This document shows positions 1 through 64,000 of a DNA stretch of 64,000 nt, piece after piece. Numbering within the stretch: position 1 is the first letter of the stretch; every line of letters begins with the position of its first letter. Where the stretch lies: the NCBI RefSeq assembly GCF_007066085.1, contig NZ_CP041405.1:1922001-1986000 (forward strand), written 5' to 3'. A program made the position numbers and the translations under genes. Under the pieces are notes generated by a model. That model did not search any database. It was not told the origin of the DNA and was given only the letters and a program-made list of their open reading frames with translations. Source of the stretch: Paenibacillus thiaminolyticus. GTDB taxonomy: Bacteria; Bacillota; Bacilli; Paenibacillales; Paenibacillaceae.

Positions 1-1242
1 GCCCCAGGACAGGCACAGTCCGCGCATCACTTGCTCCGATGGAGTGACGGCGATGATTGGCGCCTTCGGACGGTATTTGGATACCATTCGTGCCGTATAG
101 CCTGTCTGCGTAGAGCTGATAATTGCCTTCGCATCCAGTTCCAATGCAGAGTTCGCTACCGCTTGGCTGATTGCGTCGGTTACAGTCGCCTGCTGCTTCG
201 AGCTTTGCTTCGCCAGAAGCTCATGATACTCGAGTGCAGACTCCGCCTTCTCCGCAATACGGGACATTGTCAGCACCGACTCTACCGGATATTTACCTGC
301 AGCCGTCTCGCCCGACAGCATGATTGCATCCGTGCCGTCGAAGATGGCGTTCGCCACATCGCTCGCTTCGGCGCGGGTAGGGCGCGGGTTGCGCTGCATG
401 GAATCAAGCATTTGCGTTGCAGTAATGACTGGCTTCCCGGCCAGGTTGCACTTCTCAATCATTCGCTTCTGAACGAGCGGAACTTCTTCCGCCGGAATTT
501 CGACACCGAGGTCTCCGCGTGCAACCATCAGACCGTCGGACACTTCCAGAATCTCGTCGAGGTTGTCCACGCCTTCTTGGTTCTCGATTTTCGAGATGAT
601 TTGGATGTGGCCTCCGTTGTTCTCTTCGAGCAGGTTGCGGATTTCCATGACGTCGCTCGCTTTACGCACAAAAGAAGCCGCAATAAAGTCGACACCCTGT
701 TCAATCCCGAATCGGATATCATTTGCGTCCTTCTCTGTAATACCTGGCAGAGAAATCTTCACGCCTGGAACGTTTACGCCTTTTTTGCTCTTAATCGTTC
801 CGCCGTTAACGATTTTACATTTGATTTCCGTGCCTTGAATATCAACGACAGACAGTCCGATCAGACCGTCGTCGATCAGAATCGTCGAACCTACTTCCAC
901 ATCTTGCGGCAATTCTTTATATGTAACCGAGATGCGGTCCTTGTCTCCCAAAATTTCTTCCGTGGTCAATGTGACATATTCGTCCTGAACGAGGTCAATC
1001 GGCTCTACCGCCAATTTTCCCGTACGGATTTCCGGGCCTTTCGTGTCGAGCAGAACAGCAACTGTCTTGTTCAGCTCGGCGCAAGCCTGGCGAATATTTT
1101 TGATGCGGTTGCCGTGCTCATCGAAGTCGCCGTGCGAGAAGTTCAGACGAGCGACGTTCATGCCGGCAATAATCAATTTCTTGATGTTTTCCAAGGATTC
1201 GCTGGAAGGACCGATCGTACAGACAATTTTCGTTTTACGCAT
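1..1242 (-). CDS. pyk: Pyruvate kinase (3' end cut by window edge)
   Basis: Cytosolic pyruvate kinase, which converts phosphoenolpyruvate and ADP to pyruvate and ATP in the last step of glycolysis. The visible 414 residues start [16 protein letters not shown] and carry the family core: the ARLNFSHGD segment, the [11 protein letters not shown] active-site strand, the [13 protein letters not shown] loop with the catalytic Lys/Glu, and [10 protein letters not shown] and [10 protein letters not shown]. The remaining C-terminal part lies beyond base 1. The ATG at 1242 follows a GGAGG site with 7-nt spacing. It lies downstream of accD-accA on the same strand but is separated by about 145 bp with its own candidate promoter; no pfkA is found between accA and pyk, unlike the Bacillus subtilis order accD-accA-pfkA-pyk. 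Identification is firm; only the 3' end is unseen. Confidence 0.97.
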
Positions 1243-1320
1243 ATGAGTTTCCTCCAATGTTGTGCTCTCTTTTTATGTCTATTGTTGCATATCTTGCGTA
1301 TGCTCTCATCTATCTAATTT

Positions 1321-1348
1321 ACTATAATTCGGCAAGTTTGTATATGAA
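1321..1348 (-). promoter_or_regulatory. Candidate sigma-A promoter for pyk
   Basis: On the minus strand TTCATA is followed after 16 nt by TATAGT, about 80 bp upstream of the pyk start. The -35 match is modest, so this is a suggestion from position and sequence only. Confidence 0.35.
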
Positions 1349-1387
1349 GATTATCATAATATTTAGTTTTACCAGCATATACCGTTT

Positions 1388-2368
1388 TTATGATTCGGTA
1401 CTTCCTACCTTGGTATGTTCTTCAAATACCCCGATGCGGCGGAATTTCTCATACCGGTCCTCCCGCAGTTCATCGGCGCTCATCTCCAGCAGTTCTGCCA
1501 GATGGCGGACAAGCGCTTCTCTGACTTCGGCCGAGGCAGCCGGCACATCTTTGTGAGCTCCGCCCTGCGGCTCGGGAATGATCTCCTCGATGATGTCCAT
1601 TTCCTTCAGATCGTCTGCCGTAATCTTCATCGCTTCCGCCGCCTGATCGGCCTTCGATGCATCCTTCCACAAAATGGAGGCCGCACCGTTCGGAGAGATG
1701 GCGGAATAGATCGCATTTTCAAGCATCAGCACGCGGTTGCCCACACCCAATGCCAGCGCTCCGCCGCTGCCCCCTTCGCCGATGACGACGCAAATGACCG
1801 GCACGCGGAGCAGCATCATATCCCGCAGGTTGCGGGCGATCGCTTCGGATTGGCCTCGCTCTTCCGCCGTATTGCCTGGATAGGCACCCTTCGTGTCAAT
1901 GAACGTAATGATCGGTCGGTTGAACTTGTCCGCTTGCTGCATCAGGCGCAGCGCCTTGCGGAAGCCTTCTGGATGGGGGCTGCCGAAGAAGCGCGCAATA
2001 TTGTCCTTCGTATCTTTCCCTCGCTGATGGCCGATAACCGTGACGGGAATGCCGTTCAGACGCGCCAATCCGCCAACGATCGCCAGATCGTCGCCGAACA
2101 AGCGGTCTCCGTGCATTTCGATAAAATCGGTAAAAATATGCTGAATGAAATCAAGCGCGGTCGGACGTTGATGATGTCGTGCCAATTGCATCTTCTGCGA
2201 CGGACTGATCGTGGTGTAAATGTCCTCGGCCAGTTTGGCGTAACGCTGCTCCAACCGGGCGATCTCTTCAGTAAAGTCAATGTTCTTTTCTTCGCCGAAC
2301 CGCTTAAGCTCGTCTATTTTATTCTTCAACTCTACCAAAGGCTGCTCGAACGGAAGCTCACCCGCCAT
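1388..2368 (-). CDS. accA: Acetyl-CoA carboxylase carboxyltransferase subunit alpha
   Basis: Alpha subunit of the carboxyltransferase half of acetyl-CoA carboxylase, which moves the carboxyl group from carboxybiotin to acetyl-CoA to give malonyl-CoA for fatty-acid synthesis. At 326 residues it has normal length and the family signatures: an N-terminal coiled region ([16 protein letters not shown]), [20 protein letters not shown] and the oxyanion-hole region [19 protein letters not shown]. The ATG at 2368 follows GGAGAGGTG and overlaps the end of accD by 11 bp, so the two subunits are translationally coupled and made together, as is usual for this heterotetramer. Nothing looks damaged. Confidence 0.97.
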
Positions 2369-3239
2369 GCGTCACCTCTCCTTTCACGGTATGCAGATCA
2401 ATCAGCTTGATCAGTGTTTGGCGCATGTCTTTGCGCGGAACGACCAGATCGATCTGTCCGTGCTTCAAGTTAAATTCCGCCGTCTGGAACTCGTCCGGCA
2501 GCTTCTGGCGAATCGTTTGCTCGATGACAATTCGTCCGGCAAAGCCAATTCGTGCGCCCGGCTCCGCAATAATAATGTCGCCAAGCATCGCGAAGCTGGC
2601 CGATACGCCGCCCATCGTCGGATCGGTGAAGACGGAAATGTACAAACCGCCGGCCTCATGGAACTTGGCCAACGCCGCGCTCGTCTTCGCCATTTGCATC
2701 AGGCTCAGAATGCTTTCCTGCATCCTCGCACCACCAGAGGTGGAAAAGATGATCAGAGGATATTGCTTCTGCTGCGCCGTCTCAATCGCGCGCGTCACCT
2801 TCTCGCCGACGACTGAACCCATGCTCCCCGTGAAAAACTCGAAGCTCATGACGGCAACCACAACCGGATAACCGCCAATGGTGCCTTCCCCGGTGATTAC
2901 AGCTTCTTTCAAGCCCGTCTTTGCTTTTTGAAGGTTCAGCTTCTCCATATAATCCGGGAATTGAAGCGGGTCGACAGAATCCATTTCCGCGTCATATTCA
3001 AAGAAACGGCCTTCATCCAAGGTCATTTCGATGCGTTCCCACGCATTCAATCGCAGATGATGATTGCATTCCGAGCATACCTTCAGGTTTTTTTGCAATT
3101 CTTTATGATACTGAATCGTGCCGCATTTCGGGCATTTGTTCATTAACCCTTCGGGTATTTCACGCTTAGGACGATCATCGTTCATCATCGGCGAAGGCAC
3201 TGTTGCGTACTTTTTCTTTTGAAATAAGTCTTTAAACAC
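2358..3239 (-). CDS. accD: Acetyl-CoA carboxylase carboxyltransferase subunit beta
   Basis: Beta subunit of the acetyl-CoA carboxylase carboxyltransferase, partner of the adjacent AccA. The 293-residue protein has the N-terminal zinc ribbon (Cys36, Cys39, Cys55, Cys58 in CPKCG and CSECN) followed by the crotonase-fold carboxyltransferase domain with [16 protein letters not shown] residues ([16 protein letters not shown]) and [13 protein letters not shown]. The start is a GTG at 3239 preceded by AGAGGTG with 6-nt spacing. It forms a two-gene operon with accA. A strong terminator upstream at 3320-3362 separates it from the preceding small gene, so its promoter should lie in about 3240-3320. Confidence 0.97.
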
Positions 3240-3319
3240 CCGTTACACCTCTTTAGGCGTGATTTCTCAGCAAGGAGCAGTCTTGCGGCTCCCCAGAGAT
3301 TGTCCTAACCGCAGGCAAT

Positions 3320-3362
3320 AAAAATCGGCTGTCTGAACAACCTAGCGTTCATCCATCAGCCG
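3320..3362 (-). terminator. Intrinsic terminator after the 62-aa gene
   Basis: On the minus strand CGGCTG...CAGCCG (3326-3331 with 3357-3362) encloses an inner TGAAC/GTTCA pairing and is followed by ATTTTTATT. It ends transcription of the small gene at 3365-3553 before accD. Confidence 0.7.
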
Positions 3363-3364
3363 TC

Positions 3365-3553
3365 TCATGCATGCAAAATCGAATTGAGCACCTCTTGAAC
3401 TTCCTCGACTTCCCCGGAAGGTACCAGGATTTCAAATTGTTGTTTGGAGAGATGGACAGGGCGAACCTGAACGAGAAATCCTTCCTCTGTCAATCTGATC
3501 CGGATCTTCTCTGCTAAATTGGCAGTCGGAGCGATGTAGATGACTGTCCACAT
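3365..3553 (-). CDS. Small conserved protein of unknown function (62 aa)
   Basis: A 62-residue soluble protein beginning MWTVIYIAPTANLAEKI. The sequence alternates beta-like and helical segments (WTVIYIAP, EKIRIRLTEEGF, VQVRPV, FEILVPSGEVEEVQEVLNSIL), which resembles a small alpha/beta fold of the kind that binds or assembles rather than a catalytic enzyme; no cysteine, histidine cluster or nucleotide motif is visible. A GGGGGG ribosome site lies 10 nt before the ATG and a terminator follows directly, so it appears to be its own short transcript. It sits between the PgpA-like gene and accD. I do not recognise a characterised family and give no function. Confidence 0.7.
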   Translation of the reverse strand: MWTVIYIAPTANLAEKIRIRLTEEGFLVQVRPVHLSKQQFEILVPSGEVEEVQEVLNSILHA

Positions 3554-3696
3554 GCGCGTATGACCCCCCTAACGTCCCAAGTACGGCTCATATAATGCCA
3601 TTATGATAACATAATTGACATTTTCACCGCAACCAAATCCGGTGGAATCGCTAGCCGTCATGTATGTCAGGGGAGTCCTCGGGGCATCCGCTCAAG

Positions 3697-4197
3697 CTAC
3701 AGCGCGTCATCTGCCGCATCGTAGCTGCGCGCGTCCCGGTTCCGGTGCGCGATGCGGGCGGAAGCGGCCGCCGCCAATCCGGCGACGATATCGTCGAGAA
3801 AGACGTGCACCTGTTCCCGGTTATCGTTGAGCTCGCGGATGACGCCGATTTTTGCTTTGTCCAAATAGCCGAAGCTCGTTAACCCAATCATGCCGTATAC
3901 GTTCGTAATCCCCATCGCGAGCGTTTCGTCCACCCCGTACAAGGATTCATCCGCCTCCATAATCGATTGCAGCGGCTCAGGCAGCCGTTTCTGCTCCGCC
4001 AGCTCATCCAGCGCAATGCCGGTAATGAGCGTGTATTGGACTTCCCGCTTGCGGATTACCGTCCGCACACTATCCAGGCACGCTTCCATCGTCAGAGACG
4101 CATTGTAAGGCGACTGAAGCTGATAGACGATGTCCGCGATGCTGTCCAGGGTGACACCCCGCCGGTTGAGCCATTGCTCGGCCAAATCGAGCGGCAT
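3697..4197 (-). CDS. Phosphatidylglycerophosphatase A-like protein (YutG type)
   Basis: Predicted member of the PgpA family as found in Firmicutes (YutG type), expected to remove phosphate from phosphatidylglycerol phosphate in membrane lipid synthesis. The 166 residues contain YTLITGIALDELAEQ, the glycine-rich NVYGMIGLTSFGYLDK segment and the C-terminal FLDDIVAGLAAAASAR motif, which corresponds to the acidic DD(x)xAG end of PgpA proteins. The ATG at 4197 is preferred over longer in-frame options because GGAGGGG lies 6 nt before it. It is transcribed in the same direction as dnaE upstream, about 100 bp away. Family assignment is good; the reaction is inferred from the family. Confidence 0.8.
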   Translation of the reverse strand: MPLDLAEQWLNRRGVTLDSIADIVYQLQSPYNASLTMEACLDSVRTVIRKREVQYTLITGIALDELAEQKRLPEPLQSIMEADESLYGVDETLAMGITNVYGMIGLTSFGYLDKAKIGVIRELNDNREQVHVFLDDIVAGLAAAASARIAHRNRDARSYDAADDAL

Positions 4198-4301
4198 GGC
4201 CATCCCCTCCCTTCCCTGTCCTCCGTTCGGACTTGTCTCCTGCATCTGAGACGTATCTAAAATGTATGCGGAAGGGCGGGGAAATGTTCAACGCTTCATC
4301 A

Positions 4302-7300
4302 TTATTTTACGCGTACGCTTCCTTCGCCGAAGAGCGCCTCGATGCGCTTGAACAGGTCCGGCGAAGGCTTCAGCGCGTACGAGTCGTTCAGCGCGAGCAG
4401 ATGCTGTTCGCGCTCGTAGAACAGGACGGTCGGCAGCGGGCCGGGCTGCGTCTGGAGGAGCCGCTTGAGCTCCTCCAGCAGTTCCGGCCGCTCGCGGTCG
4501 GCCGTAATCTTGATGTAGACGCGCTGGCGCTTCACCCCGCGCGGCGCGCTCTTGGCCCGCCGCTGGCGCCTGCTGCGGCTGGCGGGCCGGAGCCGGGCGC
4601 TGCGGCGCAGCGCGGTGTCCGGCGGCCTCGGCCGCTGCGGGCGCTGCGATGTCCGGCACGCGCATCCCTGCGGCAAGCGGCTTCCTCCGCCGGGCGGCGA
4701 TGCGCTTCGCCAGGCCGGAGACCGCGCCGGCCTCGAGCGGCACCACCTCGTGGGCGAGCAGCTTGAAGCCCTCGTCCTCAAGCTGCACCTTCGCCTGCAC
4801 CGCCACGAGCGCGCCCTTGCCGACGAGCCGCTCCGCCCGCTTCCACACTTCGGGGAACAGCACGACCTCGGCCCGTTCCACGCGGTCCTCCAGCTCGGCG
4901 AAGGCCATCGGCTTGCCCTTCTTCGTCGTAATGGTGCGGAGCGACACGATCATGCCGGCGACGATGCACTCGCTCTCGTCAGGCGCTTCGTGCAGGTCGA
5001 CAAGCCGGTCGGTGTCGAGCTCCTCCAGCAATTGATCATATTCGTCCAACGGATGTCCGGACAGATAAAGACCGAGCAGTTCACGCTCCAGCTCCAGCTG
5101 CTGCGACATCGTAAGCGGCTGGACATCGGGATAATCGATTCTCCAGTTATTCACCTCGACGAGATCGAGGAATTGGATCTGCAAATCTTCCCGATCCTTG
5201 CGCCACTTCGCGGCTGCCTCCAGCGTCTCGTCGATCATGGCGAGCAACTGGGCGCGATGCCCCGGCAAGGAATCGAAGGCTCCGCCCTGGATAAGTGATT
5301 CGATCACCCGGCGGTTGCAGACCCGCAGATCGACCCGCTGGCAAAAATCGAGCAAATCCGCATAAGGCCGCTCCTGCCGTTCGCGAATAATGCTGTCGAT
5401 CGCCAGCGTGCCGACATTCTTGATCGCGCCCAGGCCGAAGCGAATACCGCCCGCAACCGGCGTGAACGGCACGAAGCTCTCATTGACATCCGGCGGCAGC
5501 ACCTCGATGCCGAGCCGCCGGCAATCGTCGATATATTCCGCCACCTTCCGGTGACTCCCCATATTGGCCGTCAACATGGACGCCATGAATTCTGTCGGAT
5601 AATGCGTCTTCAGATAAGCCGTCTGGAAGGCAAGCACGGCATACGCCGCCGCATGGGCACGCGGGAAGCCGTAGTCGGCGAAGCGGACGATCATGTCGTA
5701 CACCCGGTTCGCTTCTTCCGCCGAATAGCCTTGCCCCAGACTGCCTTCCACGAAATGCTGGCGCTGCTGATCCAGCACTTCACGCTTCTTCTTCGATACG
5801 GCCCGCCGCAGCAGATCCGCTTGCCCCAGACTGAATCCCGCCATCTGGGAAGCGATATGCATAATCTGCTCCTGGTAGACGATAATGCCGTAGGTATCCC
5901 GGAGAACCGGCTCCAGATCGGGATGCGGGTATTCTACCGGCTTCAGGCCGTGCTTGCTCTGAATAAAATTCGGGATGAACTCCATCGGACCCGGCCGGTA
6001 CAGCGCGAGGACAGATATGATGTCCTCGAACGACGATGGCTTCAATTCCCGCAGCACGCGGCGCATGCCGGCCGATTCCAATTGGAATACGCCCGTCGTG
6101 TCCCCCTTGCCAAGAAGCGCATAGGTGGCCGGATCCATATCGTCGAGCGCGCTCAGGCTAATCTCGTCTCCCGTATCCTTCTTCACCCAACCAAGCGTGC
6201 GCTCGATGATGGACAAGGTGCGCAGCCCGAGGAAGTCCATCTTCAGCAGCCCGACCGCTTCCAGATGCTCCATCGAATACTGCGTAAGCGCCGCATGCTC
6301 CGTCCCGGCCTGGAGCGGCACATAATGGGTCAGCGGCTCCCGGCTGATGACGACGCCAGCCGCATGGGTCGACGCGTGGCGCGGCATCCGCTCCACCTTC
6401 GCCGCCATGTCGAGCAGTTCGCCGATGCGGGGCTGGCGCTCCCTCCATTCACGCAGCTCGCTGCTGGCGTTCAGAGCCTTCGCCAGCGTCATGCCGACCT
6501 GGTTCGGGATCAGCTTGGCGGCCCGATCCGTCTCGTTATACGGCACGTTCAGCACCCGGCCGACATCCCGTACGGCCGCGCGCGCGGCCATCGTGCCGAA
6601 AGTGATGATCTGCGCCACTCGATCATGGCCATATTTGTCTGCAACATAGCGGATGACTTCGTCGCGCCGCTCGTCATTGAAATCGATGTCTATATCCGGC
6701 ATCGTAATCCGTTCCGGGTTGAGGAACCGCTCGAACAGCAGCCGGTATTTGAGCGGATCCACATTCGTAATACGCAAGCTGTAGGCGACCAGGCTGCCGG
6801 CGGATGAACCCCGGCCGGGCCCGGTCATAATGCCCTGCTCATGCGCGAAGCGGATGAAATCCCACACGATAAGGAAATAATCGGAGAACCCCATCTTCTC
6901 GATCGTGTCGAGCTCATAGTTCAGCCGCTCCTGCGCGGCCGTACGGAACTCCTCGTCCGACCAGGCGGGCAGCTCTGCATAGCGCCGTTCAAGCCCTTCC
7001 TGGCACATCTGGCGCAAATAATCGGGAGCGGGCACCCCTGGCGGCAGCGGCTCGAAAGAAGGAAGAATCGAGGCGCCAAGATCCAGCGTCACCTGACACT
7101 GCTCCGCAATGTGCGCCGTATTGGCCACCGCCTCCGGAACGTGGCGGAACAGCGCGTTCATCTCCTCCGCCGACTTGAAATACATCTGGGTCGTCCCCAT
7201 TTTCAGCCGATCCTCGTCTTCCTTCGTCTTGCCCGTGCCGATGCAAATGAGGACATCCTGCACCGCAGCGTCCTCTTCCTCCATATAGTGCACGTCATTC

Positions 7301-7908
7301 GTCACCGTCAGCGGGATGCCCGTCGCCTCGCTGAGGGCAACAAGGCCGAGATTGACCTTCTTCTGCTCAGGCAGCCCGTGGTCTTGCAGTTCGAGATAGA
7401 ATCCATCCTTGAAAATATCGCGGTAACGTTCCGCCGCCTCCCGGGCGGCCTCTGCTTGCCCGTGGAGCACATGCTGGGACACCTCTCCTCCAAGGCAGGC
7501 GCTCAGCGCGATGATACCATCCGCATGCCGGCGCAGCGTGTCCATGTCCACCCGGGGCTTGTAATGAAACCCTTCCAAATGCCCGATGGACGTAATCCGC
7601 ATCAGATTGCGGTAACCTTCTTCATTTTTTGCCAAGAGAATCAGGTGATAGTTCGGCTGCTCCTTGCGGGAGCCTTTATCATGAAGCGACCCGGTCGTAA
7701 CATAAGCTTCCATGCCGATAATTGGCTTGACGCCGTGCGCAAGGCATGCTTTGTAGAAGGCGATGGTCCCGTACATGACCCCATGATCCGTAAGCGCCAG
7801 CGCTTTCATCCCATATTGAGCCGCCCGGGCGGCCAGCTTCTCGAGGCGGGCCGCACCGTCAAGCAGGCTGTATTCACTGTGAACGTGCAGGTGCACGAAC
7901 GGTTCCAT
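4302..7908 (-). CDS. dnaE: DNA polymerase III subunit alpha (DnaE), frameshifted near the C-terminus
   Basis: Replicative DNA polymerase of the DnaE type, which in Bacillus-like bacteria extends lagging-strand primers beside PolC. About 1,201 residues once repaired. The PHP domain is at the N-terminus ([14 protein letters not shown], residues 6-19), the catalytic palm has PDIDIDF with Asp405, Asp407 and Asp409, and an OB-fold follows near the end ([13 protein letters not shown]). The reading frame breaks in an Ala/Pro/Arg-rich linker: the main frame would run on to 4288 with low-complexity sequence, while the true family tail ([12 protein letters not shown], then [11 protein letters not shown], ending EGSVRVK at 4302) lies one base out of phase. 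Removing one G from the CCC at 4556-4558 (plus-strand letters) joins both parts cleanly. ATG at 7908 follows GGGGAGGGGAAGG. Confidence 0.93.
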
Positions 7909-8066
7909 AGCCTTCCCCTCCCCTTCTTGTGCCGTGCCATGTATGGGAACATATTTTCGTCTATCTTGTATTGTATCATATTTTTTCACGGAAATTCTAT
8001 ATATGTATAAAGGACATCTTGTCCGCCAGGAGGCACCCGCGGGAGCAGGAAAGGAGAAGCCATTCA

Positions 8067-8393
8067 ATGGGTACGTTTCTGTCCAAAGCGCTTATCGATT
8101 TTTTTATCGCCTTCGGCGTTGTGCTGGGCGGATCAATACTAGCCGGCATCGGAGCCGTCGTCGCGCTGCAATCGCCGGTCGATACGATGCAGCATATTTC
8201 CGAGCAATTGAAAATATGGGCCGTCGTCGCCGCCGTCGGCGGAACGATCGACCCGATACGTGTCATTGAAAGCAACTTCCTGGACGGGAACCTCTCCCCG
8301 GTCTTCAAGCAGCTGCTCTACATCGTCGTCTCCTTCATCGGCGCCCATATGGGAACCGAGCTGATTCAATGGATATGCCGAAGCCGAATCTAG
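8067..8393 (+). CDS. ytrH: Sporulation membrane protein YtrH
   Basis: A 108-residue membrane protein of the YtrH family, needed in Bacillus subtilis for efficient sporulation and made in the mother cell. Three hydrophobic stretches are visible (about residues 10-33, 49-65 and 85-103), with the family phrases DFFIAFGVVLGGSILAG and AAVGGTIDPIRVIESNFLDG. The ATG at 8067 has AAGGAG 11 nt upstream. It is transcribed away from dnaE and followed 37 bp later by ytrI, the usual pair. The neighbourhood (ytpI-ytrI-ytrH-dnaE) matches the Bacillus order but lacks nrnA. Confidence 0.9.
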   Translation: MGTFLSKALIDFFIAFGVVLGGSILAGIGAVVALQSPVDTMQHISEQLKIWAVVAAVGGTIDPIRVIESNFLDGNLSPVFKQLLYIVVSFIGAHMGTELIQWICRSRI

Positions 8394-8430
8394 CCGCAGA
8401 AGGGTGCCGTCAGCGAGAGGAGGCGGGCCT

Positions 8431-8928
8431 ATGCGGCTGAAGGCAGTACCTAGATGGCTGGGCGACATCGCGCTCGTCCTGGTCGGAGCCGTCATTGGCG
8501 CGGCGGTATACCACGCCATGCACCTGCACCAATACAACGAGCTGATGATGATGAATATTGATCTGCAGGACAGGCTGGCCCACTATAAGGCGGAGGCGGA
8601 GGATCTGCTTCGCTACAAGAATCGGCGGACGATTATCAAGAGCATCGAGGTTCATATTTATGAGCCCGCTACGGGCACGGCTCTTCCCCAGGCCCATGAG
8701 ACCGAGATTCGGCGCCGCCTGCTCAAGGATTTATCCGGCTTGAAGGGCAGGGACGTCTTCCAGATTGACGAACATTCGAAGCTGGTCGAGGGTCTCTTGG
8801 CCAACAAGATATATCCCGATGTGCAAGAAAAGGACTACACCGTGCTGCTGCGCACGATGCTTGTCACCGAGGGCGTCCTTCACGTGTGGGTCGATGTCAA
8901 ACTTTATATTCCGGCGAAGGTGTCCTAA
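8431..8928 (+). CDS. ytrI: Sporulation membrane protein YtrI
   Basis: A 165-residue protein with a single N-terminal membrane segment (about residues 11-29, IALVLVGAVIGAAVYHAM) followed by a coiled stretch (NIDLQDRLAHYKAEAEDLL) and a compact C-terminal domain with IIKSIEVHIYEP and the YTVLLRTMLVTEGVLHVWVD strand pattern. This layout is that of YtrI, which acts with YtrH during sporulation. The ATG at 8431 follows GAGGAGG with about 8-nt spacing. It is probably co-transcribed with ytrH. Exact molecular activity is unknown in the family. Confidence 0.88.
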   Translation: MRLKAVPRWLGDIALVLVGAVIGAAVYHAMHLHQYNELMMMNIDLQDRLAHYKAEAEDLLRYKNRRTIIKSIEVHIYEPATGTALPQAHETEIRRRLLKDLSGLKGRDVFQIDEHSKLVEGLLANKIYPDVQEKDYTVLLRTMLVTEGVLHVWVDVKLYIPAKVS

Positions 8929-9011
8929 ATATTGGGATGAGGCGGATTCTGTGATACACTAGGGACAGCCATAACCTATGAAAAGCAAGTGAGAAGGAGA
9001 GTTTCTTCCTG

Positions 9012-9323
9012 ATGGAATGGATTCAATGGACGCTATTCCTGTTATTGTGCATCACATCCGTGCTGTCCGTCTTTTTCAGCATCCGCTCCCGGCGGCAGAC
9101 GGACACCGTGCTCCGCGGCCTGTTCACCGCCCGAATGAACATCTGCATGGGACTAATGCTGCTCTGCCTGGCCGGCATTCAGGCGATCGTGTATTCCGCC
9201 TCGACGATGCGCATCATTGTCGGTGCCGCCGTTATGCTGATCGGACTGTTCAATCTGCTGGCCGGAGTGCGCAACCATATGCACTTCCAGCGGATTCTTG
9301 ACGGGGTCGGCTCCTTGAAATAA
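9012..9323 (+). CDS. ytpI: YtpI family membrane protein
   Basis: A 103-residue integral membrane protein with three hydrophobic segments (about residues 4-23, 42-61 and 67-87) and the family phrases RGLFTARMNICMGLMLLCLA and GLFNLLAGVRNHMHFQ. It matches the YtpI family of Bacillales, whose function is not established. An AGAAGGAGAG ribosome site precedes the ATG. In Bacillus subtilis nrnA separates ytpI from ytrH/ytrI; here only 83 bp lie between ytrI and ytpI and nrnA is absent. It converges on ytoI through a shared terminator. Confidence 0.85.
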   Translation: MEWIQWTLFLLLCITSVLSVFFSIRSRRQTDTVLRGLFTARMNICMGLMLLCLAGIQAIVYSASTMRIIVGAAVMLIGLFNLLAGVRNHMHFQRILDGVGSLK

Positions 9324-9361
9324 GCCGTCATACATGCGTGCGTCTCGCATCAGCGCGCGAC

Positions 9362-9394
9362 AATAGCCTCTGCCCGAGATGGGCAGAGGCTATT
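9362..9394. terminator. Bidirectional terminator between ytpI and ytoI
   Basis: A perfect 14-bp inverted repeat, AATAGCCTCTGCCC and its complement around GAGAT, lies between two converging genes, and can serve both. Confidence 0.8.
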
Positions 9395-9413
9395 CGCCGT
9401 TGAAAGGCGGGAA

Positions 9414-10748
9414 TCAGTCGTGGTCGATCGACTGCATCGTCATCATCGCTTTGGCCACCAGCACCTCTCCATGCCGAATCTCGACCTCCAGCTTGCAGAA
9501 CTTCCGGCTCATTTCGATCAATTGAGGCTTCAGGGTGACGACATCTTCAATCTGGAGCGGACGGACGAAATACGTGGTGATATTGTCCATCACATGATCG
9601 TAGCTCCGCATCTCCTTGACCGCCCGCAACGCGGCTTGCGTCATCAGCGTCGTCAGTATGCCCTCCGACACCGCGCCGAAGCCGTTGACCATCTGGGGCG
9701 TAATTCCCCCACGGAACATCGGATTGCCTTCCTCGTCCCGCTGTTCCTCAAACCCGTTCCATATCAAATCAACGAACGTCTCTCCCAATTGCGTCTCCTG
9801 CCGCGCGTCGCGCAGCGCGCTCAGCACCTCGCGGCGCGTCACGACGGCAATCAGCTTCCGGCTCCGATCGACGACAGGCAGCAGCTCCACGCCTTCCCAC
9901 ACCATCGTATGGGCCGCCGTCGCCAGCGTCGTCTGCAGCGTGGCCGTCAGCGGGCTGCGCGTGTACAGCCTCTCGATGGTCTGCTGCGAATCCGCCCCAA
10001 GCATATCCTTGTACGTCATCATTCCGATAACGCGGTTCCATTCGTCCACGACCGGGAAGCGGCTGTGCCCCGTCTCTTCCCGCATCCGCTCGAAATCCTG
10101 CACCGTGCTCGAAGGACGCAGCACATACATTTTCGACTTCAACGTGACGATATCCTCGATGATCATGATCTTCTTCTTGATTAACCGGTCGAACAGCGCA
10201 CGGTTAATGATCGAGGCAACGGTGAACGTGTCATATTTCGACGAAAAAATCGGCAGATTCAGCGCATCGGCCAGCAGCTTGACCTCGCGGCTGGTGCCGA
10301 ATCCCCCGGTGATAAGAACGCCCGCGCCGTGTTGCAAGGCAAGCCGGTGGGCATCTTCCCGGTTGCCGACGATAAGCAGGCTGCCGGCATCGATATAACG
10401 CTCCATCGCATCGAGCTTCATCGCCCCGATGACATATTTGTTCAGCGTCTTCTCAAGACCTTTGGCGCCGCCCAGAACATGTCCGCCCAATATGTCGACC
10501 ACTTCACCGAAGGTCAGGTTGTCCGACATATTACGCGGCTTTTTCTCGACGCGGACCGTCCCTATCCGCTCCTTCGTAATGACGATGCCGATGCTCTCCG
10601 CCTCCTTGACGGCGCGGTAAGCGGTCCCCTCGCTCACCGCCATCTCCTTCGCCAGCTTGCGCACCGATATTTTCGTTCCCGGCTTCAAGCCCTCAATATG
10701 ATGCAGCAACGTCTCATACTTCGTAACCGTTCCATCATTCCCTTCCAT
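9414..10748 (-). CDS. ytoI: YtoI-type regulator: HTH, DRTGG, two CBS and hotdog domains
   Basis: A 444-residue multi-domain protein with the YtoI layout. Residues about 8-70 form a GntR-like winged helix (TKISVRKLAKEMAVSEGTAY), 75-185 a DRTGG domain (GAGVLITGGFGTSREV), 190-310 a CBS pair (FPVVDEWNRVIGMMTYKDML and LPVVDRSRKLIAVVTRREV), and 335-440 a hotdog thioesterase-like domain (GFGAVSEGILTTLMTQAALR). CBS pairs usually bind adenine nucleotides, so it may sense a nucleotide or acyl-CoA signal and bind DNA; this is inference from domains, since the family role is not settled. The ATG at 10748 follows GGGGGTG. It stands alone on the minus strand and converges on ytpI. Confidence 0.85.
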   Translation of the reverse strand: MEGNDGTVTKYETLLHHIEGLKPGTKISVRKLAKEMAVSEGTAYRAVKEAESIGIVITKERIGTVRVEKKPRNMSDNLTFGEVVDILGGHVLGGAKGLEKTLNKYVIGAMKLDAMERYIDAGSLLIVGNREDAHRLALQHGAGVLITGGFGTSREVKLLADALNLPIFSSKYDTFTVASIINRALFDRLIKKKIMIIEDIVTLKSKMYVLRPSSTVQDFERMREETGHSRFPVVDEWNRVIGMMTYKDMLGADSQQTIERLYTRSPLTATLQTTLATAAHTMVWEGVELLPVVDRSRKLIAVVTRREVLSALRDARQETQLGETFVDLIWNGFEEQRDEEGNPMFRGGITPQMVNGFGAVSEGILTTLMTQAALRAVKEMRSYDHVMDNITTYFVRPLQIEDVVTLKPQLIEMSRKFCKLEVEIRHGEVLVAKAMMTMQSIDHD

Positions 10749-11344
10749 CTGTTACACCCCCGAACTCCGAACTGTTGTACTCTGTATCTATGATAGCACA
10801 TCTTGAAAGAACGATGCAAAAAAAACGTTCCCGGCACTTGTATCCTGTAGCATTCAAAGGAATACGCCCTTCATCAAATTGCTCCTCATACGGAGGACTA
10901 TGAAGTGGCGCCTCATATTCAGGCGGAATTCGATTATAACAGCAGATTCCTTCCCGACTCCTTGGACGGATGATAGAGCCATTGAAAAAAATGACGGTTC
11001 ATCGCCAATTAACCCCCTTCTCTTTTTGTTTGCTCTCCCATCGGGTCAGGTACCAGGCATACTGAGCGGTGGAGAACCCAAGCGAGTAACTACCCCTCCA
11101 GCCACCTTACGCACACTCTCCCATTCAGTCAGGCCCCATTCCTGTCTTACGCACACTCTCCCGTTCACTCAGGCCCCATTCCTGTCTTACGTTCACTCTC
11201 CCGTTCAGTCAGGAGAATAGTCAATTCCATTCGTATATTCCATCCTTTCAACAGATCAAATCGCATTATCTTCGTTGAGAGCGCTGGATGACTCATCGCG
11301 TTCTTTCTCTGAGTCGTTGGGATATGGCGGTCATTTTATCTCGT
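10749..11344. other. Intergenic region without a gene; contains tandem repeats
   Basis: About 600 bp between ytoI and the aadE remnant. No convincing coding frame is present on either strand. The only structure I see is the 40-bp tandem repeat at 11106-11213, plus the ytoI promoter area next to 10749. Confidence 0.6.
11106..11213. repeat. 40-bp tandem repeat, 2.7 copies
   Basis: Units begin at 11106, 11146 and 11186 with CTTACG(C/T)(A/T)CACTCTCCC, an exact 40-bp period; the third unit stops after 28 bp. Copies differ at only a few bases, which suggests recent duplication. No reading frame is evident. Confidence 0.85.
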
Positions 11345-11889
11345 TCACCTCCATGAATTTCGAATATGTACAGTATACTTCGTGATGACTTCATCATAAT
11401 CCGGATACCGGTACCCGAAACGGCCAGCCACCGCCTTGGAGTATGTGCGGAATAACGCATAGCAAGTAAATAATGACTGCCACATTTGTTCATAACCATT
11501 CTGCGAATAGGTCGGGAGCAGCGCGTCCCAATCTTCATTCGGAAGGTAGCGATCAATAAATTTATAGTTCTTCCCTACGCTGAAGGTATAGCCTTGCTCT
11601 GAGCCAATCTGCCAAGCCATCATTCTCAACAAATTCGGCCGCGCAGTCTCGTGGAAATGGTCGACGGCAAACAGGGGTTCTTTTCTCGCTAATCCTTTTA
11701 CGACGTAGGTTGCCGCCATCCAGAACTCATTGCAGCAATCATCGAATTCTCTTGCAGAAAATGAATGATATAGGAAAACCAATTCCCTAACTCGGATGGA
11801 AAAAGCTCCATATCCTCGGGTTTTTGCATCATAAGCCGATTCCCGAAAATGATGAGCCATTGATCGTTTTCCTTGAACGAATCGATCAA
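11345..11889 (-). pseudogene. Decayed aminoglycoside 6-adenylyltransferase (AadE-like)
   Basis: Remnant of a streptomycin-type aminoglycoside 6-adenylyltransferase. Two frames carry recognisable family sequence. The upstream part (11698-11889) reads WLIIFGNRLMMQKPEDMELF, the conserved N-terminal half. The downstream part (to 11345) reads REFDDCCNEFW, ELLRMI-like NLLRMMAWQIG, FSVGKNYKFIDRYL and ITKYTVH, the C-terminal half. The join near 11750 is out of frame and lacks roughly 60 residues between the 'YLMLF'-type strand and SAREFDD; the first residues with the nucleotidyltransferase GSR motif are also missing. So neither the catalytic nor the full fold can be made, and resistance is not expected. 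The two-frame split, internal deletion and missing 5' end are seen directly; family naming rests on recognition of the motifs. Confidence 0.8.
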
Positions 11890-12044
11890 TGCAGTCGTCC
11901 TCCGTTCTAACCTTTATCTGGGTAAAAAGAAAAAAGAACGTTCATTCTGGCCGCATCCCTTGGACGAAGGCTGATATTTGTTGTTTTTTATCGTAAAAAT
12001 TCATCAAAATCACGAGCTTGTTTTTCTTATTCGAAATAACGAAA

Positions 12045-12079
12045 AAAGACGCCGGAACGAAATGTTCCTAGCGTCTTTC
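12045..12079 (-). terminator. Intrinsic terminator of the yhgE-like gene
   Basis: AAAGACGC...GCGTCTTT with an inner GGAAC/GTTCC pairing; on the minus strand the stem is followed by a run of T. It lies about 70 bp after the stop codon of the gene at 12150. Confidence 0.8.
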
Positions 12080-12149
12080 TTCTTGCCGGCACCCATATTA
12101 ACCTTTTTCACTATTTTTCTCTCTATCGGTACGGGCTGCGGCCGTATCG

Positions 12150-14825
12150 TCAGCCAGTCACCGCGGTTCCGTCCGTCGACGGCTCCGTCTTCGCCAGCTT
12201 CCGGTGGCTGAGAATGAAATAGATCCAGCTGCCGAGAAGCGACAGGACGAGGAAGATGGACAGCTTCCCGAGATTCAACCAGACGTATTGGATGTCGCCC
12301 AGCGACACGACGCCGCGGAAGGCCCGGATCGTGTAAGTCATCGGGAACCAAGGGTGCAGCATCTGGAAAAATTTCGGCGTTAATTCAATCGGGAAGGTGC
12401 CTGCCGTCGAGGACAGCTGGAACACGAGCAGCAAAATGATAATGAAGCGCCCAACGTTCCCGAATGAGGTAATGAAAAATTGGATCATGGCAAAGAACGT
12501 TAAGCTGGTAACGAGACAGACGACGAAGAACATCGGCACGTTCGTCACCGGCAAATGAATCACATGGAGGACAACCAATCCGGCAATGGCAACCTGCAGA
12601 ACGCTCTCCACCGTCATGAATCCGTATTTGCTCGTCATCCAGGCCGTGCCGGAGGGCGGGCGGTTGTAGGTTTCCCGCAGCGGGTAGACCATCGAGAACA
12701 TCAATGCCCCGACGAAAAATCCAAGCGACAGGAAATACGGAGCCATGCCTACGCCGTAGGTCGTGACATCATGATTCGCGACTTTATCGCTGCCAACCGG
12801 GGACGTTATCATTTCATACGTCTTATCGGTCGGGTTCTGCTGCGCTTTATCCGCGCCTTCCTGCAGCTTCTGGCGAAGCTCCGCGCCCCCGGATAACAGC
12901 TGCTCCTGACCGTCCAGCAGTTGCTCAAAGCCGCCGTTGATTGCATCCTTCGCTTGATCGACCTGATTCAGCATATCGCTCATCTTGACGAAGATCATGT
13001 CCTGCACCTTTTTGGCGGCTTCCTTCAGCTTCATCTCCGCCATGTCGTGCAGCATATCGCGCGCCATCGGTTCCAGACTGTTCACCTTGTCGTCGGCCGC
13101 CTGGTGAATCTTGGTTAGAATCTCCGGCGTCATCCGATCAAGCTCGTCATTCGCTTTCCGATGGAGGCCCGCGACAACCTTAGGCTCGTACTCGATCCAT
13201 TTGGAATCGACCGTATCATGCAGCTTGTCGGTCAGCTGTTTCGATTTTTCCTGATAAATATCTTCGGCAACGAGATGCGCTTTGGCCAGCAGCTTCGGCG
13301 CCAGCTCATTCGCTTTGGACATCGCTACCTGCTGGGCGAGCGAACGCACCTGCGGATAGACCTGATCGAATTTCTGGTCTGCTGTCTGATGCAGCTTGGA
13401 GAGCAGCGCGGGCTTCAACTTGTCGAGCTCCTTGTTGACCATGTTGTTCAAATCCTGCTTCACCTTATCGCGCAGCTGCTCCAGATTGGCCTGAATCAGA
13501 TTTTCCTCGACCTGGGATCGAACCTGTTCCAGCTGCTTCTTCACTGCTTCCCACTGCTGCTGGAGCTCTGGGGGCAGCTTCTCGCCGATTGGCTTCAGCT
13601 TCTCTTCCAATTGATCGAGGTTCGCCTGAATGTTACCCAACTGCTCCTTCCCGCGCTTGATGGCATCGTCGAAGATCTGATCCACTTTCTCATCAATGTA
13701 ACGGTTCAGCGTTGAACGGATGGAGCTGTCGACATTGTCGTACTCCTTGTCAATAATGCTGTGCATCTTCACCCGGGCTGCCGGCTCCATGTCGGCAATC
13801 GACTTGTCGACCTCCTGACTGATTTTGCCTAACACCTGATCCATGTTGTTATGATACGCAGCGTCGATTTCCTGATGCAGCTTCTTGCGAATCTCGTCTC
13901 CATAGGCGGAGGATTGCTTATCGATTTGCTCATGAAGCTTCTCCTTCGACAATGGCGAGTACTCATTGACCATGTCGTCGATCCGCGTATGGACGGTATC
14001 ATATACAACCTTGGTGTACTTCTCAGCTTCTGTATCGATGTCTTGATGGACCTTCTTCATCAGCTCAGGCTTCTTCGTATCCATCGTTTTGTCTAGTTCA
14101 TCATGAATCAACCGATCGAGCTTCTTCTCGTTCTCGGCCAGCATCTTCTCGACCATCGTCTCCGCTTCTGCCGTTTTCGAGTCGACCTGCGCATTCAATT
14201 CGTCCCGGAACATCTCAATTCCGGCGCCTAACTGGCTGAGACCGTCTTCGATTTTACCGGCCCCTTCGCTGGCGGCGCCCAATCCTTCGGCGACAGTATC
14301 AATTGCACTGAACATCTGCTCGACATAGGTCTCCGTCACCTTTTGCGACAGCTCCGACTTGATGCTCTGCACGACCTTGTCGGAGATTTGACCGGACAAG
14401 AAGTTATAGCTGCTATTCTCCTTATAGATCAGATTCATCGGCTTCGGATTGGGGTCGAGAATCGTGGTCGCGTTGTGCGACATCTCTTCCGGCACGATAA
14501 TGAGCAAATAATACTTGTTCTCGCTTAATCCGCGCTCGCCCTCCTTGCGTGACACGAAATGGAAGTCCACCGCATCATTGCTGTGCAGCTTCTCAATCAG
14601 TTCGCGCCCGATCGCAATCTCCTTGCCTTCATACGTCACCGGCCGGTCCTCATTAACGACTGCGACAGGCATGTTTTTGACGTTGCTGTACGGATCCCAG
14701 TTCGCCACCAAGTAGACGCCGCTGTACAGCAGCGGGATAACCAGGAGACCGAGTACCGGAATCAGGACATCCTTCGACCGGATGACCCCCATTAATTCCG
14801 ACCAAAAAAAACGAAGACTCTTCAT
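12150..14825 (-). CDS. Giant YhgE/Pip-type membrane protein with 19-residue repeats
   Basis: An 891-residue membrane protein of the YhgE/Pip group (ABC-2-like membrane fold, related to phage infection protein and to factors that work with type VII secretion). One membrane helix near residues 19-42 (VLIPVLGLLVIPLLYSGVYL) leads into the conserved extracytoplasmic start (MPVAVVNEDRPVTYEGKEI), and about five helices fill the end (about 693-717, 738-758, 763-788, 790-811, 854-874). Between them residues 239-390 and 458-609 are sixteen copies of an exact 19-residue unit with His at position 3, Asp at 7 and often Pro at 15, split by a 67-residue Gln/Glu-rich coiled coil. This repeat-bearing stalk is not something I associate with the usual family. 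The gene is monocistronic with its own terminator. ATG at 14825 follows GAGGTGACAGC. Confidence 0.85.
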   Translation of the reverse strand: MKSLRFFWSELMGVIRSKDVLIPVLGLLVIPLLYSGVYLVANWDPYSNVKNMPVAVVNEDRPVTYEGKEIAIGRELIEKLHSNDAVDFHFVSRKEGERGLSENKYYLLIIVPEEMSHNATTILDPNPKPMNLIYKENSSYNFLSGQISDKVVQSIKSELSQKVTETYVEQMFSAIDTVAEGLGAASEGAGKIEDGLSQLGAGIEMFRDELNAQVDSKTAEAETMVEKMLAENEKKLDRLIHDELDKTMDTKKPELMKKVHQDIDTEAEKYTKVVYDTVHTRIDDMVNEYSPLSKEKLHEQIDKQSSAYGDEIRKKLHQEIDAAYHNNMDQVLGKISQEVDKSIADMEPAARVKMHSIIDKEYDNVDSSIRSTLNRYIDEKVDQIFDDAIKRGKEQLGNIQANLDQLEEKLKPIGEKLPPELQQQWEAVKKQLEQVRSQVEENLIQANLEQLRDKVKQDLNNMVNKELDKLKPALLSKLHQTADQKFDQVYPQVRSLAQQVAMSKANELAPKLLAKAHLVAEDIYQEKSKQLTDKLHDTVDSKWIEYEPKVVAGLHRKANDELDRMTPEILTKIHQAADDKVNSLEPMARDMLHDMAEMKLKEAAKKVQDMIFVKMSDMLNQVDQAKDAINGGFEQLLDGQEQLLSGGAELRQKLQEGADKAQQNPTDKTYEMITSPVGSDKVANHDVTTYGVGMAPYFLSLGFFVGALMFSMVYPLRETYNRPPSGTAWMTSKYGFMTVESVLQVAIAGLVVLHVIHLPVTNVPMFFVVCLVTSLTFFAMIQFFITSFGNVGRFIIILLLVFQLSSTAGTFPIELTPKFFQMLHPWFPMTYTIRAFRGVVSLGDIQYVWLNLGKLSIFLVLSLLGSWIYFILSHRKLAKTEPSTDGTAVTG

Positions 14826-15108
14826 GCTGTCACCTCCTCACTGACCGAATGACCATTTTGTTAAAGTAGTTCTGACACCGCAGATGTTTGATATTATACC
14901 TCCCGCTTTTTCAGAATTCAAACAGATTATTTTTGGTAATTACCCTTAAAATGGTTCAAAATTGGATTAAAATTGATATAAAAACTGCGATTTTCTCTTA
15001 TTTAAAAAAATTCGCTCGTGGTCAGTCCGCTGAAGGAAAGAATGGAGCGCGCACCGGCGCTTCAAGCTATGAAAAATGTATGCGAAGTGAATTCAGAACA
15101 TGAAAAAA
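14826..15108. other. Intergenic region, AT-rich, promoter area of the yhgE-like gene
   Basis: No gene is apparent. The stretch 14880-15010 is clearly AT-rich compared with its flanks and would contain the promoter for the minus-strand gene starting at 14825. The end of the gap is the terminator at 15109. Confidence 0.5.
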
Positions 15109-15138
15109 CCTCCCTCTTCCTCGACGGGAAGAGGGAGG
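15109..15138 (-). terminator. Terminator of the nucleoside transporter operon
   Basis: A 12-bp perfect stem (CCTCCCTCTTCC with GGAAGAGGGAGG) that on the minus strand is followed by TTTTTTC, 33 bp after the stop of the last permease gene. Confidence 0.9.
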
Positions 15139-15170
15139 CATAGGCCAGCCCATGTCGCTTGCTGTTGATA

Positions 15171-16124
15171 TTACCGCTTGCCCGGCTCATATGGCGCGCC
15201 AAGCGCAGACGGCGAATTGCTCTTGCCGGCCGTGAAGATCAGTACGAGGAGCGTTAGCACATACGGCAGCATATAAAATACTTCCGTAGGTACCGCATTG
15301 GCGAAGGAGTACAGCTGAACCTGATCTCGCAGCGCCTGCGCGAAGCCGAAGAACAAGGCCGCGCACGTCGCACCGATCGGATTCCAGCGGCCGAAGATAA
15401 CCGCCGCCAGCGCGATATACCCCTGACCGGAGATCGTGTTGGACGCGAAGCTGCTGTTCGCTGTCAGCGCAATCGTCGCTCCGCCCAGGGCGGCAATCGA
15501 TCCGCCGACCATGACGGACCAGCCGCGCAGCCGGTTGACCTTCACCCCGGCCGTATCCGCCGCTCCCGGGTGCTCGCCGACCGCCCGCAGACGCAGGCCG
15601 AGCGGCGTCTTGAACATCACGTAATAGACGATGATGACGAACAGGAGCGCGATATACGTCGTCGGATACGACTGGAAGAACGCTCTGCCCACGAACGGAA
15701 TATCACTCAGCCAAGGAATGTGAATCCGGTGGAACACATTGCTGAGGACCGGCGTCTCGGCCGCCCCGTTGAAGATGAGCTTCACCAGGAAGAAGGTGGA
15801 GCTGGCGGCGAGCATATTGACCACGATACCGCTAATGACCTGGTTCGCCTTGAAGCGGACCGAGGCAATGACATGAATGCCTGAGAAGATGACCGTAAAG
15901 ATAAGCGCGGCCAGACAACCCAGCCATGGGGAAGCCGCACCCAGTCCCGCCTGTTCGGCGTAATAAGCCACAACCGCGGAGGAAAACGCGCCTGACACCA
16001 TGAAGCCTTCCAATCCGAGGTTGATAACCCCCGAACGCTCCGCAATGAGTCCGCCGAGCGCGGCGAAGACGAGTGCTGTTGCAAATACGAGAGTCCCGTT
16101 GATTAAAGATCCGAGTAATTCCAT
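15171..16124 (-). CDS. nupQ: Nucleoside ABC transporter permease (NupQ-like)
   Basis: Second permease of a BMP-type (basic membrane protein) nucleoside ABC importer. The 317 residues are strongly hydrophobic, with about eight to ten membrane segments and the branched-chain/ribose-type permease signature AALGGLIAERSGVINLGLEG near the N-terminus and LRAVGEHPGAADTAGVKVNR in the coupling loop. The gene starts 3 bp after the first permease and ends at a strong terminator, so it is the last gene of the cluster running from deoB. GGGAGGG precedes the ATG. By homology to the Bacillus subtilis nupNOPQ (yufNOPQ) system it would import guanosine or related nucleosides. Confidence 0.88.
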   Translation of the reverse strand: MELLGSLINGTLVFATALVFAALGGLIAERSGVINLGLEGFMVSGAFSSAVVAYYAEQAGLGAASPWLGCLAALIFTVIFSGIHVIASVRFKANQVISGIVVNMLAASSTFFLVKLIFNGAAETPVLSNVFHRIHIPWLSDIPFVGRAFFQSYPTTYIALLFVIIVYYVMFKTPLGLRLRAVGEHPGAADTAGVKVNRLRGWSVMVGGSIAALGGATIALTANSSFASNTISGQGYIALAAVIFGRWNPIGATCAALFFGFAQALRDQVQLYSFANAVPTEVFYMLPYVLTLLVLIFTAGKSNSPSALGAPYEPGKR

Positions 16125-16127
16125 CTG

Positions 16128-17204
16128 TTATCCCTCCCGCTTCGCCTTTTTGGAACGTGAAAACCGTGATAACAACCAGCGAATCATGCCTGGAGCCGCG
16201 GCGAAGAAGATGATGATGCTGATGACCATCTTGATGACCTCGCCAGGAACGTCCGCTCCAAAGCTCATGCCCTGCGCTCCGTACATTAACGCTCCGAACA
16301 GCGCGGCCGCCAGCAGGACACCCAGCGCGCCGTTCATGCCAAGCAACGCGACGGCGATGCCGTCAAAGCCGATACCGGAAGTAACGGAGGAGATGGCCAT
16401 ATATTTGAAAACGCCCAGCACTTCCAGTGTTCCGATCATGCCGCCCAGCATCCCAGAGAGGAAGAACGTCCGGGTAATGACTTTGGACACGCTCATGCCG
16501 GCATATTCCGCCGCATGTCTGTTATTCCCTACGGCGCGGGTCTCATACCCCCACTTCGTCCGGTTCATGTACAGGTGGTATCCGATAATGGCAACGATGA
16601 CGATAAAGAATCCCCAATGGACGCGGGCCCCGCTCATCACATCGCTGAGCCAGCCGATCTGGATGCTGGCCGATTCCTGGATGTTCTGCGAACGGGAGGT
16701 TCCCGATTCCGCCATGAATGCCTTGATGACCATATGGCTGATATAGAGCGCGGTCCAGTTCAGCATGATGCAGGAGATAACCTCGTTAATGCCCCGCTTC
16801 GTCTTGAGCAGACCGACAAGCGCGCCCCACAGACCGCCCAGAATCGTGCCGGCAATAATGGCGACGATGCCGTGCAGAATCGGCGGGAGCGATATCATAT
16901 TGCCCACGATGAGCGCACCGAGCGAGCCCATCACAATCTGGCCGTCCACCCCGATGTTGAACATACCCGCACGGAACGCAAGCGCTACGGCCAATCCGGC
17001 GAAGATAAGCGGCACGATCGCCCGCAGCGTCTCCCCCATGTCATAGGCGGAGCCGAATATTTTCTCCACCAGCGACTGATATGCAAGCAGCGGATTATAG
17101 CCTCCGACAAGCATAACGAGAGCTCCGATAAGAATACCGAGGATGATGGCCACGAGAGAGATGATAACCGATTCTTTGGCGAGCATCGATTTAAGTTTGT
17201 TCAT
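16128..17204 (-). CDS. nupP: Nucleoside ABC transporter permease (NupP-like)
   Basis: First permease of the BMP-type nucleoside importer, 358 residues, with about ten membrane segments. Family phrases include FAGLAVALAFRAGMFNIGVD, GLWGALVGLLKTKRGINEVI and the coupling-loop sequence YETRAVGNNRHAAEYAGMSV. Its start overlaps the end of the ATPase gene by 14 bp and it is followed almost without gap by the second permease, which fits strict co-expression of a heterodimeric channel. The ATG at 17204 has an unusually long GGGGGGG ribosome site. Substrate (nucleosides) is inferred from the linked BMP lipoprotein and deoB. Confidence 0.88.
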   Translation of the reverse strand: MNKLKSMLAKESVIISLVAIILGILIGALVMLVGGYNPLLAYQSLVEKIFGSAYDMGETLRAIVPLIFAGLAVALAFRAGMFNIGVDGQIVMGSLGALIVGNMISLPPILHGIVAIIAGTILGGLWGALVGLLKTKRGINEVISCIMLNWTALYISHMVIKAFMAESGTSRSQNIQESASIQIGWLSDVMSGARVHWGFFIVIVAIIGYHLYMNRTKWGYETRAVGNNRHAAEYAGMSVSKVITRTFFLSGMLGGMIGTLEVLGVFKYMAISSVTSGIGFDGIAVALLGMNGALGVLLAAALFGALMYGAQGMSFGADVPGEVIKMVISIIIFFAAAPGMIRWLLSRFSRSKKAKREG

Positions 17205-18732
17205 GACGTTCCCCCCCTTGATGCTTGCCGGCCATCATGAGACCCAGCTCCTGGTCTGTCGTTGTCTCCGGCGTCGTCTCTCCGACAATGCGCCCGTCGA
17301 ACATGACGAGGATGCGGTCGGCCACATTCAATATCTCTTCCAGCTCGAACGACACGAGCAGGACCGCCTTGCCTGAGTCACGCTGGGCGATTAATTGCTT
17401 ATGCACGAATTCAATCGCTCCCACGTCCAGCCCCCGTGTCGGCTGGGCTGCGACGAGCAGCTTCGGATCTTTGTCGATCTCGCGCGCGATAATGATCTTC
17501 TGCTGGTTCCCGCCGGACATCGCCCGCACCAGCGTATGGATGCTTGGCGTCCGAATATCAAAATGCTCGACATATCGTTCCGCCACCTGTTCAATCGCCT
17601 GCTGATCCATCAAGCCTTTGCGGCTGAACTTCGGGCTGTCATATGATTTGAGCACGGCATTCTCGCTGACGTCGAAGTCGAGCACCAGCCCATGCTTATG
17701 CCGATCCTGAGGGATATAAGAGATCCCCTTGTCCGAAGCGGCACGCGGAGACGCGTCCGTCACATCCTGGCCTGCCAGCCGGATATGCCCGCCCGCGGTC
17801 CGGCGCATGCCGGTTATCGCCTCAATCAGCTCATTCTGACCGTTGCCGTCCACGCCCGCGATACCGACAATCTCTCCGGCGCGCACCTGGAAGCTAACGT
17901 TGTCTACGGCATGCTGCCCGTGCTCGTCCTTCACGATCAGGTTGTCAACCTGAAGCATCACATCCTGCGGTGAAGCCGGCGCCTTGTCTGTCTTGAATTC
18001 GACATGCTTGCCAACCATCTTCTCGGCCAGCATCTCCGGATCCGTCTCGGACACCTTCACGGTATCAATGACTTTGCCGCGGCGGATAATCGTGCAGCGG
18101 TCCGCAACCTCCATAATTTCCTTCAGCTTGTGCGTAATGAGCAGAATCGACTTGCCTTCGGCCGCCAGCCGCTTCATAATGTGCAGCAGCTCATCGATCT
18201 CCTGCGGCGTCAGCACCGCGGTCGGCTCGTCGAAAATAATAATCTCGGCTCCGCGGTACAGCGTTTTCATAATTTCGACCCGCTGCTGCATGCCGACGGA
18301 AATCGATTCGATGACCGCCTCCGGCTTCACATTCAGCCCATACTGCTCGGACAGCTGGCGTATTTTAAGGGCAGCGCCCTTCAAATCCATCTTTATGCCT
18401 CGCGTCGGCTCCATGCCGAGCACGATATTTTCCGTAACCGTAAAAGGGTGAACAAGCTTGAAATGCTGATGCACCATACCGATGCCGCATTCAATCGCCT
18501 TGTTCGGGCCGTCCATCACAATCGGCCGGCCGTTCAGTTCAATACTGCCTTCATCAGGCTGATACAATCCAAATACGATATTCATCAATGTCGATTTGCC
18601 GGCGCCGTTTTCGCCGAGAAGCGCATGAATTTCGCCTTTTTTCAACTGCAGGCTGATTTGATCGTTTGCTATAATGCCGGGAAAGCGCTTTGTAATTCCT
18701 TTCAGCTCTAGTATGATATCTCCCTTGTGCAT
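17191..18732 (-). CDS. nupO: Nucleoside ABC transporter ATP-binding protein (NupO-like)
   Basis: A 513-residue ATPase with two fused ABC domains, typical of sugar and nucleoside importers. The first domain has Walker A GENGAGKST and signature SVGMQQRVEI; the second has a degenerate Walker A (GIAGVDGNGQNELIEA) and signature MSGGNQQKI. Only the first site is therefore likely to be fully catalytic, as is common in this subfamily. The ATG at 18732 follows GGAGGGG with 8-nt spacing; an upstream in-frame start is less likely. A hairpin at 18756-18784 sits between this gene and the lipoprotein gene and may reduce its expression relative to the binding protein. Confidence 0.9.
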   Translation of the reverse strand: MHKGDIILELKGITKRFPGIIANDQISLQLKKGEIHALLGENGAGKSTLMNIVFGLYQPDEGSIELNGRPIVMDGPNKAIECGIGMVHQHFKLVHPFTVTENIVLGMEPTRGIKMDLKGAALKIRQLSEQYGLNVKPEAVIESISVGMQQRVEIMKTLYRGAEIIIFDEPTAVLTPQEIDELLHIMKRLAAEGKSILLITHKLKEIMEVADRCTIIRRGKVIDTVKVSETDPEMLAEKMVGKHVEFKTDKAPASPQDVMLQVDNLIVKDEHGQHAVDNVSFQVRAGEIVGIAGVDGNGQNELIEAITGMRRTAGGHIRLAGQDVTDASPRAASDKGISYIPQDRHKHGLVLDFDVSENAVLKSYDSPKFSRKGLMDQQAIEQVAERYVEHFDIRTPSIHTLVRAMSGGNQQKIIIAREIDKDPKLLVAAQPTRGLDVGAIEFVHKQLIAQRDSGKAVLLVSFELEEILNVADRILVMFDGRIVGETTPETTTDQELGLMMAGKHQGGERHEQT

Positions 18733-18755
18733 ATGGCGTTCCCCTCCGTAACACA

Positions 18756-18784
18756 TCTCCCCGCCGGTCTAGCGGGCGGGGAGA
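18756..18784 (-). terminator. Hairpin between lipoprotein and ATPase genes (attenuator-like)
   Basis: A perfect 10-bp GC-rich stem (TCTCCCCGCC with its complement, 9-nt loop) in a 65-bp gap. There is no T run after it, so partial termination or mRNA stabilisation of the upstream lipoprotein message is more likely than full termination. Confidence 0.6.
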
Positions 18785-18797
18785 CGGTATGGTGAAA

Positions 18798-19832
18798 TTA
18801 AGTCGTCGGCACTTCAATCTCGCCGTTTACAATTTTTGCACGGTATTCTTCGACTTTGTCCAATACATCCTTAGGCACGTTTTTGTCGGAAGTCGGCGCA
18901 ATATCGACGCCTTTTTCCTTCAGGCCCATAGAAGTGACTTGGCCGCCAGGGAAGTTGCCGTCCGCCAACGCCTTGGAAATCGTATATACCGCTTCGTCGA
19001 CCTTCTTAATCATCGAGGTCAGCGTCACATCGTCGCCGAACTCAAGCGATTGGTCCTTGTCTACGCCGATAACCCAGACGCGGTCGCCGCGCTTCACGCG
19101 CTCTTTTGCTTCATTGAATACCCCGTTGCCTGTCAAGCCGGAAGCGTGGAAAATAATATCGACTCCGTCGTCATACAACGTGGAAGCAGCCGATTTCCCC
19201 ATATCGACGCGGGTGAATTGCCCCGTGTAAATCGCCTTGAAGGAAGCATCCGGATTAACCGCCTTGACGCCTTCGCGGAAGCCGGCTTCGAAGCGCTTGA
19301 TAACTGGAATTTCCATGCCGCCGACGAATCCGATTTTGTTCGACTTCGTCATCGAGCCGGCGATTACGCCGACCAGGAATGCGCCTTCGTTTTCTTTGAA
19401 GGAGACGGAAGCGACGTTCGGCACGATGATTTCCGAATCGACGATACCCAGCTTCGCGTCTGGATTCTCGTTGGCAATCTTCGTTACCGCATCATCCAGC
19501 GTATAAGCCGTGGCCCAGGTCAAGTCGTAGCCGCCCTTGACGAACTGGTTCAAGCTCGGATTGACTTCGCCGTCATTTTTCGGCTCCAAATATTTGACTT
19601 CATAGCCGAAGTCGTCGCGCAGCTTCTGCAGGCCTTCCCAAGCGCTCTGGTTGAACGATTTGTCGTTCACGCTTCCCATATCGGTAACCATCCCGACCTT
19701 GAGCTTCTTCCCGCCGTCTTCAGCGCCTTCGGCGCCGCCAGCGTTCGTGCCCCCGGATTTGTTGCCGCAGCCGGCCAGAGCGAAGGTGAACAATAGCATC
19801 GCTGATAATACCAACAACATCGATTTCTTCAT
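18798..19832 (-). CDS. BMP-family nucleoside-binding lipoprotein
   Basis: Substrate-binding lipoprotein (NupN/TmpC type) of the adjacent importer, 344 residues. A signal peptide ends in the lipobox LAGC (Cys near residue 21), followed by a Gly/Asn-rich linker. The mature part has the BMP phrases VGMVTDMGSVNDKSFNQSAW, KNDGEVNPSLNQF, GFVGGMEIPVIKRFEAGFR and ADVIFHASGLTGNGVF-like DIIFHASGLTGNGVFNEA. It binds a nucleoside outside the membrane and delivers it to the permeases. It lies 64 bp after deoB on the same strand, which supports a joint nucleoside uptake and catabolism operon. No purine riboswitch is visible in the short gap. Confidence 0.92.
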   Translation of the reverse strand: MKKSMLLVLSAMLLFTFALAGCGNKSGGTNAGGAEGAEDGGKKLKVGMVTDMGSVNDKSFNQSAWEGLQKLRDDFGYEVKYLEPKNDGEVNPSLNQFVKGGYDLTWATAYTLDDAVTKIANENPDAKLGIVDSEIIVPNVASVSFKENEGAFLVGVIAGSMTKSNKIGFVGGMEIPVIKRFEAGFREGVKAVNPDASFKAIYTGQFTRVDMGKSAASTLYDDGVDIIFHASGLTGNGVFNEAKERVKRGDRVWVIGVDKDQSLEFGDDVTLTSMIKKVDEAVYTISKALADGNFPGGQVTSMGLKEKGVDIAPTSDKNVPKDVLDKVEEYRAKIVNGEIEVPTT

Positions 19833-19896
19833 TGACGAGTTCCCCCTTGAGATTAATCAATCCTTCTTCGTCTTGCATCTATCTAAAGCGAGCACG

Positions 19897-21078
19897 TCAG
19901 CGGGCCGTCAACAGCGATAAAAAGCTGGTCCCGTGACCTGTTCCCGTGACGCCGAAGTTGTCTGCCAGCGTAGCGGCCAAGTCGGCAAAGGTCGAGCGTA
20001 CTCCGATGGAAGCGGTCTTGCCTGCAAACGTCGGATTGTAGATCAGAATCGGCACATACTCGCGAGTATGATCCGTTCCTGCATGAATCGGGTCGTTGCC
20101 GTGATCGGCCGTAATGATGAGCAGGTCTTTCTCGCCGACCCGTTCCATCATCTCCGGCAGCGCCCGGTCGAACTCCTCCAGGCAGCGGGCGTAGCCCTCC
20201 GGATCGCGGCGGTGTCCGTACAGGGAATCGAAATCAACCAGGTTAGTAAAGATCAACCCTTTCCCCGCATCTCCTAAGCGCTCAATCGTCGTCTCCATGC
20301 CGTGTGAATTGCTCTTGGTAGGATAGGAGTGATTGATTCCGCTTCCGGAGAAGATATCGTTAATTTTCCCCACGGATACCACATCATACCCGCCCTCGGA
20401 GATAGAATTCAGAACCGTCTTCGCTGGCGGAGCAAGCGCGTAATCATGGCGATTGGCGGTCCGCTTGAAATTGCCCGGCTCGCCGACGTACGGCCGCGCG
20501 ATAACGCGTCCGACGGCATATGGCGCAGTCAGCGTCATCTCCCTCGCGATCTCGCATGCCGCATATAGTTCTTCCAGCGGAATGATTTCTTCATGCGCCG
20601 CTATCTGGAAGACACTATCCGCAGACGTGTACACGATCCAGGCGCCGGTGCGCATCTGCTCTTCCCCGTACTCATTCAGCACATCCGTGCCGGAAGCAGG
20701 GCGGTTGCAGAGCACCTTGCGTCCCGTCTTCTCCTCGAAAGCCTTGATGAGCGGCTCGGGAAATCCTTCCGGATAGACCTCGAATGGAATGTCGACATGC
20801 AGGCCCATCAGCTCCCAATGGCCGGTCATTGTATCTTTGCCGACGGAAGTCTCGGCCATTTTGCCATAGAAGGCCAGTGGAGATTCGGCTGGAGGAATAT
20901 GCGGCAGGTCCGCGATATTGCCCAGACCGAGCGCCTGCAGATTCGGAAGCTGAATTGTCGGTACGCGCTCCGCAATATGGCCGAGCGTGTGAGAGCCCGC
21001 GTCGCCGAAGCGTTCCGCATCCGGAAGCTCTCCGATTCCTACGCTATCCATGACGACGACACATACTCGTTCAAACAT
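19897..21078 (-). CDS. deoB: Phosphopentomutase
   Basis: Interconverts (deoxy)ribose 1-phosphate and 5-phosphate, feeding sugar from nucleoside phosphorolysis into central metabolism. The 393 residues show the alkaline-phosphatase-superfamily metal sites: VVVMDSVGIGELPDA at the N-terminus, the phospho-accepting Thr segment VGKDTMTGHWELMG, and the C-terminal LLIITADHGNDPIHAG and DHTREYVPIL. The ATG at 21078 is chosen because GAGGAG lies 8 nt upstream; a longer in-frame start has no ribosome site. It heads the cluster with the nucleoside importer genes and diverges from the Crp/Fnr regulator gene; deoD lies just beyond. Confidence 0.95.
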   Translation of the reverse strand: MFERVCVVVMDSVGIGELPDAERFGDAGSHTLGHIAERVPTIQLPNLQALGLGNIADLPHIPPAESPLAFYGKMAETSVGKDTMTGHWELMGLHVDIPFEVYPEGFPEPLIKAFEEKTGRKVLCNRPASGTDVLNEYGEEQMRTGAWIVYTSADSVFQIAAHEEIIPLEELYAACEIAREMTLTAPYAVGRVIARPYVGEPGNFKRTANRHDYALAPPAKTVLNSISEGGYDVVSVGKINDIFSGSGINHSYPTKSNSHGMETTIERLGDAGKGLIFTNLVDFDSLYGHRRDPEGYARCLEEFDRALPEMMERVGEKDLLIITADHGNDPIHAGTDHTREYVPILIYNPTFAGKTASIGVRSTFADLAATLADNFGVTGTGHGTSFLSLLTAR

Positions 21079-21238
21079 GTTTACCACTCCTCTTCTCTTA
21101 TCCAAGTTGTCTAATCGGACACCCGCGCCGGCACTTGGCTTATCCGGCGAATGTCATGTAATATAATAGATGTATAAATGTAATTATGGTTTTTCGACAG
21201 GCAATATATCCATATTCCTGCCGATGAAAGGAGAATCC

Positions 21239-21970
21239 ATGCTCAGCAGTTTACAGCACGTTTTTCTGTTACAAGACTTATCGCAGGAGGATTGCGACAA
21301 TATCCTTCCCCTGCTGAAAACACGTACTTACAAAAAGAACCAGGTGCTCATCCATGAAGATGATGATAGCTCCGATATATATATTTTGCGGGAGGGACTA
21401 GTAAAAGTATATCGTCTTTATCACGACAAGGAAATTATTTTGAACTTCCAGTTCCCTGGCGATATCATCGGCGAGATGGAGACCATTGCCACTTACCCTC
21501 GCCGCGTTGCTACCGTAGAAACGATGGAGACCTCCCATTTCTGGATCATGAACCGCTCCGATTTCATCAAGATCATGGACAGACACCCGGCGGTACTGAA
21601 GAGAGCCTATAACCGGCTGCTCGATCATTTGAGCAATATGAACAACAAAGTCCGCTACCTGTCTTATCTGGACGTGCGGCTGAAGCTGGCGAACCTGCTC
21701 CTGGATCTGTATTACAACCTGGGCAAGCCCGCTGAATCCGCTTACAAGATCGATTGTAAAGTAACGCATCACCTCTTGGCCAACATGATTGGCGTGACCC
21801 GGGAATCGATCTCGAAGGTCATGCGCGAGCTGCAGGACGAAGGTGTGCTGATGATGAATCAGAAATACATTTACATTACCGATTTGGAGAAGCTGCAATC
21901 GATGTGCGATGACATGGATGATTCGCCCGCTTACCGGAAATGGCGTTCGCAAGATATCTCCCAACCGTAA
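21239..21970 (+). CDS. Crp/Fnr family transcriptional regulator
   Basis: A 243-residue regulator with an N-terminal cyclic-nucleotide-binding-type jelly roll (about residues 5-120: YKKNQVLIHEDDDSSDIYIL, FQFPGDIIGEMETIATY) and a C-terminal winged helix (about 150-220: ANMIGVTRESISKVMRELQD). It has no N-terminal or C-terminal cysteine cluster, so it is not an Fe-S FNR sensor; the ligand cannot be told from sequence. ATG at 21239 follows AAAGGAG. A TATAAT box at 21162-21167 lies in the divergent region shared with deoB. Placed between deoB and deoD, it is a good candidate for control of the nucleoside genes, but that is inference from position. Confidence 0.9.
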   Translation: MLSSLQHVFLLQDLSQEDCDNILPLLKTRTYKKNQVLIHEDDDSSDIYILREGLVKVYRLYHDKEIILNFQFPGDIIGEMETIATYPRRVATVETMETSHFWIMNRSDFIKIMDRHPAVLKRAYNRLLDHLSNMNNKVRYLSYLDVRLKLANLLLDLYYNLGKPAESAYKIDCKVTHHLLANMIGVTRESISKVMRELQDEGVLMMNQKYIYITDLEKLQSMCDDMDDSPAYRKWRSQDISQP

Positions 21971-22185
21971 AAATTCATGGTGCCGAAAATGCGCCATGCA
22001 TGCATTGAACTGATGGCGGCTGCCGACATTAAGGTCGGGGCCGTTTGTCATATCTTGATTATAATTGGCGAAGAAGGCGCATTCAGTTACCAACCCGTCA
22101 ATAATTTGGTGAAATTGTTCACAGAATATAAGGGCGGCCATCACGGTTTTTCAATCCGTGTTCATGGTATCGTATAAAGACAAGT

Positions 22186-22211
22186 AACCGTTTTCATATT
22201 ATATAACGGTT
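22186..22211. promoter_or_regulatory. Inverted repeat upstream of deoD
   Basis: AACCGTT and AACGGTT, a perfect 7-bp inverted repeat with a 12-nt AT-rich spacer containing TATATAA, end 38 bp before the deoD start. Position and symmetry suggest an operator overlapping a -10 region. Confidence 0.5.
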
Positions 22212-22249
22212 CTAAATTTATTTTGTGAAGGACAATGGAGGGATTCAGC

Positions 22250-22960
22250 ATGAGTATTCATTTGGAAGCACAAGTTGGAGACATTGCACCCGTCGCCTTG
22301 ATGCCTGGCGATCCGCTTCGCGCGAAGTACATCGCAGAAACGTTCCTTGAGAACGCCGTTTGCTACAACCAGGTTCGCGGCATGCTCGGATACACAGGAA
22401 CCTATAAAGGACATAAAGTATCGATTCAAGGCTCCGGCATGGGGATTCCTTCCTTCTCCATATATGCGACGGAACTGATCAAAGATTATGGCTGCAAAAC
22501 CATCATCCGCATCGGAACATGCGGCGCGATTCAAGAAGACGTGAAGCTGCGCGACGTGCTGCTGGCGCAAGCGGTATGCACCGACTCTTCCATCAACAAG
22601 CACTACTTCCCGGATGCCGAATTCGCCCCGATTGCGACATTCGATCTGCTTCGCAGCGCCTATGAGATCGGCCAGGAAAAAGGGCTTCAACTCCGGGTAG
22701 GGAACATCTTCTCCTCGGATCATTTCTATGCCGACACTGTAGAGATGCAGACGAAGATGGGCAAATACGGGGTTCTCGCCGTAGAAATGGAGACGGCGGC
22801 GCTTTATATTTTAGCGGCCAAATACGGCATTGACGCCTTGGCGATGTTCACCGTCAGCGATCATATTCTGACCGGGGAGCAGACGACGGCCCAAGAGCGG
22901 CAGACGACGTTCAACGACATGATCGAAGTCGCGTTGGAGACGGCGATCCGCGGTAAATAA
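22250..22960 (+). CDS. deoD: Purine nucleoside phosphorylase, DeoD type
   Basis: Splits purine (deoxy)nucleosides with phosphate to free base and (deoxy)ribose 1-phosphate. At 236 residues it is the hexameric low-molecular-weight type. Motifs: [14 protein letters not shown] (phosphate site), [13 protein letters not shown], and the ribose/base-site EMETAALY followed by [10 protein letters not shown] with the catalytic Asp. The ATG at 22250 follows GGAGGG with 7-nt spacing; an ATG 15 bp earlier overlaps that ribosome site and is rejected. It is separate from the deoB operon but functionally completes it: import, phosphorolysis, mutase. A terminator follows directly. Confidence 0.95.
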
Positions 22961-22980
22961 GACAACCGGACAGACAGGAA

Positions 22981-23024
22981 AAAGGGGCAGCCCGCGGTCA
23001 ATGCCAAGACCGGGCTGCCCCTTT
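22981..23024. terminator. Terminator between deoD and the converging small gene
   Basis: A 14-bp stem AAAGGGGCAGCCCG / CGGGCTGCCCCTTT with an inner CGGTC/GACCG pairing. It can act in both directions. Confidence 0.85.
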
Positions 23025-23033
23025 GCTCCATGC

Positions 23034-23339
23034 TCACTTCATCCGCACGATTTTGCGGCTTAGCCGCTCCTCCCAACGCCGCATCTTCTCCTGCTTGATA
23101 CGCTGGAGGTCCCGCTCGGTCTCTTCATCCACGCGCAGGAGGCGGTGCAGATGGGCGGCAATGATAAGCAGCGCGAAGGCGCACCAGACGATGCCGAACC
23201 AGACGGCCGGCGTCCAGCCGCCCTGGAAAGACAGTGTCGGCAGTACGATGACAAGCATGACAAGGGCAGCCCCTATCGACAGGACATGCTTCCATACACT
23301 ACGCTTCGAAGAACGGAAATAAGACATTCGGTTCATCAT
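23034..23339 (-). CDS. Small two-helix membrane protein of unknown function
   Basis: A 101-residue protein starting MMNRMSYFRSSKRSVWKH. Two membrane helices are visible (about residues 19-38, HVLSIGAALVMLVIVLP, and 45-64, AVWFGIVWCAFALLIIAAH), followed by a charged, probably helical cytoplasmic tail (EETERDLQRIKQEKMRRWEE). GGAGAG lies 9 nt before the chosen ATG; a longer in-frame start has no ribosome site. I recognise no family. It converges with deoD and lies downstream of yheA in the same direction with a 190-bp gap. Confidence 0.6.
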   Translation of the reverse strand: MMNRMSYFRSSKRSVWKHVLSIGAALVMLVIVLPTLSFQGGWTPAVWFGIVWCAFALLIIAAHLHRLLRVDEETERDLQRIKQEKMRRWEERLSRKIVRMK

Positions 23340-23527
23340 GGGCAATCGCTCTCCTTCATTAGCAACGAAGACAGCCGGCGGCGCCATCGTTCTATAATCC
23401 TATAGCTTGGCTATAGTAGAGCGTATGCGGCATCCATAGATAACATGCCAGATTCGTTCACGCCGCAGCAATTGCAGAACCGGTCTGCCGAGTCTGCCGC
23501 CCCGGACTCGCGCTCAATGTGGCCATA

Positions 23528-23863
23528 TCAGGCATACAGATGGCCGAGCGCATCCGATACGATCTTGTTCACATCCTGAATAACGACCGCCAGCCGCTGT
23601 TCGGCTTCGAACAGCTCCGCGATCTCCGAATTCATGCTGATCACTTCATACAGCTTCTCCATTTTGTCCAGCTCCGACTGCTCCGGCATCTCGCCAGTCA
23701 TCATCTTCTGCTGCATCTCCATCTGGCGCAGGCGGAAATCATCCAGCATCCGCTTGCTGTCCGCATCGGCCTCAATCGCCTTCATCGCCGTCTCGACGGC
23801 CTTCGCCTCGTCCGATTGCTGCAAGGCACGGGCCAATTCATGGGCTTGATCATGTACACTCAT
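23528..23863 (-). CDS. yheA: YheA-type protein (YlbF/YmcA superfamily)
   Basis: An all-helical 111-residue protein of the YlbF/YmcA-like group (UPF0342, YheA). The sequence is a run of amphipathic helices: HDQAHELARALQQSDEAKAV, then ADSKRMLDDFRLRQMEMQQK and ELFEAEQRLAVVIQDVNKIV. YlbF and YmcA relatives form complexes that act on RNA processing and development in Bacillus; YheA itself is uncharacterised. It is followed upstream by yheB on the same strand and by the yheC/yheD genes on the other, which reproduces the B. subtilis yhe gene neighbourhood and supports the name. Confidence 0.85.
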   Translation of the reverse strand: MSVHDQAHELARALQQSDEAKAVETAMKAIEADADSKRMLDDFRLRQMEMQQKMMTGEMPEQSELDKMEKLYEVISMNSEIAELFEAEQRLAVVIQDVNKIVSDALGHLYA

Positions 23864-23932
23864 CCATTCTCATCCTTTCCGTTCTTCCTCGTTAGTCAGC
23901 ATACCATACGGGAGCGGCCGCTGTCGCGGGCG

Positions 23933-25108
23933 CTACGAACCGATAGCCAGCAGAATCAGAGACTGAATCAAGCCGATAAGCCCCCCAAGCAGCGCCCCGA
24001 GCCACGTGATAGCACGGAACTCCTTCCCAGAGACGCTCAAAATAATCGTCTCCAGCCGCTCGATCGGGAACTGCTCCACCTGAGAACGGACGACTTCCTG
24101 CAGGCGGGCGGCACGCACCACCTTGTCCAGATTGCGGTCCAACAGCGCGATCGCGGAATCGACGAGCCGCGGCACGTACGGCTGCCAAGCCTCCTTACTC
24201 TCCTCCAGCCAGCGGCTCGGGCGCGCGTCTCCCCACCGTTCCAAGCGGCGGCTCCACTGCAACCATGACTTCGCCAGCCCGATAATCTGGCCGGCAGGCT
24301 CGGACTCGTCGCCGGACCAGGCGCGCAGCAGCTCGGCCGGCGGCTGGCTCAGCCACTCCTCCAGCTTCCGCTCCAGCATGAGGGTCACAGTCTCATGGAC
24401 CTTGTCGGAACGAAGCTGCTCCGCCAGCAGAGGCGTAATCCGCGTGACCAGCTTGTCTTCATCGACGAAGATGGCAGCCATCACGCCCATGAAGCCCTTC
24501 GACCGGTCGACGAACTCCTTCGCCATCCTCAGCAGCATGCGCTGCCCGCTAGACGACAGCAGCTCCCGCTCAATCGACAGCAGGATGGCGGAAGCGGCCT
24601 TGCCTGCCAGCCGGTTCAGGCTCTCCTCCTGCCCTTCCGGCAGGAATTCGGACAGCGGACGCTCGTTCCAGCCGCTGCCCGCCAAGCCGCGCCGGATTCC
24701 CGACTCGGTCAGCTTGTCGAGCCGCTCACCCCATGTCGCGCACAACTCGGGCCAGCTGTGGCCGGGGAAAGCGAGCGCGGCCCATTCGCGCAGTGTGCGA
24801 TCATCCGCCAGCAGCCGGTCGAGAAAGCCCGCCAAGCCAGCCGCCGCCCGGTCCTGCACCTCCGGCTGGCGCAGCATCGCCCGCAGCCCGTCGCTGGTCA
24901 CCAAATATTCAGATACGACATCCCCTAACGAGGCCGCAATATCTAACTTCCGCTTCGGAATGAGGCCTGGCGTGAACGGCACCCTTCGTCCGAACAGATG
25001 AATCGGCTGCCGCGGGTGGAACAGCATCTTTATTGCAAAATGATTCGTAATGCCGCCGACAAACGCGGCCACAATGACGCTAAATAGAATAAACAACCAA
25101 TTGGGCAC
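23933..25108 (-). CDS. yheB: DUF445 membrane protein YheB
   Basis: A 391-residue DUF445 protein with one hydrophobic segment at each end: an N-terminal helix (residues about 2-21, NWLFILFSVIVAAFVGGITN) and a C-terminal pair (AITWLGALLGGLIGLIQSLILLA). The N-terminal signature GGITNHFAIKMLFHPRQP and FTPGLIPKRK are diagnostic for the family. The start is taken as GTG at 25108 because AAAGGAGGGG lies 5 nt upstream; earlier in-frame codons lack a site. It probably shares a transcript with yheA and diverges from five ATP-grasp genes. Its biochemical role is unknown; the conserved linkage suggests a sporulation-related job. Confidence 0.88.
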   Translation of the reverse strand: MPNWLFILFSVIVAAFVGGITNHFAIKMLFHPRQPIHLFGRRVPFTPGLIPKRKLDIAASLGDVVSEYLVTSDGLRAMLRQPEVQDRAAAGLAGFLDRLLADDRTLREWAALAFPGHSWPELCATWGERLDKLTESGIRRGLAGSGWNERPLSEFLPEGQEESLNRLAGKAASAILLSIERELLSSSGQRMLLRMAKEFVDRSKGFMGVMAAIFVDEDKLVTRITPLLAEQLRSDKVHETVTLMLERKLEEWLSQPPAELLRAWSGDESEPAGQIIGLAKSWLQWSRRLERWGDARPSRWLEESKEAWQPYVPRLVDSAIALLDRNLDKVVRAARLQEVVRSQVEQFPIERLETIILSVSGKEFRAITWLGALLGGLIGLIQSLILLAIGS

Positions 25109-25261
25109 GTCCGCCCCTCCTTTCATGGTGCAGCTCAATCACCAAGGGAAATATGTCCTCATATGATGAATTACGTATGCGGTTCACCTGCAGTAGTATC
25201 GACTCCAGCCCGGTGCATACCGTGATCCATCATGCAAGTCGTCGTTGGAAGGAGAACCAAC

Positions 25262-26623
25262 ATGTTGAAATCAAAAGTGAGGCTCCACGTTGTGAGCGCC
25301 GGCATCTTGCGGGAAGACACAATCATGTTGGGCGACAGCTATGTCAAGCAATGGAAGATTCCCGTAAACCATCCGATTACGCTCCGCTTCGGTTCCTTCA
25401 GACAGAGTGTGACCGTATCCTCCGTTCCCAAATCTGACGGGCTCCGGATCAATCACGCGCTTGCCCGCAATATGGGCCTGTCTAACGGTGGTACCGTGCG
25501 GCTAACGTATACCCAGCAGACGTTGAGAATCGGTCCGCTCATCGGCGTCCTGATCAGCCGGGATTATCCTGATGTTCCGGATCGGCCGTTCGGCACGATT
25601 ACCGCCTTCTGCCGGGAGATGGTCGATGCCTGCCAATCTCAAGGAGCCGTTGCCTGCTTCTTCACGCCAGAACATGTGAAGGACTCTCAACGGATACAGG
25701 CATGGGTTTTTACAAAAGGAACTTGGCAGCTCACCAGCATGCCAATCCCGGATGTCGTGAACAATCGCTTAACTACACGATCTCTGGAGAACAAACCTAG
25801 CGTACAGCATTTCATGAAAGAAGTAAAATCACGTTACCAGTCACATGTTTTCAATGAAAAGTTTCTGGATAAGACCGAGGTGTTCGACGCGTTGAAGGCC
25901 AGTGCGGAGTTGACACGCTACTTGCCGGAATCGCATCTGCTGCGCAGCTACTCTACGCTCAAGACGATGAGCGGGCGATATCAGACCCTCTTCCTGAAGC
26001 CGGCCAGGGGAAGCCTCGGCAAAGGCATCATCTGTATTAACCGCACCTCGGATAACAGCTTTCAAGCCCTCTATTCCAATATTAGCGGCACCAAGCGCCA
26101 GAACTTCAACAGCTTAACCAAGCTGTTCTCTTCCCTGTCCGGGAAGCTGAAGACGAACCGTTACCAGATCCAGCAAGGCTTGAACTTGATCGATTATGCC
26201 AAGCGCCCGATCGATTTCCGCGCGCTCGTTCAGAAGAACATTCATGGCCGCTGGAGCATCACGTCCATCGTCGCCCGAACCGCGAGCACGCAGCATTTCG
26301 TGTCGAATGTGGCGCGCGGCGGAACGCTCAGCACCGTGAAGGAAGCGGTCAGCCGCTCGAATCTGCCGACCGGCGCGAAGAGCGATATCGTGGGCAAGCT
26401 CCAGCGGGCCGCGCTCGATATCGCACGCGGCATCGACACGCATATTCCCGCTCACTTCGGTGAATTGGGGATTGACCTGGCTATCGATACGTCAGGCAAA
26501 GTATGGCTGCTTGAAGTCAACTCCAAGCCTTCCAAAAATGACAATACTCCGTTGAACGTCAACCGAGTCCGTCCCTCCGTCCGCAAAACGGTGGAATACG
26601 CCCGGTATTTGTCCGGATTTTAA
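25262..26623 (+). CDS. YheC/YheD-type ATP-grasp protein 1 (453 aa)
   Basis: First of five adjacent ATP-grasp proteins of the endospore coat-associated YheC/YheD group. Residues 1-90 form an extra beta-rich domain (KVRLHVVSAGILREDTIM, LRINHALARNMGLSNGGTV) that is shared only with the third protein. From about residue 92 (IGPLIGVLISRD) the ATP-grasp module follows: nucleotide lysine in FLKPARGSLGKG (Lys246), DFRALVQK (Asp318, Arg320), and the Mg-binding end WLLEVNSKPSK (Glu418, Asn420). All key residues are present, so ligase activity is possible; the substrate is unknown. ATG at 25262 follows AAGGAG. It diverges from yheB and leads a tight five-gene run. Confidence 0.9.
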   Translation: MLKSKVRLHVVSAGILREDTIMLGDSYVKQWKIPVNHPITLRFGSFRQSVTVSSVPKSDGLRINHALARNMGLSNGGTVRLTYTQQTLRIGPLIGVLISRDYPDVPDRPFGTITAFCREMVDACQSQGAVACFFTPEHVKDSQRIQAWVFTKGTWQLTSMPIPDVVNNRLTTRSLENKPSVQHFMKEVKSRYQSHVFNEKFLDKTEVFDALKASAELTRYLPESHLLRSYSTLKTMSGRYQTLFLKPARGSLGKGIICINRTSDNSFQALYSNISGTKRQNFNSLTKLFSSLSGKLKTNRYQIQQGLNLIDYAKRPIDFRALVQKNIHGRWSITSIVARTASTQHFVSNVARGGTLSTVKEAVSRSNLPTGAKSDIVGKLQRAALDIARGIDTHIPAHFGELGIDLAIDTSGKVWLLEVNSKPSKNDNTPLNVNRVRPSVRKTVEYARYLSGF

Positions 26624-26637
26624 GGAGGCGACAGGGA

Positions 26638-27795
26638 ATGAAGAAGAATAGAACCGATCAGCAGCCTGTCATCGGCGTTCTGCAGACCGAATCGCCCGGA
26701 ACGCCTCCCTTCACCGAGCCTGAATATTGCCGCCGGCTGTGTCAGGCCGGACGCAAACACGGCGTTCGAGTTATCGTATTTTCGCCTGAATGGGCCGACC
26801 TTGCTTCCGGCACGGTGAACGGTTATGTCTACGGCGACCAGCGATGGGAGCCTTGCACTACCGCGTTGCCTTCCCTTGTGTACAACCGATGCATATTCTC
26901 CGGCGGAAGCGCCAGCGCCAGAACTTCAACCGCCCTCGCCAAGCTGCTGCGGAGCAGACGCACTGCCCAGTTGGGGGTTGGATTGCGGGGCAAATGGGAC
27001 ATCTACCGCTCCTTATCCACGGAGTCTGGCCTGAGCGCGATTCTGCCGCCCACTCATCTCTACAAGGGCAAGCGCAGCCTCGCTGCTGCGCTGTCCCGCT
27101 ACGGCGGAAGCCTGTTCCTGAAGCCTCATGCCGGCTCCAAGGGGAAGTCTGCCCTCCGGATACAGTATCGCCGGACGGCACAGCAAAGAGATGGAAGCCA
27201 TGCCCCCTTACTCCATATAACAGGACGCGATCAACGCAACCGCCCGCTAACGAAGCAATTTGAATGCACCAAGGATGGATACGACTGGATTGCCGCCTTT
27301 ATCGGCAGACGAACCTTTGTCATGCAGCCTTGCTTGTCCTTGCTGACGCAAGCAGGCGAGCCATTCGACATTCGTGTGCTGATGCAAAAGAATGACCGGG
27401 GCCGTTGGACGATGACCGGCACGGCCGCACGCATCGGCACCCCTGACAGCATTACTTCCAATCTCCATGGAGGCGGGCGGGCCGTGTCTGTCCTTCCATT
27501 TTTGAAGCGCGAATATGACCCGGAGCGTGCCGAGCGGCTCATGGAGCAGCTGCATGCTTATAGCGAGCGCATTCCCCCTCTACTTGAAGCACGACACGGG
27601 CGTCTGATGGAGGTCGGTCTGGATTACGGCATTGATCGGGAAGCCCGCATGTGGCTGCTGGAGGTCAATTCGAAGCCGGGCAGGACGGTCTTCCGTCAGA
27701 CAGGCGAGCGGGAAGCCGCTGTGAAATCCGTGGAAAATCCCATCTTGTATGCGCGCTATGTATTGGGTCGACATCTTAGGAGGGTAAGTCCATGA
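26638..27795 (+). CDS. YheC/YheD-type ATP-grasp protein 2 (385 aa)
   Basis: Second ATP-grasp protein of the run, a short form that starts almost directly with the core (VIGVLQTESPG). Core landmarks: FLKPHAGSKGKSALRI with the nucleotide lysine at Lys162, DIRVLMQKNDRGRW, a glycine-rich SNLHGGGRAV loop and the metal end MWLLEVNSKPGR. The VYNRC segment before the ATP-binding part is where other family members have VYNRLPSR-like sequence. It lies 14 bp after protein 1 with AAGGAGGCGACAGGG before the ATG, and its stop overlaps the next start (ATGA). Its loop residues differ strongly from its neighbours, so it is not a recent copy. Confidence 0.88.
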   Translation: MKKNRTDQQPVIGVLQTESPGTPPFTEPEYCRRLCQAGRKHGVRVIVFSPEWADLASGTVNGYVYGDQRWEPCTTALPSLVYNRCIFSGGSASARTSTALAKLLRSRRTAQLGVGLRGKWDIYRSLSTESGLSAILPPTHLYKGKRSLAAALSRYGGSLFLKPHAGSKGKSALRIQYRRTAQQRDGSHAPLLHITGRDQRNRPLTKQFECTKDGYDWIAAFIGRRTFVMQPCLSLLTQAGEPFDIRVLMQKNDRGRWTMTGTAARIGTPDSITSNLHGGGRAVSVLPFLKREYDPERAERLMEQLHAYSERIPPLLEARHGRLMEVGLDYGIDREARMWLLEVNSKPGRTVFRQTGEREAAVKSVENPILYARYVLGRHLRRVSP

Positions 27796-29168
27796 GTTTG
27801 ACGGTATGCAACGTCCACTTAACACCTAAATCCGAGAAAACAGTGTATCTCTCCAGCACCTTAATGAAGCAATTGAAGCTAACCGGCAAAAAATCAGTAC
27901 GGCTTCGATTGGGCAAGGCGACAATCCCCGCTACGCTGAAGCCGGTGAAGCGTCCAGGCAACCATGTCATCATACCGGCCGGCCTTCGTTCCTTCGTCCG
28001 GGTGCCGAAATCCGGTATGGTCTATCTTCGCAACGATCAGGAAGGCGATTTGCAATTGGGGCCGCTGATCGGCATCTTATCGGATTCCTCGCTGCACACG
28101 CATTCGCATCCATTCGGCAGCCGAACCTCGTTCATTAAGCAAATTTTGCGCGTCGGGAATAAGAAAGCCTACGTCTTTGCCTTCACTCCGCGCGACATCA
28201 ATTGGCATAACGAGACCGTCAACGCCTACTTCCTATCGGAATCCGGCAGTTGGATCCGGCGCACCGTGCCGCTGCCGGATGTCGTATATAACCGGCTGCC
28301 GAGCCGGAGGGCAGAGACGACGACCCCGATCCAGATGCTGCGGGAGCGGTTCGTTCGCCGGAACATCCCTTTTTTCAACTGGAGCTTCTTCAAAAAATCC
28401 GATATCTACGAGCTGCTGGAAAACGATCTGGAGGCTAATCTCCACGTGCCGGAATCGGTCATGAATCCGACGCAAGATACGATTCGCGACATGCTGGCCC
28501 GCCATCAGTTCGTCTACTACAAGCCGACCTCGGGAAGCCTAGGTATCGGCATCTACCGGCTGACCTACCTGCCGAGAAAAGGCTATTTCGCACGTTACAC
28601 GGTCAATGGCAAAAACACGCTGCTCCGCTTCAAGCAATTCTCCAGCCTCATGCGCATGCTGCAAGGAAGGCACGGCCGTTCGCTGCGTAACTATGTTGTG
28701 CAGCAGGGAGTTCGGCTCGTCGAGATCGATGGCTGTCCGATCGACTTCCGCTTCCATATGCACAAGAACGGAGAGAATGACTGGACCGTTGTCGGAATCG
28801 GGGCCAAGAAAGCCGGCAAAGGCAGCGTTACCACTCACGTGAAGAATGGCGGTCAACTGATGACGCCGGAGCAGGCTCTCCAGCGGATGTTCGGCCACAG
28901 AGCCGACGAAGTGCTTGCCAATATGAAAAGGGTAGCCGTCGAACTGGCGATGGCCATTGAACGGAACTATCCTCATTTGCTCGGCGAGCTCGGCTTCGAT
29001 CTCGGCATTGACCGGGATGAGCATGTATGGATGTTCGAGGCCAATGCCAAGCCAGGGCGCTCGATATTCAAGCATCCATCCTTGCGCACTGAAGGTCAAT
29101 CATCCATTGAACATATCCTGGATCATTGTTTGTTCCTTAGCAAATTCCGCAGGAGGGATCCGATGTGA
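27792..29168 (+). CDS. YheC/YheD-type ATP-grasp protein 3 (458 aa)
   Basis: Third ATP-grasp protein, long form with the same type of N-terminal beta domain as protein 1 (CNVHLTPKSEKTVYLSS, SVRLRLGKATIPATLKPV). The core has LQLGPLIGILSDSS, VYNRLPSRRAE, the nucleotide lysine in YYKPTSGSLGIG, DFRFHMHKNGENDW and the metal end WMFEANAKPGRS. Here the usual VQK after DxR is MHK, and EVN is EAN, so protein 3 and protein 4 may form a separate sub-type with a different substrate (inference). ATG overlaps the previous stop by 4 bp and follows AGGAGGG. Confidence 0.9.
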   Translation: MSLTVCNVHLTPKSEKTVYLSSTLMKQLKLTGKKSVRLRLGKATIPATLKPVKRPGNHVIIPAGLRSFVRVPKSGMVYLRNDQEGDLQLGPLIGILSDSSLHTHSHPFGSRTSFIKQILRVGNKKAYVFAFTPRDINWHNETVNAYFLSESGSWIRRTVPLPDVVYNRLPSRRAETTTPIQMLRERFVRRNIPFFNWSFFKKSDIYELLENDLEANLHVPESVMNPTQDTIRDMLARHQFVYYKPTSGSLGIGIYRLTYLPRKGYFARYTVNGKNTLLRFKQFSSLMRMLQGRHGRSLRNYVVQQGVRLVEIDGCPIDFRFHMHKNGENDWTVVGIGAKKAGKGSVTTHVKNGGQLMTPEQALQRMFGHRADEVLANMKRVAVELAMAIERNYPHLLGELGFDLGIDRDEHVWMFEANAKPGRSIFKHPSLRTEGQSSIEHILDHCLFLSKFRRRDPM

Positions 29169-30274
29169 GTGGCATAGAGCAAGATCAGCTGCCGATCGTC
29201 GCCATTCTGACGATCGAGGATGCCAAGGAAAAATTCCGCGGCAATCGCGATAACTTCCTGGACATCTTGCGTGCGGGCAAGGATCTCGGATTTACCGTAT
29301 ATATCGTGACCGTGAGGGATCTGAAGCTCGATGCCAAGCGAATCGCGGGCTATGATTACAACGAGGATAAGCAAGCCTGGCAGCAGGATTGGTTCCCCCC
29401 TCCCCGCATCGTCTATAACCGCATCCCGCTGCGGGAGGATGAGAATCTGCCTGCCGTCCGCAACAAGATCGAGGAGATTCTGGGCCATTCCAGCATTCGC
29501 CTGTATAATCCTTACTTTTTCAACAAATGGCAATTGTTCGAATGGCTGAAAAAATCGAGGGCCACCCGGCCCTTCATCCCCGCGACGCGGCGGCTGCGCA
29601 CCTCTGTCGCGCTGGCCAAAATGTTGAACAAACATCCCTATCTGTTCCTGAAGCCGGAGACGGGCAAGGCGGGCATGGGCATTATGACGCTGCGCGTCAA
29701 TCATACGAAAGCGATGAAGTTCCGGCTGAAGACTCAGGACAAGAGAAGGAGCGCCCTGTTCAAATGCGCCACGATCTCGAAGCTGTGGACCCGGATACGC
29801 AAGCAGGCCGGGACCCATGATTATATCGTCCAGCAAGGCATTCCGCTGGCTACGGTGAACCGGCGGCCGTTTGATTTGCGGGTGCTCGTGCAGAAGAACA
29901 GCAAAGGCCAATGGGATATTACCGGTGTCGGCGCCCGTGTCGCCGGCTCTTCAAGCATTACGACCCATGTCCCCCGCGGCGGAAGCATCGAGGATCCCGA
30001 GAAGCTGCTGAGCGCAAATTTCGGTGCCGAACAAGCGCGGAGAACGATGGCCCGGACTAAAAACGCGGCCATCATCATCGCCCGGCAGATCGAACGCGGC
30101 TCCGGACATATGCTGGGCGAGATGTCGATGGATTTGGGCGTGGATACGAACGGCAGCATCTGGTTCTTCGAAGCCAATGCGAAGCCGATGAAATTCGATG
30201 AGCCTCACATTCGGAGGCGCTCACTGGAACGAATATTCCAGTATTCGACTTATTTATCCCGAACCGGCGGATAA
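29165..30274 (+). CDS. YheC/YheD-type ATP-grasp protein 4 (369 aa)
   Basis: Fourth ATP-grasp protein, short form. Its start is GTG at 29165 inside the GTGA overlap with the previous stop, with AGGAGGG upstream. Core landmarks are VYNRIPLREDEN, the nucleotide lysine in FLKPETGKAGMG, DLRVLVQKNSKGQW, the loop THVPRGGSIEDPEK and the metal end WFFEANAKPMK. The N-terminal part (VAILTIEDAKEKFRGN) starts the Rossmann-like first lobe immediately. All catalytic positions expected for ATP-grasp enzymes are kept. Functionally it is expected to join a carboxylate to an amine using ATP, but the substrates are not known for this family. Confidence 0.9.
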   Translation: MSGIEQDQLPIVAILTIEDAKEKFRGNRDNFLDILRAGKDLGFTVYIVTVRDLKLDAKRIAGYDYNEDKQAWQQDWFPPPRIVYNRIPLREDENLPAVRNKIEEILGHSSIRLYNPYFFNKWQLFEWLKKSRATRPFIPATRRLRTSVALAKMLNKHPYLFLKPETGKAGMGIMTLRVNHTKAMKFRLKTQDKRRSALFKCATISKLWTRIRKQAGTHDYIVQQGIPLATVNRRPFDLRVLVQKNSKGQWDITGVGARVAGSSSITTHVPRGGSIEDPEKLLSANFGAEQARRTMARTKNAAIIIARQIERGSGHMLGEMSMDLGVDTNGSIWFFEANAKPMKFDEPHIRRRSLERIFQYSTYLSRTGG

Positions 30275-30295
30275 CGTCAAAGAAGGTGAAGACGC

Positions 30296-31459
30296 TTGGA
30301 TGAACCCGTTCTTGGCATCTTGACGCTCTATATGAATGAACACAAACAATTGGAAGAACGGCATATTTATCAGAAGATGACTGTGGCCGGCAAGAAGCTG
30401 GGGTTGACCGTCTTCGTATTCACCCCGGAGGATGTCGATGACCATCAGAAGCGAATCAACGGCATGTGGTACCATCCGAAGAGCGGGCGCTGGATGCGTA
30501 AATGGACCCGCTTCCCGACCATGATCTTCGACCGGTGCCGCATTCAGAAAAGCTACCGGTTCGAGCAGTTGAAGCGGTTCCGCAGCAAATACCCGAAGCT
30601 CCTGTATCTGAATCGTCCGCTCCGCAATAAATGGACGATCCACCAAGTGCTCTCCACAGTCCCGTCCTTGAAAAAGTATCTTCCCGACACAAGGCTGTAT
30701 TCGGGGATTCAGGATGTGCAGCGCATGCTGAAGGAGCGGCCGCTGCTCTACCTGAAGCCGATTAACGGCACCGGAGGGCGCGGCATTCTTCGCATCCAGC
30801 GCCTCCGTTCGGCGGACGGCGTGGTCTATGTCGAGGGAAGAGATCATCGTCGGCAGGTCATCCGGCCGCTGAAAATGACCTTCTCTCAGTTGGCCGCCAG
30901 GCTAGCCTCCTGGAAGGCGAACGACCGCTATCTCATCCAGCAGGGCATCGCGCTCAAGCTGCCGAGCGGCCGCGTGCATGATTACCGGATGCTCGTTCAG
31001 AAGAACGGCTCTGGCGTCTGGTCGGTTACGGGCTGCGCCGGGCGCGTCGGACCGCTCAACAGCATCACATCCAATCTCCATGGCGGAGGCCAGGCCGTGC
31101 GAATGGAGTGGTTGCTGACGCAGTGGATAGGAGACAAGGGCCGCATCCAGGACATCCGCAAGGAGGCCGAAGTCCTCAGTCTCGCGGTAGCCGAATTCCT
31201 TGAGAAGAGATATGATGCTCTCTGCGAACTGGCGCTCGATCTCGCGATCGACCAGAAAGGACGCATCTGGCTGCTGGAGGTCAATCCGAAGCCGGCGCGA
31301 GAAGTGTTCCACCGCATCGGCGACAAGGAGACGTACCGCAACTCGATTGTGCGCCCGCTGGAATATGCATCCTGGCTGTACCGGAAAAAGGCGGGTATGA
31401 AACTGCCGGATTCCGACAAATCGCCGCTCCCGACAACCGACAACAAATCGGAAGGATAA
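30296..31459 (+). CDS. YheC/YheD-type ATP-grasp protein 5 (387 aa)
   Basis: Fifth and last ATP-grasp protein, short form. The most likely start is TTG at 30296 (first residues MDEPVLGILTLYMNEH) with AAGGTGA 6 nt upstream; no ATG gives the conserved first strand. Core landmarks are IFDRCRIQKSYR, YLKPINGTGGRGILRI, DYRMLVQKNGSGVW, the SNLHGGGQAVR loop shared with protein 2, and WLLEVNPKPAREV. It resembles protein 2 more than protein 4, which suggests an older duplication series. The gene ends at a clear terminator, closing the operon. A weak start codon may keep its level below that of the others. Confidence 0.88.
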   Translation: MDEPVLGILTLYMNEHKQLEERHIYQKMTVAGKKLGLTVFVFTPEDVDDHQKRINGMWYHPKSGRWMRKWTRFPTMIFDRCRIQKSYRFEQLKRFRSKYPKLLYLNRPLRNKWTIHQVLSTVPSLKKYLPDTRLYSGIQDVQRMLKERPLLYLKPINGTGGRGILRIQRLRSADGVVYVEGRDHRRQVIRPLKMTFSQLAARLASWKANDRYLIQQGIALKLPSGRVHDYRMLVQKNGSGVWSVTGCAGRVGPLNSITSNLHGGGQAVRMEWLLTQWIGDKGRIQDIRKEAEVLSLAVAEFLEKRYDALCELALDLAIDQKGRIWLLEVNPKPAREVFHRIGDKETYRNSIVRPLEYASWLYRKKAGMKLPDSDKSPLPTTDNKSEG

Positions 31460-31494
31460 GAATGACGGTTGAATTCAGAATCGTCCATCATATA

Positions 31495-31528
31495 CGACAG
31501 GCGCAGCTCTCCGAGTCTGCGCCTGTCG
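31495..31528. terminator. Terminator closing the ATP-grasp operon
   Basis: A 12-bp perfect stem CGACAGGCGCAG / CTGCGCCTGTCG with a 10-nt loop between two converging genes; it probably serves both directions. Confidence 0.85.
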
Positions 31529-31531
31529 CGG

Positions 31532-32233
31532 TTAAGATGCTGTCGTACGGTATAAGTCCAACAGCTCGTCGAATTGACGGATGATGACGTCCGAGCCCTG
31601 AAGCTCCTGTTCCTGGCCGAAGCCGGCATACTGGCAGCCGATGACGGCAAGTCCGTTCTCCTTCCCCGCTTCCACGTCAGAGGAGCGATCACCGACCATC
31701 CAGGCCGAATCGATGCCGTGCTCCGACTTCAGGATCCGCACCAGTTCCACCTTAGTCTCGGTGCCTCTTCCCCCCGCACTGTACAAGCCGGTGAACAGCT
31801 CGTCCATGCCGAAGGTCTTCACGATTGCCTGTATATATTCCTCCAGCCCGTTGCTTGCGACGAATAGCTTCACGCCTTCGCGCTGCAGCTCGGCCAGGGT
31901 CTCCTTCACCTGCGGATACAGCTCCGAGATTCCTTCGTTCAATCCGGACAGCTCGTATTGCAGCAGAAGCTCGTCCGCGCGGCGGTGCGCCTCCGGGCTG
32001 CCTTCCGGCATGACCCGCTTCCAGATGTCCGCCAGCAGCATACCAAGCGAACCGATTATCAAATCTTCCGGGGGCGTCGGCCCCTCGTGAAGCTTCTCGC
32101 TCCGCAATGTATCGAATACCCGATGATACGCTGTCATCAATAGCGACTCCGTGCGGAACAGCGTCCCGTCCATATCGAAGATCATCGCTTCCGGGCGCGG
32201 AAGCCGGTCTGCGCGCAATGTGGCCATACTCAC
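31532..32233 (-). CDS. HAD family phosphatase
   Basis: A 233-residue HAD hydrolase. Motif I is AMIFDMDGTLFRTES near residue 14 (catalytic Asp pair), motif II FVASNGLEEYI, motif III around TKVELVR, and motif IV MVGDRSSDVEAGKENG; a helical cap domain lies between I and II. This resembles small phosphoglycolate- or nucleotide-directed phosphatases, but the substrate cannot be named. Start taken as GTG at 32233 because GGAGGG lies 7 nt before it; an ATG two codons later is the alternative. It converges on the ATP-grasp operon and diverges from ypdA. Confidence 0.82.
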   Translation of the reverse strand: MSMATLRADRLPRPEAMIFDMDGTLFRTESLLMTAYHRVFDTLRSEKLHEGPTPPEDLIIGSLGMLLADIWKRVMPEGSPEAHRRADELLLQYELSGLNEGISELYPQVKETLAELQREGVKLFVASNGLEEYIQAIVKTFGMDELFTGLYSAGGRGTETKVELVRILKSEHGIDSAWMVGDRSSDVEAGKENGLAVIGCQYAGFGQEQELQGSDVIIRQFDELLDLYRTTAS

Positions 32234-32425
32234 AACAAGTCCCTCCAATTATCGTCATAAAGTAACTGTCAGTGACCCTACTATACCATAAGCATCCGCT
32301 CAACTGGAGGGTTTCCCCTTAGTCTTCTCTTTAAAATTATGTTACGGCTGCTGCCCGCTCACTTGAGGAACGGCTTCATATCGGATAACATCATAGTACA
32401 GCATGTTACACGGAGGCGAACCGAT

Positions 32426-33433
32426 TTGGAACAAGTGATAATTATAGGCGCCGGGCCCTGCGGGCTATCGGCCGCGATTGAATTACAGCGCAGCGGGTGG
32501 GATCCGCTCATTATCGAGAAGCAGTGCATCGTACATTCCATCTACCGTTATCCCACCCATCTCCAGTTCTTCAGCACCCCGGAACTGCTGGAAATCGGAG
32601 GCCTCCCGTTCGCGACCCCGAATGAGAAGCCGTACCGTCACGAAGCGCTCGTCTATTACCGCAGAGTGTCGGAGCAGTATGGGCTCCGCATCCGCTCCTA
32701 TGAAGAGGTCAAGGATATCGGCAAGGATGAGGACGGCATCTTCAAGCTGCATACGGAGACCCGCAGCGGAGAAGCACTCACTTACCGCAGCCGGCATGTG
32801 GTCATTGCGACCGGCTATTTCGATTATCCGAACCTCTTGGGCATCCCGGGCGAGGATCTTCCGCATGTCACCCATTATTTCCAGGAGGCGCATCCGTACG
32901 CCGGCATGAAGGTCGTCATCATCGGCGGCAGCAATTCTGCCGTCGATGCCGCGCTCGAATGCGAGCGGGTGGGCGCCCAGGTAAGCATCGTCTATCGCGG
33001 CACAGAGATCTCCGGCAATATCAAGCCGTGGGTCCGCCCAATTCTGGAGAGCAAGCTCGCCAAGGAGCGAATCCATATTCGTTACGACTCCCGCGTCGTC
33101 CATATTGCCCAAGATCAGGTGCGCATTGAGTGCGGCGACGGCTCGACAGAGGAGATCAGGTGTGACTTCGTGCTCGCCCTGACCGGCTTCCGTCCCGATC
33201 GCAAGCTGCTGGAGTCGAGCGGTGTCCGCCTCCAGGACGATCAGGACAAGCCCGTCTATGATACGGAGACGATGGAGACGAACGTGCCCGGCCTGTATGT
33301 TGCGGGCGTTATCGCATCGGGCCGCAATGCGAACGAAGTCTTCATCGAGACCGGCCGCTACCATGGCCGGTTGATTGCCGGCCATATCGGCCCCAACCCC
33401 GACGCCGCAGCGGAAGACCGTACGACCAAGTAA
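32426..33433 (+). CDS. ypdA: Bacillithiol-disulfide reductase YpdA
   Basis: FAD/NADPH-dependent reductase of the YpdA family, which recycles oxidised bacillithiol. The 335 residues carry the FAD-binding motif VIIIGAGPCGLSAAIELQ at the N-terminus, the family-specific Cys in the GAGPCG motif, IYRYPTHLQFFSTPELLEIG, the second dinucleotide motif VVIIGGSNSAVDAALE, and the end motif VPGLYVAGVIASG. The start is TTG at 32426 with CGGAGG 8 nt before; a longer in-frame ATG has no ribosome site. The presence of YpdA implies that the organism makes bacillithiol. A T-poor hairpin (33673-33730) follows at a distance. Confidence 0.9.
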   Translation: MEQVIIIGAGPCGLSAAIELQRSGWDPLIIEKQCIVHSIYRYPTHLQFFSTPELLEIGGLPFATPNEKPYRHEALVYYRRVSEQYGLRIRSYEEVKDIGKDEDGIFKLHTETRSGEALTYRSRHVVIATGYFDYPNLLGIPGEDLPHVTHYFQEAHPYAGMKVVIIGGSNSAVDAALECERVGAQVSIVYRGTEISGNIKPWVRPILESKLAKERIHIRYDSRVVHIAQDQVRIECGDGSTEEIRCDFVLALTGFRPDRKLLESSGVRLQDDQDKPVYDTETMETNVPGLYVAGVIASGRNANEVFIETGRYHGRLIAGHIGPNPDAAAEDRTTK

Positions 33434-33877
33434 CAGCCGCCCGGCACCCTGGACGGAGTCCGTTCCACCAATCATGGACCGTGCTCCGTCCGTGGCTGGT
33501 CCGCGTGCCGCCCTCCATTGGACTATTGGACTTATTGGACTAGGCATCGTACGTGAATGGACTAAGTTCCATTCTCGTTGGACTAGTCACCACCACAGCA
33601 TCTCACGGAGTGCCTCACTTTTAGCCGAAGACTGTCTAGCCCGGGGAAGACCAAGAAGCAAACCTTAGACAACCGCCACGGAAAATGGAAAATCGCCCCC
33701 CCTTCTTCCGTCAACGGAAGTCAGTGGCGGCACCGAATGAAGGCCTTCCAGCGAAGACACTATGTTACCCGCAACCGCGAACGGTACATACAAGGATCTT
33801 CTTGCGGAGTGTAACCTTTCCCGCTATGGCTCATGGTGTCAAGCACTATCCTTTGTGTTGAGCCACAACTACTTATG
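33434..33877. other. Intergenic region, no gene; short TGGACT repeats and a long hairpin
   Basis: No credible coding frame. At 33517-33542 the string ATTGGACT recurs with 8-9 bp steps, and two further TGGACTA copies lie at 33558 and 33579. CCGCCAC at 33673-33679 pairs with GTGGCGG at 33724-33730, a possible long stem-loop after ypdA. Confidence 0.55.
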
Positions 33878-34195
33878 CTATTTGCGGCGAGTATAGAAAA
33901 TAATTGGATTAACTATACAGAAGATTAAGTTTACGAAGAATATAGAAGTAGCGATTAGATCTCCACGTAAACCAAGTTCATCAGTGATTACTCCGTAGTA
34001 GTATAGCAATTGACCGGATACTATTACGGAAACTAATGATAACCCTACAACGGCTAAACCACCCGTCATTTTCCTCCTTAATTTGGGTAAGATGATGATT
34101 AAAAACATTAATAAAGATGCCATTACAAGTGTGACAAAAATAGGTCTTAATAATGTAAATGCTCCCGCTGTTACAAATGAGTAGTGTGTATACAA
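33878..34195 (-). CDS. Small low-GC membrane protein of unknown function
   Basis: A 105-residue hydrophobic protein with three membrane helices: about residues 13-34 (TLLRPIFVTLVMASLLMFLIII), 42-62 (GGLAVVGLSLVSVIVSGQLL) and 80-98 (IATSIFFVNLIFCIVNPIIF). The start is TTG at 34195, 8 nt after GGAGG; longer frames lack a ribosome site. The gene and its flanks are markedly AT-rich compared with the rest of the window, which is a sign of foreign origin. It lies next to a truncated group II intron. I recognise no family, and cannot exclude a phage or plasmid accessory role such as immunity. Confidence 0.6.
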   Translation of the reverse strand: MYTHYSFVTAGAFTLLRPIFVTLVMASLLMFLIIILPKLRRKMTGGLAVVGLSLVSVIVSGQLLYYYGVITDELGLRGDLIATSIFFVNLIFCIVNPIIFYTRRK

Positions 34196-34581
34196 AATTG
34201 TTACCTCCAAACTTTTCTTATTTATAATAATTTTTAATAACATCCTTTGGCTAAATATTCTTGTACATATAATACCATAAAAAACATTTACTATTTCAGA
34301 AGCAATAGCGGGTACTCCCCAACTAGTATTTAACGGGAAGAAGGCCACAGGCTTGAGTTATGAGAGTTTAAAAGGCCTATTAGACTAACACAGAGTATCT
34401 AAAAGCAAGGAGACTTGAAAATAGGTTCTTTTCTGAAATATTACAATAATGTTGTTAGAGGAGAATTCCTTACCGTATACCGGAAGATTTTTATTGTCAT
34501 TATGATTAGGCCATAGAGAAATACCTAATATTAAAGGTAAAATAGTTAAGTACGATTAAAGTACTAAAAACTGTTTTTTTA
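34196..34581. other. AT-rich intergenic region
   Basis: About 390 bp of AT-rich sequence between the small membrane protein gene and the intron fragment. It would hold the promoter of the membrane protein. I see no gene. The base composition change against the intron at about 34590 is sharp, which marks a junction. Confidence 0.5.
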
Positions 34582-35201
34582 GATATTCGCTTCATTCACT
34601 TAGGGAACATTCCGTCCCTTGCCGCCTACTCGCGAAACTCATTCCAGTTTCAGTCTCGATAAAGCGAGCCGCCTTCCCCTTCTCATTCACCTTTTGAGTG
34701 AGCAGAAGCCAGCCGCACCAAGGCTACTGATCTGGACGTATCTGTTGTTCGTCCGTTCCACAGTAGTACGCAGTTCCCCGACTTCTCGCCATGCTTTGGT
34801 ATTCATTTCGGGGTTACTTTATAGCATCCGTTACTGAAACGGCCGCGCTTTCTTTGAAGCGGCACGCGCGGCGCAACCGCTTCGACTTTCTTTACCCACT
34901 CGTCCTGGAAGTACCCTTTTTTCGGAAACGATGAGTTCTCCTTGGGTCACGTCATCGACTTTCCCTCGAATCCAGTCCTCCTAACTTTCAAAGCCTCCGG
35001 TGGTATGGGACATCCCCTTCTTTTGCAGGGTCATCCGACTTAGACAGCCACATGGTTCATGCCGCCTGTTCCGAGGTTTGCCTTCCAATCCTCCGCACCC
35101 TGCCTCGCGGCCAGAGCACTATTGGTTAGCTATGCGCTTTCCGCCACCTCTCGGTGCGCCCGGGACTCTCATCCGTTAGTACGATGCGCTGCCCAGCGCA
35201 C
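34582..35201 (-). mobile_element. Truncated class C group II intron (5' ribozyme part)
   Basis: Read on the minus strand, the element begins GTGCGC directly after the T run of the terminator at 35206-35230, the known insertion site type of bacterial class C group II introns. It continues with features I recognise from class C ribozymes such as the Oceanobacillus iheyensis intron: GGATGAGAGTCCCG, then GGAAGGCAAACCTCGG, a GAGGGAAAGTCGATGACG-like segment followed by GTGACCCAAGGAGAAC, and AGGGACGGAATGTTCCC near the end, which looks like domain III. No reverse transcriptase frame, domain V or domain VI follows; the sequence changes to AT-rich DNA at about 34590. It is therefore a 5' fragment of about 610 bp, unable to splice. 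The 3' limit is approximate. Confidence 0.72.
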
Positions 35202-35205
35202 AAAA

Positions 35206-35230
35206 GGCGGATTGCCAACTGGCATCCGCC
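35206..35230 (-). terminator. Terminator of the YfkB-like gene
   Basis: GGCGGAT...ATCCGCC stem with inner GCCA/TGGC pairing; on the minus strand followed by TTTTG. The intron fragment starts at the end of the T run. Confidence 0.85.
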
Positions 35231-35261
35231 TATCAGTATCATAAATATTTCAAGCTGCTGC

Positions 35262-36413
35262 TTACTTCGCCAAGGCTGGCAGTAGGGCCGTTCTCGTCTT
35301 GAAGTCGGCGCCCTTGTAGTACATATCTGCGACAAGTAGATTCGGTCCGCAGCAAGCGGCCGCCGGGCAATGGCAGTCGACTGTGCGGGACAGCGGGTGG
35401 TCCTGCAGCCAGGAATTGAAAATATCATCCAGCCGGCTCTCGTAAATGCTGCCGAAGGCCGGAATGTCCGCGAAATCGGTCACGAAGACATCGCCGCTGA
35501 ACAGGTTGACATTCAACCGGTTGCGACCGTCCGGATCGTTCCGCAGCGTGACCATCGGCTCTGAGCGGAGGCGCTGAAGGAGCTTCTGGTCTTCTTCGTC
35601 CGTATTGCAAGCGAAGAAAGGAAGCGTCCCGAACAGCATCCAGACGTCTCGGTGACGGGTGTCGAGCAGCCGATGTATCGACTGTCTCAGATCGGATAGC
35701 GGCAGCACCGGAAGATTCTCCGCGAACGAGCTAGGATACATCGGATGCACCTCATGGCGCTGGCAGCCCATCTCGACGATAAGCTGATGAATCTCGCTCA
35801 GCTTGCTGTGAGTCCGGTAGTTAATCATCGACTCGGCCGAAATATACATTCCTGCCTCGTTCAGCCGCTTCGTATTATCGATCATCCGCTCGTATAACCG
35901 GGATGCGGCTCCGGACTTGACCTCATGGCTTGTATGAGTAAACCCGACCGCATGGAAATCTTCCATGCACGTATAATTGAACGAAATGTGCATGACGTCC
36001 AAATATGGAGCGACCAGTTCATAGCGGCCGATATCAAAGGTCAAATTCGAGTTGATCTGAGTCCGTATTCCTCGGTCGCTGGCGTATTTCAAAATCGGAA
36101 CGATATAATCGGTTACGGTCTTCAGATGGAACATCGGCTCCCCGCCCGTAATACTGAGCGTCTCCAGATGCTCGACCTCATCCAGCCGCTTCAGCATGAG
36201 GGAGAGCGGCAGCTTCGGGGGCTCGCTCATCATGAGCGTGTGGCCGACCGCGCAATGCTCGCAGCGCATATTGCACATTTGGGCCACCGTCATCTCAACG
36301 CTGGTCAAGACATGGCGACCGTACGCGCGCAGCGAGCGAATCGGATCCCAAGGATCATACGCCGGGCTGATCTGTTGCTTTTCCTTGATTAGTTCCATTT
36401 CTAGTTGATTCAC
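35262..36413 (-). CDS. Radical SAM protein with CxCxxxxC motif (YfkB-like)
   Basis: A 383-residue radical SAM enzyme. The [4Fe-4S]/SAM motif is CNMRCEHC near residue 47 (CxxxCxxC), followed by LSITGGEPMF (the GGE motif) and a TIM-barrel-like series; the C-terminal CHCPAAACCG gives the CxCxxxxC(C) signature of the YfkAB family. The function of that family is not known; the C-terminal cysteines suggest an auxiliary cluster. Here only the YfkB-type part is present. GTG at 36413 is chosen because AAGGTGG lies 8 nt upstream, while the upstream ATG overlaps the site. A terminator and an intron fragment follow. Confidence 0.85.
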   Translation of the reverse strand: MNQLEMELIKEKQQISPAYDPWDPIRSLRAYGRHVLTSVEMTVAQMCNMRCEHCAVGHTLMMSEPPKLPLSLMLKRLDEVEHLETLSITGGEPMFHLKTVTDYIVPILKYASDRGIRTQINSNLTFDIGRYELVAPYLDVMHISFNYTCMEDFHAVGFTHTSHEVKSGAASRLYERMIDNTKRLNEAGMYISAESMINYRTHSKLSEIHQLIVEMGCQRHEVHPMYPSSFAENLPVLPLSDLRQSIHRLLDTRHRDVWMLFGTLPFFACNTDEEDQKLLQRLRSEPMVTLRNDPDGRNRLNVNLFSGDVFVTDFADIPAFGSIYESRLDDIFNSWLQDHPLSRTVDCHCPAAACCGPNLLVADMYYKGADFKTRTALLPALAK

Positions 36414-36577
36414 ACTACATTCCACCTTATTTTTCCATTAACCTATTGTCTGGCGATGTCCATCGCCACCCTGCCCAATCAGCAGTCATCTCCCCAACTA
36501 TTGAGCGGCCAGAGGCTCGCTCCGTGCGGCAGGAGCACATGCTCCGGGCGAAGCTGGTCATCCGGGCGGATATTCGA

Positions 36578-38821
36578 TTAGGCCGCACGCTTCTTCTCCT
36601 TGCGACGGAACCCCTTCGGCGCCCACCAATTGGCCCGCCCCATCAGCTTCATCAGCGAGGGGACGAGGAAGATGCGGATCAAGGTCGCATCGAGCAGCAC
36701 CGAAGTGGCCAGTCCAAGGCCGATCGCTTTCATCATTTCATTATCCGTGAAAATAAAGGCGCCTACCACGACGATCAAAATGAAGGCGGCGCTCGTAATA
36801 ATTCCGCCGGTCTTCATGAGGCCGTCTGCCGTGCTGTGCTCGTTATGTCCCGTACGCTCGTATTCCTCGGCAATCCGCGACAACAGGAAGACTTCATAGT
36901 CCATCGATATGCCGAAGACGACGCAAAATATGATGACCGGCAGCATCGCAACCACCATGCCGGTCGACGTGACCTGGAACAGATCGGCCAAATATCCGTG
37001 CTGGAAGACAAGCACGACGATGCCGAGACTCGATCCGAGACTCAATATGTTCATCAGCACCGCCTTCAATGGAAGCAGAACCGAACGGAAGGCGATGAAC
37101 AATACCAAGTATGTCACGATCAGGATGAAGACGACGACATAAGGAAGCGCCCCCGTAATCCGCTCGATTATGTCGAGCTGCACCGCCGGTCCGCCTGTCA
37201 CATATTTGGCGGTCATTCCGCTCTGGAGCTCCCAATTCCGCAGGCTGTGTACGAGATCGCGCACTTCCTGCCCTTCCGGGTCGCCATCGGGAATGACCTG
37301 CATGACGATAAGCCGCTCCTTCGCCAGATGGCTGCCCTCCACTTGAGCGCGCAGGGCAGGATCCTTCAAGGCCTCCGCCTTCGCGTCCGGGCCGGGCAGT
37401 CTGCTCATCAAGCTTACATAACTGTCGACGCGCCGCACTCCATCCATGCGGCCCAGATCGGACTGCCATGCTTCCGCCTGCCGGATCGTCCCGGCATCCG
37501 TATAAGGCTGCTCCGTGCGCAGCGCGATGAGAATCGGGTTCAGCTCCCGCTTGTCATAAGCCTCGTTCAGCAGATCGGACCCGGCTCGCGACTCGTACTT
37601 CGGCGGCAGCATCTCCGCGTCCGGAATGCCGATATTCATGCCCGCCATCGGCAGTGCGAGGCCAGTCAGCAGAACGAACAGGATAATGACAATCGTAACC
37701 GGCCGCTTCATTACGCTATGCGCGATTCGGCGCCAGAAGACGCTGCCTCCTTCCGTATCCCGACTGCGGAACCGTGCCGGAATGACCGGAAAGCGATTGA
37801 TGCGCTCGCCGAATACGCCCAGCAGAGCCAGGAGCAGCGAGTTGCCTACGATGACGGACATCGTCACGACGAGCACGCCGCCCAGGCTCAAGGAACGGAA
37901 CAGAGCCAGATCGATGAACGCCATCGCCACCAGCCCGATCAACACCGCCACGCCGGAGAAAAAAATCGAGCGCCCCGCTTTCTGGGCGGTCATCGCCACC
38001 GCGGCTTCAACCGAGCCCTGCTGCCGCAGTTCTTCCCGGAAGCGGCTTACCATGAACAGCGCATAATCGATCCCGACGGCGAGCCCGAGCATCGTCACGA
38101 CATTCGGGAGAAAGTTGCTGAGCGAATCCGTCCCGAACGAGATGAAGTAGATTAGACCGAGGGTGATGGTCACACTGACAACACCGACGATGAGCGGCAG
38201 CAGTCCGGCCAGCAGCGTGCCGAAGACGGCAAGCAGAACGATGAGCGCAATCGGCAGTCCAATCAGCTCCGACTTCACAATGTCCCGCTTGCTCGCTTCC
38301 TGCATATCGTAATAGACGGGGGTCGCTCCGCTGACATAGGTGTCAGCCTGCGGAAGATCCGGTATCCGGCTGCGGATCTCCGGATATCTCTCCAACGCTT
38401 CATTCGTATCCAGATTGAGAATGACGTGGACGGCGATTACATCCTGCCGCGCATCATCCTGCCGCCCTTCCTGGCGAATACGGATGTCGCTGACGTACGG
38501 CTCCTGCTTCAGTCCAGAAAATCGTTGTTCGATCTGCCTGAATATGTCTTCCGTCATCAAGGAGGAGCCATCCCGGCTCTCATAGACGATATCCATCGTC
38601 GTCGAAGAGAGCCCGACCTCGCTGCGCAGTATGGACAGCCCCTGCTCCGATTCGCTTCCGGTTGGCGTAAATCCGTTATCCTTGAGCATCGAAGGAACCT
38701 GCAGGGCCAAGAGAGACATGGCCAAAAAGAATACCGTCCAACCGATCCACACAGCGTGCCGTCGACGGTATACCCATTGTCCCCATGTCCAAAAAAAGCC
38801 GCGGCTGTCCGATTCCCGCAC
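36578..38821 (-). CDS. MMPL/RND family transporter
   Basis: A 747-residue polytopic transporter of the MMPL group, as in Bacillus YdfJ/YdgH and mycobacterial lipid exporters. It has the two-fold layout: one helix (about residues 22-41) then a large extracytoplasmic loop, five helices (about 185-365), a central loop, a helix (about 375-395), a second extracytoplasmic loop and five more helices to the end. The proton-relay pattern is visible in LAVGIDYALFMVSRFREE and in the second half in VFGISMDYEVFLLSRIAEE. A GTG start at 38821 follows AGGGGGCG. Likely substrates are lipids or amphiphilic compounds (family knowledge). It stands alone with no regulator next to it. Confidence 0.9.
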   Translation of the reverse strand: MRESDSRGFFWTWGQWVYRRRHAVWIGWTVFFLAMSLLALQVPSMLKDNGFTPTGSESEQGLSILRSEVGLSSTTMDIVYESRDGSSLMTEDIFRQIEQRFSGLKQEPYVSDIRIRQEGRQDDARQDVIAVHVILNLDTNEALERYPEIRSRIPDLPQADTYVSGATPVYYDMQEASKRDIVKSELIGLPIALIVLLAVFGTLLAGLLPLIVGVVSVTITLGLIYFISFGTDSLSNFLPNVVTMLGLAVGIDYALFMVSRFREELRQQGSVEAAVAMTAQKAGRSIFFSGVAVLIGLVAMAFIDLALFRSLSLGGVLVVTMSVIVGNSLLLALLGVFGERINRFPVIPARFRSRDTEGGSVFWRRIAHSVMKRPVTIVIILFVLLTGLALPMAGMNIGIPDAEMLPPKYESRAGSDLLNEAYDKRELNPILIALRTEQPYTDAGTIRQAEAWQSDLGRMDGVRRVDSYVSLMSRLPGPDAKAEALKDPALRAQVEGSHLAKERLIVMQVIPDGDPEGQEVRDLVHSLRNWELQSGMTAKYVTGGPAVQLDIIERITGALPYVVVFILIVTYLVLFIAFRSVLLPLKAVLMNILSLGSSLGIVVLVFQHGYLADLFQVTSTGMVVAMLPVIIFCVVFGISMDYEVFLLSRIAEEYERTGHNEHSTADGLMKTGGIITSAAFILIVVVGAFIFTDNEMMKAIGLGLATSVLLDATLIRIFLVPSLMKLMGRANWWAPKGFRRKEKKRAA

Positions 38822-38881
38822 GTATGTCGCCCCCTGACCACTCTTATTATAGCTTCATTGTAAGCTTCCCGAGTGACAGGG

Positions 38882-39976
38882 TCAATTTTGGACATGCGAG
38901 CTGACGATCGTCACATTCAACGACCGGGCCAGATCGACCTCGTGCGGCACGGCTAGCTCTTCTCCCTCGGGTCCGGTCAAGATTCGCACAATCGGCCGTT
39001 GGGGGTATTCCGAATGAATGTGGGCGACGACGCCAGTCTCGCCAGTGCTCAGGCGGACGGACATCCCGACGGGATAGACAGCAAGCCGATCGCGGAACAC
39101 GGCAAGCATCGATGCATCATAGAGCGTATCCGCTCCCGTGTACAGCAATTCCAGCGCTACGTGGGGCAAGGTCGCCTCCTTATACACCCGATGCGACGTC
39201 ATCGCATCATAGGAATCGGCGATCGCCACCCATTTCGCATACTCATGAATCTCATCGGAACGAATTCCGCGCGGGTAGCCGCTTCCGTTCAGACGCTCAT
39301 GATGCTGGAACGCGCAATGGGCGGCAAGCAGCGGAATATTCGGCTCCTCCTTCAGGATGAGATAGCCAAGCTCGGCATGCCGCTTCATCTGGGCGAATTC
39401 CTCATCGGTCAGCTTCCCGGGCTTGTTCAAAATAGTAAGATCAATCTGCGTCTTCCCGATATCATGAAGCAGCGCGCCCATGCTCAATACCCGCTGCTCT
39501 TCCTTCCCATACCCGTGGTGGATGCCAAGCAGCGTCGTATAAATGCATACATTCAACGAATGCTGGAACAGGTAATGATCGGTCGCCTGCATATCGTTCA
39601 GCATGACCATCGCGTCTTCATGGCCGGACAGCTCATCGATAATCGAATCGAGTATGCCTCCAAATGCTTTGCCAATCGAAGAGGATTGCCGCGGCTGCTT
39701 CCGTGATGTTGACTCATTCATCAGCTGCTTGAACTGGCGCCGAATTACGCCCGTGGCTTCCCTGCGCGTCTCCTCGCTTAACAGCGAAGGAGCCTCGATG
39801 CCTTCCGTCCGGTTATCCTCAATGTAGACATAAGAGACTCCCATCTTCCAGAGCCGGTCAATATATGCTTCGGACAACTGTACCGCCTCGTTCAACAGGA
39901 CGAGGCCTTCTTCATTGAAAATTTTTTTCGCTAGCCGCATGCCGGGACGGCAAGCCTGAATTGGCATCCAACGCAC
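38882..39976 (-). CDS. HD-GYP domain phosphodiesterase
   Basis: A 364-residue protein with an N-terminal DUF3391-like part (MPIQACRPGMRLAKKIF) and a complete HD-GYP domain: HSLNVCIYT, LLHDIGK (His171, Asp172), HAELGYLIL, FQHHERLNGSGYPRG and the closing IADSYDAMTS. All metal ligands expected for c-di-GMP hydrolysis are in place, so it probably degrades c-di-GMP to pGpG or GMP. The C-terminal part after about residue 310 (YPVGMSVRLSTGETGVV) is a small beta domain common to this Firmicute subgroup. Start is GTG at 39976, with ATG three codons later as an alternative; the ribosome site is weak. Confidence 0.9.
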   Translation of the reverse strand: MRWMPIQACRPGMRLAKKIFNEEGLVLLNEAVQLSEAYIDRLWKMGVSYVYIEDNRTEGIEAPSLLSEETRREATGVIRRQFKQLMNESTSRKQPRQSSSIGKAFGGILDSIIDELSGHEDAMVMLNDMQATDHYLFQHSLNVCIYTTLLGIHHGYGKEEQRVLSMGALLHDIGKTQIDLTILNKPGKLTDEEFAQMKRHAELGYLILKEEPNIPLLAAHCAFQHHERLNGSGYPRGIRSDEIHEYAKWVAIADSYDAMTSHRVYKEATLPHVALELLYTGADTLYDASMLAVFRDRLAVYPVGMSVRLSTGETGVVAHIHSEYPQRPIVRILTGPEGEELAVPHEVDLARSLNVTIVSSHVQN

Positions 39977-40165
39977 ACATGGTCAACCCCTGCTGTTTCT
40001 GATTTTGCAATTTCTTTTCCTATGCTCGTACGATTCCATCAGCTACTCTATCATAGCAAAAATGCTGCCGTGCGCGAAGAGGAGAATGTTGCTTTCTGGC
40101 GCTTCCCGGAGCGGGTTGCTGGCAGAAACCGCCGGATGGTGGCCGTCGGCATTGGCATCGCCGAT

Positions 40166-40993
40166 TTATCGGATAATAAAGAACCAGAATAGCCCGGCAA
40201 GCACGAAGCGATAGATGGCAAAATGGCGCAGCCGAATGCGCTGGATATGCTTCAAAAAGATAACGACAACGATATACGCAACGATAAAGGAAACGATAAA
40301 CCCAAGAGCAAAAAAACCGATAATATCCAGGGTAAGCATGCGATACCCGTCGATCAGCTCGTAGCCGCTCGCCAAGAACATAATCGGAATCGCCATCAGA
40401 AAGGAGAAATCGGCAGCCGCCCGATAGCTGACCCCGCTCAGCATGCCCCCGGACATCGTCGAGCCCGAACGGGAAAAGCCCGGAAAGACGACAGAGAGAA
40501 TCTGGTACAGTCCGATCAACAGCGCCTGCAGGTACGTCATGTCATCCATCGTCTCTGCGGCCGGCTTGCGCCGGGAGCCGAACCATTCCGCAATCCACAT
40601 GAATACGCCTCCGGCCACAAGAGCCCATAGTATGGTCGGGGTATTGTCGAACTGGCTCTTGATGTAATCCCGGGCGAAGAAAGCGACGATAAGGGCGGGA
40701 CCAATGCCAAGCGCCACATGCAGCAGATTGAGCTGCTTCGTGCGGACATGCCCCTGCGCCACCGTCCGGCTTCTCAGTCCGAGCATCGCAAGAATCCGCT
40801 GCCAGTACACGACCGTAATCGCGAGAATCGCGCCCAGTTGGATGACGATCTCGAACGTCTTCAGAAATTCCTCCTGTTCGGCGATGCCCATAAGCCGGGT
40901 CGTCAAAATCATATGCCCGGTAGAGGAAACCGGGATAAATTCCGTCAAGCCTTCCACGATGCCCAAAATGACCGCTATCCAAATATAGACCAT
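40166..40993 (-). CDS. uppP: Undecaprenyl-diphosphatase
   Basis: Integral membrane phosphatase of the BacA/UppP family that converts undecaprenyl diphosphate to the monophosphate carrier used in cell-wall synthesis and can give low-level bacitracin tolerance. The 275 residues show eight or so membrane helices, the N-terminal signature VEGLTEFIPVSSTGHMIL (Glu14, Glu18, His27) and the phosphatase signature VVFPGFSRSGSTMSGG. AAGGTGG precedes the ATG at 40993. It is 21 bp after the phosphoesterase gene on the same strand, so the two may be co-transcribed. Confidence 0.95.
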   Translation of the reverse strand: MVYIWIAVILGIVEGLTEFIPVSSTGHMILTTRLMGIAEQEEFLKTFEIVIQLGAILAITVVYWQRILAMLGLRSRTVAQGHVRTKQLNLLHVALGIGPALIVAFFARDYIKSQFDNTPTILWALVAGGVFMWIAEWFGSRRKPAAETMDDMTYLQALLIGLYQILSVVFPGFSRSGSTMSGGMLSGVSYRAAADFSFLMAIPIMFLASGYELIDGYRMLTLDIIGFFALGFIVSFIVAYIVVVIFLKHIQRIRLRHFAIYRFVLAGLFWFFIIR

Positions 40994-41014
40994 GACAGGT
41001 GTCCACCTTTCCGA

Positions 41015-42460
41015 CTAACGATAATGGACAATCGCAAGCCGATCCTCGCGGCAGCGGCGCAGTTCCTCCGCCTTCCGCAGCTGGACGGCCAAAATATCGC
41101 GCAGCATCTCCGGCAGGAAAAACGTGATATCCTGTCCATTTTTCAAGCTCGGATAGCCTCCGCCAAAAACAAACATGTCGATCGTCCCGACGACGAGCCG
41201 GTCGTTATCGGCTACTTCCCGGCCGTCGAGCCACAGCCGGATCCGCTCCTCGTCCGGATCGGGCGTCCATTCCACCTGCAGCCCGTCCACGCACAGCGTG
41301 CCAAGCTGCTCCCCGCGGAACCCGTAGCCGCGGACCACCCGCCCGTAGCATTCCTCGTGCAGACTCTCCCGGATTGCTTGCTTCACGTCTGCGCCGGATA
41401 GATTCATCCGAACCGGATTAATGGGAGAGGGACATAGCGTATGCAGCATGCCCTCGGTCACGGTGCCGGCTGGCAGATCCCCGAGCAGTTGACCGGCGTT
41501 GACGAGACTGATATCCGCCCCGGTATGGTCGCGAAGAGCTTGGGCCAGCAGCTGGCCGAGAGGGGACGGCCGATCGTAACGCACGGCGAGCGGCTCCGCG
41601 ACTTGAGCGACAGAGACGGATAGTCTCCGGTTCGCCTCGGCCCTGGCCTGGAGAAGTTCGGCCTCCACGATCGGATCAGGAAGCTCTCCGGTCACCGGAG
41701 TACAGCGCACTGACAGCTCCATCTCCCCCGATGGGGCCCGCCTGCACTCGGCCACACCCAGATGATCGCCGTATTTCCCCGCCGCCAGCAGCCAGGTCCG
41801 GCCCACTTTATGCCCCTCCGGAAGAAGGTGATGGCTGTGCCCGCCCAGAATAAGGTCGATCCCTTCCGTTTCTTCTGCTATTCTCACATCCGTAGTCAGC
41901 CCGCAGTGCGACAGGACGACGAGCAGATCAACGCGAGGGCGAAGAGCAGAGACCGCCTCCCGCACGGCAGCTATCGGATCGCCCGCCTCCCATCCGAGCA
42001 AACGGTAATAATCGGCATAAGGCGCAGTAACGCCGACGATGCCGATCCGAATTCCTTCGCGCACCATCTCGACCCACGGCTTCAGCCAGTCCGGACGCTG
42101 CCCGCTGCTGAGCGCGGTGACGTTCGCGGCCAGGACGGGAAAGCGGGCATTGCTCCGGTACACCTGTCCGAGCCGCTCCGGCACGAACGTCAGCCCTTCA
42201 TTATTGCCGATTACAGCGGCATCGTAGCCGAGCCGGTTCATGAGCCGCACATTCGCTGCGCCGTAGGTCCCCTCTGTCTCCATATAAGCCCGGTCCATAT
42301 GATCGCCGCCGTCCAGCAGCACGATCTTTTCCCCGCAATGCTGCCGGTATCGGCTAATGAGCGAGGCCAGACGGGCCGCTCCGTCCCAATGGCTATGAAT
42401 ATCGTTCGTGTATAGCAATAGAATCGAATCCGATGTATTCCACTGAGGCGATGGCATCAT
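41015..42460 (-). CDS. Bifunctional metallophosphatase/5'-nucleotidase (YunD-like)
   Basis: A 481-residue protein of the 5'-nucleotidase family. The N-terminal metallophosphoesterase domain has LLLYTNDIHSHWDG, VLLDGGDHMD, AAVIGNNEG, VVLSHCGLTTDVRIAE and LILGGHSHH; the C-terminal nucleotidase domain has SPLGQLLAQALRDHTGADIS and FVFGGGYPSL. It has no signal peptide or anchor, so unlike many relatives it looks cytoplasmic, as in YunD. The likely substrates are nucleoside monophosphates or cyclic nucleotides. Start taken at the first ATG of an ATG-ATG pair, 9 nt after AAGG. It shares a direction and a short gap with uppP. Confidence 0.87.
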   Translation of the reverse strand: MMPSPQWNTSDSILLLYTNDIHSHWDGAARLASLISRYRQHCGEKIVLLDGGDHMDRAYMETEGTYGAANVRLMNRLGYDAAVIGNNEGLTFVPERLGQVYRSNARFPVLAANVTALSSGQRPDWLKPWVEMVREGIRIGIVGVTAPYADYYRLLGWEAGDPIAAVREAVSALRPRVDLLVVLSHCGLTTDVRIAEETEGIDLILGGHSHHLLPEGHKVGRTWLLAAGKYGDHLGVAECRRAPSGEMELSVRCTPVTGELPDPIVEAELLQARAEANRRLSVSVAQVAEPLAVRYDRPSPLGQLLAQALRDHTGADISLVNAGQLLGDLPAGTVTEGMLHTLCPSPINPVRMNLSGADVKQAIRESLHEECYGRVVRGYGFRGEQLGTLCVDGLQVEWTPDPDEERIRLWLDGREVADNDRLVVGTIDMFVFGGGYPSLKNGQDITFFLPEMLRDILAVQLRKAEELRRCREDRLAIVHYR

Positions 42461-42660
42461 CTCTCGCATCCTTCCCTTATCTAGAATGTCATCCACAGAT
42501 TAGAATAGCATGTGTCCGATTCGGGTGACTACTGTGGAAGAACGGAGGGATCGCCGACACCCTCGCCGGAAGGAGCGGATCATACAAGCCTTATTACTGT
42601 GTATACGAGTGCTGCGTTGATTTCATGACCGATAATTTTTAAGTAAAATGGGAAATGCTG

Positions 42661-42689
42661 TTGTCACGTTCCAATGAAGTTGATATGAT
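42661..42689 (+). promoter_or_regulatory. Sigma-A type promoter for the second HD-GYP gene
   Basis: TTGTCA and TATGAT with a 17-nt spacer, ending 39 bp before the start codon. Confidence 0.6.
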
Positions 42690-42728
42690 TACGGTACATA
42701 TGTTGTCTATTTTTGGCTAGGACGGTGA

Positions 42729-43814
42729 ATGAACGTGAAGGTTCATGTCTTAAGCGTTACGGACGGCGATATCGTGGCGAAGGATATTTTTAATTCTCAC
42801 GGGCTTCTTGTGATTTCCGCCGGAACGAGATTGAAGGAGAAGGATATCGCCCTGCTCCTGCGGCATCATCTTGATTTTATCGATATTGAAGAGAGACAAG
42901 CCGAATCAATGACAACGCTTCCACAATTAGTTTCCTCTTCCCGGACGGATCGGCTGCAGTCTTCCTATAAGGAAGCGGTCGCCGGAGTGGAGCAGTTATT
43001 CTATGAGGCGGCTGCCCAGGGTCATATACAAGATGAACAGGTGGAACAAACATTAACGCCGCTGATTCACCAGATCAAGGAGGAACGGGATGTCGTCTCC
43101 CTGCTCTTGATGATGGGAGCGGAAGATGATTGCACCTACCAGCATTCGGTCCAAGTCGGAATGCTGTCCTATTATTTAGCGAAGTGGTTGAATTATAATG
43201 AAGCGGATGCGGTGCGTGTTGGCAAGGCCGGCTTCCTTCATGAGATCGGCATGGCTCTAGTGGAGAAGGATACGCCGTCGCTGGCTGCGGCGGGAATTCA
43301 GGCAGGAAGTCAGGCAGGAAGCCAGAGCGAGGAAGAAGCCGAGCAAATGAAAAAGCACACCCGCTTCGGGTGCGACTTGCTACGAGGGACCTATGATGAC
43401 GAATGGCTGTATTTGGCCGCGCTGCAGCATCACGAACGGCTAGATGGAAGCGGTTATCCGTCTGGCCTGAAGGAAGACGAGATTCATCCCGTCTCCCGTA
43501 TCGTTGCCATTGCCGCTGTGTACAGTGAGATGACCTCGATCTGCAGCGGTCAGCCGAAGCAGAACCTGTTCTGCGTATTGCGGGATCTGCACGCGATGAG
43601 TTTTGGCCAATTGGATCCGACGATGACCCACACCTTTATCAGGAACATGATTCCGAACTTCCTGCACAAGCAAGCCCGTCTGAATGACGGCCGGACGGGA
43701 ATCATCGTCATGTCGAATCAGACCGAACTGTTCCGCCCGCTCGTGCAAATCGATCAAGAGTTCGTCGACCTGGCACAGCGGAGACAGTTGGAAATCGAGC
43801 ATGTCTACGTGTAA
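42729..43814 (+). CDS. HD-GYP protein with altered metal ligands
   Basis: A 361-residue relative of the HD-GYP protein encoded at 38882-39976, with the same N-terminal part (DGDIVAKDIFNSHGLLVIS) and the GYP segment LQHHERLDGSGYPSG intact. The HD pair reads FLHEIGM (His171, Glu172) instead of HDIGK, and the closing IADSYDAMTS is IAAVYSEMTS, so two metal-binding Asp residues are gone. Hydrolysis of c-di-GMP is therefore doubtful; it may bind the nucleotide or a protein partner instead. A short QAGSQAGSQ duplication follows the HE motif. The start is the ATG at 42729; a GTG two codons later has better spacing to AGGACGG and is possible. A good promoter precedes it. Confidence 0.85.
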   Translation: MNVKVHVLSVTDGDIVAKDIFNSHGLLVISAGTRLKEKDIALLLRHHLDFIDIEERQAESMTTLPQLVSSSRTDRLQSSYKEAVAGVEQLFYEAAAQGHIQDEQVEQTLTPLIHQIKEERDVVSLLLMMGAEDDCTYQHSVQVGMLSYYLAKWLNYNEADAVRVGKAGFLHEIGMALVEKDTPSLAAAGIQAGSQAGSQSEEEAEQMKKHTRFGCDLLRGTYDDEWLYLAALQHHERLDGSGYPSGLKEDEIHPVSRIVAIAAVYSEMTSICSGQPKQNLFCVLRDLHAMSFGQLDPTMTHTFIRNMIPNFLHKQARLNDGRTGIIVMSNQTELFRPLVQIDQEFVDLAQRRQLEIEHVYV

Positions 43815-43825
43815 CTTCATCATTA

Positions 43826-44719
43826 TTATTTGCGGGGCGTTTTTAATTCTCCCTTAACCCGGTGCGACATCAACTCGGAGACCGTGACCAGGGAGTAGCC
43901 CCGCTTTTTAAGTTCCGGCAATATCGTCTTCAACGCCTCCACCGTCTGCGCACGGCCCTCCGCGAAATCATGCATCAGCACGATATCTCCATTTCGGGCC
44001 GAATTCAGTACTTTATTGACGATGCGCTGCACCCCGGGCGAGCTCCAGTCCTTCGTGTCCTGATGCCATGACCACATGACGATGCGGTAATCGTTGGCAT
44101 GAGCGACATCAACCAGCTGCTGATTATAGTAACCGCCGGGCGGGCGATACAAGTGAGGGGCCGTTCCGGTCACCTCTTTGATCACCCGGTGTGCCTTCAT
44201 CATATCCTCCTTGATCTCGGCGGCCGATATCCCGCGGCGGAAATATTTATGGTAATACGAGTGGTTCCCGACCTCATGTCCTTCACGGACGGTACGCTTC
44301 ACCAATTCCGGATTATCCTTCACCCGCCAACCAACCAGGAAAAAGGTAGCCTTGGCGTCATGCTGCTTCAGCAGCTCCAGAATGGCAGGCGTATTTTTGG
44401 GATCAGGGCCATCATCAAAGGTAAGGGCAATTCGCTTGCCGGCTGACGGCACCTCCCATACGATATCTCCCCGCTCCTCGAAGTAAGCCCGATCTTTGCG
44501 TACCGGCTTCACAGCTGCATTCGCCGGCATTGGCTTCAGTTCTTCCATAGCCACAGCAGCAGGGTGTCTCTGTTGGACGGCCTCATCGCCGGCAACTTTT
44601 CCTGCAGCCTTCCCTTTATGTACACTCGTCTCCGGCGCCACGAACAGCAAGGCTATAGCCACAAGACAGATCGTCCCGATTCGTGCCGCACGCTCCAGGC
44701 GTTTCCTTACGCGCTTCAT
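43826..44719 (-). CDS. Polysaccharide deacetylase (membrane-anchored)
   Basis: A 297-residue carbohydrate esterase family 4 protein. An N-terminal hydrophobic segment (about residues 14-30, IGTICLVAIALLFVAP) acts as signal or anchor, then a spacer leads to the NodB domain: IALTFDDGPDPKNT (metal Asp), EGHEVGNHSYYHKYF (metal His pair), YRPPGGYYN, and GDIVLMHDF. This fits a peptidoglycan or chitin-type deacetylase acting outside the membrane, of the kind that modifies the cell wall or spore cortex. ATG at 44719 follows GGAGG with 7-nt spacing. It converges on the HD-GYP gene with only 11 bp between stops and no clear terminator. Confidence 0.9.
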   Translation of the reverse strand: MKRVRKRLERAARIGTICLVAIALLFVAPETSVHKGKAAGKVAGDEAVQQRHPAAVAMEELKPMPANAAVKPVRKDRAYFEERGDIVWEVPSAGKRIALTFDDGPDPKNTPAILELLKQHDAKATFFLVGWRVKDNPELVKRTVREGHEVGNHSYYHKYFRRGISAAEIKEDMMKAHRVIKEVTGTAPHLYRPPGGYYNQQLVDVAHANDYRIVMWSWHQDTKDWSSPGVQRIVNKVLNSARNGDIVLMHDFAEGRAQTVEALKTILPELKKRGYSLVTVSELMSHRVKGELKTPRK

Positions 44720-45091
44720 GTCCCTTCCTCCTTCACAACTGTCGAACATTCTCTGCGGTGCGCGATGCGGCGCAAGCAGTGAAGATTCACTTATTATGCG
44801 CCAGCGGAGGGAAGACATTCATGCGGATCCGAATACGAGGGGTTCTACGTGGGCAGAAGGGCATAGGAACATAATGAATTGAGGAAAACTGCATATCTCG
44901 TTCCTATTGTTCAATTGACTCCATTACACGAAAGCCGCCTGAAGAATTTTTCTTCAAGACAAGAATATAGATTATATTCCGATCGATATCATTAGCAGAG
45001 ATAATGCAGGTCCCTCTAGAGAAATCATGTTCTACACCTTAATCTATTTGAAAATTATCGCCGTAGGTCGCTTTCGTCTAGTAACGATGTC
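44720..45091. other. Intergenic region, no gene recognised
   Basis: About 370 bp holding the promoter of the deacetylase gene. The part from 44880 to 45060 is AT-rich. I see no coding frame with a ribosome site and no clear structured RNA. Confidence 0.5.
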
Positions 45092-45298
45092 TCATGCCGA
45101 TCGTCCGCGGCCGGTCAGCGGTCTCCAGGACAAGATGCGTTCCAGCCGGAACGGGCGCCAGCCCCTTGCCGCGAGACAGGTGGCATGCAGAACGCCATCC
45201 CGGATGCGGCGCACGACAATTCGCCGCTGAGTAATGGTTCCGTGCCGATCCTCATAAATGATCTCGATCGTGCTGCCTATATAATGCTCTATCTTCAC
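45092..45298 (-). CDS. Small WYL-like protein
   Basis: A 68-residue basic protein starting (GTG) with KIEHYIGSTIEIIYEDRHG and ending FRLERILSWRPL. The pattern YEDRHGTITQRRI...LHATCLAARGWRPFRLERI resembles the beta core and the arginine-rich end of WYL domains, which bind single-stranded nucleic acid or nucleotides in regulators; here there is no DNA-binding domain attached. GGAG lies 8 nt before the GTG at 45298; ATG at 45304 or an earlier start is possible. It has no neighbour in the same operon. The family link is my reading of the pattern and moderately sure. Confidence 0.55.
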   Translation of the reverse strand: MKIEHYIGSTIEIIYEDRHGTITQRRIVVRRIRDGVLHATCLAARGWRPFRLERILSWRPLTGRGRSA

Positions 45299-45507
45299 TA
45301 TCATCACTCCACACATCACTCCGAATATTCGTTCGCATTTATTTGCTTATAACCAGTATACACGAACATACATTCGATATACCACGGTAAAAAGATGCAG
45401 TTTTCTCTGCTGCGAGGGAATTGTAAACTGGATTGACTATGGTGAGCGGCTTGTCGCGAGGAAAGCTTGTCCTGTATGTTTGAACGGTCCCTTCACCTGC
45501 CGGGAAT

Positions 45508-45688
45508 GATGCAAAAATACAGGAATTCTACAAGATCCGATCGTTGGAAAAGGGGATCCTGCAAAAGTGCAGGAATTTCACTCGTTTTCGCTCGAATACG
45601 TCGCAGTTTGGAGAAAATGATGCAGATGCGCAGCAATTTCGTGACATTTCCCCTGACTTTGCTAAAATTGCTGCACTTTTGCAGGAAT
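45508..45688. repeat. Three copies of a palindromic TGCAAAAGTGCAGGAAT element
   Basis: Copies at 45508-45529 and 45559-45579 (direct) and 45671-45688 (inverted). CTGCA AAAG TGCAG is itself an inverted repeat. The spacing and mixed orientation look like dispersed intergenic elements, not a tandem array. Confidence 0.55.
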
Positions 45689-45727
45689 GCCGCTGGCGCA
45701 ATTGCTGCTCCTCCTTACAAGGCTCGA

Positions 45728-45990
45728 TTGGGCGCTACAGGCGCTATGCTGTTGCCCCTTTGCAAGGCTGCACAGTTGGGCGCTACAGGCGCTATGCTGT
45801 TGCCCCTTTGCAAGGCTGCACAGTTGGGCGCTTCGGGCGCTATGCTGTTGCCCCTTGCAAGGCTGCACAGTTGGGCGCTTCGGGCGCTATGCTGTTGCCC
45901 CTTGCAAGGCTGCACAGTTGGGCGCTTCGGGCGCCATGCCCCTTACAAGGCTGCGCAGTTGGGCGCGGCGTGCTATGCTGCCTTGGCAAC
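45728..45990. repeat. 48-bp minisatellite, about 5.7 copies
   Basis: Units start with TTGGGCGC at 45728, 45776, 45824, 45871, 45918 and 45959. Unit lengths are 48, 48, 47, 47, 41 and a partial copy. Units 1-2 share CTACAGG and units 3-5 CTTCGGG at the same place, so expansion happened in at least two steps. The core is GCTATGCTGTTGCCCC followed by TTGCAAGGCTGCACAG. Confidence 0.92.
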
Positions 45991-46125
45991 GCTATTTTGG
46001 GAACAACACCATGAACAACACGCCCAGGCCAGCCCCCCTGGCCGTGCAATGTCGGCGCAGCCTACGTTTCGCCAGCTGCAACCACGTATCCCCCACCATC
46101 AAGGTGAGGAACGGTGCCTGCTGCC

Positions 46126-46553
46126 TCATAGTTCCGGTTGCAAGATGATTCGGATGAGTTGAAGGGTGATGGGTACTCCCTGCTCGGGGATCCCATCGAT
46201 TTGCAGGAGACCTTCCGTAACGGTGTATGCGTTGAGCGGCTGCAGCATGCCGTTAATATGAGACCGTTCCTGGGTTCAGTATGCTGCCTGCTCTGGAATT
46301 CAGCGAGTCCATCCCCGCCCGTGTATGCACTTCGAACCCCATCCGCTTTCGTAATGTACTGGAAGGTCTCCACCTGCAAAATCTGGGTAGCCGGCGGAGG
46401 TACCGGTTCCCCCGGAAACACCACCGGACATTCCGGAGGAGGGGAAAGAGAACTGCACGGGCTAATCACGGAAGGAGCAAGGAAAGCGATCCTCAAGGCC
46501 GGATCCCATGGCTTTGCCTTGATTTGAATCACTTGGTTTTCCAATTTGTTCAT
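46126..46553 (-). pseudogene. Decayed DUF4183 gene (two frameshifts)
   Basis: The first frame starts MNKLENQVIQIKAKPWDP and reads through a Pro-rich region to FQYITKADGVRSAYTGGDG, typical of the N-terminal half of DUF4183 proteins. The continuation SILNPGTVSY lies in the next frame and INGMLQPLNAYTVTEGLL and GIPEQGVPITLQLIRIIL in the third, ending with TGA at 46126-46128. One extra base near the GLAEF codons and one missing base between VSY and INGML explain both shifts. DUF4183 proteins are small, probably secreted or surface (often spore-associated) proteins in Bacillales. AAGGAGGTG-like sequence precedes the ATG. Confidence 0.7.
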
Positions 46554-46610
46554 TCACCTCCAAAGCAATGAATATCTTATTCCTATTGATAACCTGGCCG
46601 AGGGCACAAA

Positions 46611-46655
46611 AGAAGCCGATCCCAAAAGGCCCGCTTTTCGGATCGGCAAGCTTCT
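46611..46655 (-). terminator. Terminator between the two DUF4183 remnants
   Basis: Long imperfect stem AGAAGCCGATCC...GGATCGGCAAGCTTCT with an inner AAAAG/CTTTT pairing around GCCCG. Confidence 0.65.
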
Positions 46656-46703
46656 GCTTTTACATACTCTGAAAGGGGAAGCTAGTTGTTACGTGACGAC
46701 AAA

Positions 46704-46980
46704 CTAGACAACGATCGGAGTGGCAGGATCAAGAGCATCGCTCCCCGGAATCGTTATCGTTGTTGTTGAACGGTTGACACATCCGCCGTCTTCACGACAC
46801 CATTGATATGAAGGAGATAGTACGCAAATAAACCAGGAAATGCCGTTGCGGCCGCACCGGCGTCATTCGTAAAGGTCGTAGCGGCAATCGTAACGTAGCG
46901 CCGTTCCTGTACCGGCACCTATTGTGGATGAGAATTTCCGGCTGTCTAGGAAATGGCTGAGTAATTAGCTTTACTTTCAC
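46704..46980 (-). pseudogene. Second decayed DUF4183 gene
   Basis: Starts with GTG AAA GTA AAG behind AAAGAGGTG (residues KVKLITQPFPRQPEIL) but the conserved core appears in a shifted frame, RRYVTIAATTFTNDAGAAAT then FAYYLLHINGVVKTADV, and the end in a third frame, STTTITIPGSDALDPATP, with TAG at 46704-46706. The core pattern TTFTNDAGA...YYLLHINGV is characteristic of DUF4183. With its neighbour it forms a tandem pair, both broken by small indels in the same way, so loss of the pair's function looks complete. Confidence 0.68.
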
Positions 46981-47134
46981 CTCTTTAATTTAAGAATGCT
47001 ATATTAAATGCTAGTTAGACAAGGATTGAACTATACACCTGACATAGGACAAGCATGCATTTTCAGAAAATTCCGAAAGCATATAAATTAAGCGTTTTCA
47101 TCTAAAAGAACATATGCTATAGGCCATTTTAAGT

Positions 47135-47190
47135 AAAAAACGTGCCCGCTGGACGTCAACAGCCATCCATGTTGAGTCAAAGCGGACACG
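47135..47190 (-). terminator. Terminator of the suf operon
   Basis: CGTG(C)CCGCT...AGCGG(A)CACG stem with an inner TCAACA/TGTTGA pairing, followed on the minus strand by TTTTTTACTT, just after the sufB stop. Confidence 0.88.
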
Positions 47191-47217
47191 TATGAAACAC
47201 TTGAGTTATTTATGAAA

Positions 47218-48615
47218 TTACCCGATACTGCCTTCCATTTCGAGCTTGATGAGACGGTTCATCTCAACCGCATATTCCATCGGCAATTCCTTCGTGAACG
47301 GCTCAATGAAGCCCATGACGATCATTTGGGTCGCTTCGTCTTCCGTCAATCCGCGGCTCATCAGATAGAACAGTTGATCCTCCGACACCTTGGATACGGT
47401 CGCCTCATGCTCCAATTGAATATTGTCATTCATGACTTCGTTATACGGAATCGTATCGGACGTGGATTGATTATCCATGATGAGCGTATCGCATTTGACA
47501 TTGGCCTTGGAGCCTTCGGAATTCCGGCCGAAGGACGCGATGCCGCGATACGTTACTTTGCCGCCGTGCTTCGAGATCGATTTGGATACGATCGTCGATG
47601 TCGTGTCCGGCGCCAGATGCAGCATTTTCGCGCCTGCATCCTGGTGCTGGCCTTTGCCCGCTACCGCGATGGACAGGACCGAGCCTTTGGCTCCGCGTCC
47701 CTTCAAAATAACGGCAGGGTACTTCATCGTCAGCTTGGATCCGATGTTGCCATCCACCCATTCCATGTTCGCGTTCTCTTCGCAGACCGCACGCTTCGTA
47801 ACCAGGTTGTAAATATTCGGTGCCCAGTTCTGAATCGTCGTATAGCGAACGCGGGCATTCTTCTTCACAATAATCTCGACGACCGCGCTATGCAGGGAGT
47901 TCGTGCTGTAGATAGGAGCCGTGCAGCCTTCTACATAGTGCACGAAGCTGTCTTCGTCGGCGATGATGAGCGTGCGCTCGAATTGCCCCATGTTCTCGGA
48001 GTTGATGCGGAAATACGCCTGCAGCGGGATTTCGCATTTGACTCCCTTCGGTACATAGATGAAGCTGCCCCCGGACCATACGGCGCTGTTCAAGGCAGCG
48101 AACTTGTTGTCCGCCGGAGGAACGACCGTGCCGAAGTGCTCCTTGAAAATTTCCGGATGCTCGCGCAAGGCCGAATCGGTATCCATGAAGATAACGCCTT
48201 GCTCTTCGAGATCCTTTTGCATGCTGTGGTAGACGACTTCGGACTCATACTGCGCGGATACGCCGGCCAGGAACTTCTGCTCCGCTTCCGGAATTCCCAG
48301 CTTGTCGAACGTCTCCTTAATCTCCGCCGGCACTTCCTCCCACGTCTTGCCTTGCTTCTCGGAAGGACGAACATAATATTGAATATCGTTGAAATCCAAC
48401 TCATCCAGGTCGCCGCCCCAACGCGGAAGCGGCATCTTCTCAAATTGCTTCAGCGACTTCAAGCGGAAATCCAGCATCCATTCCGGTTCGTCTTTAATCT
48501 TCGAGATTTCTCGAACGATTTCCGGCGTCAATCCTTTGCCGGATTGGAAAATGGATTGGTGATTATCGCGAAAGCCATATTTATATTCCTCAAGTTCTGG
48601 CATTTCTTTCGCCAT
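47218..48615 (-). CDS. sufB: Fe-S cluster assembly scaffold SufB
   Basis: A 465-residue SufB, the scaffold subunit of the SufBCD complex on which [4Fe-4S] clusters are built. It shows the family phrases [26 protein letters not shown]-like [48 protein letters not shown] and the C-terminal [20 protein letters not shown]. It is the last gene of the order sufC-sufD-sufS-sufU-sufB, standard in Firmicutes, 44 bp after sufU, and is followed by a strong terminator. GGAGG lies 10 nt before the ATG. Confidence 0.97.
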
Positions 48616-48659
48616 GGTGCATTACCTCCTCCGTACGTTATCCACGTACATTCTCGCCG

Positions 48660-51611
<2,952 letters not shown>

Positions 51612-51644
51612 CGCTCCTCCTGTCAATCGAATTGCTGAATGTCG

Positions 51645-52427
51645 TTAGGCGTCTTGTCCAACCGTCTCATCGGCGATGCCAAGCTCTTCCTTAATCCAGT
51701 CGTAGCCTTCTGCTTCAAGCCGCTCTGCCAGTTCAGGTCCGCCGGATTTGACGATGCGGCCCTGCATCATGACGTGAACGAAGTCAGGCTTGACGTAGTT
51801 CAGCAACCGTTGATAGTGAGTAATAATCAAGAAGCCGCGCTCTTCGCTGCGCATCGCATTCACGCCGTTCGCCACGATTTTCAACGCGTCGATATCCAGA
51901 CCGGAATCGATCTCGTCAAGGACGACGATTTTCGGATCGAGCATCATCATTTGAAGAATCTCGTTGCGCTTCTTCTCCCCGCCGGAGAAGCCTTCATTCA
52001 AATAACGATGAGCGAACTCTTCATTCATCTCCAATTCCTTCATCTTCGATTCCATCTGGCGGATGAACTTGATGAGGGAGATCTCGTTGCCTTCCCCGCG
52101 GCGCGCGTTGATGGCGCTGCGCAGGAAATCGGAATTCGTAACGCCGGCAATCTCGCTCGGATATTGCATCGCAAGGAACAGCCCCGCGCGTGCGCGCTCA
52201 TCGACATCCATTTCCAGCACATCTTCGCCGTCAAGGGTTGCGGTGCCTTCGGTTACTTCATATTTAGGGTGGCCCATCAGTGCGGATGCCAACGTACTCT
52301 TCCCTGTTCCGTTCGGCCCCATGATAGCGTGCACTTCCCCGCCCTTCATCGAGAGGCTGATGCCTTTCAGGATCTCTTTACCTTCAATGGTCGCTTTCAA
52401 ACCATTAATGACGAATTCTGTTGCCAT
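51645..52427 (-). CDS. sufC: Fe-S assembly ATPase SufC
   Basis: Soluble ABC-type ATPase of the SufBCD complex, 260 residues, first gene of the operon. Walker A is GPNGTGKST, the signature EGFSGGEKKRNEILQM, Walker B KIVVLDEIDSGLD, and the switch His is in LIITHYQRLL. GGAGG with 9-nt spacing precedes the ATG at 52427. Its promoter region carries a Fur-like box, which suggests induction on iron limitation. Confidence 0.97.
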   Translation of the reverse strand: MATEFVINGLKATIEGKEILKGISLSMKGGEVHAIMGPNGTGKSTLASALMGHPKYEVTEGTATLDGEDVLEMDVDERARAGLFLAMQYPSEIAGVTNSDFLRSAINARRGEGNEISLIKFIRQMESKMKELEMNEEFAHRYLNEGFSGGEKKRNEILQMMMLDPKIVVLDEIDSGLDIDALKIVANGVNAMRSEERGFLIITHYQRLLNYVKPDFVHVMMQGRIVKSGGPELAERLEAEGYDWIKEELGIADETVGQDA

Positions 52428-52521
52428 GTGTCGTAACCTCCAGATTGATGGATTTGTTAAAAAGATGTATACTTTAAATTAAAGATTAATCTTTTCCTAG
52501 AGCCTTTCTTACATAGTAATC

Positions 52522-52550
52522 ATTATAAAATGATTATCAATGATTCTCAA
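52522..52550 (-). promoter_or_regulatory. suf promoter with overlapping Fur-like box
   Basis: On the minus strand TTGAGA and TATAAT are separated by exactly 17 nt, about 95 bp before sufC. TGAGAATCATTGATAATCA at 52531-52549 lies inside it and resembles the Fur box core (GATAAT/ATTATC halves). Binding would block the promoter when iron is plentiful. Confidence 0.65.
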
Positions 52551-52766
52551 CCTAATATTAGTACATTGGAATATAGAAAGCAACCTTGTTAAAGACAAGC
52601 TGCCGCCATCCTGCAGACGAAGGAGCAAATATAGCGAACCTCTTCTCTCTTCCGTTCATCCCCAATCCTGCATCCTGCTTCGTCCCCCCCAAGCACGTGA
52701 GGACATCGGTACATTAGGAGAAAATGACTCACGTCAGCCAAAATTGTTTACCTAGGAAACAAAACC
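52551..52766 (-). other. Non-coding segment between two Fur-like promoters
   Basis: About 215 bp with no coding frame that has a ribosome site. It begins, after the upstream promoter, with a GTTTCCTAGGTAAAC palindrome (52745-52759) and contains a G7/C7 run at 52683-52689. It could be a leader or an iron-responsive small RNA; no terminator with a T run is evident. Confidence 0.4.
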
Positions 52767-52801
52767 ATTATAGCATTGTTTGATAATGAGAATCAATATC
52801 A
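52767..52801 (-). promoter_or_regulatory. Second minus-strand promoter with Fur-like box
   Basis: TTGATT and TATAAT with an 18-nt spacer, overlapped by TGATATTGATTCTCATTATCA (52781-52801), again Fur-like. The nearest coding start in that direction is sufC, 340 bp away, so the transcript would have a long leader or be a small RNA. Confidence 0.5.
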
Positions 52802-52841
52802 TTAACGACATCATCTTGCATGAGTGTTCATAAACATGAAG

Positions 52842-52873
52842 AAGCATCCCTCACCATATGGCAAAGGATGCTT
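52842..52873 (-). terminator. Terminator after dps
   Basis: AAGCATCC / GGATGCTT 8-bp stem, 58 bp downstream of the dps stop on the minus strand; the T run after it is weak. Confidence 0.55.
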
Positions 52874-52930
52874 TACTTGCAAGCTATTCTTATTCTTAAG
52901 GAGACAGTTCTCCCGGAAGCCCCTTCCGGT

Positions 52931-53401
52931 TTACGCCATCTGATGGACCGCTTTAGAGGCATTTCCAAGATAGGAGCTCAGCATCCAGATATGCTTCTCC
53001 AGATCGCCCTGCATGCCGATCAGCATATCATTCGTCACATTGTCTCCGATGCTGTCCGCTTCCTTCAACGCTTCTCCGAATTCGGTAATCAATTGATTGA
53101 AATCATCAATCAATTGCTTGACCATCTCTTCGGCCGTCTCGTTGCCGCGCGCTTCCGGAATCGTCGCGTTCGCCGCATACTCCTTCAGCGATGCGTAAGG
53201 CTTGCCGCCGATCGTGAGCAATCTTTCCGCCACTTCATCCATTTTCTCCGTAATCTCATCATAGAATTCTTCGAACTTCTCATGAAGCGTGAAGAACAAA
53301 TCGCCCTTTACAAACCAATGGTAGTTATGAAGCTTCACATACATCAGATTCAAGTTGGCTACTTGCTGGTTTAACATCTGCTGCAATTTTTGATTCGTCA
53401 T
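52931..53401 (-). CDS. dps: Dps family ferroxidase / DNA-protection protein
   Basis: A 156-residue ferritin-like Dps protein that stores iron and protects DNA from peroxide. The ferroxidase site of the family is visible: YVKLHNYHWFVKG (His28), TLHEKFEEFYDE (His40, Glu44) and KMDEVAERL (Asp55, Glu59). An AGGAGGCG site lies before the ATG at 53401. A well-formed promoter at 53449-53477 overlaps a PerR-like AT-rich palindrome. Its position next to the suf operon, with Fur-like boxes between, marks an iron and peroxide stress locus. Confidence 0.95.
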   Translation of the reverse strand: MTNQKLQQMLNQQVANLNLMYVKLHNYHWFVKGDLFFTLHEKFEEFYDEITEKMDEVAERLLTIGGKPYASLKEYAANATIPEARGNETAEEMVKQLIDDFNQLITEFGEALKEADSIGDNVTNDMLIGMQGDLEKHIWMLSSYLGNASKAVHQMA

Positions 53402-53448
53402 AAGTAAAACGCCTCCTAGTGTTTTCGACTTATTCCTTGTTGAAAATT

Positions 53449-53477
53449 ATTCTAATATAATAATGAATTAATTTCAA
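53449..53477 (-). promoter_or_regulatory. dps promoter with PerR-like palindrome
   Basis: TTGAAA and TAGAAT with a 17-nt spacer on the minus strand, 48 bp before dps. The overlapping TTATTAT ATT AGAATAA resembles a PerR box (TTATAAT-n-ATTATAA) but is not a full match. Confidence 0.6.
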
Positions 53478-53603
53478 CCCCTTGACGGAAATTTTACATC
53501 TTTTTAACCCGTCCCGGAGCTTCGCATCCCCTATCGTATAACTACCCTTAGCCAACGCTTTTGAATCCCTTGGTCCTGCCTTGTACATCCTCCAAATTTA
53601 AAG

Positions 53604-53632
53604 TTTCCATAGGTAAAAAAATCCGATATACT
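53604..53632 (+). promoter_or_regulatory. Candidate promoter for mtnK
   Basis: TTTCCA and TATACT with a 17-nt spacer, 92 bp before the start. The rest of the 53478-53724 gap shows no S-box or other riboswitch. Confidence 0.45.
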
Positions 53633-53724
53633 AAATCGCAAAAGTCTTGGAGTGCGTTTTAGCACAACCGCATATATGGAAGATTGTTCATGTTCATTTT
53701 AGTACCGGGAGGTGCCTGTCTACG

Positions 53725-54984
53725 ATGACTTATCACACAGCTTACCGTCCTTTGGGCCTGGAGGATGCCGTGGCCTTGGCTCGCGGGATCGAAGGACTGT
53801 TCCCGCCCGATATGCCTCTTCATTGCGAGGAAATCGGCGACGGAAATTTGAATTTGGTGTTTCGGGTAATTGGCGTTGCAGAGGGAACGGATGATGCGAC
53901 TCCCTCCCGACGTATTATTATCAAGCAGGCGCTCCCGTATGCAAAAGTCGTGGGAGAATCGTGGCCGCTCACTTTGGATCGGGCCCGCATCGAAAGCGAA
54001 GCCCTGCAGACTCAAGGAAGGCTCGTCCCTCATCTCGTTCCGAAGGTCTATGCGTACGATCCGGAACTGGCGCTCACTGTGATGGAAGATCTGAGCGATC
54101 ATGCGATTATGCGCCACGGGCTGATGCAATCCGCTTCGTATCCGCTGTTCGCTGAACATATTGCGGAATTCATGGCGCATACGTTGTTCTTCACCTCGGA
54201 CCTGGGCTGCAATCAGCAGGAGAAAAAGCGAATCGCGGCTGCGTTCACCAACCCCGAGCTGTGCAAAATAACCGAGGATCTGATCTTCGATGATCCTTAT
54301 ACCGATTCACCGAACAATAATTGCGAAGAAGCGCTGCGCGAGGATCACCGCAGCCTTCAGGAGGATCAGGCCCTTCATCTCGAAGTGATGCTGCTGCGGG
54401 AAAAGTTCCTGACACAGGCCCAGGCTCTGCTGCATGGCGATCTCCATACTGGCAGCATCTTCGTCACGCCGGAGTCAACTAAGGTGATCGATCCGGAATT
54501 CGCCTATTATGGACCGATCGGCTTCGATGTTGGAGCGGTCCTGGCCAATCTGCTGCTCAATGCGGCCGGGCATGAATATTGGAGTACGGATGAAGGCGCC
54601 CGGAAGCAGCACCGTGCCTATTTGCTGGCAATGGCTGAAGCCGTCTGGACCGGGTTCGAGACCCGCTTCCGCTCGCTGTGGAACGAGCACGGCATCGATC
54701 GGCTTTCATTTACCCCCGGATATCAGGATCTTTATATGGAACGAATTTTGCAGGATGCGGTCGGTTATTCCGGCTGCAAAATCATTCGCCGCATTGTCGG
54801 CCTCTCGCATGTCGCAGACATTGACCGCATTGAGGATGATGCAATCCGGCTGCGGGCGCAACGGATGGCGCTGCGCATCGGCAAGACATTCATCCTCTCC
54901 AACCGGTCTGTCCGCTCCATTCGAGATGCTATCACAGCAGCCAAGTCGGCTATCGCGAACGAGTATGCCCATGACCGTTCCTAA
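53725..54984 (+). CDS. mtnK: S-methyl-5-thioribose kinase
   Basis: Phosphorylates methylthioribose in the methionine salvage pathway. The 419 residues show the kinase fold of the MtnK/choline-kinase group: IGDGNLNLVFRVIG near the N-terminus, the ATP-site IIIKQALPYAKVVGESWPL, the catalytic HGDLHTGSIFV and the metal motif VIDPEFAYYGPIGFDVG. The ATG at 53725 is the first to give the conserved start; GGGAGG lies 12 nt upstream, rather far. mtnA, usually next to mtnK in Bacillus, is not in the window, and no SAM riboswitch is seen. A strong hairpin follows. Confidence 0.93.
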   Translation: MTYHTAYRPLGLEDAVALARGIEGLFPPDMPLHCEEIGDGNLNLVFRVIGVAEGTDDATPSRRIIIKQALPYAKVVGESWPLTLDRARIESEALQTQGRLVPHLVPKVYAYDPELALTVMEDLSDHAIMRHGLMQSASYPLFAEHIAEFMAHTLFFTSDLGCNQQEKKRIAAAFTNPELCKITEDLIFDDPYTDSPNNNCEEALREDHRSLQEDQALHLEVMLLREKFLTQAQALLHGDLHTGSIFVTPESTKVIDPEFAYYGPIGFDVGAVLANLLLNAAGHEYWSTDEGARKQHRAYLLAMAEAVWTGFETRFRSLWNEHGIDRLSFTPGYQDLYMERILQDAVGYSGCKIIRRIVGLSHVADIDRIEDDAIRLRAQRMALRIGKTFILSNRSVRSIRDAITAAKSAIANEYAHDRS

Positions 54985-55042
54985 TTAGATAACTCTGAGG
55001 ACGGTTGTCCGTTCTATTCTTGCATATGTTGATGATTATGCG

Positions 55043-55075
55043 CGAAGGCGAAAAGCCGCTTGCTTTTCGCCTTCG
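55043..55075. terminator. Terminator between mtnK and the YunC-like gene
   Basis: A 13-bp perfect stem CGAAGGCGAAAAG / CTTTTCGCCTTCG with a 7-nt loop between converging genes. Confidence 0.85.
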
Positions 55076-55111
55076 GTATGTGCGTCTCCGACGGGAGGCT
55101 GCCGCTTCGGA

Positions 55112-55414
55112 CTACACCATCCGCGCGAGCGCTTCTCTCCCCGTCATGCCGCTATGAATGCCCCGGTTCTCCGCCTCGACGGTCACCGATTCGAGCGGCG
55201 CTTCCAGCAACTGTTCCAGCGTGCGGACTCCGACGGCACGCCCCGCCACAATACGGCGATCCTTCAGCTTCTCATTCAACAGTCCGACATCGAGCGCCCC
55301 GCACATAATATATCCTTCCTCTGTCGTAATCGCGAGCAGCGTCGTCTTCGGAAGCTTCACTTCAATGCCTAGAACGGTCATGCCTTCTATAGCCATTGGT
55401 ACCATGCGCATCAT
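55112..55414 (-). CDS. YunC-like DUF1805 protein
   Basis: A 100-residue protein of the DUF1805 (YunC) family. Landmarks: AIEGMTVLGIEVKLPKTTLL, GYIMCGALDVGLLNEKLKDR and RAVGVRTLEQLLEAPLESVT. The family is small, soluble and uncharacterised, with a conserved Cys-Gly-Ala-Leu-Asp segment (MCGALD) that could be an active or binding site. ATG at 55414 follows GGAAGGGG with 8-nt spacing; it is an ATG-ATG pair. It diverges from the next gene. Confidence 0.85.
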   Translation of the reverse strand: MMRMVPMAIEGMTVLGIEVKLPKTTLLAITTEEGYIMCGALDVGLLNEKLKDRRIVAGRAVGVRTLEQLLEAPLESVTVEAENRGIHSGMTGREALARMV

Positions 55415-55589
55415 TCTGCATACCCCTTCCGCCCAAGATGATATCATCCTATGCATCCCCCCTGCGGAAGGTCTCCATAGGAAAATGAAAATCTTTTTCC
55501 AATAATAGGACTTATGGACTATGCTATGATTTTTGTCCCGTATTATAATGGGTTCATCTAGGCTAATTGTCCAGGTTGGAGGAATCAAC

Positions 55590-56258
55590 ATGCTGTATCC
55601 CATAACATCAACATCTAACGTGTACAAATTTAATGTGGACATCCTGGTCAAAGGCGAATCCAATGCGGCAACGTTGGAGAAGCTGCTTCACCTGCTTCAT
55701 GCTTCACCGGACGTGCTCGATCTCCGGATCCAATCCGGTGTGGAAATGGGATCCTTGTTGAATCTGATGGAAGCCATGCAGCAGAACAACATGGATGCAA
55801 CTCCATTTGGCAAGCCAACCGCGACTCGAGGAAGGAACCAGAGCCCCGCCTTGTCGGATAACGCGGGGGAGAAGAAGGCCGGAACGGCGGCTGTGCACCG
55901 GATTGTCCCAGAATCCCATCCGACGCCGGTCCCGGATTCCCACAAGACGAAGACGGAGTCTTCGGAAAAAGAGCTTCACATCGCGACAAGCGCCGACGAT
56001 CCGGAGAAGAACGGACAAGCTCCTTCCGCCACACGAATGAGATTGGTTCTGACAGAGCTTCAGATCAAGCGCTACATTGAGCAAAATTCCCTCGTCCGGC
56101 TTACCGTCAACAAAGGAAAAGGAAAAATGTTGAGCATTCCTTGCCGGATTCTGAATTATGACCCCGTCAATCAACTGCTGAATGTGTACCATGTCGATGA
56201 AAAGAATGTCTACGCCTACCAACTGTTCGAAATCGAATCGATGGATGCCCATAATTAA
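55590..56258 (+). CDS. Protein of unknown function with a long disordered middle
   Basis: A 222-residue protein. The first 70 residues form an alpha/beta unit (YKFNVDILVKGESNAATLEK, LHASPDVLDLRIQSGVEMG). Residues about 75-150 are rich in Ser, Pro, Lys and Glu and look disordered. The last 70 residues (LTELQIKRYIEQNSLVRLTV to VYAYQLFEIESMDAHN) form a compact beta-rich domain with KGKGKMLSIPCRILNYDP, reminiscent of small RNA- or ligand-binding barrels. GGAGG lies 8 nt before the ATG. I do not recognise a named family. It converges on the GGDEF/EAL gene. Confidence 0.75.
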   Translation: MLYPITSTSNVYKFNVDILVKGESNAATLEKLLHLLHASPDVLDLRIQSGVEMGSLLNLMEAMQQNNMDATPFGKPTATRGRNQSPALSDNAGEKKAGTAAVHRIVPESHPTPVPDSHKTKTESSEKELHIATSADDPEKNGQAPSATRMRLVLTELQIKRYIEQNSLVRLTVNKGKGKMLSIPCRILNYDPVNQLLNVYHVDEKNVYAYQLFEIESMDAHN

Positions 56259-56270
56259 TGCAGTACGAGA

Positions 56271-56312
56271 ACAGCCGCCACGCAAGTCCCAACGACTTCG
56301 CATGGCGGCTGT
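56271..56312. terminator. Terminator between converging genes
   Basis: ACAGCCGCC...GGCGGCTGT stem extended by GCGAAGT-like pairing; shared by the unknown gene and the GGDEF/EAL gene. Confidence 0.8.
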
Positions 56313-56324
56313 TGTATCGCAAGC

Positions 56325-58253
56325 CTATAGTAAACATGTCTCGCATTGCTCTCGGAACAACTGCTCGAACCGCTGGCAAGACAGCGGCGGGCTGAAGTAG
56401 AACCCCTGGATTTCATCGCAGTTATGCTTCTGCAGGAAGAGAAGCTGCTCCTCCGTCTCTACCCCTTCGGCAATGACCTGCATATTCATATTGTGCCCCA
56501 GGGCGATAATCGCCGACACAATCGCGGCATCATTCGGATCCTGCTGCAGATCGCGGACGAATGATCGGTCGATCTTCAGCCGGTGTATCGGGAAATTTTT
56601 GAGATAATGGAGCGAGCTGTAGCCGGTGCCGAAATCGTCAATGCTAATGGCTACCCCCATATCCTTCAATTGCTGCAGCACGGGAGATGCCCTGGGCACG
56701 TCCATTGTCATGCTCTCTGTAATCTCCAGATCGAGGTAGGCCGGATTCAATCCGGTCTTGGCCAATACCTCCTGCACCGTCTCCGACAAGTTGTCCATTT
56801 CGAACTGGCGTACGGACAGGTTGACCGATACCGGTATCGGCGGATAGCCCTTCTGCTGCCACTCTTTATTTTGCCGGCAGGCTTCTTCGAGCACCCATGT
56901 GCCAAGGGCGACAATAAAGCCGTTCTCCTCCGCGATAGGAATAAATTCCCCCGGCGAGATCATTCCGCGTACGGGATGATTCCAGCGGACCAACGCTTCC
57001 ATACCGACGATGCGCTCCGTATTCATATCGTATTGCGGCTGATAGTACAGCTCGAATTCCTCTTTCTTCAGCCCCCGCCGCATATCATTTTCCAGAGTCA
57101 GCCGTTCCAGCGGCCGATCATTCATCTCCGGTACATAGAACAGGAAGCCGTTCTTCCCCTGCTCCTTGACGCGCGACAGCGCCAGATCCGCATGCTTCAT
57201 CGCCTGAGCCCCGTCCGCCCCCGGGTTCTCGACCATCGCAATGCCGATGCTCATCGTCACATGAACCGGGACATCGTTCAAGTAGAACGGCTCTTCCAGA
57301 ACGGACAGCGATTGAACGATCCGCTTATGCACCTCGGCCTCCGATTCCACGAACGTGAAAAAGCAGGCGAATTCGTCGCCTTCCATGCGGGCAACCACGT
57401 CATTGTCTGTCATCGTCCGCAGCAGGCGCTCGGCAATCTGCATCAGCAGCATATCGCCAAAATCCGTGCCGAATGTATCATTAATCCGCTTAAACCGATC
57501 CAGGTCCATGTACAGGACGGCGATCGAGAAGCGCTCATTGACGGCCATCCCGATGGCTTCCTCCAACCGCTGCATGAACATGCGCCGGTTCGGCAGCCCG
57601 GTCATATCATCATAATAGGACATGTACCGGATCCGTTCCGCCATATGCCGATCCGGACTCGGATCCTGCAGAGAGACCGAATAGATCGGCTGGGCCGTTT
57701 GGGGGCAGATTCCATCGGCCAGACGGACAACCCTGCCAATCCAATCCTGACGAAAGCCCTCCTTATGGAACCCGGCAAGCGCCAACTCCTTCTCGTCGCC
57801 CGGTCCAAGATCCGTCAATGAATCCAATAATTTCCTCTTGGAGCACTCATCCATCACCTTGGACAGTGCCGGGATCTCTTCTTCGTATCCCGTTACACCG
57901 CGGAACGAATGATTCACTCCCTTAACCGCACCATCCCTCTCTATAAAAAAAATCGGAACAGGCACATGATTAACCAAATATGCCCACTCCGAACCGGCCG
58001 GTGCTCTGTTGTCAAGTATACAGCAAGTCTGGCGGATTGTATCCCGCCGAAGCGGCTTCGCTCGCCATTCGGATAGGGCAATGTACGCGACGGCGGCTCC
58101 CCATAGGAGCCCGATACCGATTCGGAGAACGCCCTCCGACAGAAAAAAAACGACCGCGCCTCCGATGCACGTGATGGCCGCCAATAACGATGTAGCGACG
58201 AACAGCGACGTTCTTCGCGGTTCCACCCTCGGTTCTTCTATCTGATTATTCAC
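56325..58253 (-). CDS. GGDEF/EAL protein with two membrane helices and a PAS-like domain
   Basis: A 642-residue signalling protein. Two membrane helices (about residues 16-38 and 42-60) are followed by a PAS-like domain (about 90-200, VNHVPVPIFFIERDGAVKGV). The GGDEF domain has DDMTGLPNRRMF and the signature reads MEGDEF (residues 291-295 EGDEF), with the first Gly replaced. The EAL domain is complete: EALVRW from Glu419, NLSVRQF, LEITES, IDDFGTGYSSL, KIDRSF and AEGVETEEQ. So c-di-GMP hydrolysis is expected, while synthesis is doubtful and the GGDEF half may sense GTP. The GTG at 58253 is favoured by AAGGAAGAG 6 nt upstream. Confidence 0.9.
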   Translation of the reverse strand: MNNQIEEPRVEPRRTSLFVATSLLAAITCIGGAVVFFLSEGVLRIGIGLLWGAAVAYIALSEWRAKPLRRDTIRQTCCILDNRAPAGSEWAYLVNHVPVPIFFIERDGAVKGVNHSFRGVTGYEEEIPALSKVMDECSKRKLLDSLTDLGPGDEKELALAGFHKEGFRQDWIGRVVRLADGICPQTAQPIYSVSLQDPSPDRHMAERIRYMSYYDDMTGLPNRRMFMQRLEEAIGMAVNERFSIAVLYMDLDRFKRINDTFGTDFGDMLLMQIAERLLRTMTDNDVVARMEGDEFACFFTFVESEAEVHKRIVQSLSVLEEPFYLNDVPVHVTMSIGIAMVENPGADGAQAMKHADLALSRVKEQGKNGFLFYVPEMNDRPLERLTLENDMRRGLKKEEFELYYQPQYDMNTERIVGMEALVRWNHPVRGMISPGEFIPIAEENGFIVALGTWVLEEACRQNKEWQQKGYPPIPVSVNLSVRQFEMDNLSETVQEVLAKTGLNPAYLDLEITESMTMDVPRASPVLQQLKDMGVAISIDDFGTGYSSLHYLKNFPIHRLKIDRSFVRDLQQDPNDAAIVSAIIALGHNMNMQVIAEGVETEEQLLFLQKHNCDEIQGFYFSPPLSCQRFEQLFREQCETCLL

Positions 58254-58300
58254 CTTGTACTCTTCCTTCCGGCCCCTAGTCTCACCCCGTCTGCTTGATG

Positions 58301-58669
58301 CTATCTTCGTGCCGCCAAGGCTAGCATAAGCCAGCCGATAAGGAAGGCGACGCCTCCAATAGGCGTAATCGCACCCAGCATGGAGAATCCGGTGAAGCAT
58401 AGCAAATATAAGCTTCCCGAGAAGATGATCATACCCGTAAACAAGAGGCGGGCCGACCACTGCACCTTCTTCTGGTCTGCCAGCTTATCCGCCAGGATTG
58501 CAATCAGAATCAATCCAAGCGCATGTGCCATATGATATTGAACTGCCGTCTCATAGGTCGCCATCCGCTCCGGTGTCAGTCTTGCCTGCATAATATGCGC
58601 ACCAAACGCCCCCAGCGCAACGGACAATAACATATTCAGGCTTCCTATCATTGCGTAGCGTCGCAGCAT
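58301..58669 (-). CDS. DUF423 membrane protein
   Basis: A 122-residue protein with four membrane helices and the DUF423 signature LSVALGAFGAHIMQARLTPER, followed by TAVQYHMAHALGLILIAIL and GAITPIGGVAFLIGWLML. The family (YwdK and others) is widespread and uncharacterised. AAAGGAG lies 7 nt before the ATG at 58669. It is 47 bp before the GGDEF/EAL gene on the same strand, so a shared transcript is likely. Confidence 0.88.
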   Translation of the reverse strand: MLRRYAMIGSLNMLLSVALGAFGAHIMQARLTPERMATYETAVQYHMAHALGLILIAILADKLADQKKVQWSARLLFTGMIIFSGSLYLLCFTGFSMLGAITPIGGVAFLIGWLMLALAARR

Positions 58670-58990
58670 GTTGCCACTCCTTTTATGGATCATTTGGTGA
58701 TCTATACTATTTTACGATCCTATCTTATCTGAATCCGCCGCCTTTTTCCACATTGAAATCGAAGGATTCCCTTATGAATTGGTGAATATATGCTAACCGC
58801 CGACAATGCTTGACACGCGGACCGCATACCTTGGGATGTATAAATGTAAAAAAGTTGTTGGAGAAAGCCGCTCTTTTTTCCAGAAAAGAAAGGATACTCA
58901 CAGGAAAATTCGGCTCCACGGAGAAGTTGTAGAAAGCGTTATCATATGAATCAGGAGAAAATTACTCTTCATGTAAAGGTGGCATGAAAA
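58670..58990. other. Divergent promoter region with a cre-like site
   Basis: About 320 bp between DUF423 and the DUF4091 gene, no coding frame seen. TAGAAAGCGTTATCATA at 58930-58946 is close to the CcpA catabolite-response (cre) consensus TGnAAnCGnTnnCA and lies 45 bp before the DUF4091 start, a position where it could block transcription. Confidence 0.5.
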
Positions 58991-60664
58991 ATGGCGAATC
59001 ACGTGCTGGACACCCGCATTATCAGTTCCTTAGTCAAAGTTTTTGCCGACGAGCCGCTGCAGGCTCCCGACTTCCGGACCTCAACCGTCCTGCAGGGGGA
59101 AGCCCTGCACTTCCAGCTTGCCTACCGCGGAGAAGAGCTGCGGAAGGAAGCATCCGTATCGGTGCGCGGCGGCGTGGCGGGGGCGATTACCGTTCACAAG
59201 GTTGCGCTGGTTCCGTCAGAGCTGCCCATCTATGCGCACCATGACGGCAATCTGCTCCGCTCCGCCCCGGGCCTCTATCCCGATCTGCTGGCACCCGTAG
59301 ATCCCCGGGAGGGCATCGTCATCTGTCCCGGACAATGGCGGGCGCTCTGGATTACGGCTGAAGTCGATGAACGATGGGACGCAGGCGAGCATCCGATCAC
59401 GGTGTGTCTAGCCAGCAGCGCCGGCGAGCTGCTCGCCGAGGAGACGTTCACGCTCGTCGTCCTCCCCGCCGCTCTGCCCAAGCAGCAGCTCATGCATACC
59501 GAATGGTTCCATAGCGACGGCATCGCGGCCTACTACGGCGTGGACGTATTCAGCGAAGCGCATTGGGAACTGATCCGGAGGTTCATCCGCACGGCGGTCC
59601 GGCATGGCATTAATATGATCTTGACGCCGCTGTTCACGCCGCCGCTGGATACCGAGGTCGGCGGGGAGCGGCCGACCGTCCAGCTCGTGGATGTGACCAA
59701 GACAGGCGATCGCTATGCCTTCGGCTTCACGCGCCTGGAACGCTGGGTGAAGCTGTGCCTGGAGGAGGGCGTTGAATATTTCGAGATGTCCCATCTGTTC
59801 ACCCAGTGGGGCGCGAAGCATGCGCCGAAGATTGTCGCAGCCGTGGACGGCGAGCCGCAGCGAATCTTCGGATGGGAGACGGATGCGTCAGGTCCGGAAT
59901 ACCGCGCGTTCCTGCGCCAGTTCCTGCCCGAGCTAATTGCCTGGCTGAAGGCGAACGGGATCGCGGACCGGGCTCATTTCCATATCTCGGACGAACCGCG
60001 TGTCGAGCAGATGGACTCTTATCGCAATGCAGTGGAGTCCGTGTCCGATCTGCTGGCAGGGTTCCCTGTGATGGACGCGTTGTCCGATTATGATTTCTAT
60101 CAGAGCGGGCTCGTCCAGGTGCCCGTTCCGGCCAACAATCATATCGAGCCCTTCATCGAGAACGGCGTGAAGCCGCTCTGGACCTACTACTGCTGCTCCC
60201 AGTACCGGGAGGTGTCGAACCGCTTCTTCTCGATGCCTTCGGCCCGCAACCGCATTCTCGGCTGGCAGCTGTACAAATTCCAGGCCGACGGCTTCCTCCA
60301 TTGGGGCTATAATTTCTATTACTCGCAATATTCGCGGAAGCCGATCGATCCGTTCCGCACGACAGATGCGTCGTACGCCTTCCCGTCAGGCGACGCCTTC
60401 CTCGTCTACCCAGGCGAAGAGGGGCCGCTCGAATCGATCCGGCTCGATGTACTGCGGGAGGCACTGCAGGATCTGCGCGCGCTGCAGCTGCTTGAATCCT
60501 ATATCGGGCGGGAGGCCGTCGTCGCGCTCATCGAGGAAGATGTGGATGAGCCGCTCACCTTCCGCACCTATCCGCACAGCGCCGAATGGCTGCTGAACAA
60601 GCGGATGGCTGTGAATGAACGGATTCGGGAAGCCGCCTGCGGCAAGGTGCCCGCTCCAAGATAA
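58991..60664 (+). CDS. DUF4091 domain glycoside-hydrolase-like protein
   Basis: A 557-residue protein with an N-terminal beta domain (residues 1-150) and a TIM-barrel-like DUF4091 region: WFHSDGIAAYYGVDVFSEAH, HGINMILTPLFTPPLD, HFHISDEPRVEQMDSYRNAV (with the acidic DEP motif expected of a catalytic site), WTYYCCSQYREVSNRF, GWQLYKFQADGFLHWGYNF and YPGEEGPLESIRLDVLREAL. Proteins of this type act on plant or algal glycans, but the exact substrate is unknown. There is no signal peptide, so action is inside the cell. AGGTGG lies 8 nt before the ATG. It is followed by a strong terminator and then IclR and sulfatase genes. Confidence 0.85.
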   Translation: MANHVLDTRIISSLVKVFADEPLQAPDFRTSTVLQGEALHFQLAYRGEELRKEASVSVRGGVAGAITVHKVALVPSELPIYAHHDGNLLRSAPGLYPDLLAPVDPREGIVICPGQWRALWITAEVDERWDAGEHPITVCLASSAGELLAEETFTLVVLPAALPKQQLMHTEWFHSDGIAAYYGVDVFSEAHWELIRRFIRTAVRHGINMILTPLFTPPLDTEVGGERPTVQLVDVTKTGDRYAFGFTRLERWVKLCLEEGVEYFEMSHLFTQWGAKHAPKIVAAVDGEPQRIFGWETDASGPEYRAFLRQFLPELIAWLKANGIADRAHFHISDEPRVEQMDSYRNAVESVSDLLAGFPVMDALSDYDFYQSGLVQVPVPANNHIEPFIENGVKPLWTYYCCSQYREVSNRFFSMPSARNRILGWQLYKFQADGFLHWGYNFYYSQYSRKPIDPFRTTDASYAFPSGDAFLVYPGEEGPLESIRLDVLREALQDLRALQLLESYIGREAVVALIEEDVDEPLTFRTYPHSAEWLLNKRMAVNERIREAACGKVPAPR

Positions 60665-60679
60665 CGGCACGTCCGTGCC

Positions 60680-60816
60680 GCAACGAAGGCATGGCCTGCA
60701 GCCTGCGGCGAAGGCATCACCGTTTGCCGCGGAGGCAGCTCCCATTTGCGTTGGAGGCATGGTCCCATCTGCGTTGGAGGCATGGGGCCCTAAGCGGCGA
60801 AGGCATGACCGGTTCT
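60680..60816. repeat. Imperfect 21-25 bp tandem repeat, six units
   Basis: Units of the type GCG(G/T)(C/T)G(A/G)AGGCAT with a variable tail follow one another; lengths are about 25, 21, 22, 23, 23 and 23 bp. They are degenerate, so the array is old. It directly precedes the terminator. Confidence 0.6.
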
Positions 60817-60857
60817 ACGGCGAGCAAAGGATGCTCGGGTAGGACCGGTTTCTTTTT
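60808..60857 (+). terminator. Terminator of the DUF4091 gene
   Basis: ACCGGT(T)CTAC...GTAGGACCGGT, with GAGCA/TGCTC inside, then TTCTTTTT. It separates the DUF4091 gene from the iclR gene. Confidence 0.85.
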
Positions 60858-60953
60858 GCAATTGCACCGATTGCGGAAATGAGATATTATATATGAAACT
60901 ATAAAGTAACTCATATGATACTAACGAGACATTACGTATTGGAGGTGCAAACG

Positions 60954-61727
60954 ATGGCGGCTTCCGCACCAGGGTTGAGCAGCGGGCTTCGCATTATGGA
61001 AGCGATCGTCGAATCCGAATCCGGGATCGGCTTCAATCAATTGAAGACAGCGGCCGAATTGAGCGCGGCCAGCCTGAATCGGTATTTGCAAGTGCTGCTG
61101 GAGCAGCAATATGTAGAGAAGGATGCGAATCAGCAATATGTGGCCGGCCCCATGTTGTTCGCCTTGATGCAGCGGGCCGAGCGGCATCACGGGCTCCGCG
61201 GCGCGAGCGGACCGGTGCTGGACCGCATCTCCCTGGAAGCGGGGTGCACCGCGCTCTGGATTGATTATCGGCACGGCCGCATGATCTGCCGGGACAAGCG
61301 GGTTCATCCGGAAGGGATCGCGATGCAGCAGACGGGCGAGATCCGGACCGATTACCCGCTTCACCCGTGGGGCTTCCTGCTGCTGGCGCATGCCGATGAG
61401 GCGACGCGGCGCTTATATCTTGAGCACGCGGATAACGGAGCCTTGGCGCCATATCGTCCGGATGCAGAGGCGCTGGAACGGTATATTGCCAATGCTGCAG
61501 AATGCGGCCTGGCGGATGATCAAGGGGCCATCCTGCCCCATATTCGCCGCATCGCCGTTCCCGTCTATGACGGGGGGCGGCTCGCCGCCGCGATTGCGGT
61601 CGGCATGCCGGGCACTTCCTTCGATGCCCCGTTCATTCATCGCCTCTATGAGCTGCTTCTGGACGAGGCCGCGCAGGTTATGAAGCTGCTGCAGCCCGCG
61701 ATTCAGGAAGGGAGAGGGGAAGCATGA
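60954..61727 (+). CDS. IclR family transcriptional regulator
   Basis: A 257-residue IclR-type regulator. The N-terminal winged helix covers about residues 6-65 (GLRIMEAIVESESGIGFNQL, LSAASLNRYLQVLLEQQYVE) and the effector domain the rest (LHPWGFLLLAHADEATRRLY and RRIAVPVYDGGRLAAAIAVG). IclR regulators commonly control catabolic genes and bind small organic acids or sugar acids. It overlaps the sulfatase start by 4 bp (ATGA), so regulator and enzyme are coupled. GGAGG lies 8 nt before the ATG at 60954. Control of the DUF4091 and sulfatase genes is inferred from position. Confidence 0.9.
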   Translation: MAASAPGLSSGLRIMEAIVESESGIGFNQLKTAAELSAASLNRYLQVLLEQQYVEKDANQQYVAGPMLFALMQRAERHHGLRGASGPVLDRISLEAGCTALWIDYRHGRMICRDKRVHPEGIAMQQTGEIRTDYPLHPWGFLLLAHADEATRRLYLEHADNGALAPYRPDAEALERYIANAAECGLADDQGAILPHIRRIAVPVYDGGRLAAAIAVGMPGTSFDAPFIHRLYELLLDEAAQVMKLLQPAIQEGRGEA

Positions 61728-63235
61728 GTATGAATGGGAACGCGAACATGAACCGCAGCAAGAATCAGATGGATACTAACAAAAGCACGCATCCGAATGT
61801 CATCTACATTTTGGCCGACGATTTGGGATACGGCGACATTTCCTGTCTGAACCCCGAATCCCGAATCACGACGCCGCATCTGGATCGGCTTGGGCGGGAG
61901 GGCCTCATCTACACCGATGCGCATTCCTCCTCCGCCGTCTGCACCCCTTCGCGCTACAGCATCCTGACCGGACGGTATAACTGGCGTTCAGAATTGAAGG
62001 AAGGCGTCCTGTGGGGGTATTCTCCCAGCATCCTCGAAGAAGGCCGGATGACGGTCGCATCCTTGTTCAAGCAAGCCGGCTACCGTACGGCATGCTACGG
62101 GAAATGGCATCTCGGGCTCGATTGGCACCGGACCGGCCCCGCGGCCGAAGATGTTGAGTTCAGCAAGCCAATTCGGCGCGGTCCGATCGATGCCGGGTTC
62201 GACGAGTTCTACGGCATCAGCGCCTCGCTCGATATGCCGCCCTACGTCTATATCGAGAATGACGCCGTGGTACAGCTTCCGGATCGGCTGACCCGCAACG
62301 ATGACAAGAAGGGATTTTGGCGGGAAGGCCCGGCGGCGCCCAATTTCCGGCATGAAGAGGTGCTGCCCCGGCTGACCGGCAAAGTGCTAGAGCGGATTGA
62401 GCAGTTCAGCTCTGCGGCGGACGGCAGCCCGTTCTTCATCTATTACCCGCTGCCCGCCCCGCATACGCCGATTGTGCCGGCCCCGGAATTCGTCGGGCGC
62501 TCGGGAACCAATCTATACGGCGACTTCGTCCTCATGGTCGACGATGTCGTGGGCGCGATTATGCGCAAGCTAGAGGAATGCGGCATCGCGGACAATACCG
62601 TTGTCCTGTTCACGAGCGACAACGGCTGCTCCCCAAGCGCGGATTATGAGGAGCTGGCCCGATATGGCCATCATCCAAGCTATGTCTTCCGCGGCCACAA
62701 GGCCGATATTTATGAAGGCGGGCACCGCGTGCCGCTGCTCGTCCGCTGGCCGGCGCGCATTGCGGCGGGCACCCTCTCCGGCGAGCCGGTCTGCCTCGTC
62801 GACTTCATGGCGACGGCCGCGGATGTGACGGGCCAGACGCTCCCTGACGATGCGGGCGAGGACAGCGTCAGCCATCTCCCCCTGTGGCTCGGCACGGATG
62901 GAACGGAGCCGCTTCGCGAAGCGATCGTGCATCATTCGATCGACGGCTCCTTCTCGATTCGCAAGGGCGAATGGAAGCTCGAACTCTGCCCCGGCTCTGG
63001 AGGGTGGAGCGATCCGGCGCCTGGACAAGAGCCTCCCGGCTCCCCGTCGTTCCAGCTGTACCGGCTGAGCGACGATATCGGCGAGCGGCAAAATGTAATC
63101 GCTCGATTCCCTGACATCGTCCAGGAGCTGACGGCCCTGTTGAGCCGCTATATCAAGGAAGGACGGAGCACGCCAGGCCCTCCGCAGCCCAATACAGGAA
63201 TGCCGCGCTGGAGCCAGCTGCACTGGATGGAATAA
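61724..63235 (+). CDS. Type I sulfatase (no signal peptide)
   Basis: A 503-residue sulfatase of the S1 family. The formylglycine site is VCTPSRYSILTGR (Cys73, CxPxR core), so it needs an anaerobic or FGE-type maturase, which is not in the window. Metal ligands Asp32 and Asp33 are in ILADDLGYGD, Asp299 and Asn300 in LFTSDNG; YGKWHLG (Lys127, His129) and APHTP (His247) complete the site. No signal peptide precedes the first strand, only a polar 24-residue leader, so it acts on imported, already cut sulfated saccharides. It is coupled to the iclR gene and close to the DUF4091 gene, which suggests use of sulfated glycans. Confidence 0.92.
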   Translation: MSMNGNANMNRSKNQMDTNKSTHPNVIYILADDLGYGDISCLNPESRITTPHLDRLGREGLIYTDAHSSSAVCTPSRYSILTGRYNWRSELKEGVLWGYSPSILEEGRMTVASLFKQAGYRTACYGKWHLGLDWHRTGPAAEDVEFSKPIRRGPIDAGFDEFYGISASLDMPPYVYIENDAVVQLPDRLTRNDDKKGFWREGPAAPNFRHEEVLPRLTGKVLERIEQFSSAADGSPFFIYYPLPAPHTPIVPAPEFVGRSGTNLYGDFVLMVDDVVGAIMRKLEECGIADNTVVLFTSDNGCSPSADYEELARYGHHPSYVFRGHKADIYEGGHRVPLLVRWPARIAAGTLSGEPVCLVDFMATAADVTGQTLPDDAGEDSVSHLPLWLGTDGTEPLREAIVHHSIDGSFSIRKGEWKLELCPGSGGWSDPAPGQEPPGSPSFQLYRLSDDIGERQNVIARFPDIVQELTALLSRYIKEGRSTPGPPQPNTGMPRWSQLHWME

Positions 63236-63395
63236 GGGGCAAGGCCCTAGCGGCCGGCCCCGGCGCACCTCTGCCGCAGGCAAATAATCATCGCCATCCT
63301 CCCTCATCAATCCCGGCCCTCCTGAATAAAGTGAGTAGAAAGCGATTCATCTGCTTATTCAGGGAATTTCACTTGGTTAGTAAGGAGGGCCATCT

Positions 63396-64000
63396 ATGAC
63401 CAACCCATTGTTTATCGTGTCCCGCGAGGACTGGTCGCTCCATCGCAAAGGATATCAGGATCAAGCGCGCCACCAGCAGAAGGTTAACGATGCGATTAAG
63501 CAGAATCTCCCCGACCTCGTCACCGAGGAAAACATCATCATGTCCGACGGCAAGCAAATCATTAAAGTTCCAATCCGGAGCCTGGATGAATTCCGCTTCG
63601 TCTACAATTTCAACAAGAAAAAGCATGTCGGCCAAGGAGACGGCGACAGCCAGGTCGGAGACGTACTCGGAACCGACGGCTCCCAAGGCGCGGGCAAAGG
63701 GAAGCAGGCCGGCGATCAGGCCGGAACGGATGTCATCGAAGCCGAGGTCAGCATCGCGGATCTCGAAAATATGCTGTTCGATGAACTCGAACTGCCTTAT
63801 TTGAAGCAGAAGGACAAAGATCAACTGGAGACGACCGACATCCGGTTCAACGATATTCGCAAAAAGGGCATCATGTCCAACATCGACAAGAAGCGCACCA
63901 TTCTCGAAAATTTGCGCCGCAATGCGCTTGCCGGGAATCCGGGGATTCACCGCATCAGTCCGGACGATCTGCGCTTCAAGACATGGGAGGAAATCGTGAA
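63396..64000 (+). CDS. yhbH: Sporulation protein YhbH (partial, cut by window edge)
   Basis: The first 201 residues of a YhbH/UPF0229 (DUF444) protein. It starts [20 protein letters not shown], continues [20 protein letters not shown] and [20 protein letters not shown], has a Gly/Gln-rich linker, then [19 protein letters not shown] and [19 protein letters not shown]; the VWA-like C-terminal half is beyond base 64000. In Bacillus subtilis the homologue belongs to the mother-cell sporulation regulon. AAGGAGG lies 7 nt before the ATG at 63396. An inverted repeat CCTGAATAA/TTATTCAGG (63321-63363) lies just upstream. Confidence 0.92.

Follow-up and report, generated by a model that had tools for sequence, protein, structure and literature searches.

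The window analyzed here, a 64-kb stretch of the Paenibacillus thiaminolyticus genome, carries five consecutive forward-strand genes (25262-31459) that a profile search assigns to the YheC/D-like ATP-grasp family PF14398, with scores of 224 to 269 bits against a gathering cut-off of 26.8 (Table 1). The genes are spaced by +14, -4, -4 and +21 bp, each start is preceded by a purine-rich, ribosome-binding-like stretch, and they probably form one operon. The longest reading frame of gene 1 opens at 25232, yet the ribosome-binding-like stretch belongs to the start at 25262; the product of gene 5 is 96% identical to a P. thiaminolyticus protein. Both the tight tandem run and the yheA-yheB pair opposite to it, described in the original prediction from the letters of the sequence, were recovered by the profile searches.

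Table 1. Features of the YheC/D locus (positions in the 64-kb window; scores are those of profile matches)
Feature	Position	Strand	Remarks
yheA-like gene, YlbF/YmcA family	23528-23863	-	PF06133, 97 bits; divergent neighbor, synteny conserved
yheB-like gene, DUF445	23933-25138	-	PF04286, 164 bits; divergent neighbor, synteny conserved, outside the operon
Sigma-K-type promoter	25139-25168	+	-35 TCACC (25139-25143), 15-bp spacer, -10-like TCATATGATG (25159-25168)
Gene 1 (clade A)	25262-26623	+	PF14398, 262 bits; UFBoot 100
Gene 1, N-terminal duplicated domain	~25262-25540	+	
Gene 1, YheC/D ATP-grasp domain	25844-26611	+	
Gene 2 (clade B)	26638-27795	+	orthologue of B. subtilis-group YheC; PF14398, 224 bits; UFBoot 100
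Gene 3 (clade C)	27792-29168	+	orthologue of B. subtilis-group YheD; PF14398, 269 bits; UFBoot 100
Gene 3, N-terminal domain	~27792-28065	+	followed by the ATP-grasp domain
Gene 4 (clade D)	29165-30274	+	GTG start; N-terminal domain absent here; PF14398, 265 bits; UFBoot 100
Gap between genes 4 and 5	30275-30295	+	21 bp; several other genera have a GNAT-like gene (~155 aa) between D and E, absent here
Gene 5 (clade E)	30296-31459	+	TTG start; PF14398, 266 bits; UFBoot 97

Each of the five genes falls into a clade of its own, A to E in gene order, with deeper groupings of B with E (UFBoot 100) and of C with D (UFBoot 90). The proteins share only 23.5 to 34.6% pairwise identity, and the tree resolves five old, class-wide clades, as expected from the earlier statement that these are not recent copies; the alternative of recent tandem copies retained for their dosage, for which the tandem arrangement is the sole argument, is ruled out by these trees and identities, and its probability is practically nil. 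We compared 145 loci, comprising 19 from the genus, 19 from the rest of the order, 27 from other Bacilli and 80 named ones. The order A-B-C-D-E is the same as in the window in 33 of the 38 loci of the order, and A-B-C-D is the common state of the named Bacillus-type loci (67/80). Loci with just two genes, seen in the B. subtilis and pumilus groups and including those of B. halotolerans, B. velezensis and B. siamensis, contain only B and C and are without A, D and E; B. subtilis itself is absent from the set, and its state was judged through these close relatives. By the same route, genes 2 and 3 are the only orthologues of YheC and YheD, respectively, with yheA-yheB as the same divergent neighbors and, in clade B, two proteins of B. 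subtilis-group type within the fully supported clade, whereas genes 1, 4 and 5 are orthologous to neither. The original prediction gives B. subtilis two such genes, and its close relatives do have two, yet this number is not typical, and the view of five as an enlargement of a two-gene norm has to be turned around: the B. subtilis-type pair appears to be a reduced form of a widespread A-B-C-D(-E) set, so that the usual model organism, with its cut-down set, may hide most of this spore chemistry.

The lysine, DxR and ExN..P motifs, whose roles (nucleotide binding for the lysine) we take to apply to PF14398 proteins, are present in all five genes, so the claim that the catalytic residues are kept held true; only the count of EVN endings needed correction, from two to three of five (genes 1, 2 and 5). 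The catalytic columns are near-invariant across an alignment of 148 clade A-E proteins, which disfavors a role as structural pseudo-enzymes. The departures noted were in clade B, where the glutamate of ExN is substituted in 9 of 36 proteins, including all four of B. subtilis/pumilus type, and the lysine is replaced by Q in 2 of 36. Six Bacillus-type D proteins (set Dd) retain lysine, DxR and ExN and have lost K325 (6/6) and, in three cases, P245. Purifying selection acts on each gene (dN/dS of 0.09 to 0.32). Across the 33 five-gene loci, 22 positions are invariant and 11 are fixed within clades and differ between them, seven of the latter falling between the DxR and GG motifs (residues 335-349 of gene 3). 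These patterns point to five enzymes that probably differ in specificity.

A second enzyme class is found next in line elsewhere. Where a GNAT-like gene is present, in 23 loci, it always lies downstream of D. Such a gene was detected in 68 genomes out of 250 from Bacilli, every one of which also has PF14398, and in none of the 19 loci of the window's genus. The position of the gene fits a multi-enzyme modification pathway. The partner gene and the retention of the catalytic residues, ExN included, in most of the 148 proteins argue against a chiefly structural or assembly role in the coat, in which ATP binding would drive shell polymerization and yield no chemical product. Passages of PMC7911427 describe strong YheD-YheD self-interaction and a shell-like localization on the forespore, and also report ATP-driven polymerization of SpoIVA; strong self-association fits a structural role as well, as does the naming of these proteins as coat associated, and we regard a mainly structural function as unlikely.

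The ATP-grasp part resembles known amide ligases, namely RimK-related proteins, MptN, glutathione synthetase and tubulin-tyrosine ligase, through weak profile similarity and a shared D-x-R ... E-x-N metal end. Scores stayed far below the NCBIfam cut-offs (gene 1, 22.6 against 350 for MptN and 18.9 against 314.2 for rimK_rel; gene 5, 18.3 against 408 for glutathione synthetase), and the tubulin-tyrosine ligase match of gene 1 was the only amide-ligase match above its curated cut-off (31.9 against 20.1). A sequence search of the PDB with this part returned nothing below an E value of 0.1, the amide ligase matches, at 0.1 to 0.8, being nonsignificant. Some ATP-grasp families are kinases, StITPK1 being an example, and the five could be phosphotransferases in place of ligases. 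Yet wherever a weak family or PDB match falls on an ATP-grasp enzyme whose activity is known, that enzyme is an amide ligase, and a GNAT partner would fit amine chemistry better; we consider a kinase role very unlikely and favor amide-type ligation, as the profile matches suggest. Graspetide synthetases and other ATP-grasp peptide modifiers are comparable as makers of amide or ester links, but no precursor peptide gene was seen among short reading frames in gaps above 100 bp of 22 loci, the gaps in the window being only 14 and 21 bp, and a term search of a graspetide survey (PMC8939145) did not return YheC.

Secondary matches to PF14397 (ATPgrasp_ST) occur in genes 1, 2, 3 and 5, above the cut-off in genes 1 and 5. 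A sugar-transfer-associated ATP-grasp family is thought to decorate polysaccharide with amino acids or peptides, and a spore polysaccharide, rather than proteins or a free peptide, could accordingly be the acceptor here. In addition, GT2 glycosyltransferase and collagen-like genes are found close to a few paralogues elsewhere (L054, L047, and L195, whose end holds a GT2 piece). On the other hand, the PF14397 scores of 22 to 43 bits are low against those for PF14398, and none of the four nearest neighbors of the operon is a glycosyltransferase, which leaves this reading rather improbable.

Six of the 11 PF14398 matches in the genome are dispersed outside the run, and none of the six has a sigma-K-type promoter upstream. 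L054 lies beside collagen-like, GT2 and MBL genes and L050 beside a gerA operon; among 20 further dispersed loci from five genomes, L195 has a collagen-type neighborhood and L199 adjoins a collagen-like reading frame. With one locus of each kind among 20, the collagen link is a minority pattern, and the dispersed paralogues were set aside as a guide to function. L051 occupies the place of orf14, the YheC/D gene that intervenes between gyrB and gyrA in Paenibacillus according to the excerpted text of PMC5627462; it belongs to the same Pfam family but, unlike the window genes, has a single short domain (255 aa), stands outside clades A-E and had no sigma-K-type promoter found upstream.

Of 250 Bacilli genomes, 164 have both PF14398 and SpoIVA, with 7 and 15 discordant. 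Sporulation as such can do without the full set: 15 of the 179 SpoIVA-bearing genomes have no PF14398, and two genes suffice in the B. subtilis and pumilus groups. One genome of the same family (G024), without SpoIVA and with only four weaker PF14398 matches, fits a joint loss of cluster and sporulation, but it is a single case and also has no yheB match.

The extra domain of about 80 residues noticed earlier in genes 1 and 3 was confirmed as some 80 to 90 N-terminal residues. The domains of clades A and C are homologous (hhalign probability 98.8%, E = 9e-17), and that of clade A is internally duplicated, its halves aligning with a probability of 93% (E = 2.8e-7; at most 4.9% in 40 column shuffles) in a comparison built on 63 of 101 clade A sequences. 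Two pseudo-symmetric halves are a feature of double-psi beta-barrels, and the domain is possibly one of the CDC48/PEX1 N type: the PEX1 N domain 1wlf was matched from clade A with a whole-sequence E value of 0.0053, its two stretches alone being nonsignificant (i-E 14 and 28) and no such match arising from the clade C query, and the UFD1_N1 match (E = 0.23) was under the cut-off. The N-terminal extension of clade D proteins outside the window's order could not be supported as the same domain (hhalign probability 0.7% with A and 6% with C).

The call for a sporulation promoter, sigma-E or sigma-K, was answered by a sigma-K-type sequence upstream of gene 1. The published consensus is -35 KCACM and -10 GCATANNNTA (PMC3416734), taken here with a spacer of 14 to 16; the window promoter, TCACC-N15-TCATATGATG, has an exact -35 and a -10 with two departures, at the first and last base, and was counted as a match. 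This block is nearly invariant in an alignment of the 19 genus loci. The pattern was devised after viewing that alignment, the other three groups serving as the test, and it was positive in 19/19 genus loci, 17/19 of the rest of the order, 16/27 other Bacilli and 62/80 named loci (114/145 together; 107/138 after removal of repeats with identical upstream DNA), against 23/967 for neighboring genes (0/121 in 18 genus loci, then 1/129, 4/223 and 18/494). A stricter version requiring a final A matched 10/19, 3/19, 14/27 and 48/80. There is one match in the window, with none expected, and CACC-N16-CATANGATR occurs five times in the 6.6-Mb genome, against once for a reversed control. A sigma-E pattern matched 2/19, 0/19, 1/27 and 6/80 loci (shuffled 0.6, 0.3, 0.8 and 3.7) and gave no match in ten B-C loci of B. 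subtilis-group type. In B. subtilis, yheC and yheD are sigma-E regulon members raised by SpoIIID, as stated in the excerpt of PMC517825, in contrast to the sigma-K-type promoter of the larger operons; the sigma-E pattern is thus insensitive and settles nothing on sigma-E. Judged by its promoter, the operon is probably driven by sigma-K RNA polymerase.

That YheC/D proteins modify spore proteins is an older prediction, and the prediction for the family reportedly goes back to Iyer and others in 2009. In the open-licence PMC literature we found no paper joining YheC, YheD and ATP-grasp and none naming PF14398; new here are the sigma-K-type promoter, the GNAT-like gene after D and the internally duplicated N domain of genes 1 and 3. 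The multi-step ATP-dependent ligase pathway proposed originally is favored in part, by the intact ATP-site residues, purifying selection, the sporulation-type promoter and the GNAT-like partner elsewhere. The interpretation toward which we lean, with moderate confidence, is an old, sigma-K-transcribed operon whose five long-diverged products are amide-type ligases acting jointly on a peptide-type product or on spore coat or exosporium proteins. It can be broken down into several steps: (i) sigma-K RNA polymerase would transcribe the operon at a late stage in the mother cell; (ii) each enzyme most likely converts a carboxylate to an acyl phosphate and then couples it to an amine, in the manner of RimK, glutathione synthetase or tubulin ligase; (iii) the five specificities would act together on one product or set of proteins; (iv) in many lineages, a GNAT-like acyltransferase of the same run may add a further step; and (v) the duplicated, barrel-like N domain of genes 1 and 3 probably binds a substrate or partner. 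Action at the spore surface is our guess, as are the choice of substrates, the product and the order of steps. A tentative extension, less probable than this joint ligase action, is an unrecognized late mother-cell assembly line in Bacilli, in which four or five ATP-grasp ligases, often with a GNAT acyltransferase, would build, independently of ribosome and NRPS, a single defined peptide-like compound of the spore surface or a peptide tag bound to protein, with the A and C barrel domains holding the growing substrate; loss of most of it from the B. subtilis group would explain why it has never been seen.

To conclude, YheC/D proteins have been catalogued as coat associated with no function assigned, and the reports consulted here deal with B. 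subtilis, whose group keeps a reduced set. The larger operon is a better system: its enzymes probably have five specificities, its promoter is defined, and a second enzyme class accompanies it in related genera. Its function can be tested by comparing the spores of five-gene, four-gene and two-gene species.

The original prediction of five consecutive, divergent YheC/D genes holds, since each of genes 1 to 5 is matched by PF14398 (see table) and pairwise protein identity among them is 23.5 to 34.6%; the spacings between them are, in order, +14, -4, -4 and +21 bp. The yheA- and yheB-like genes stand divergent to the run, 3' of which lie a convergent HAD-type phosphatase gene and then a YpdA-family gene, and gene 5 shares 96% identity with a Paenibacillus thiaminolyticus protein that carries a YheC/YheD family annotation. 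The genome, a single 6.6-Mb contig, has 11 PF14398 matches, and all 40 genomes searched within the genus, the family and the order, Paenibacillales, contain PF14398 (4 to 18 matches per genome). Main loci were obtained from 37 of the 39 other genomes (G024 and G034 left out), and 33 of the 38 main loci, the window counted in, carry five genes. In the tree, positions 1 to 5 fall into five clades, A to E, in identical order in all 33, which bears out the claim that they are not recent copies. Gene 2 is missing at L034 and L041, gene 5 at L042, and gene 1 at L036, the A-type gene of that genome sitting in a second cluster (L048); L040 is interrupted by a contig end. FastTree, class-wide (169 proteins), and IQ-TREE (58 proteins) give concordant clades, with IQ-TREE support of 100 for each of A, B, C and D, 97 for E, 100 for B+E and 90 for C+D. 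In one genome, G017, gene 5 is seemingly broken.

Coordinates of the five-gene run and of YheC/D genes at other loci
Feature	Location	Strand	Description
Genes 1-5, YheC/D ATP-grasp	window, 25262-31459	+	PF14398, 224-269 bits each (cut-off 26.8)
Gene 5 of G017	L025, 11689-12675		328-aa ORF, then overlapping 75-aa YheC/D-like ORF
L050	G000:C1, 433317-434039		single-domain YheC/D gene divergent to gerA-type germination operon (PF03323, TIGR02887)
L051	G000:C1, 3814177-3814896		short YheC/D gene, opposite strand, between apparent gyrB and gyrA
L054	G000:C1, 521994-522665		dispersed paralogue
L082	G024:C1, 560425-562176		701-aa protein, two tandem PF14398 matches

The catalytic residues are kept, as predicted, at 93 to 100% per site position over 148 clade A to E proteins: conservation is 94 to 100% at each of the xKP lysine, the glycines that follow it, Q, DxR, GG, the E and D ahead of the final strand, and the N and P of ExN..P, and 93% at the E of ExN. 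In clade B (36 proteins) this glutamate is E in 27, D in 7 and another residue in 2; the nine proteins that have lost it include all four of B. subtilis/pumilus type, one of which also has Q for the lysine. Six Bacillus-type D proteins outside the 148, termed 'Dd', retain the lysine, DxR and ExN, with several other conserved positions gone. The noted difference between EVN and EAN endings tracks clade membership: A and E mostly end in EVN/EIN, B mostly in EVN, C mostly in EAN and D in EAN (27 of 27). Per-gene dN/dS, the window against five near species, is 0.09 to 0.32. Eleven positions are fixed (at least 88%) inside clades yet vary from one clade to another; seven of them fall at gene-3 residues 335 to 349 and the others at 199, 322, 405 and 423, a pattern compatible with different specificities of the five enzymes.

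Many other Bacilli loci beside the same yheA-yheB pair carry A-B-C-D, some also E. The two-gene arrangement that the prediction named for B. subtilis is the less frequent one among the best 80 of 515 loci by clade C similarity with Bacillus sequence first, here called the named loci: A-B-C-D occurs in 67, B-C in 10, A-C-D in 2 and C alone in 1, with clades assigned by best hit and 'Dd' entered as D, an assignment that IQ-TREE backs for both genera sampled, Geobacillus and Peribacillus. Being picked by clade C, this set is blind to loci that lack C and is of little use for judging other families; its labels are mostly Bacillus or genera split from it, plus one Paenibacillus sp. and one Bacillota bacterium, B. 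subtilis itself being absent. The B-C loci are labelled B. siamensis, velezensis, halotolerans, altitudinis, pumilus, safensis, zhangzhouensis, stratosphericus and two Bacillus sp. Gene 2 corresponds to YheC of the B. subtilis group and gene 3 to its YheD (2 loci in IQ-TREE, 4 in FastTree); the B. subtilis-type two-gene loci are a reduced case of the larger set.

The upstream alignment of 19 genus loci has a single conserved block, ending TCACC-N15-TCATATGAT(G/A). A regular expression was derived from the B. subtilis sigma-K consensus, KCACM / GCATANNNTA in the table of PMC3416734, and a -35/-10 spacing of 14 to 16, the value stated in PMC517825. The promoter check proposed earlier yields a sigma-K-type candidate 5' of the first gene in 19/19 genus loci, a group that is not independent since its alignment was viewed before the expression was written, in 17/19 of the other order loci, 16/27 of the other Bacilli and 62/80 of the named loci (best 80 of 515), against mononucleotide-shuffled expectations of 0.3, 0.1, 0.5 and 1.1. 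Seven loci duplicate the upstream DNA of another, three via genomes common to the class and named sets; without them, matches number 107/138. Neighbouring genes at the same loci, window excluded, match in 0/121, 1/129, 4/223 and 18/494 cases (same group order), and a stricter expression with a final A matches at 10/19, 3/19, 14/27 and 48/80 loci. The expression is absent from all ten B-C loci among the named 80.

In a set of 250 Bacilli genomes, 171 carry PF14398 and 179 carry SpoIVA (Fisher p 1e-36, with species not independent and dispersed genes included in the PF14398 counts). Both occur in 164, against 7 with PF14398 alone and 15 with SpoIVA alone (64 have neither), so the family tracks spore formation; the 15 indicate that spores are possible without it. 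G024, a relative without SpoIVA, carries the tandem protein L082 and another two PF14398 genes, of 350 and 429 aa, possibly with a function outside sporulation. In the Bacilli genomes G252 (L087), G097, G266 and G137, a 726- to 750-aa frame with PF14398 replaces the cluster and is the sole PF14398 match in three of the four.

Loci with a gap after D hold there a conserved gene with a product of about 155 aa. All eight proteins tested match GNAT models at E < 0.01; five exceed the curated cut-off for at least one model, L057 equals it at printed precision, and L032 and L063 fall below. A profile finds the gene at 23 loci, 12 of which supplied its sequences, always downstream of D with no YheC/D gene between (L040.2 counted as D by tree). 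At L056 the distance is 307 bp; at the other 22 loci the two genes overlap or lie within 22 bp of each other. A search of 250 Bacilli genomes, with the best 15 candidates per genome scored, finds it in 68, each of which also has PF14398. Within the order, it is present in 8 of 21 genomes outside the window's genus; it was found in 0 of 19 genomes of that genus and in none of the named loci (best 80 of 515).

Clades A and C share a homologous extra domain at the N-terminus (hhalign 98.8%, E 9e-17), and the two halves of the clade A domain align with each other (93%, E 2.8e-7); 40 column shuffles gave no more than 4.9%. One PDB profile match for clade A is to 1wlf, the N domain of PEX1 (whole-sequence E 0.0053), of which each half covers one unit, neither significant alone; a UFD1_N1 match is below threshold, and the PDB search with clade C gave no comparable match. 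Both 1wlf and UFD1_N1 have the double-psi beta-barrel fold, and the clade A domain may, judging from these profiles, be such a barrel.

Around the dispersed paralogue L054 and the second clusters L046 and L047 are small proteins sharing an N-terminus, which in L046 is fused to collagen repeats, and a metallo-beta-lactamase-fold (MBL-fold) gene; L054 and L047 also have GT2 glycosyltransferases nearby. A family of about 100 aa (LLLxSIALEEiGLxHIINAEgEKIQ) stands beside these paralogues and at L195, whose neighbourhood is of the same type, with collagen-like proteins, an MBL-fold gene and GT2 as a piece. These could be exosporium-like loci; most dispersed paralogues lack collagen-like, MBL or GT2 surroundings. 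The YheC/D gene of L051 is the published orf14 of Paenibacillus (PMC5627462).

To conclude, the YheC/D genes form an old, ordered and selected ATP-grasp gene set with intact sites and a sigma-K-type promoter, and a GNAT-like gene stands beside it in other lineages. Iyer and others reportedly predicted in 2009 that YheC/D modifies spore-wall proteins, as, presumably, does the Pfam entry PF14398; the five-gene set, its B. subtilis-group reduction, its promoter and its GNAT were not found in the open-licence literature. We infer that genes 1 to 5 would encode late mother-cell ligases working together.
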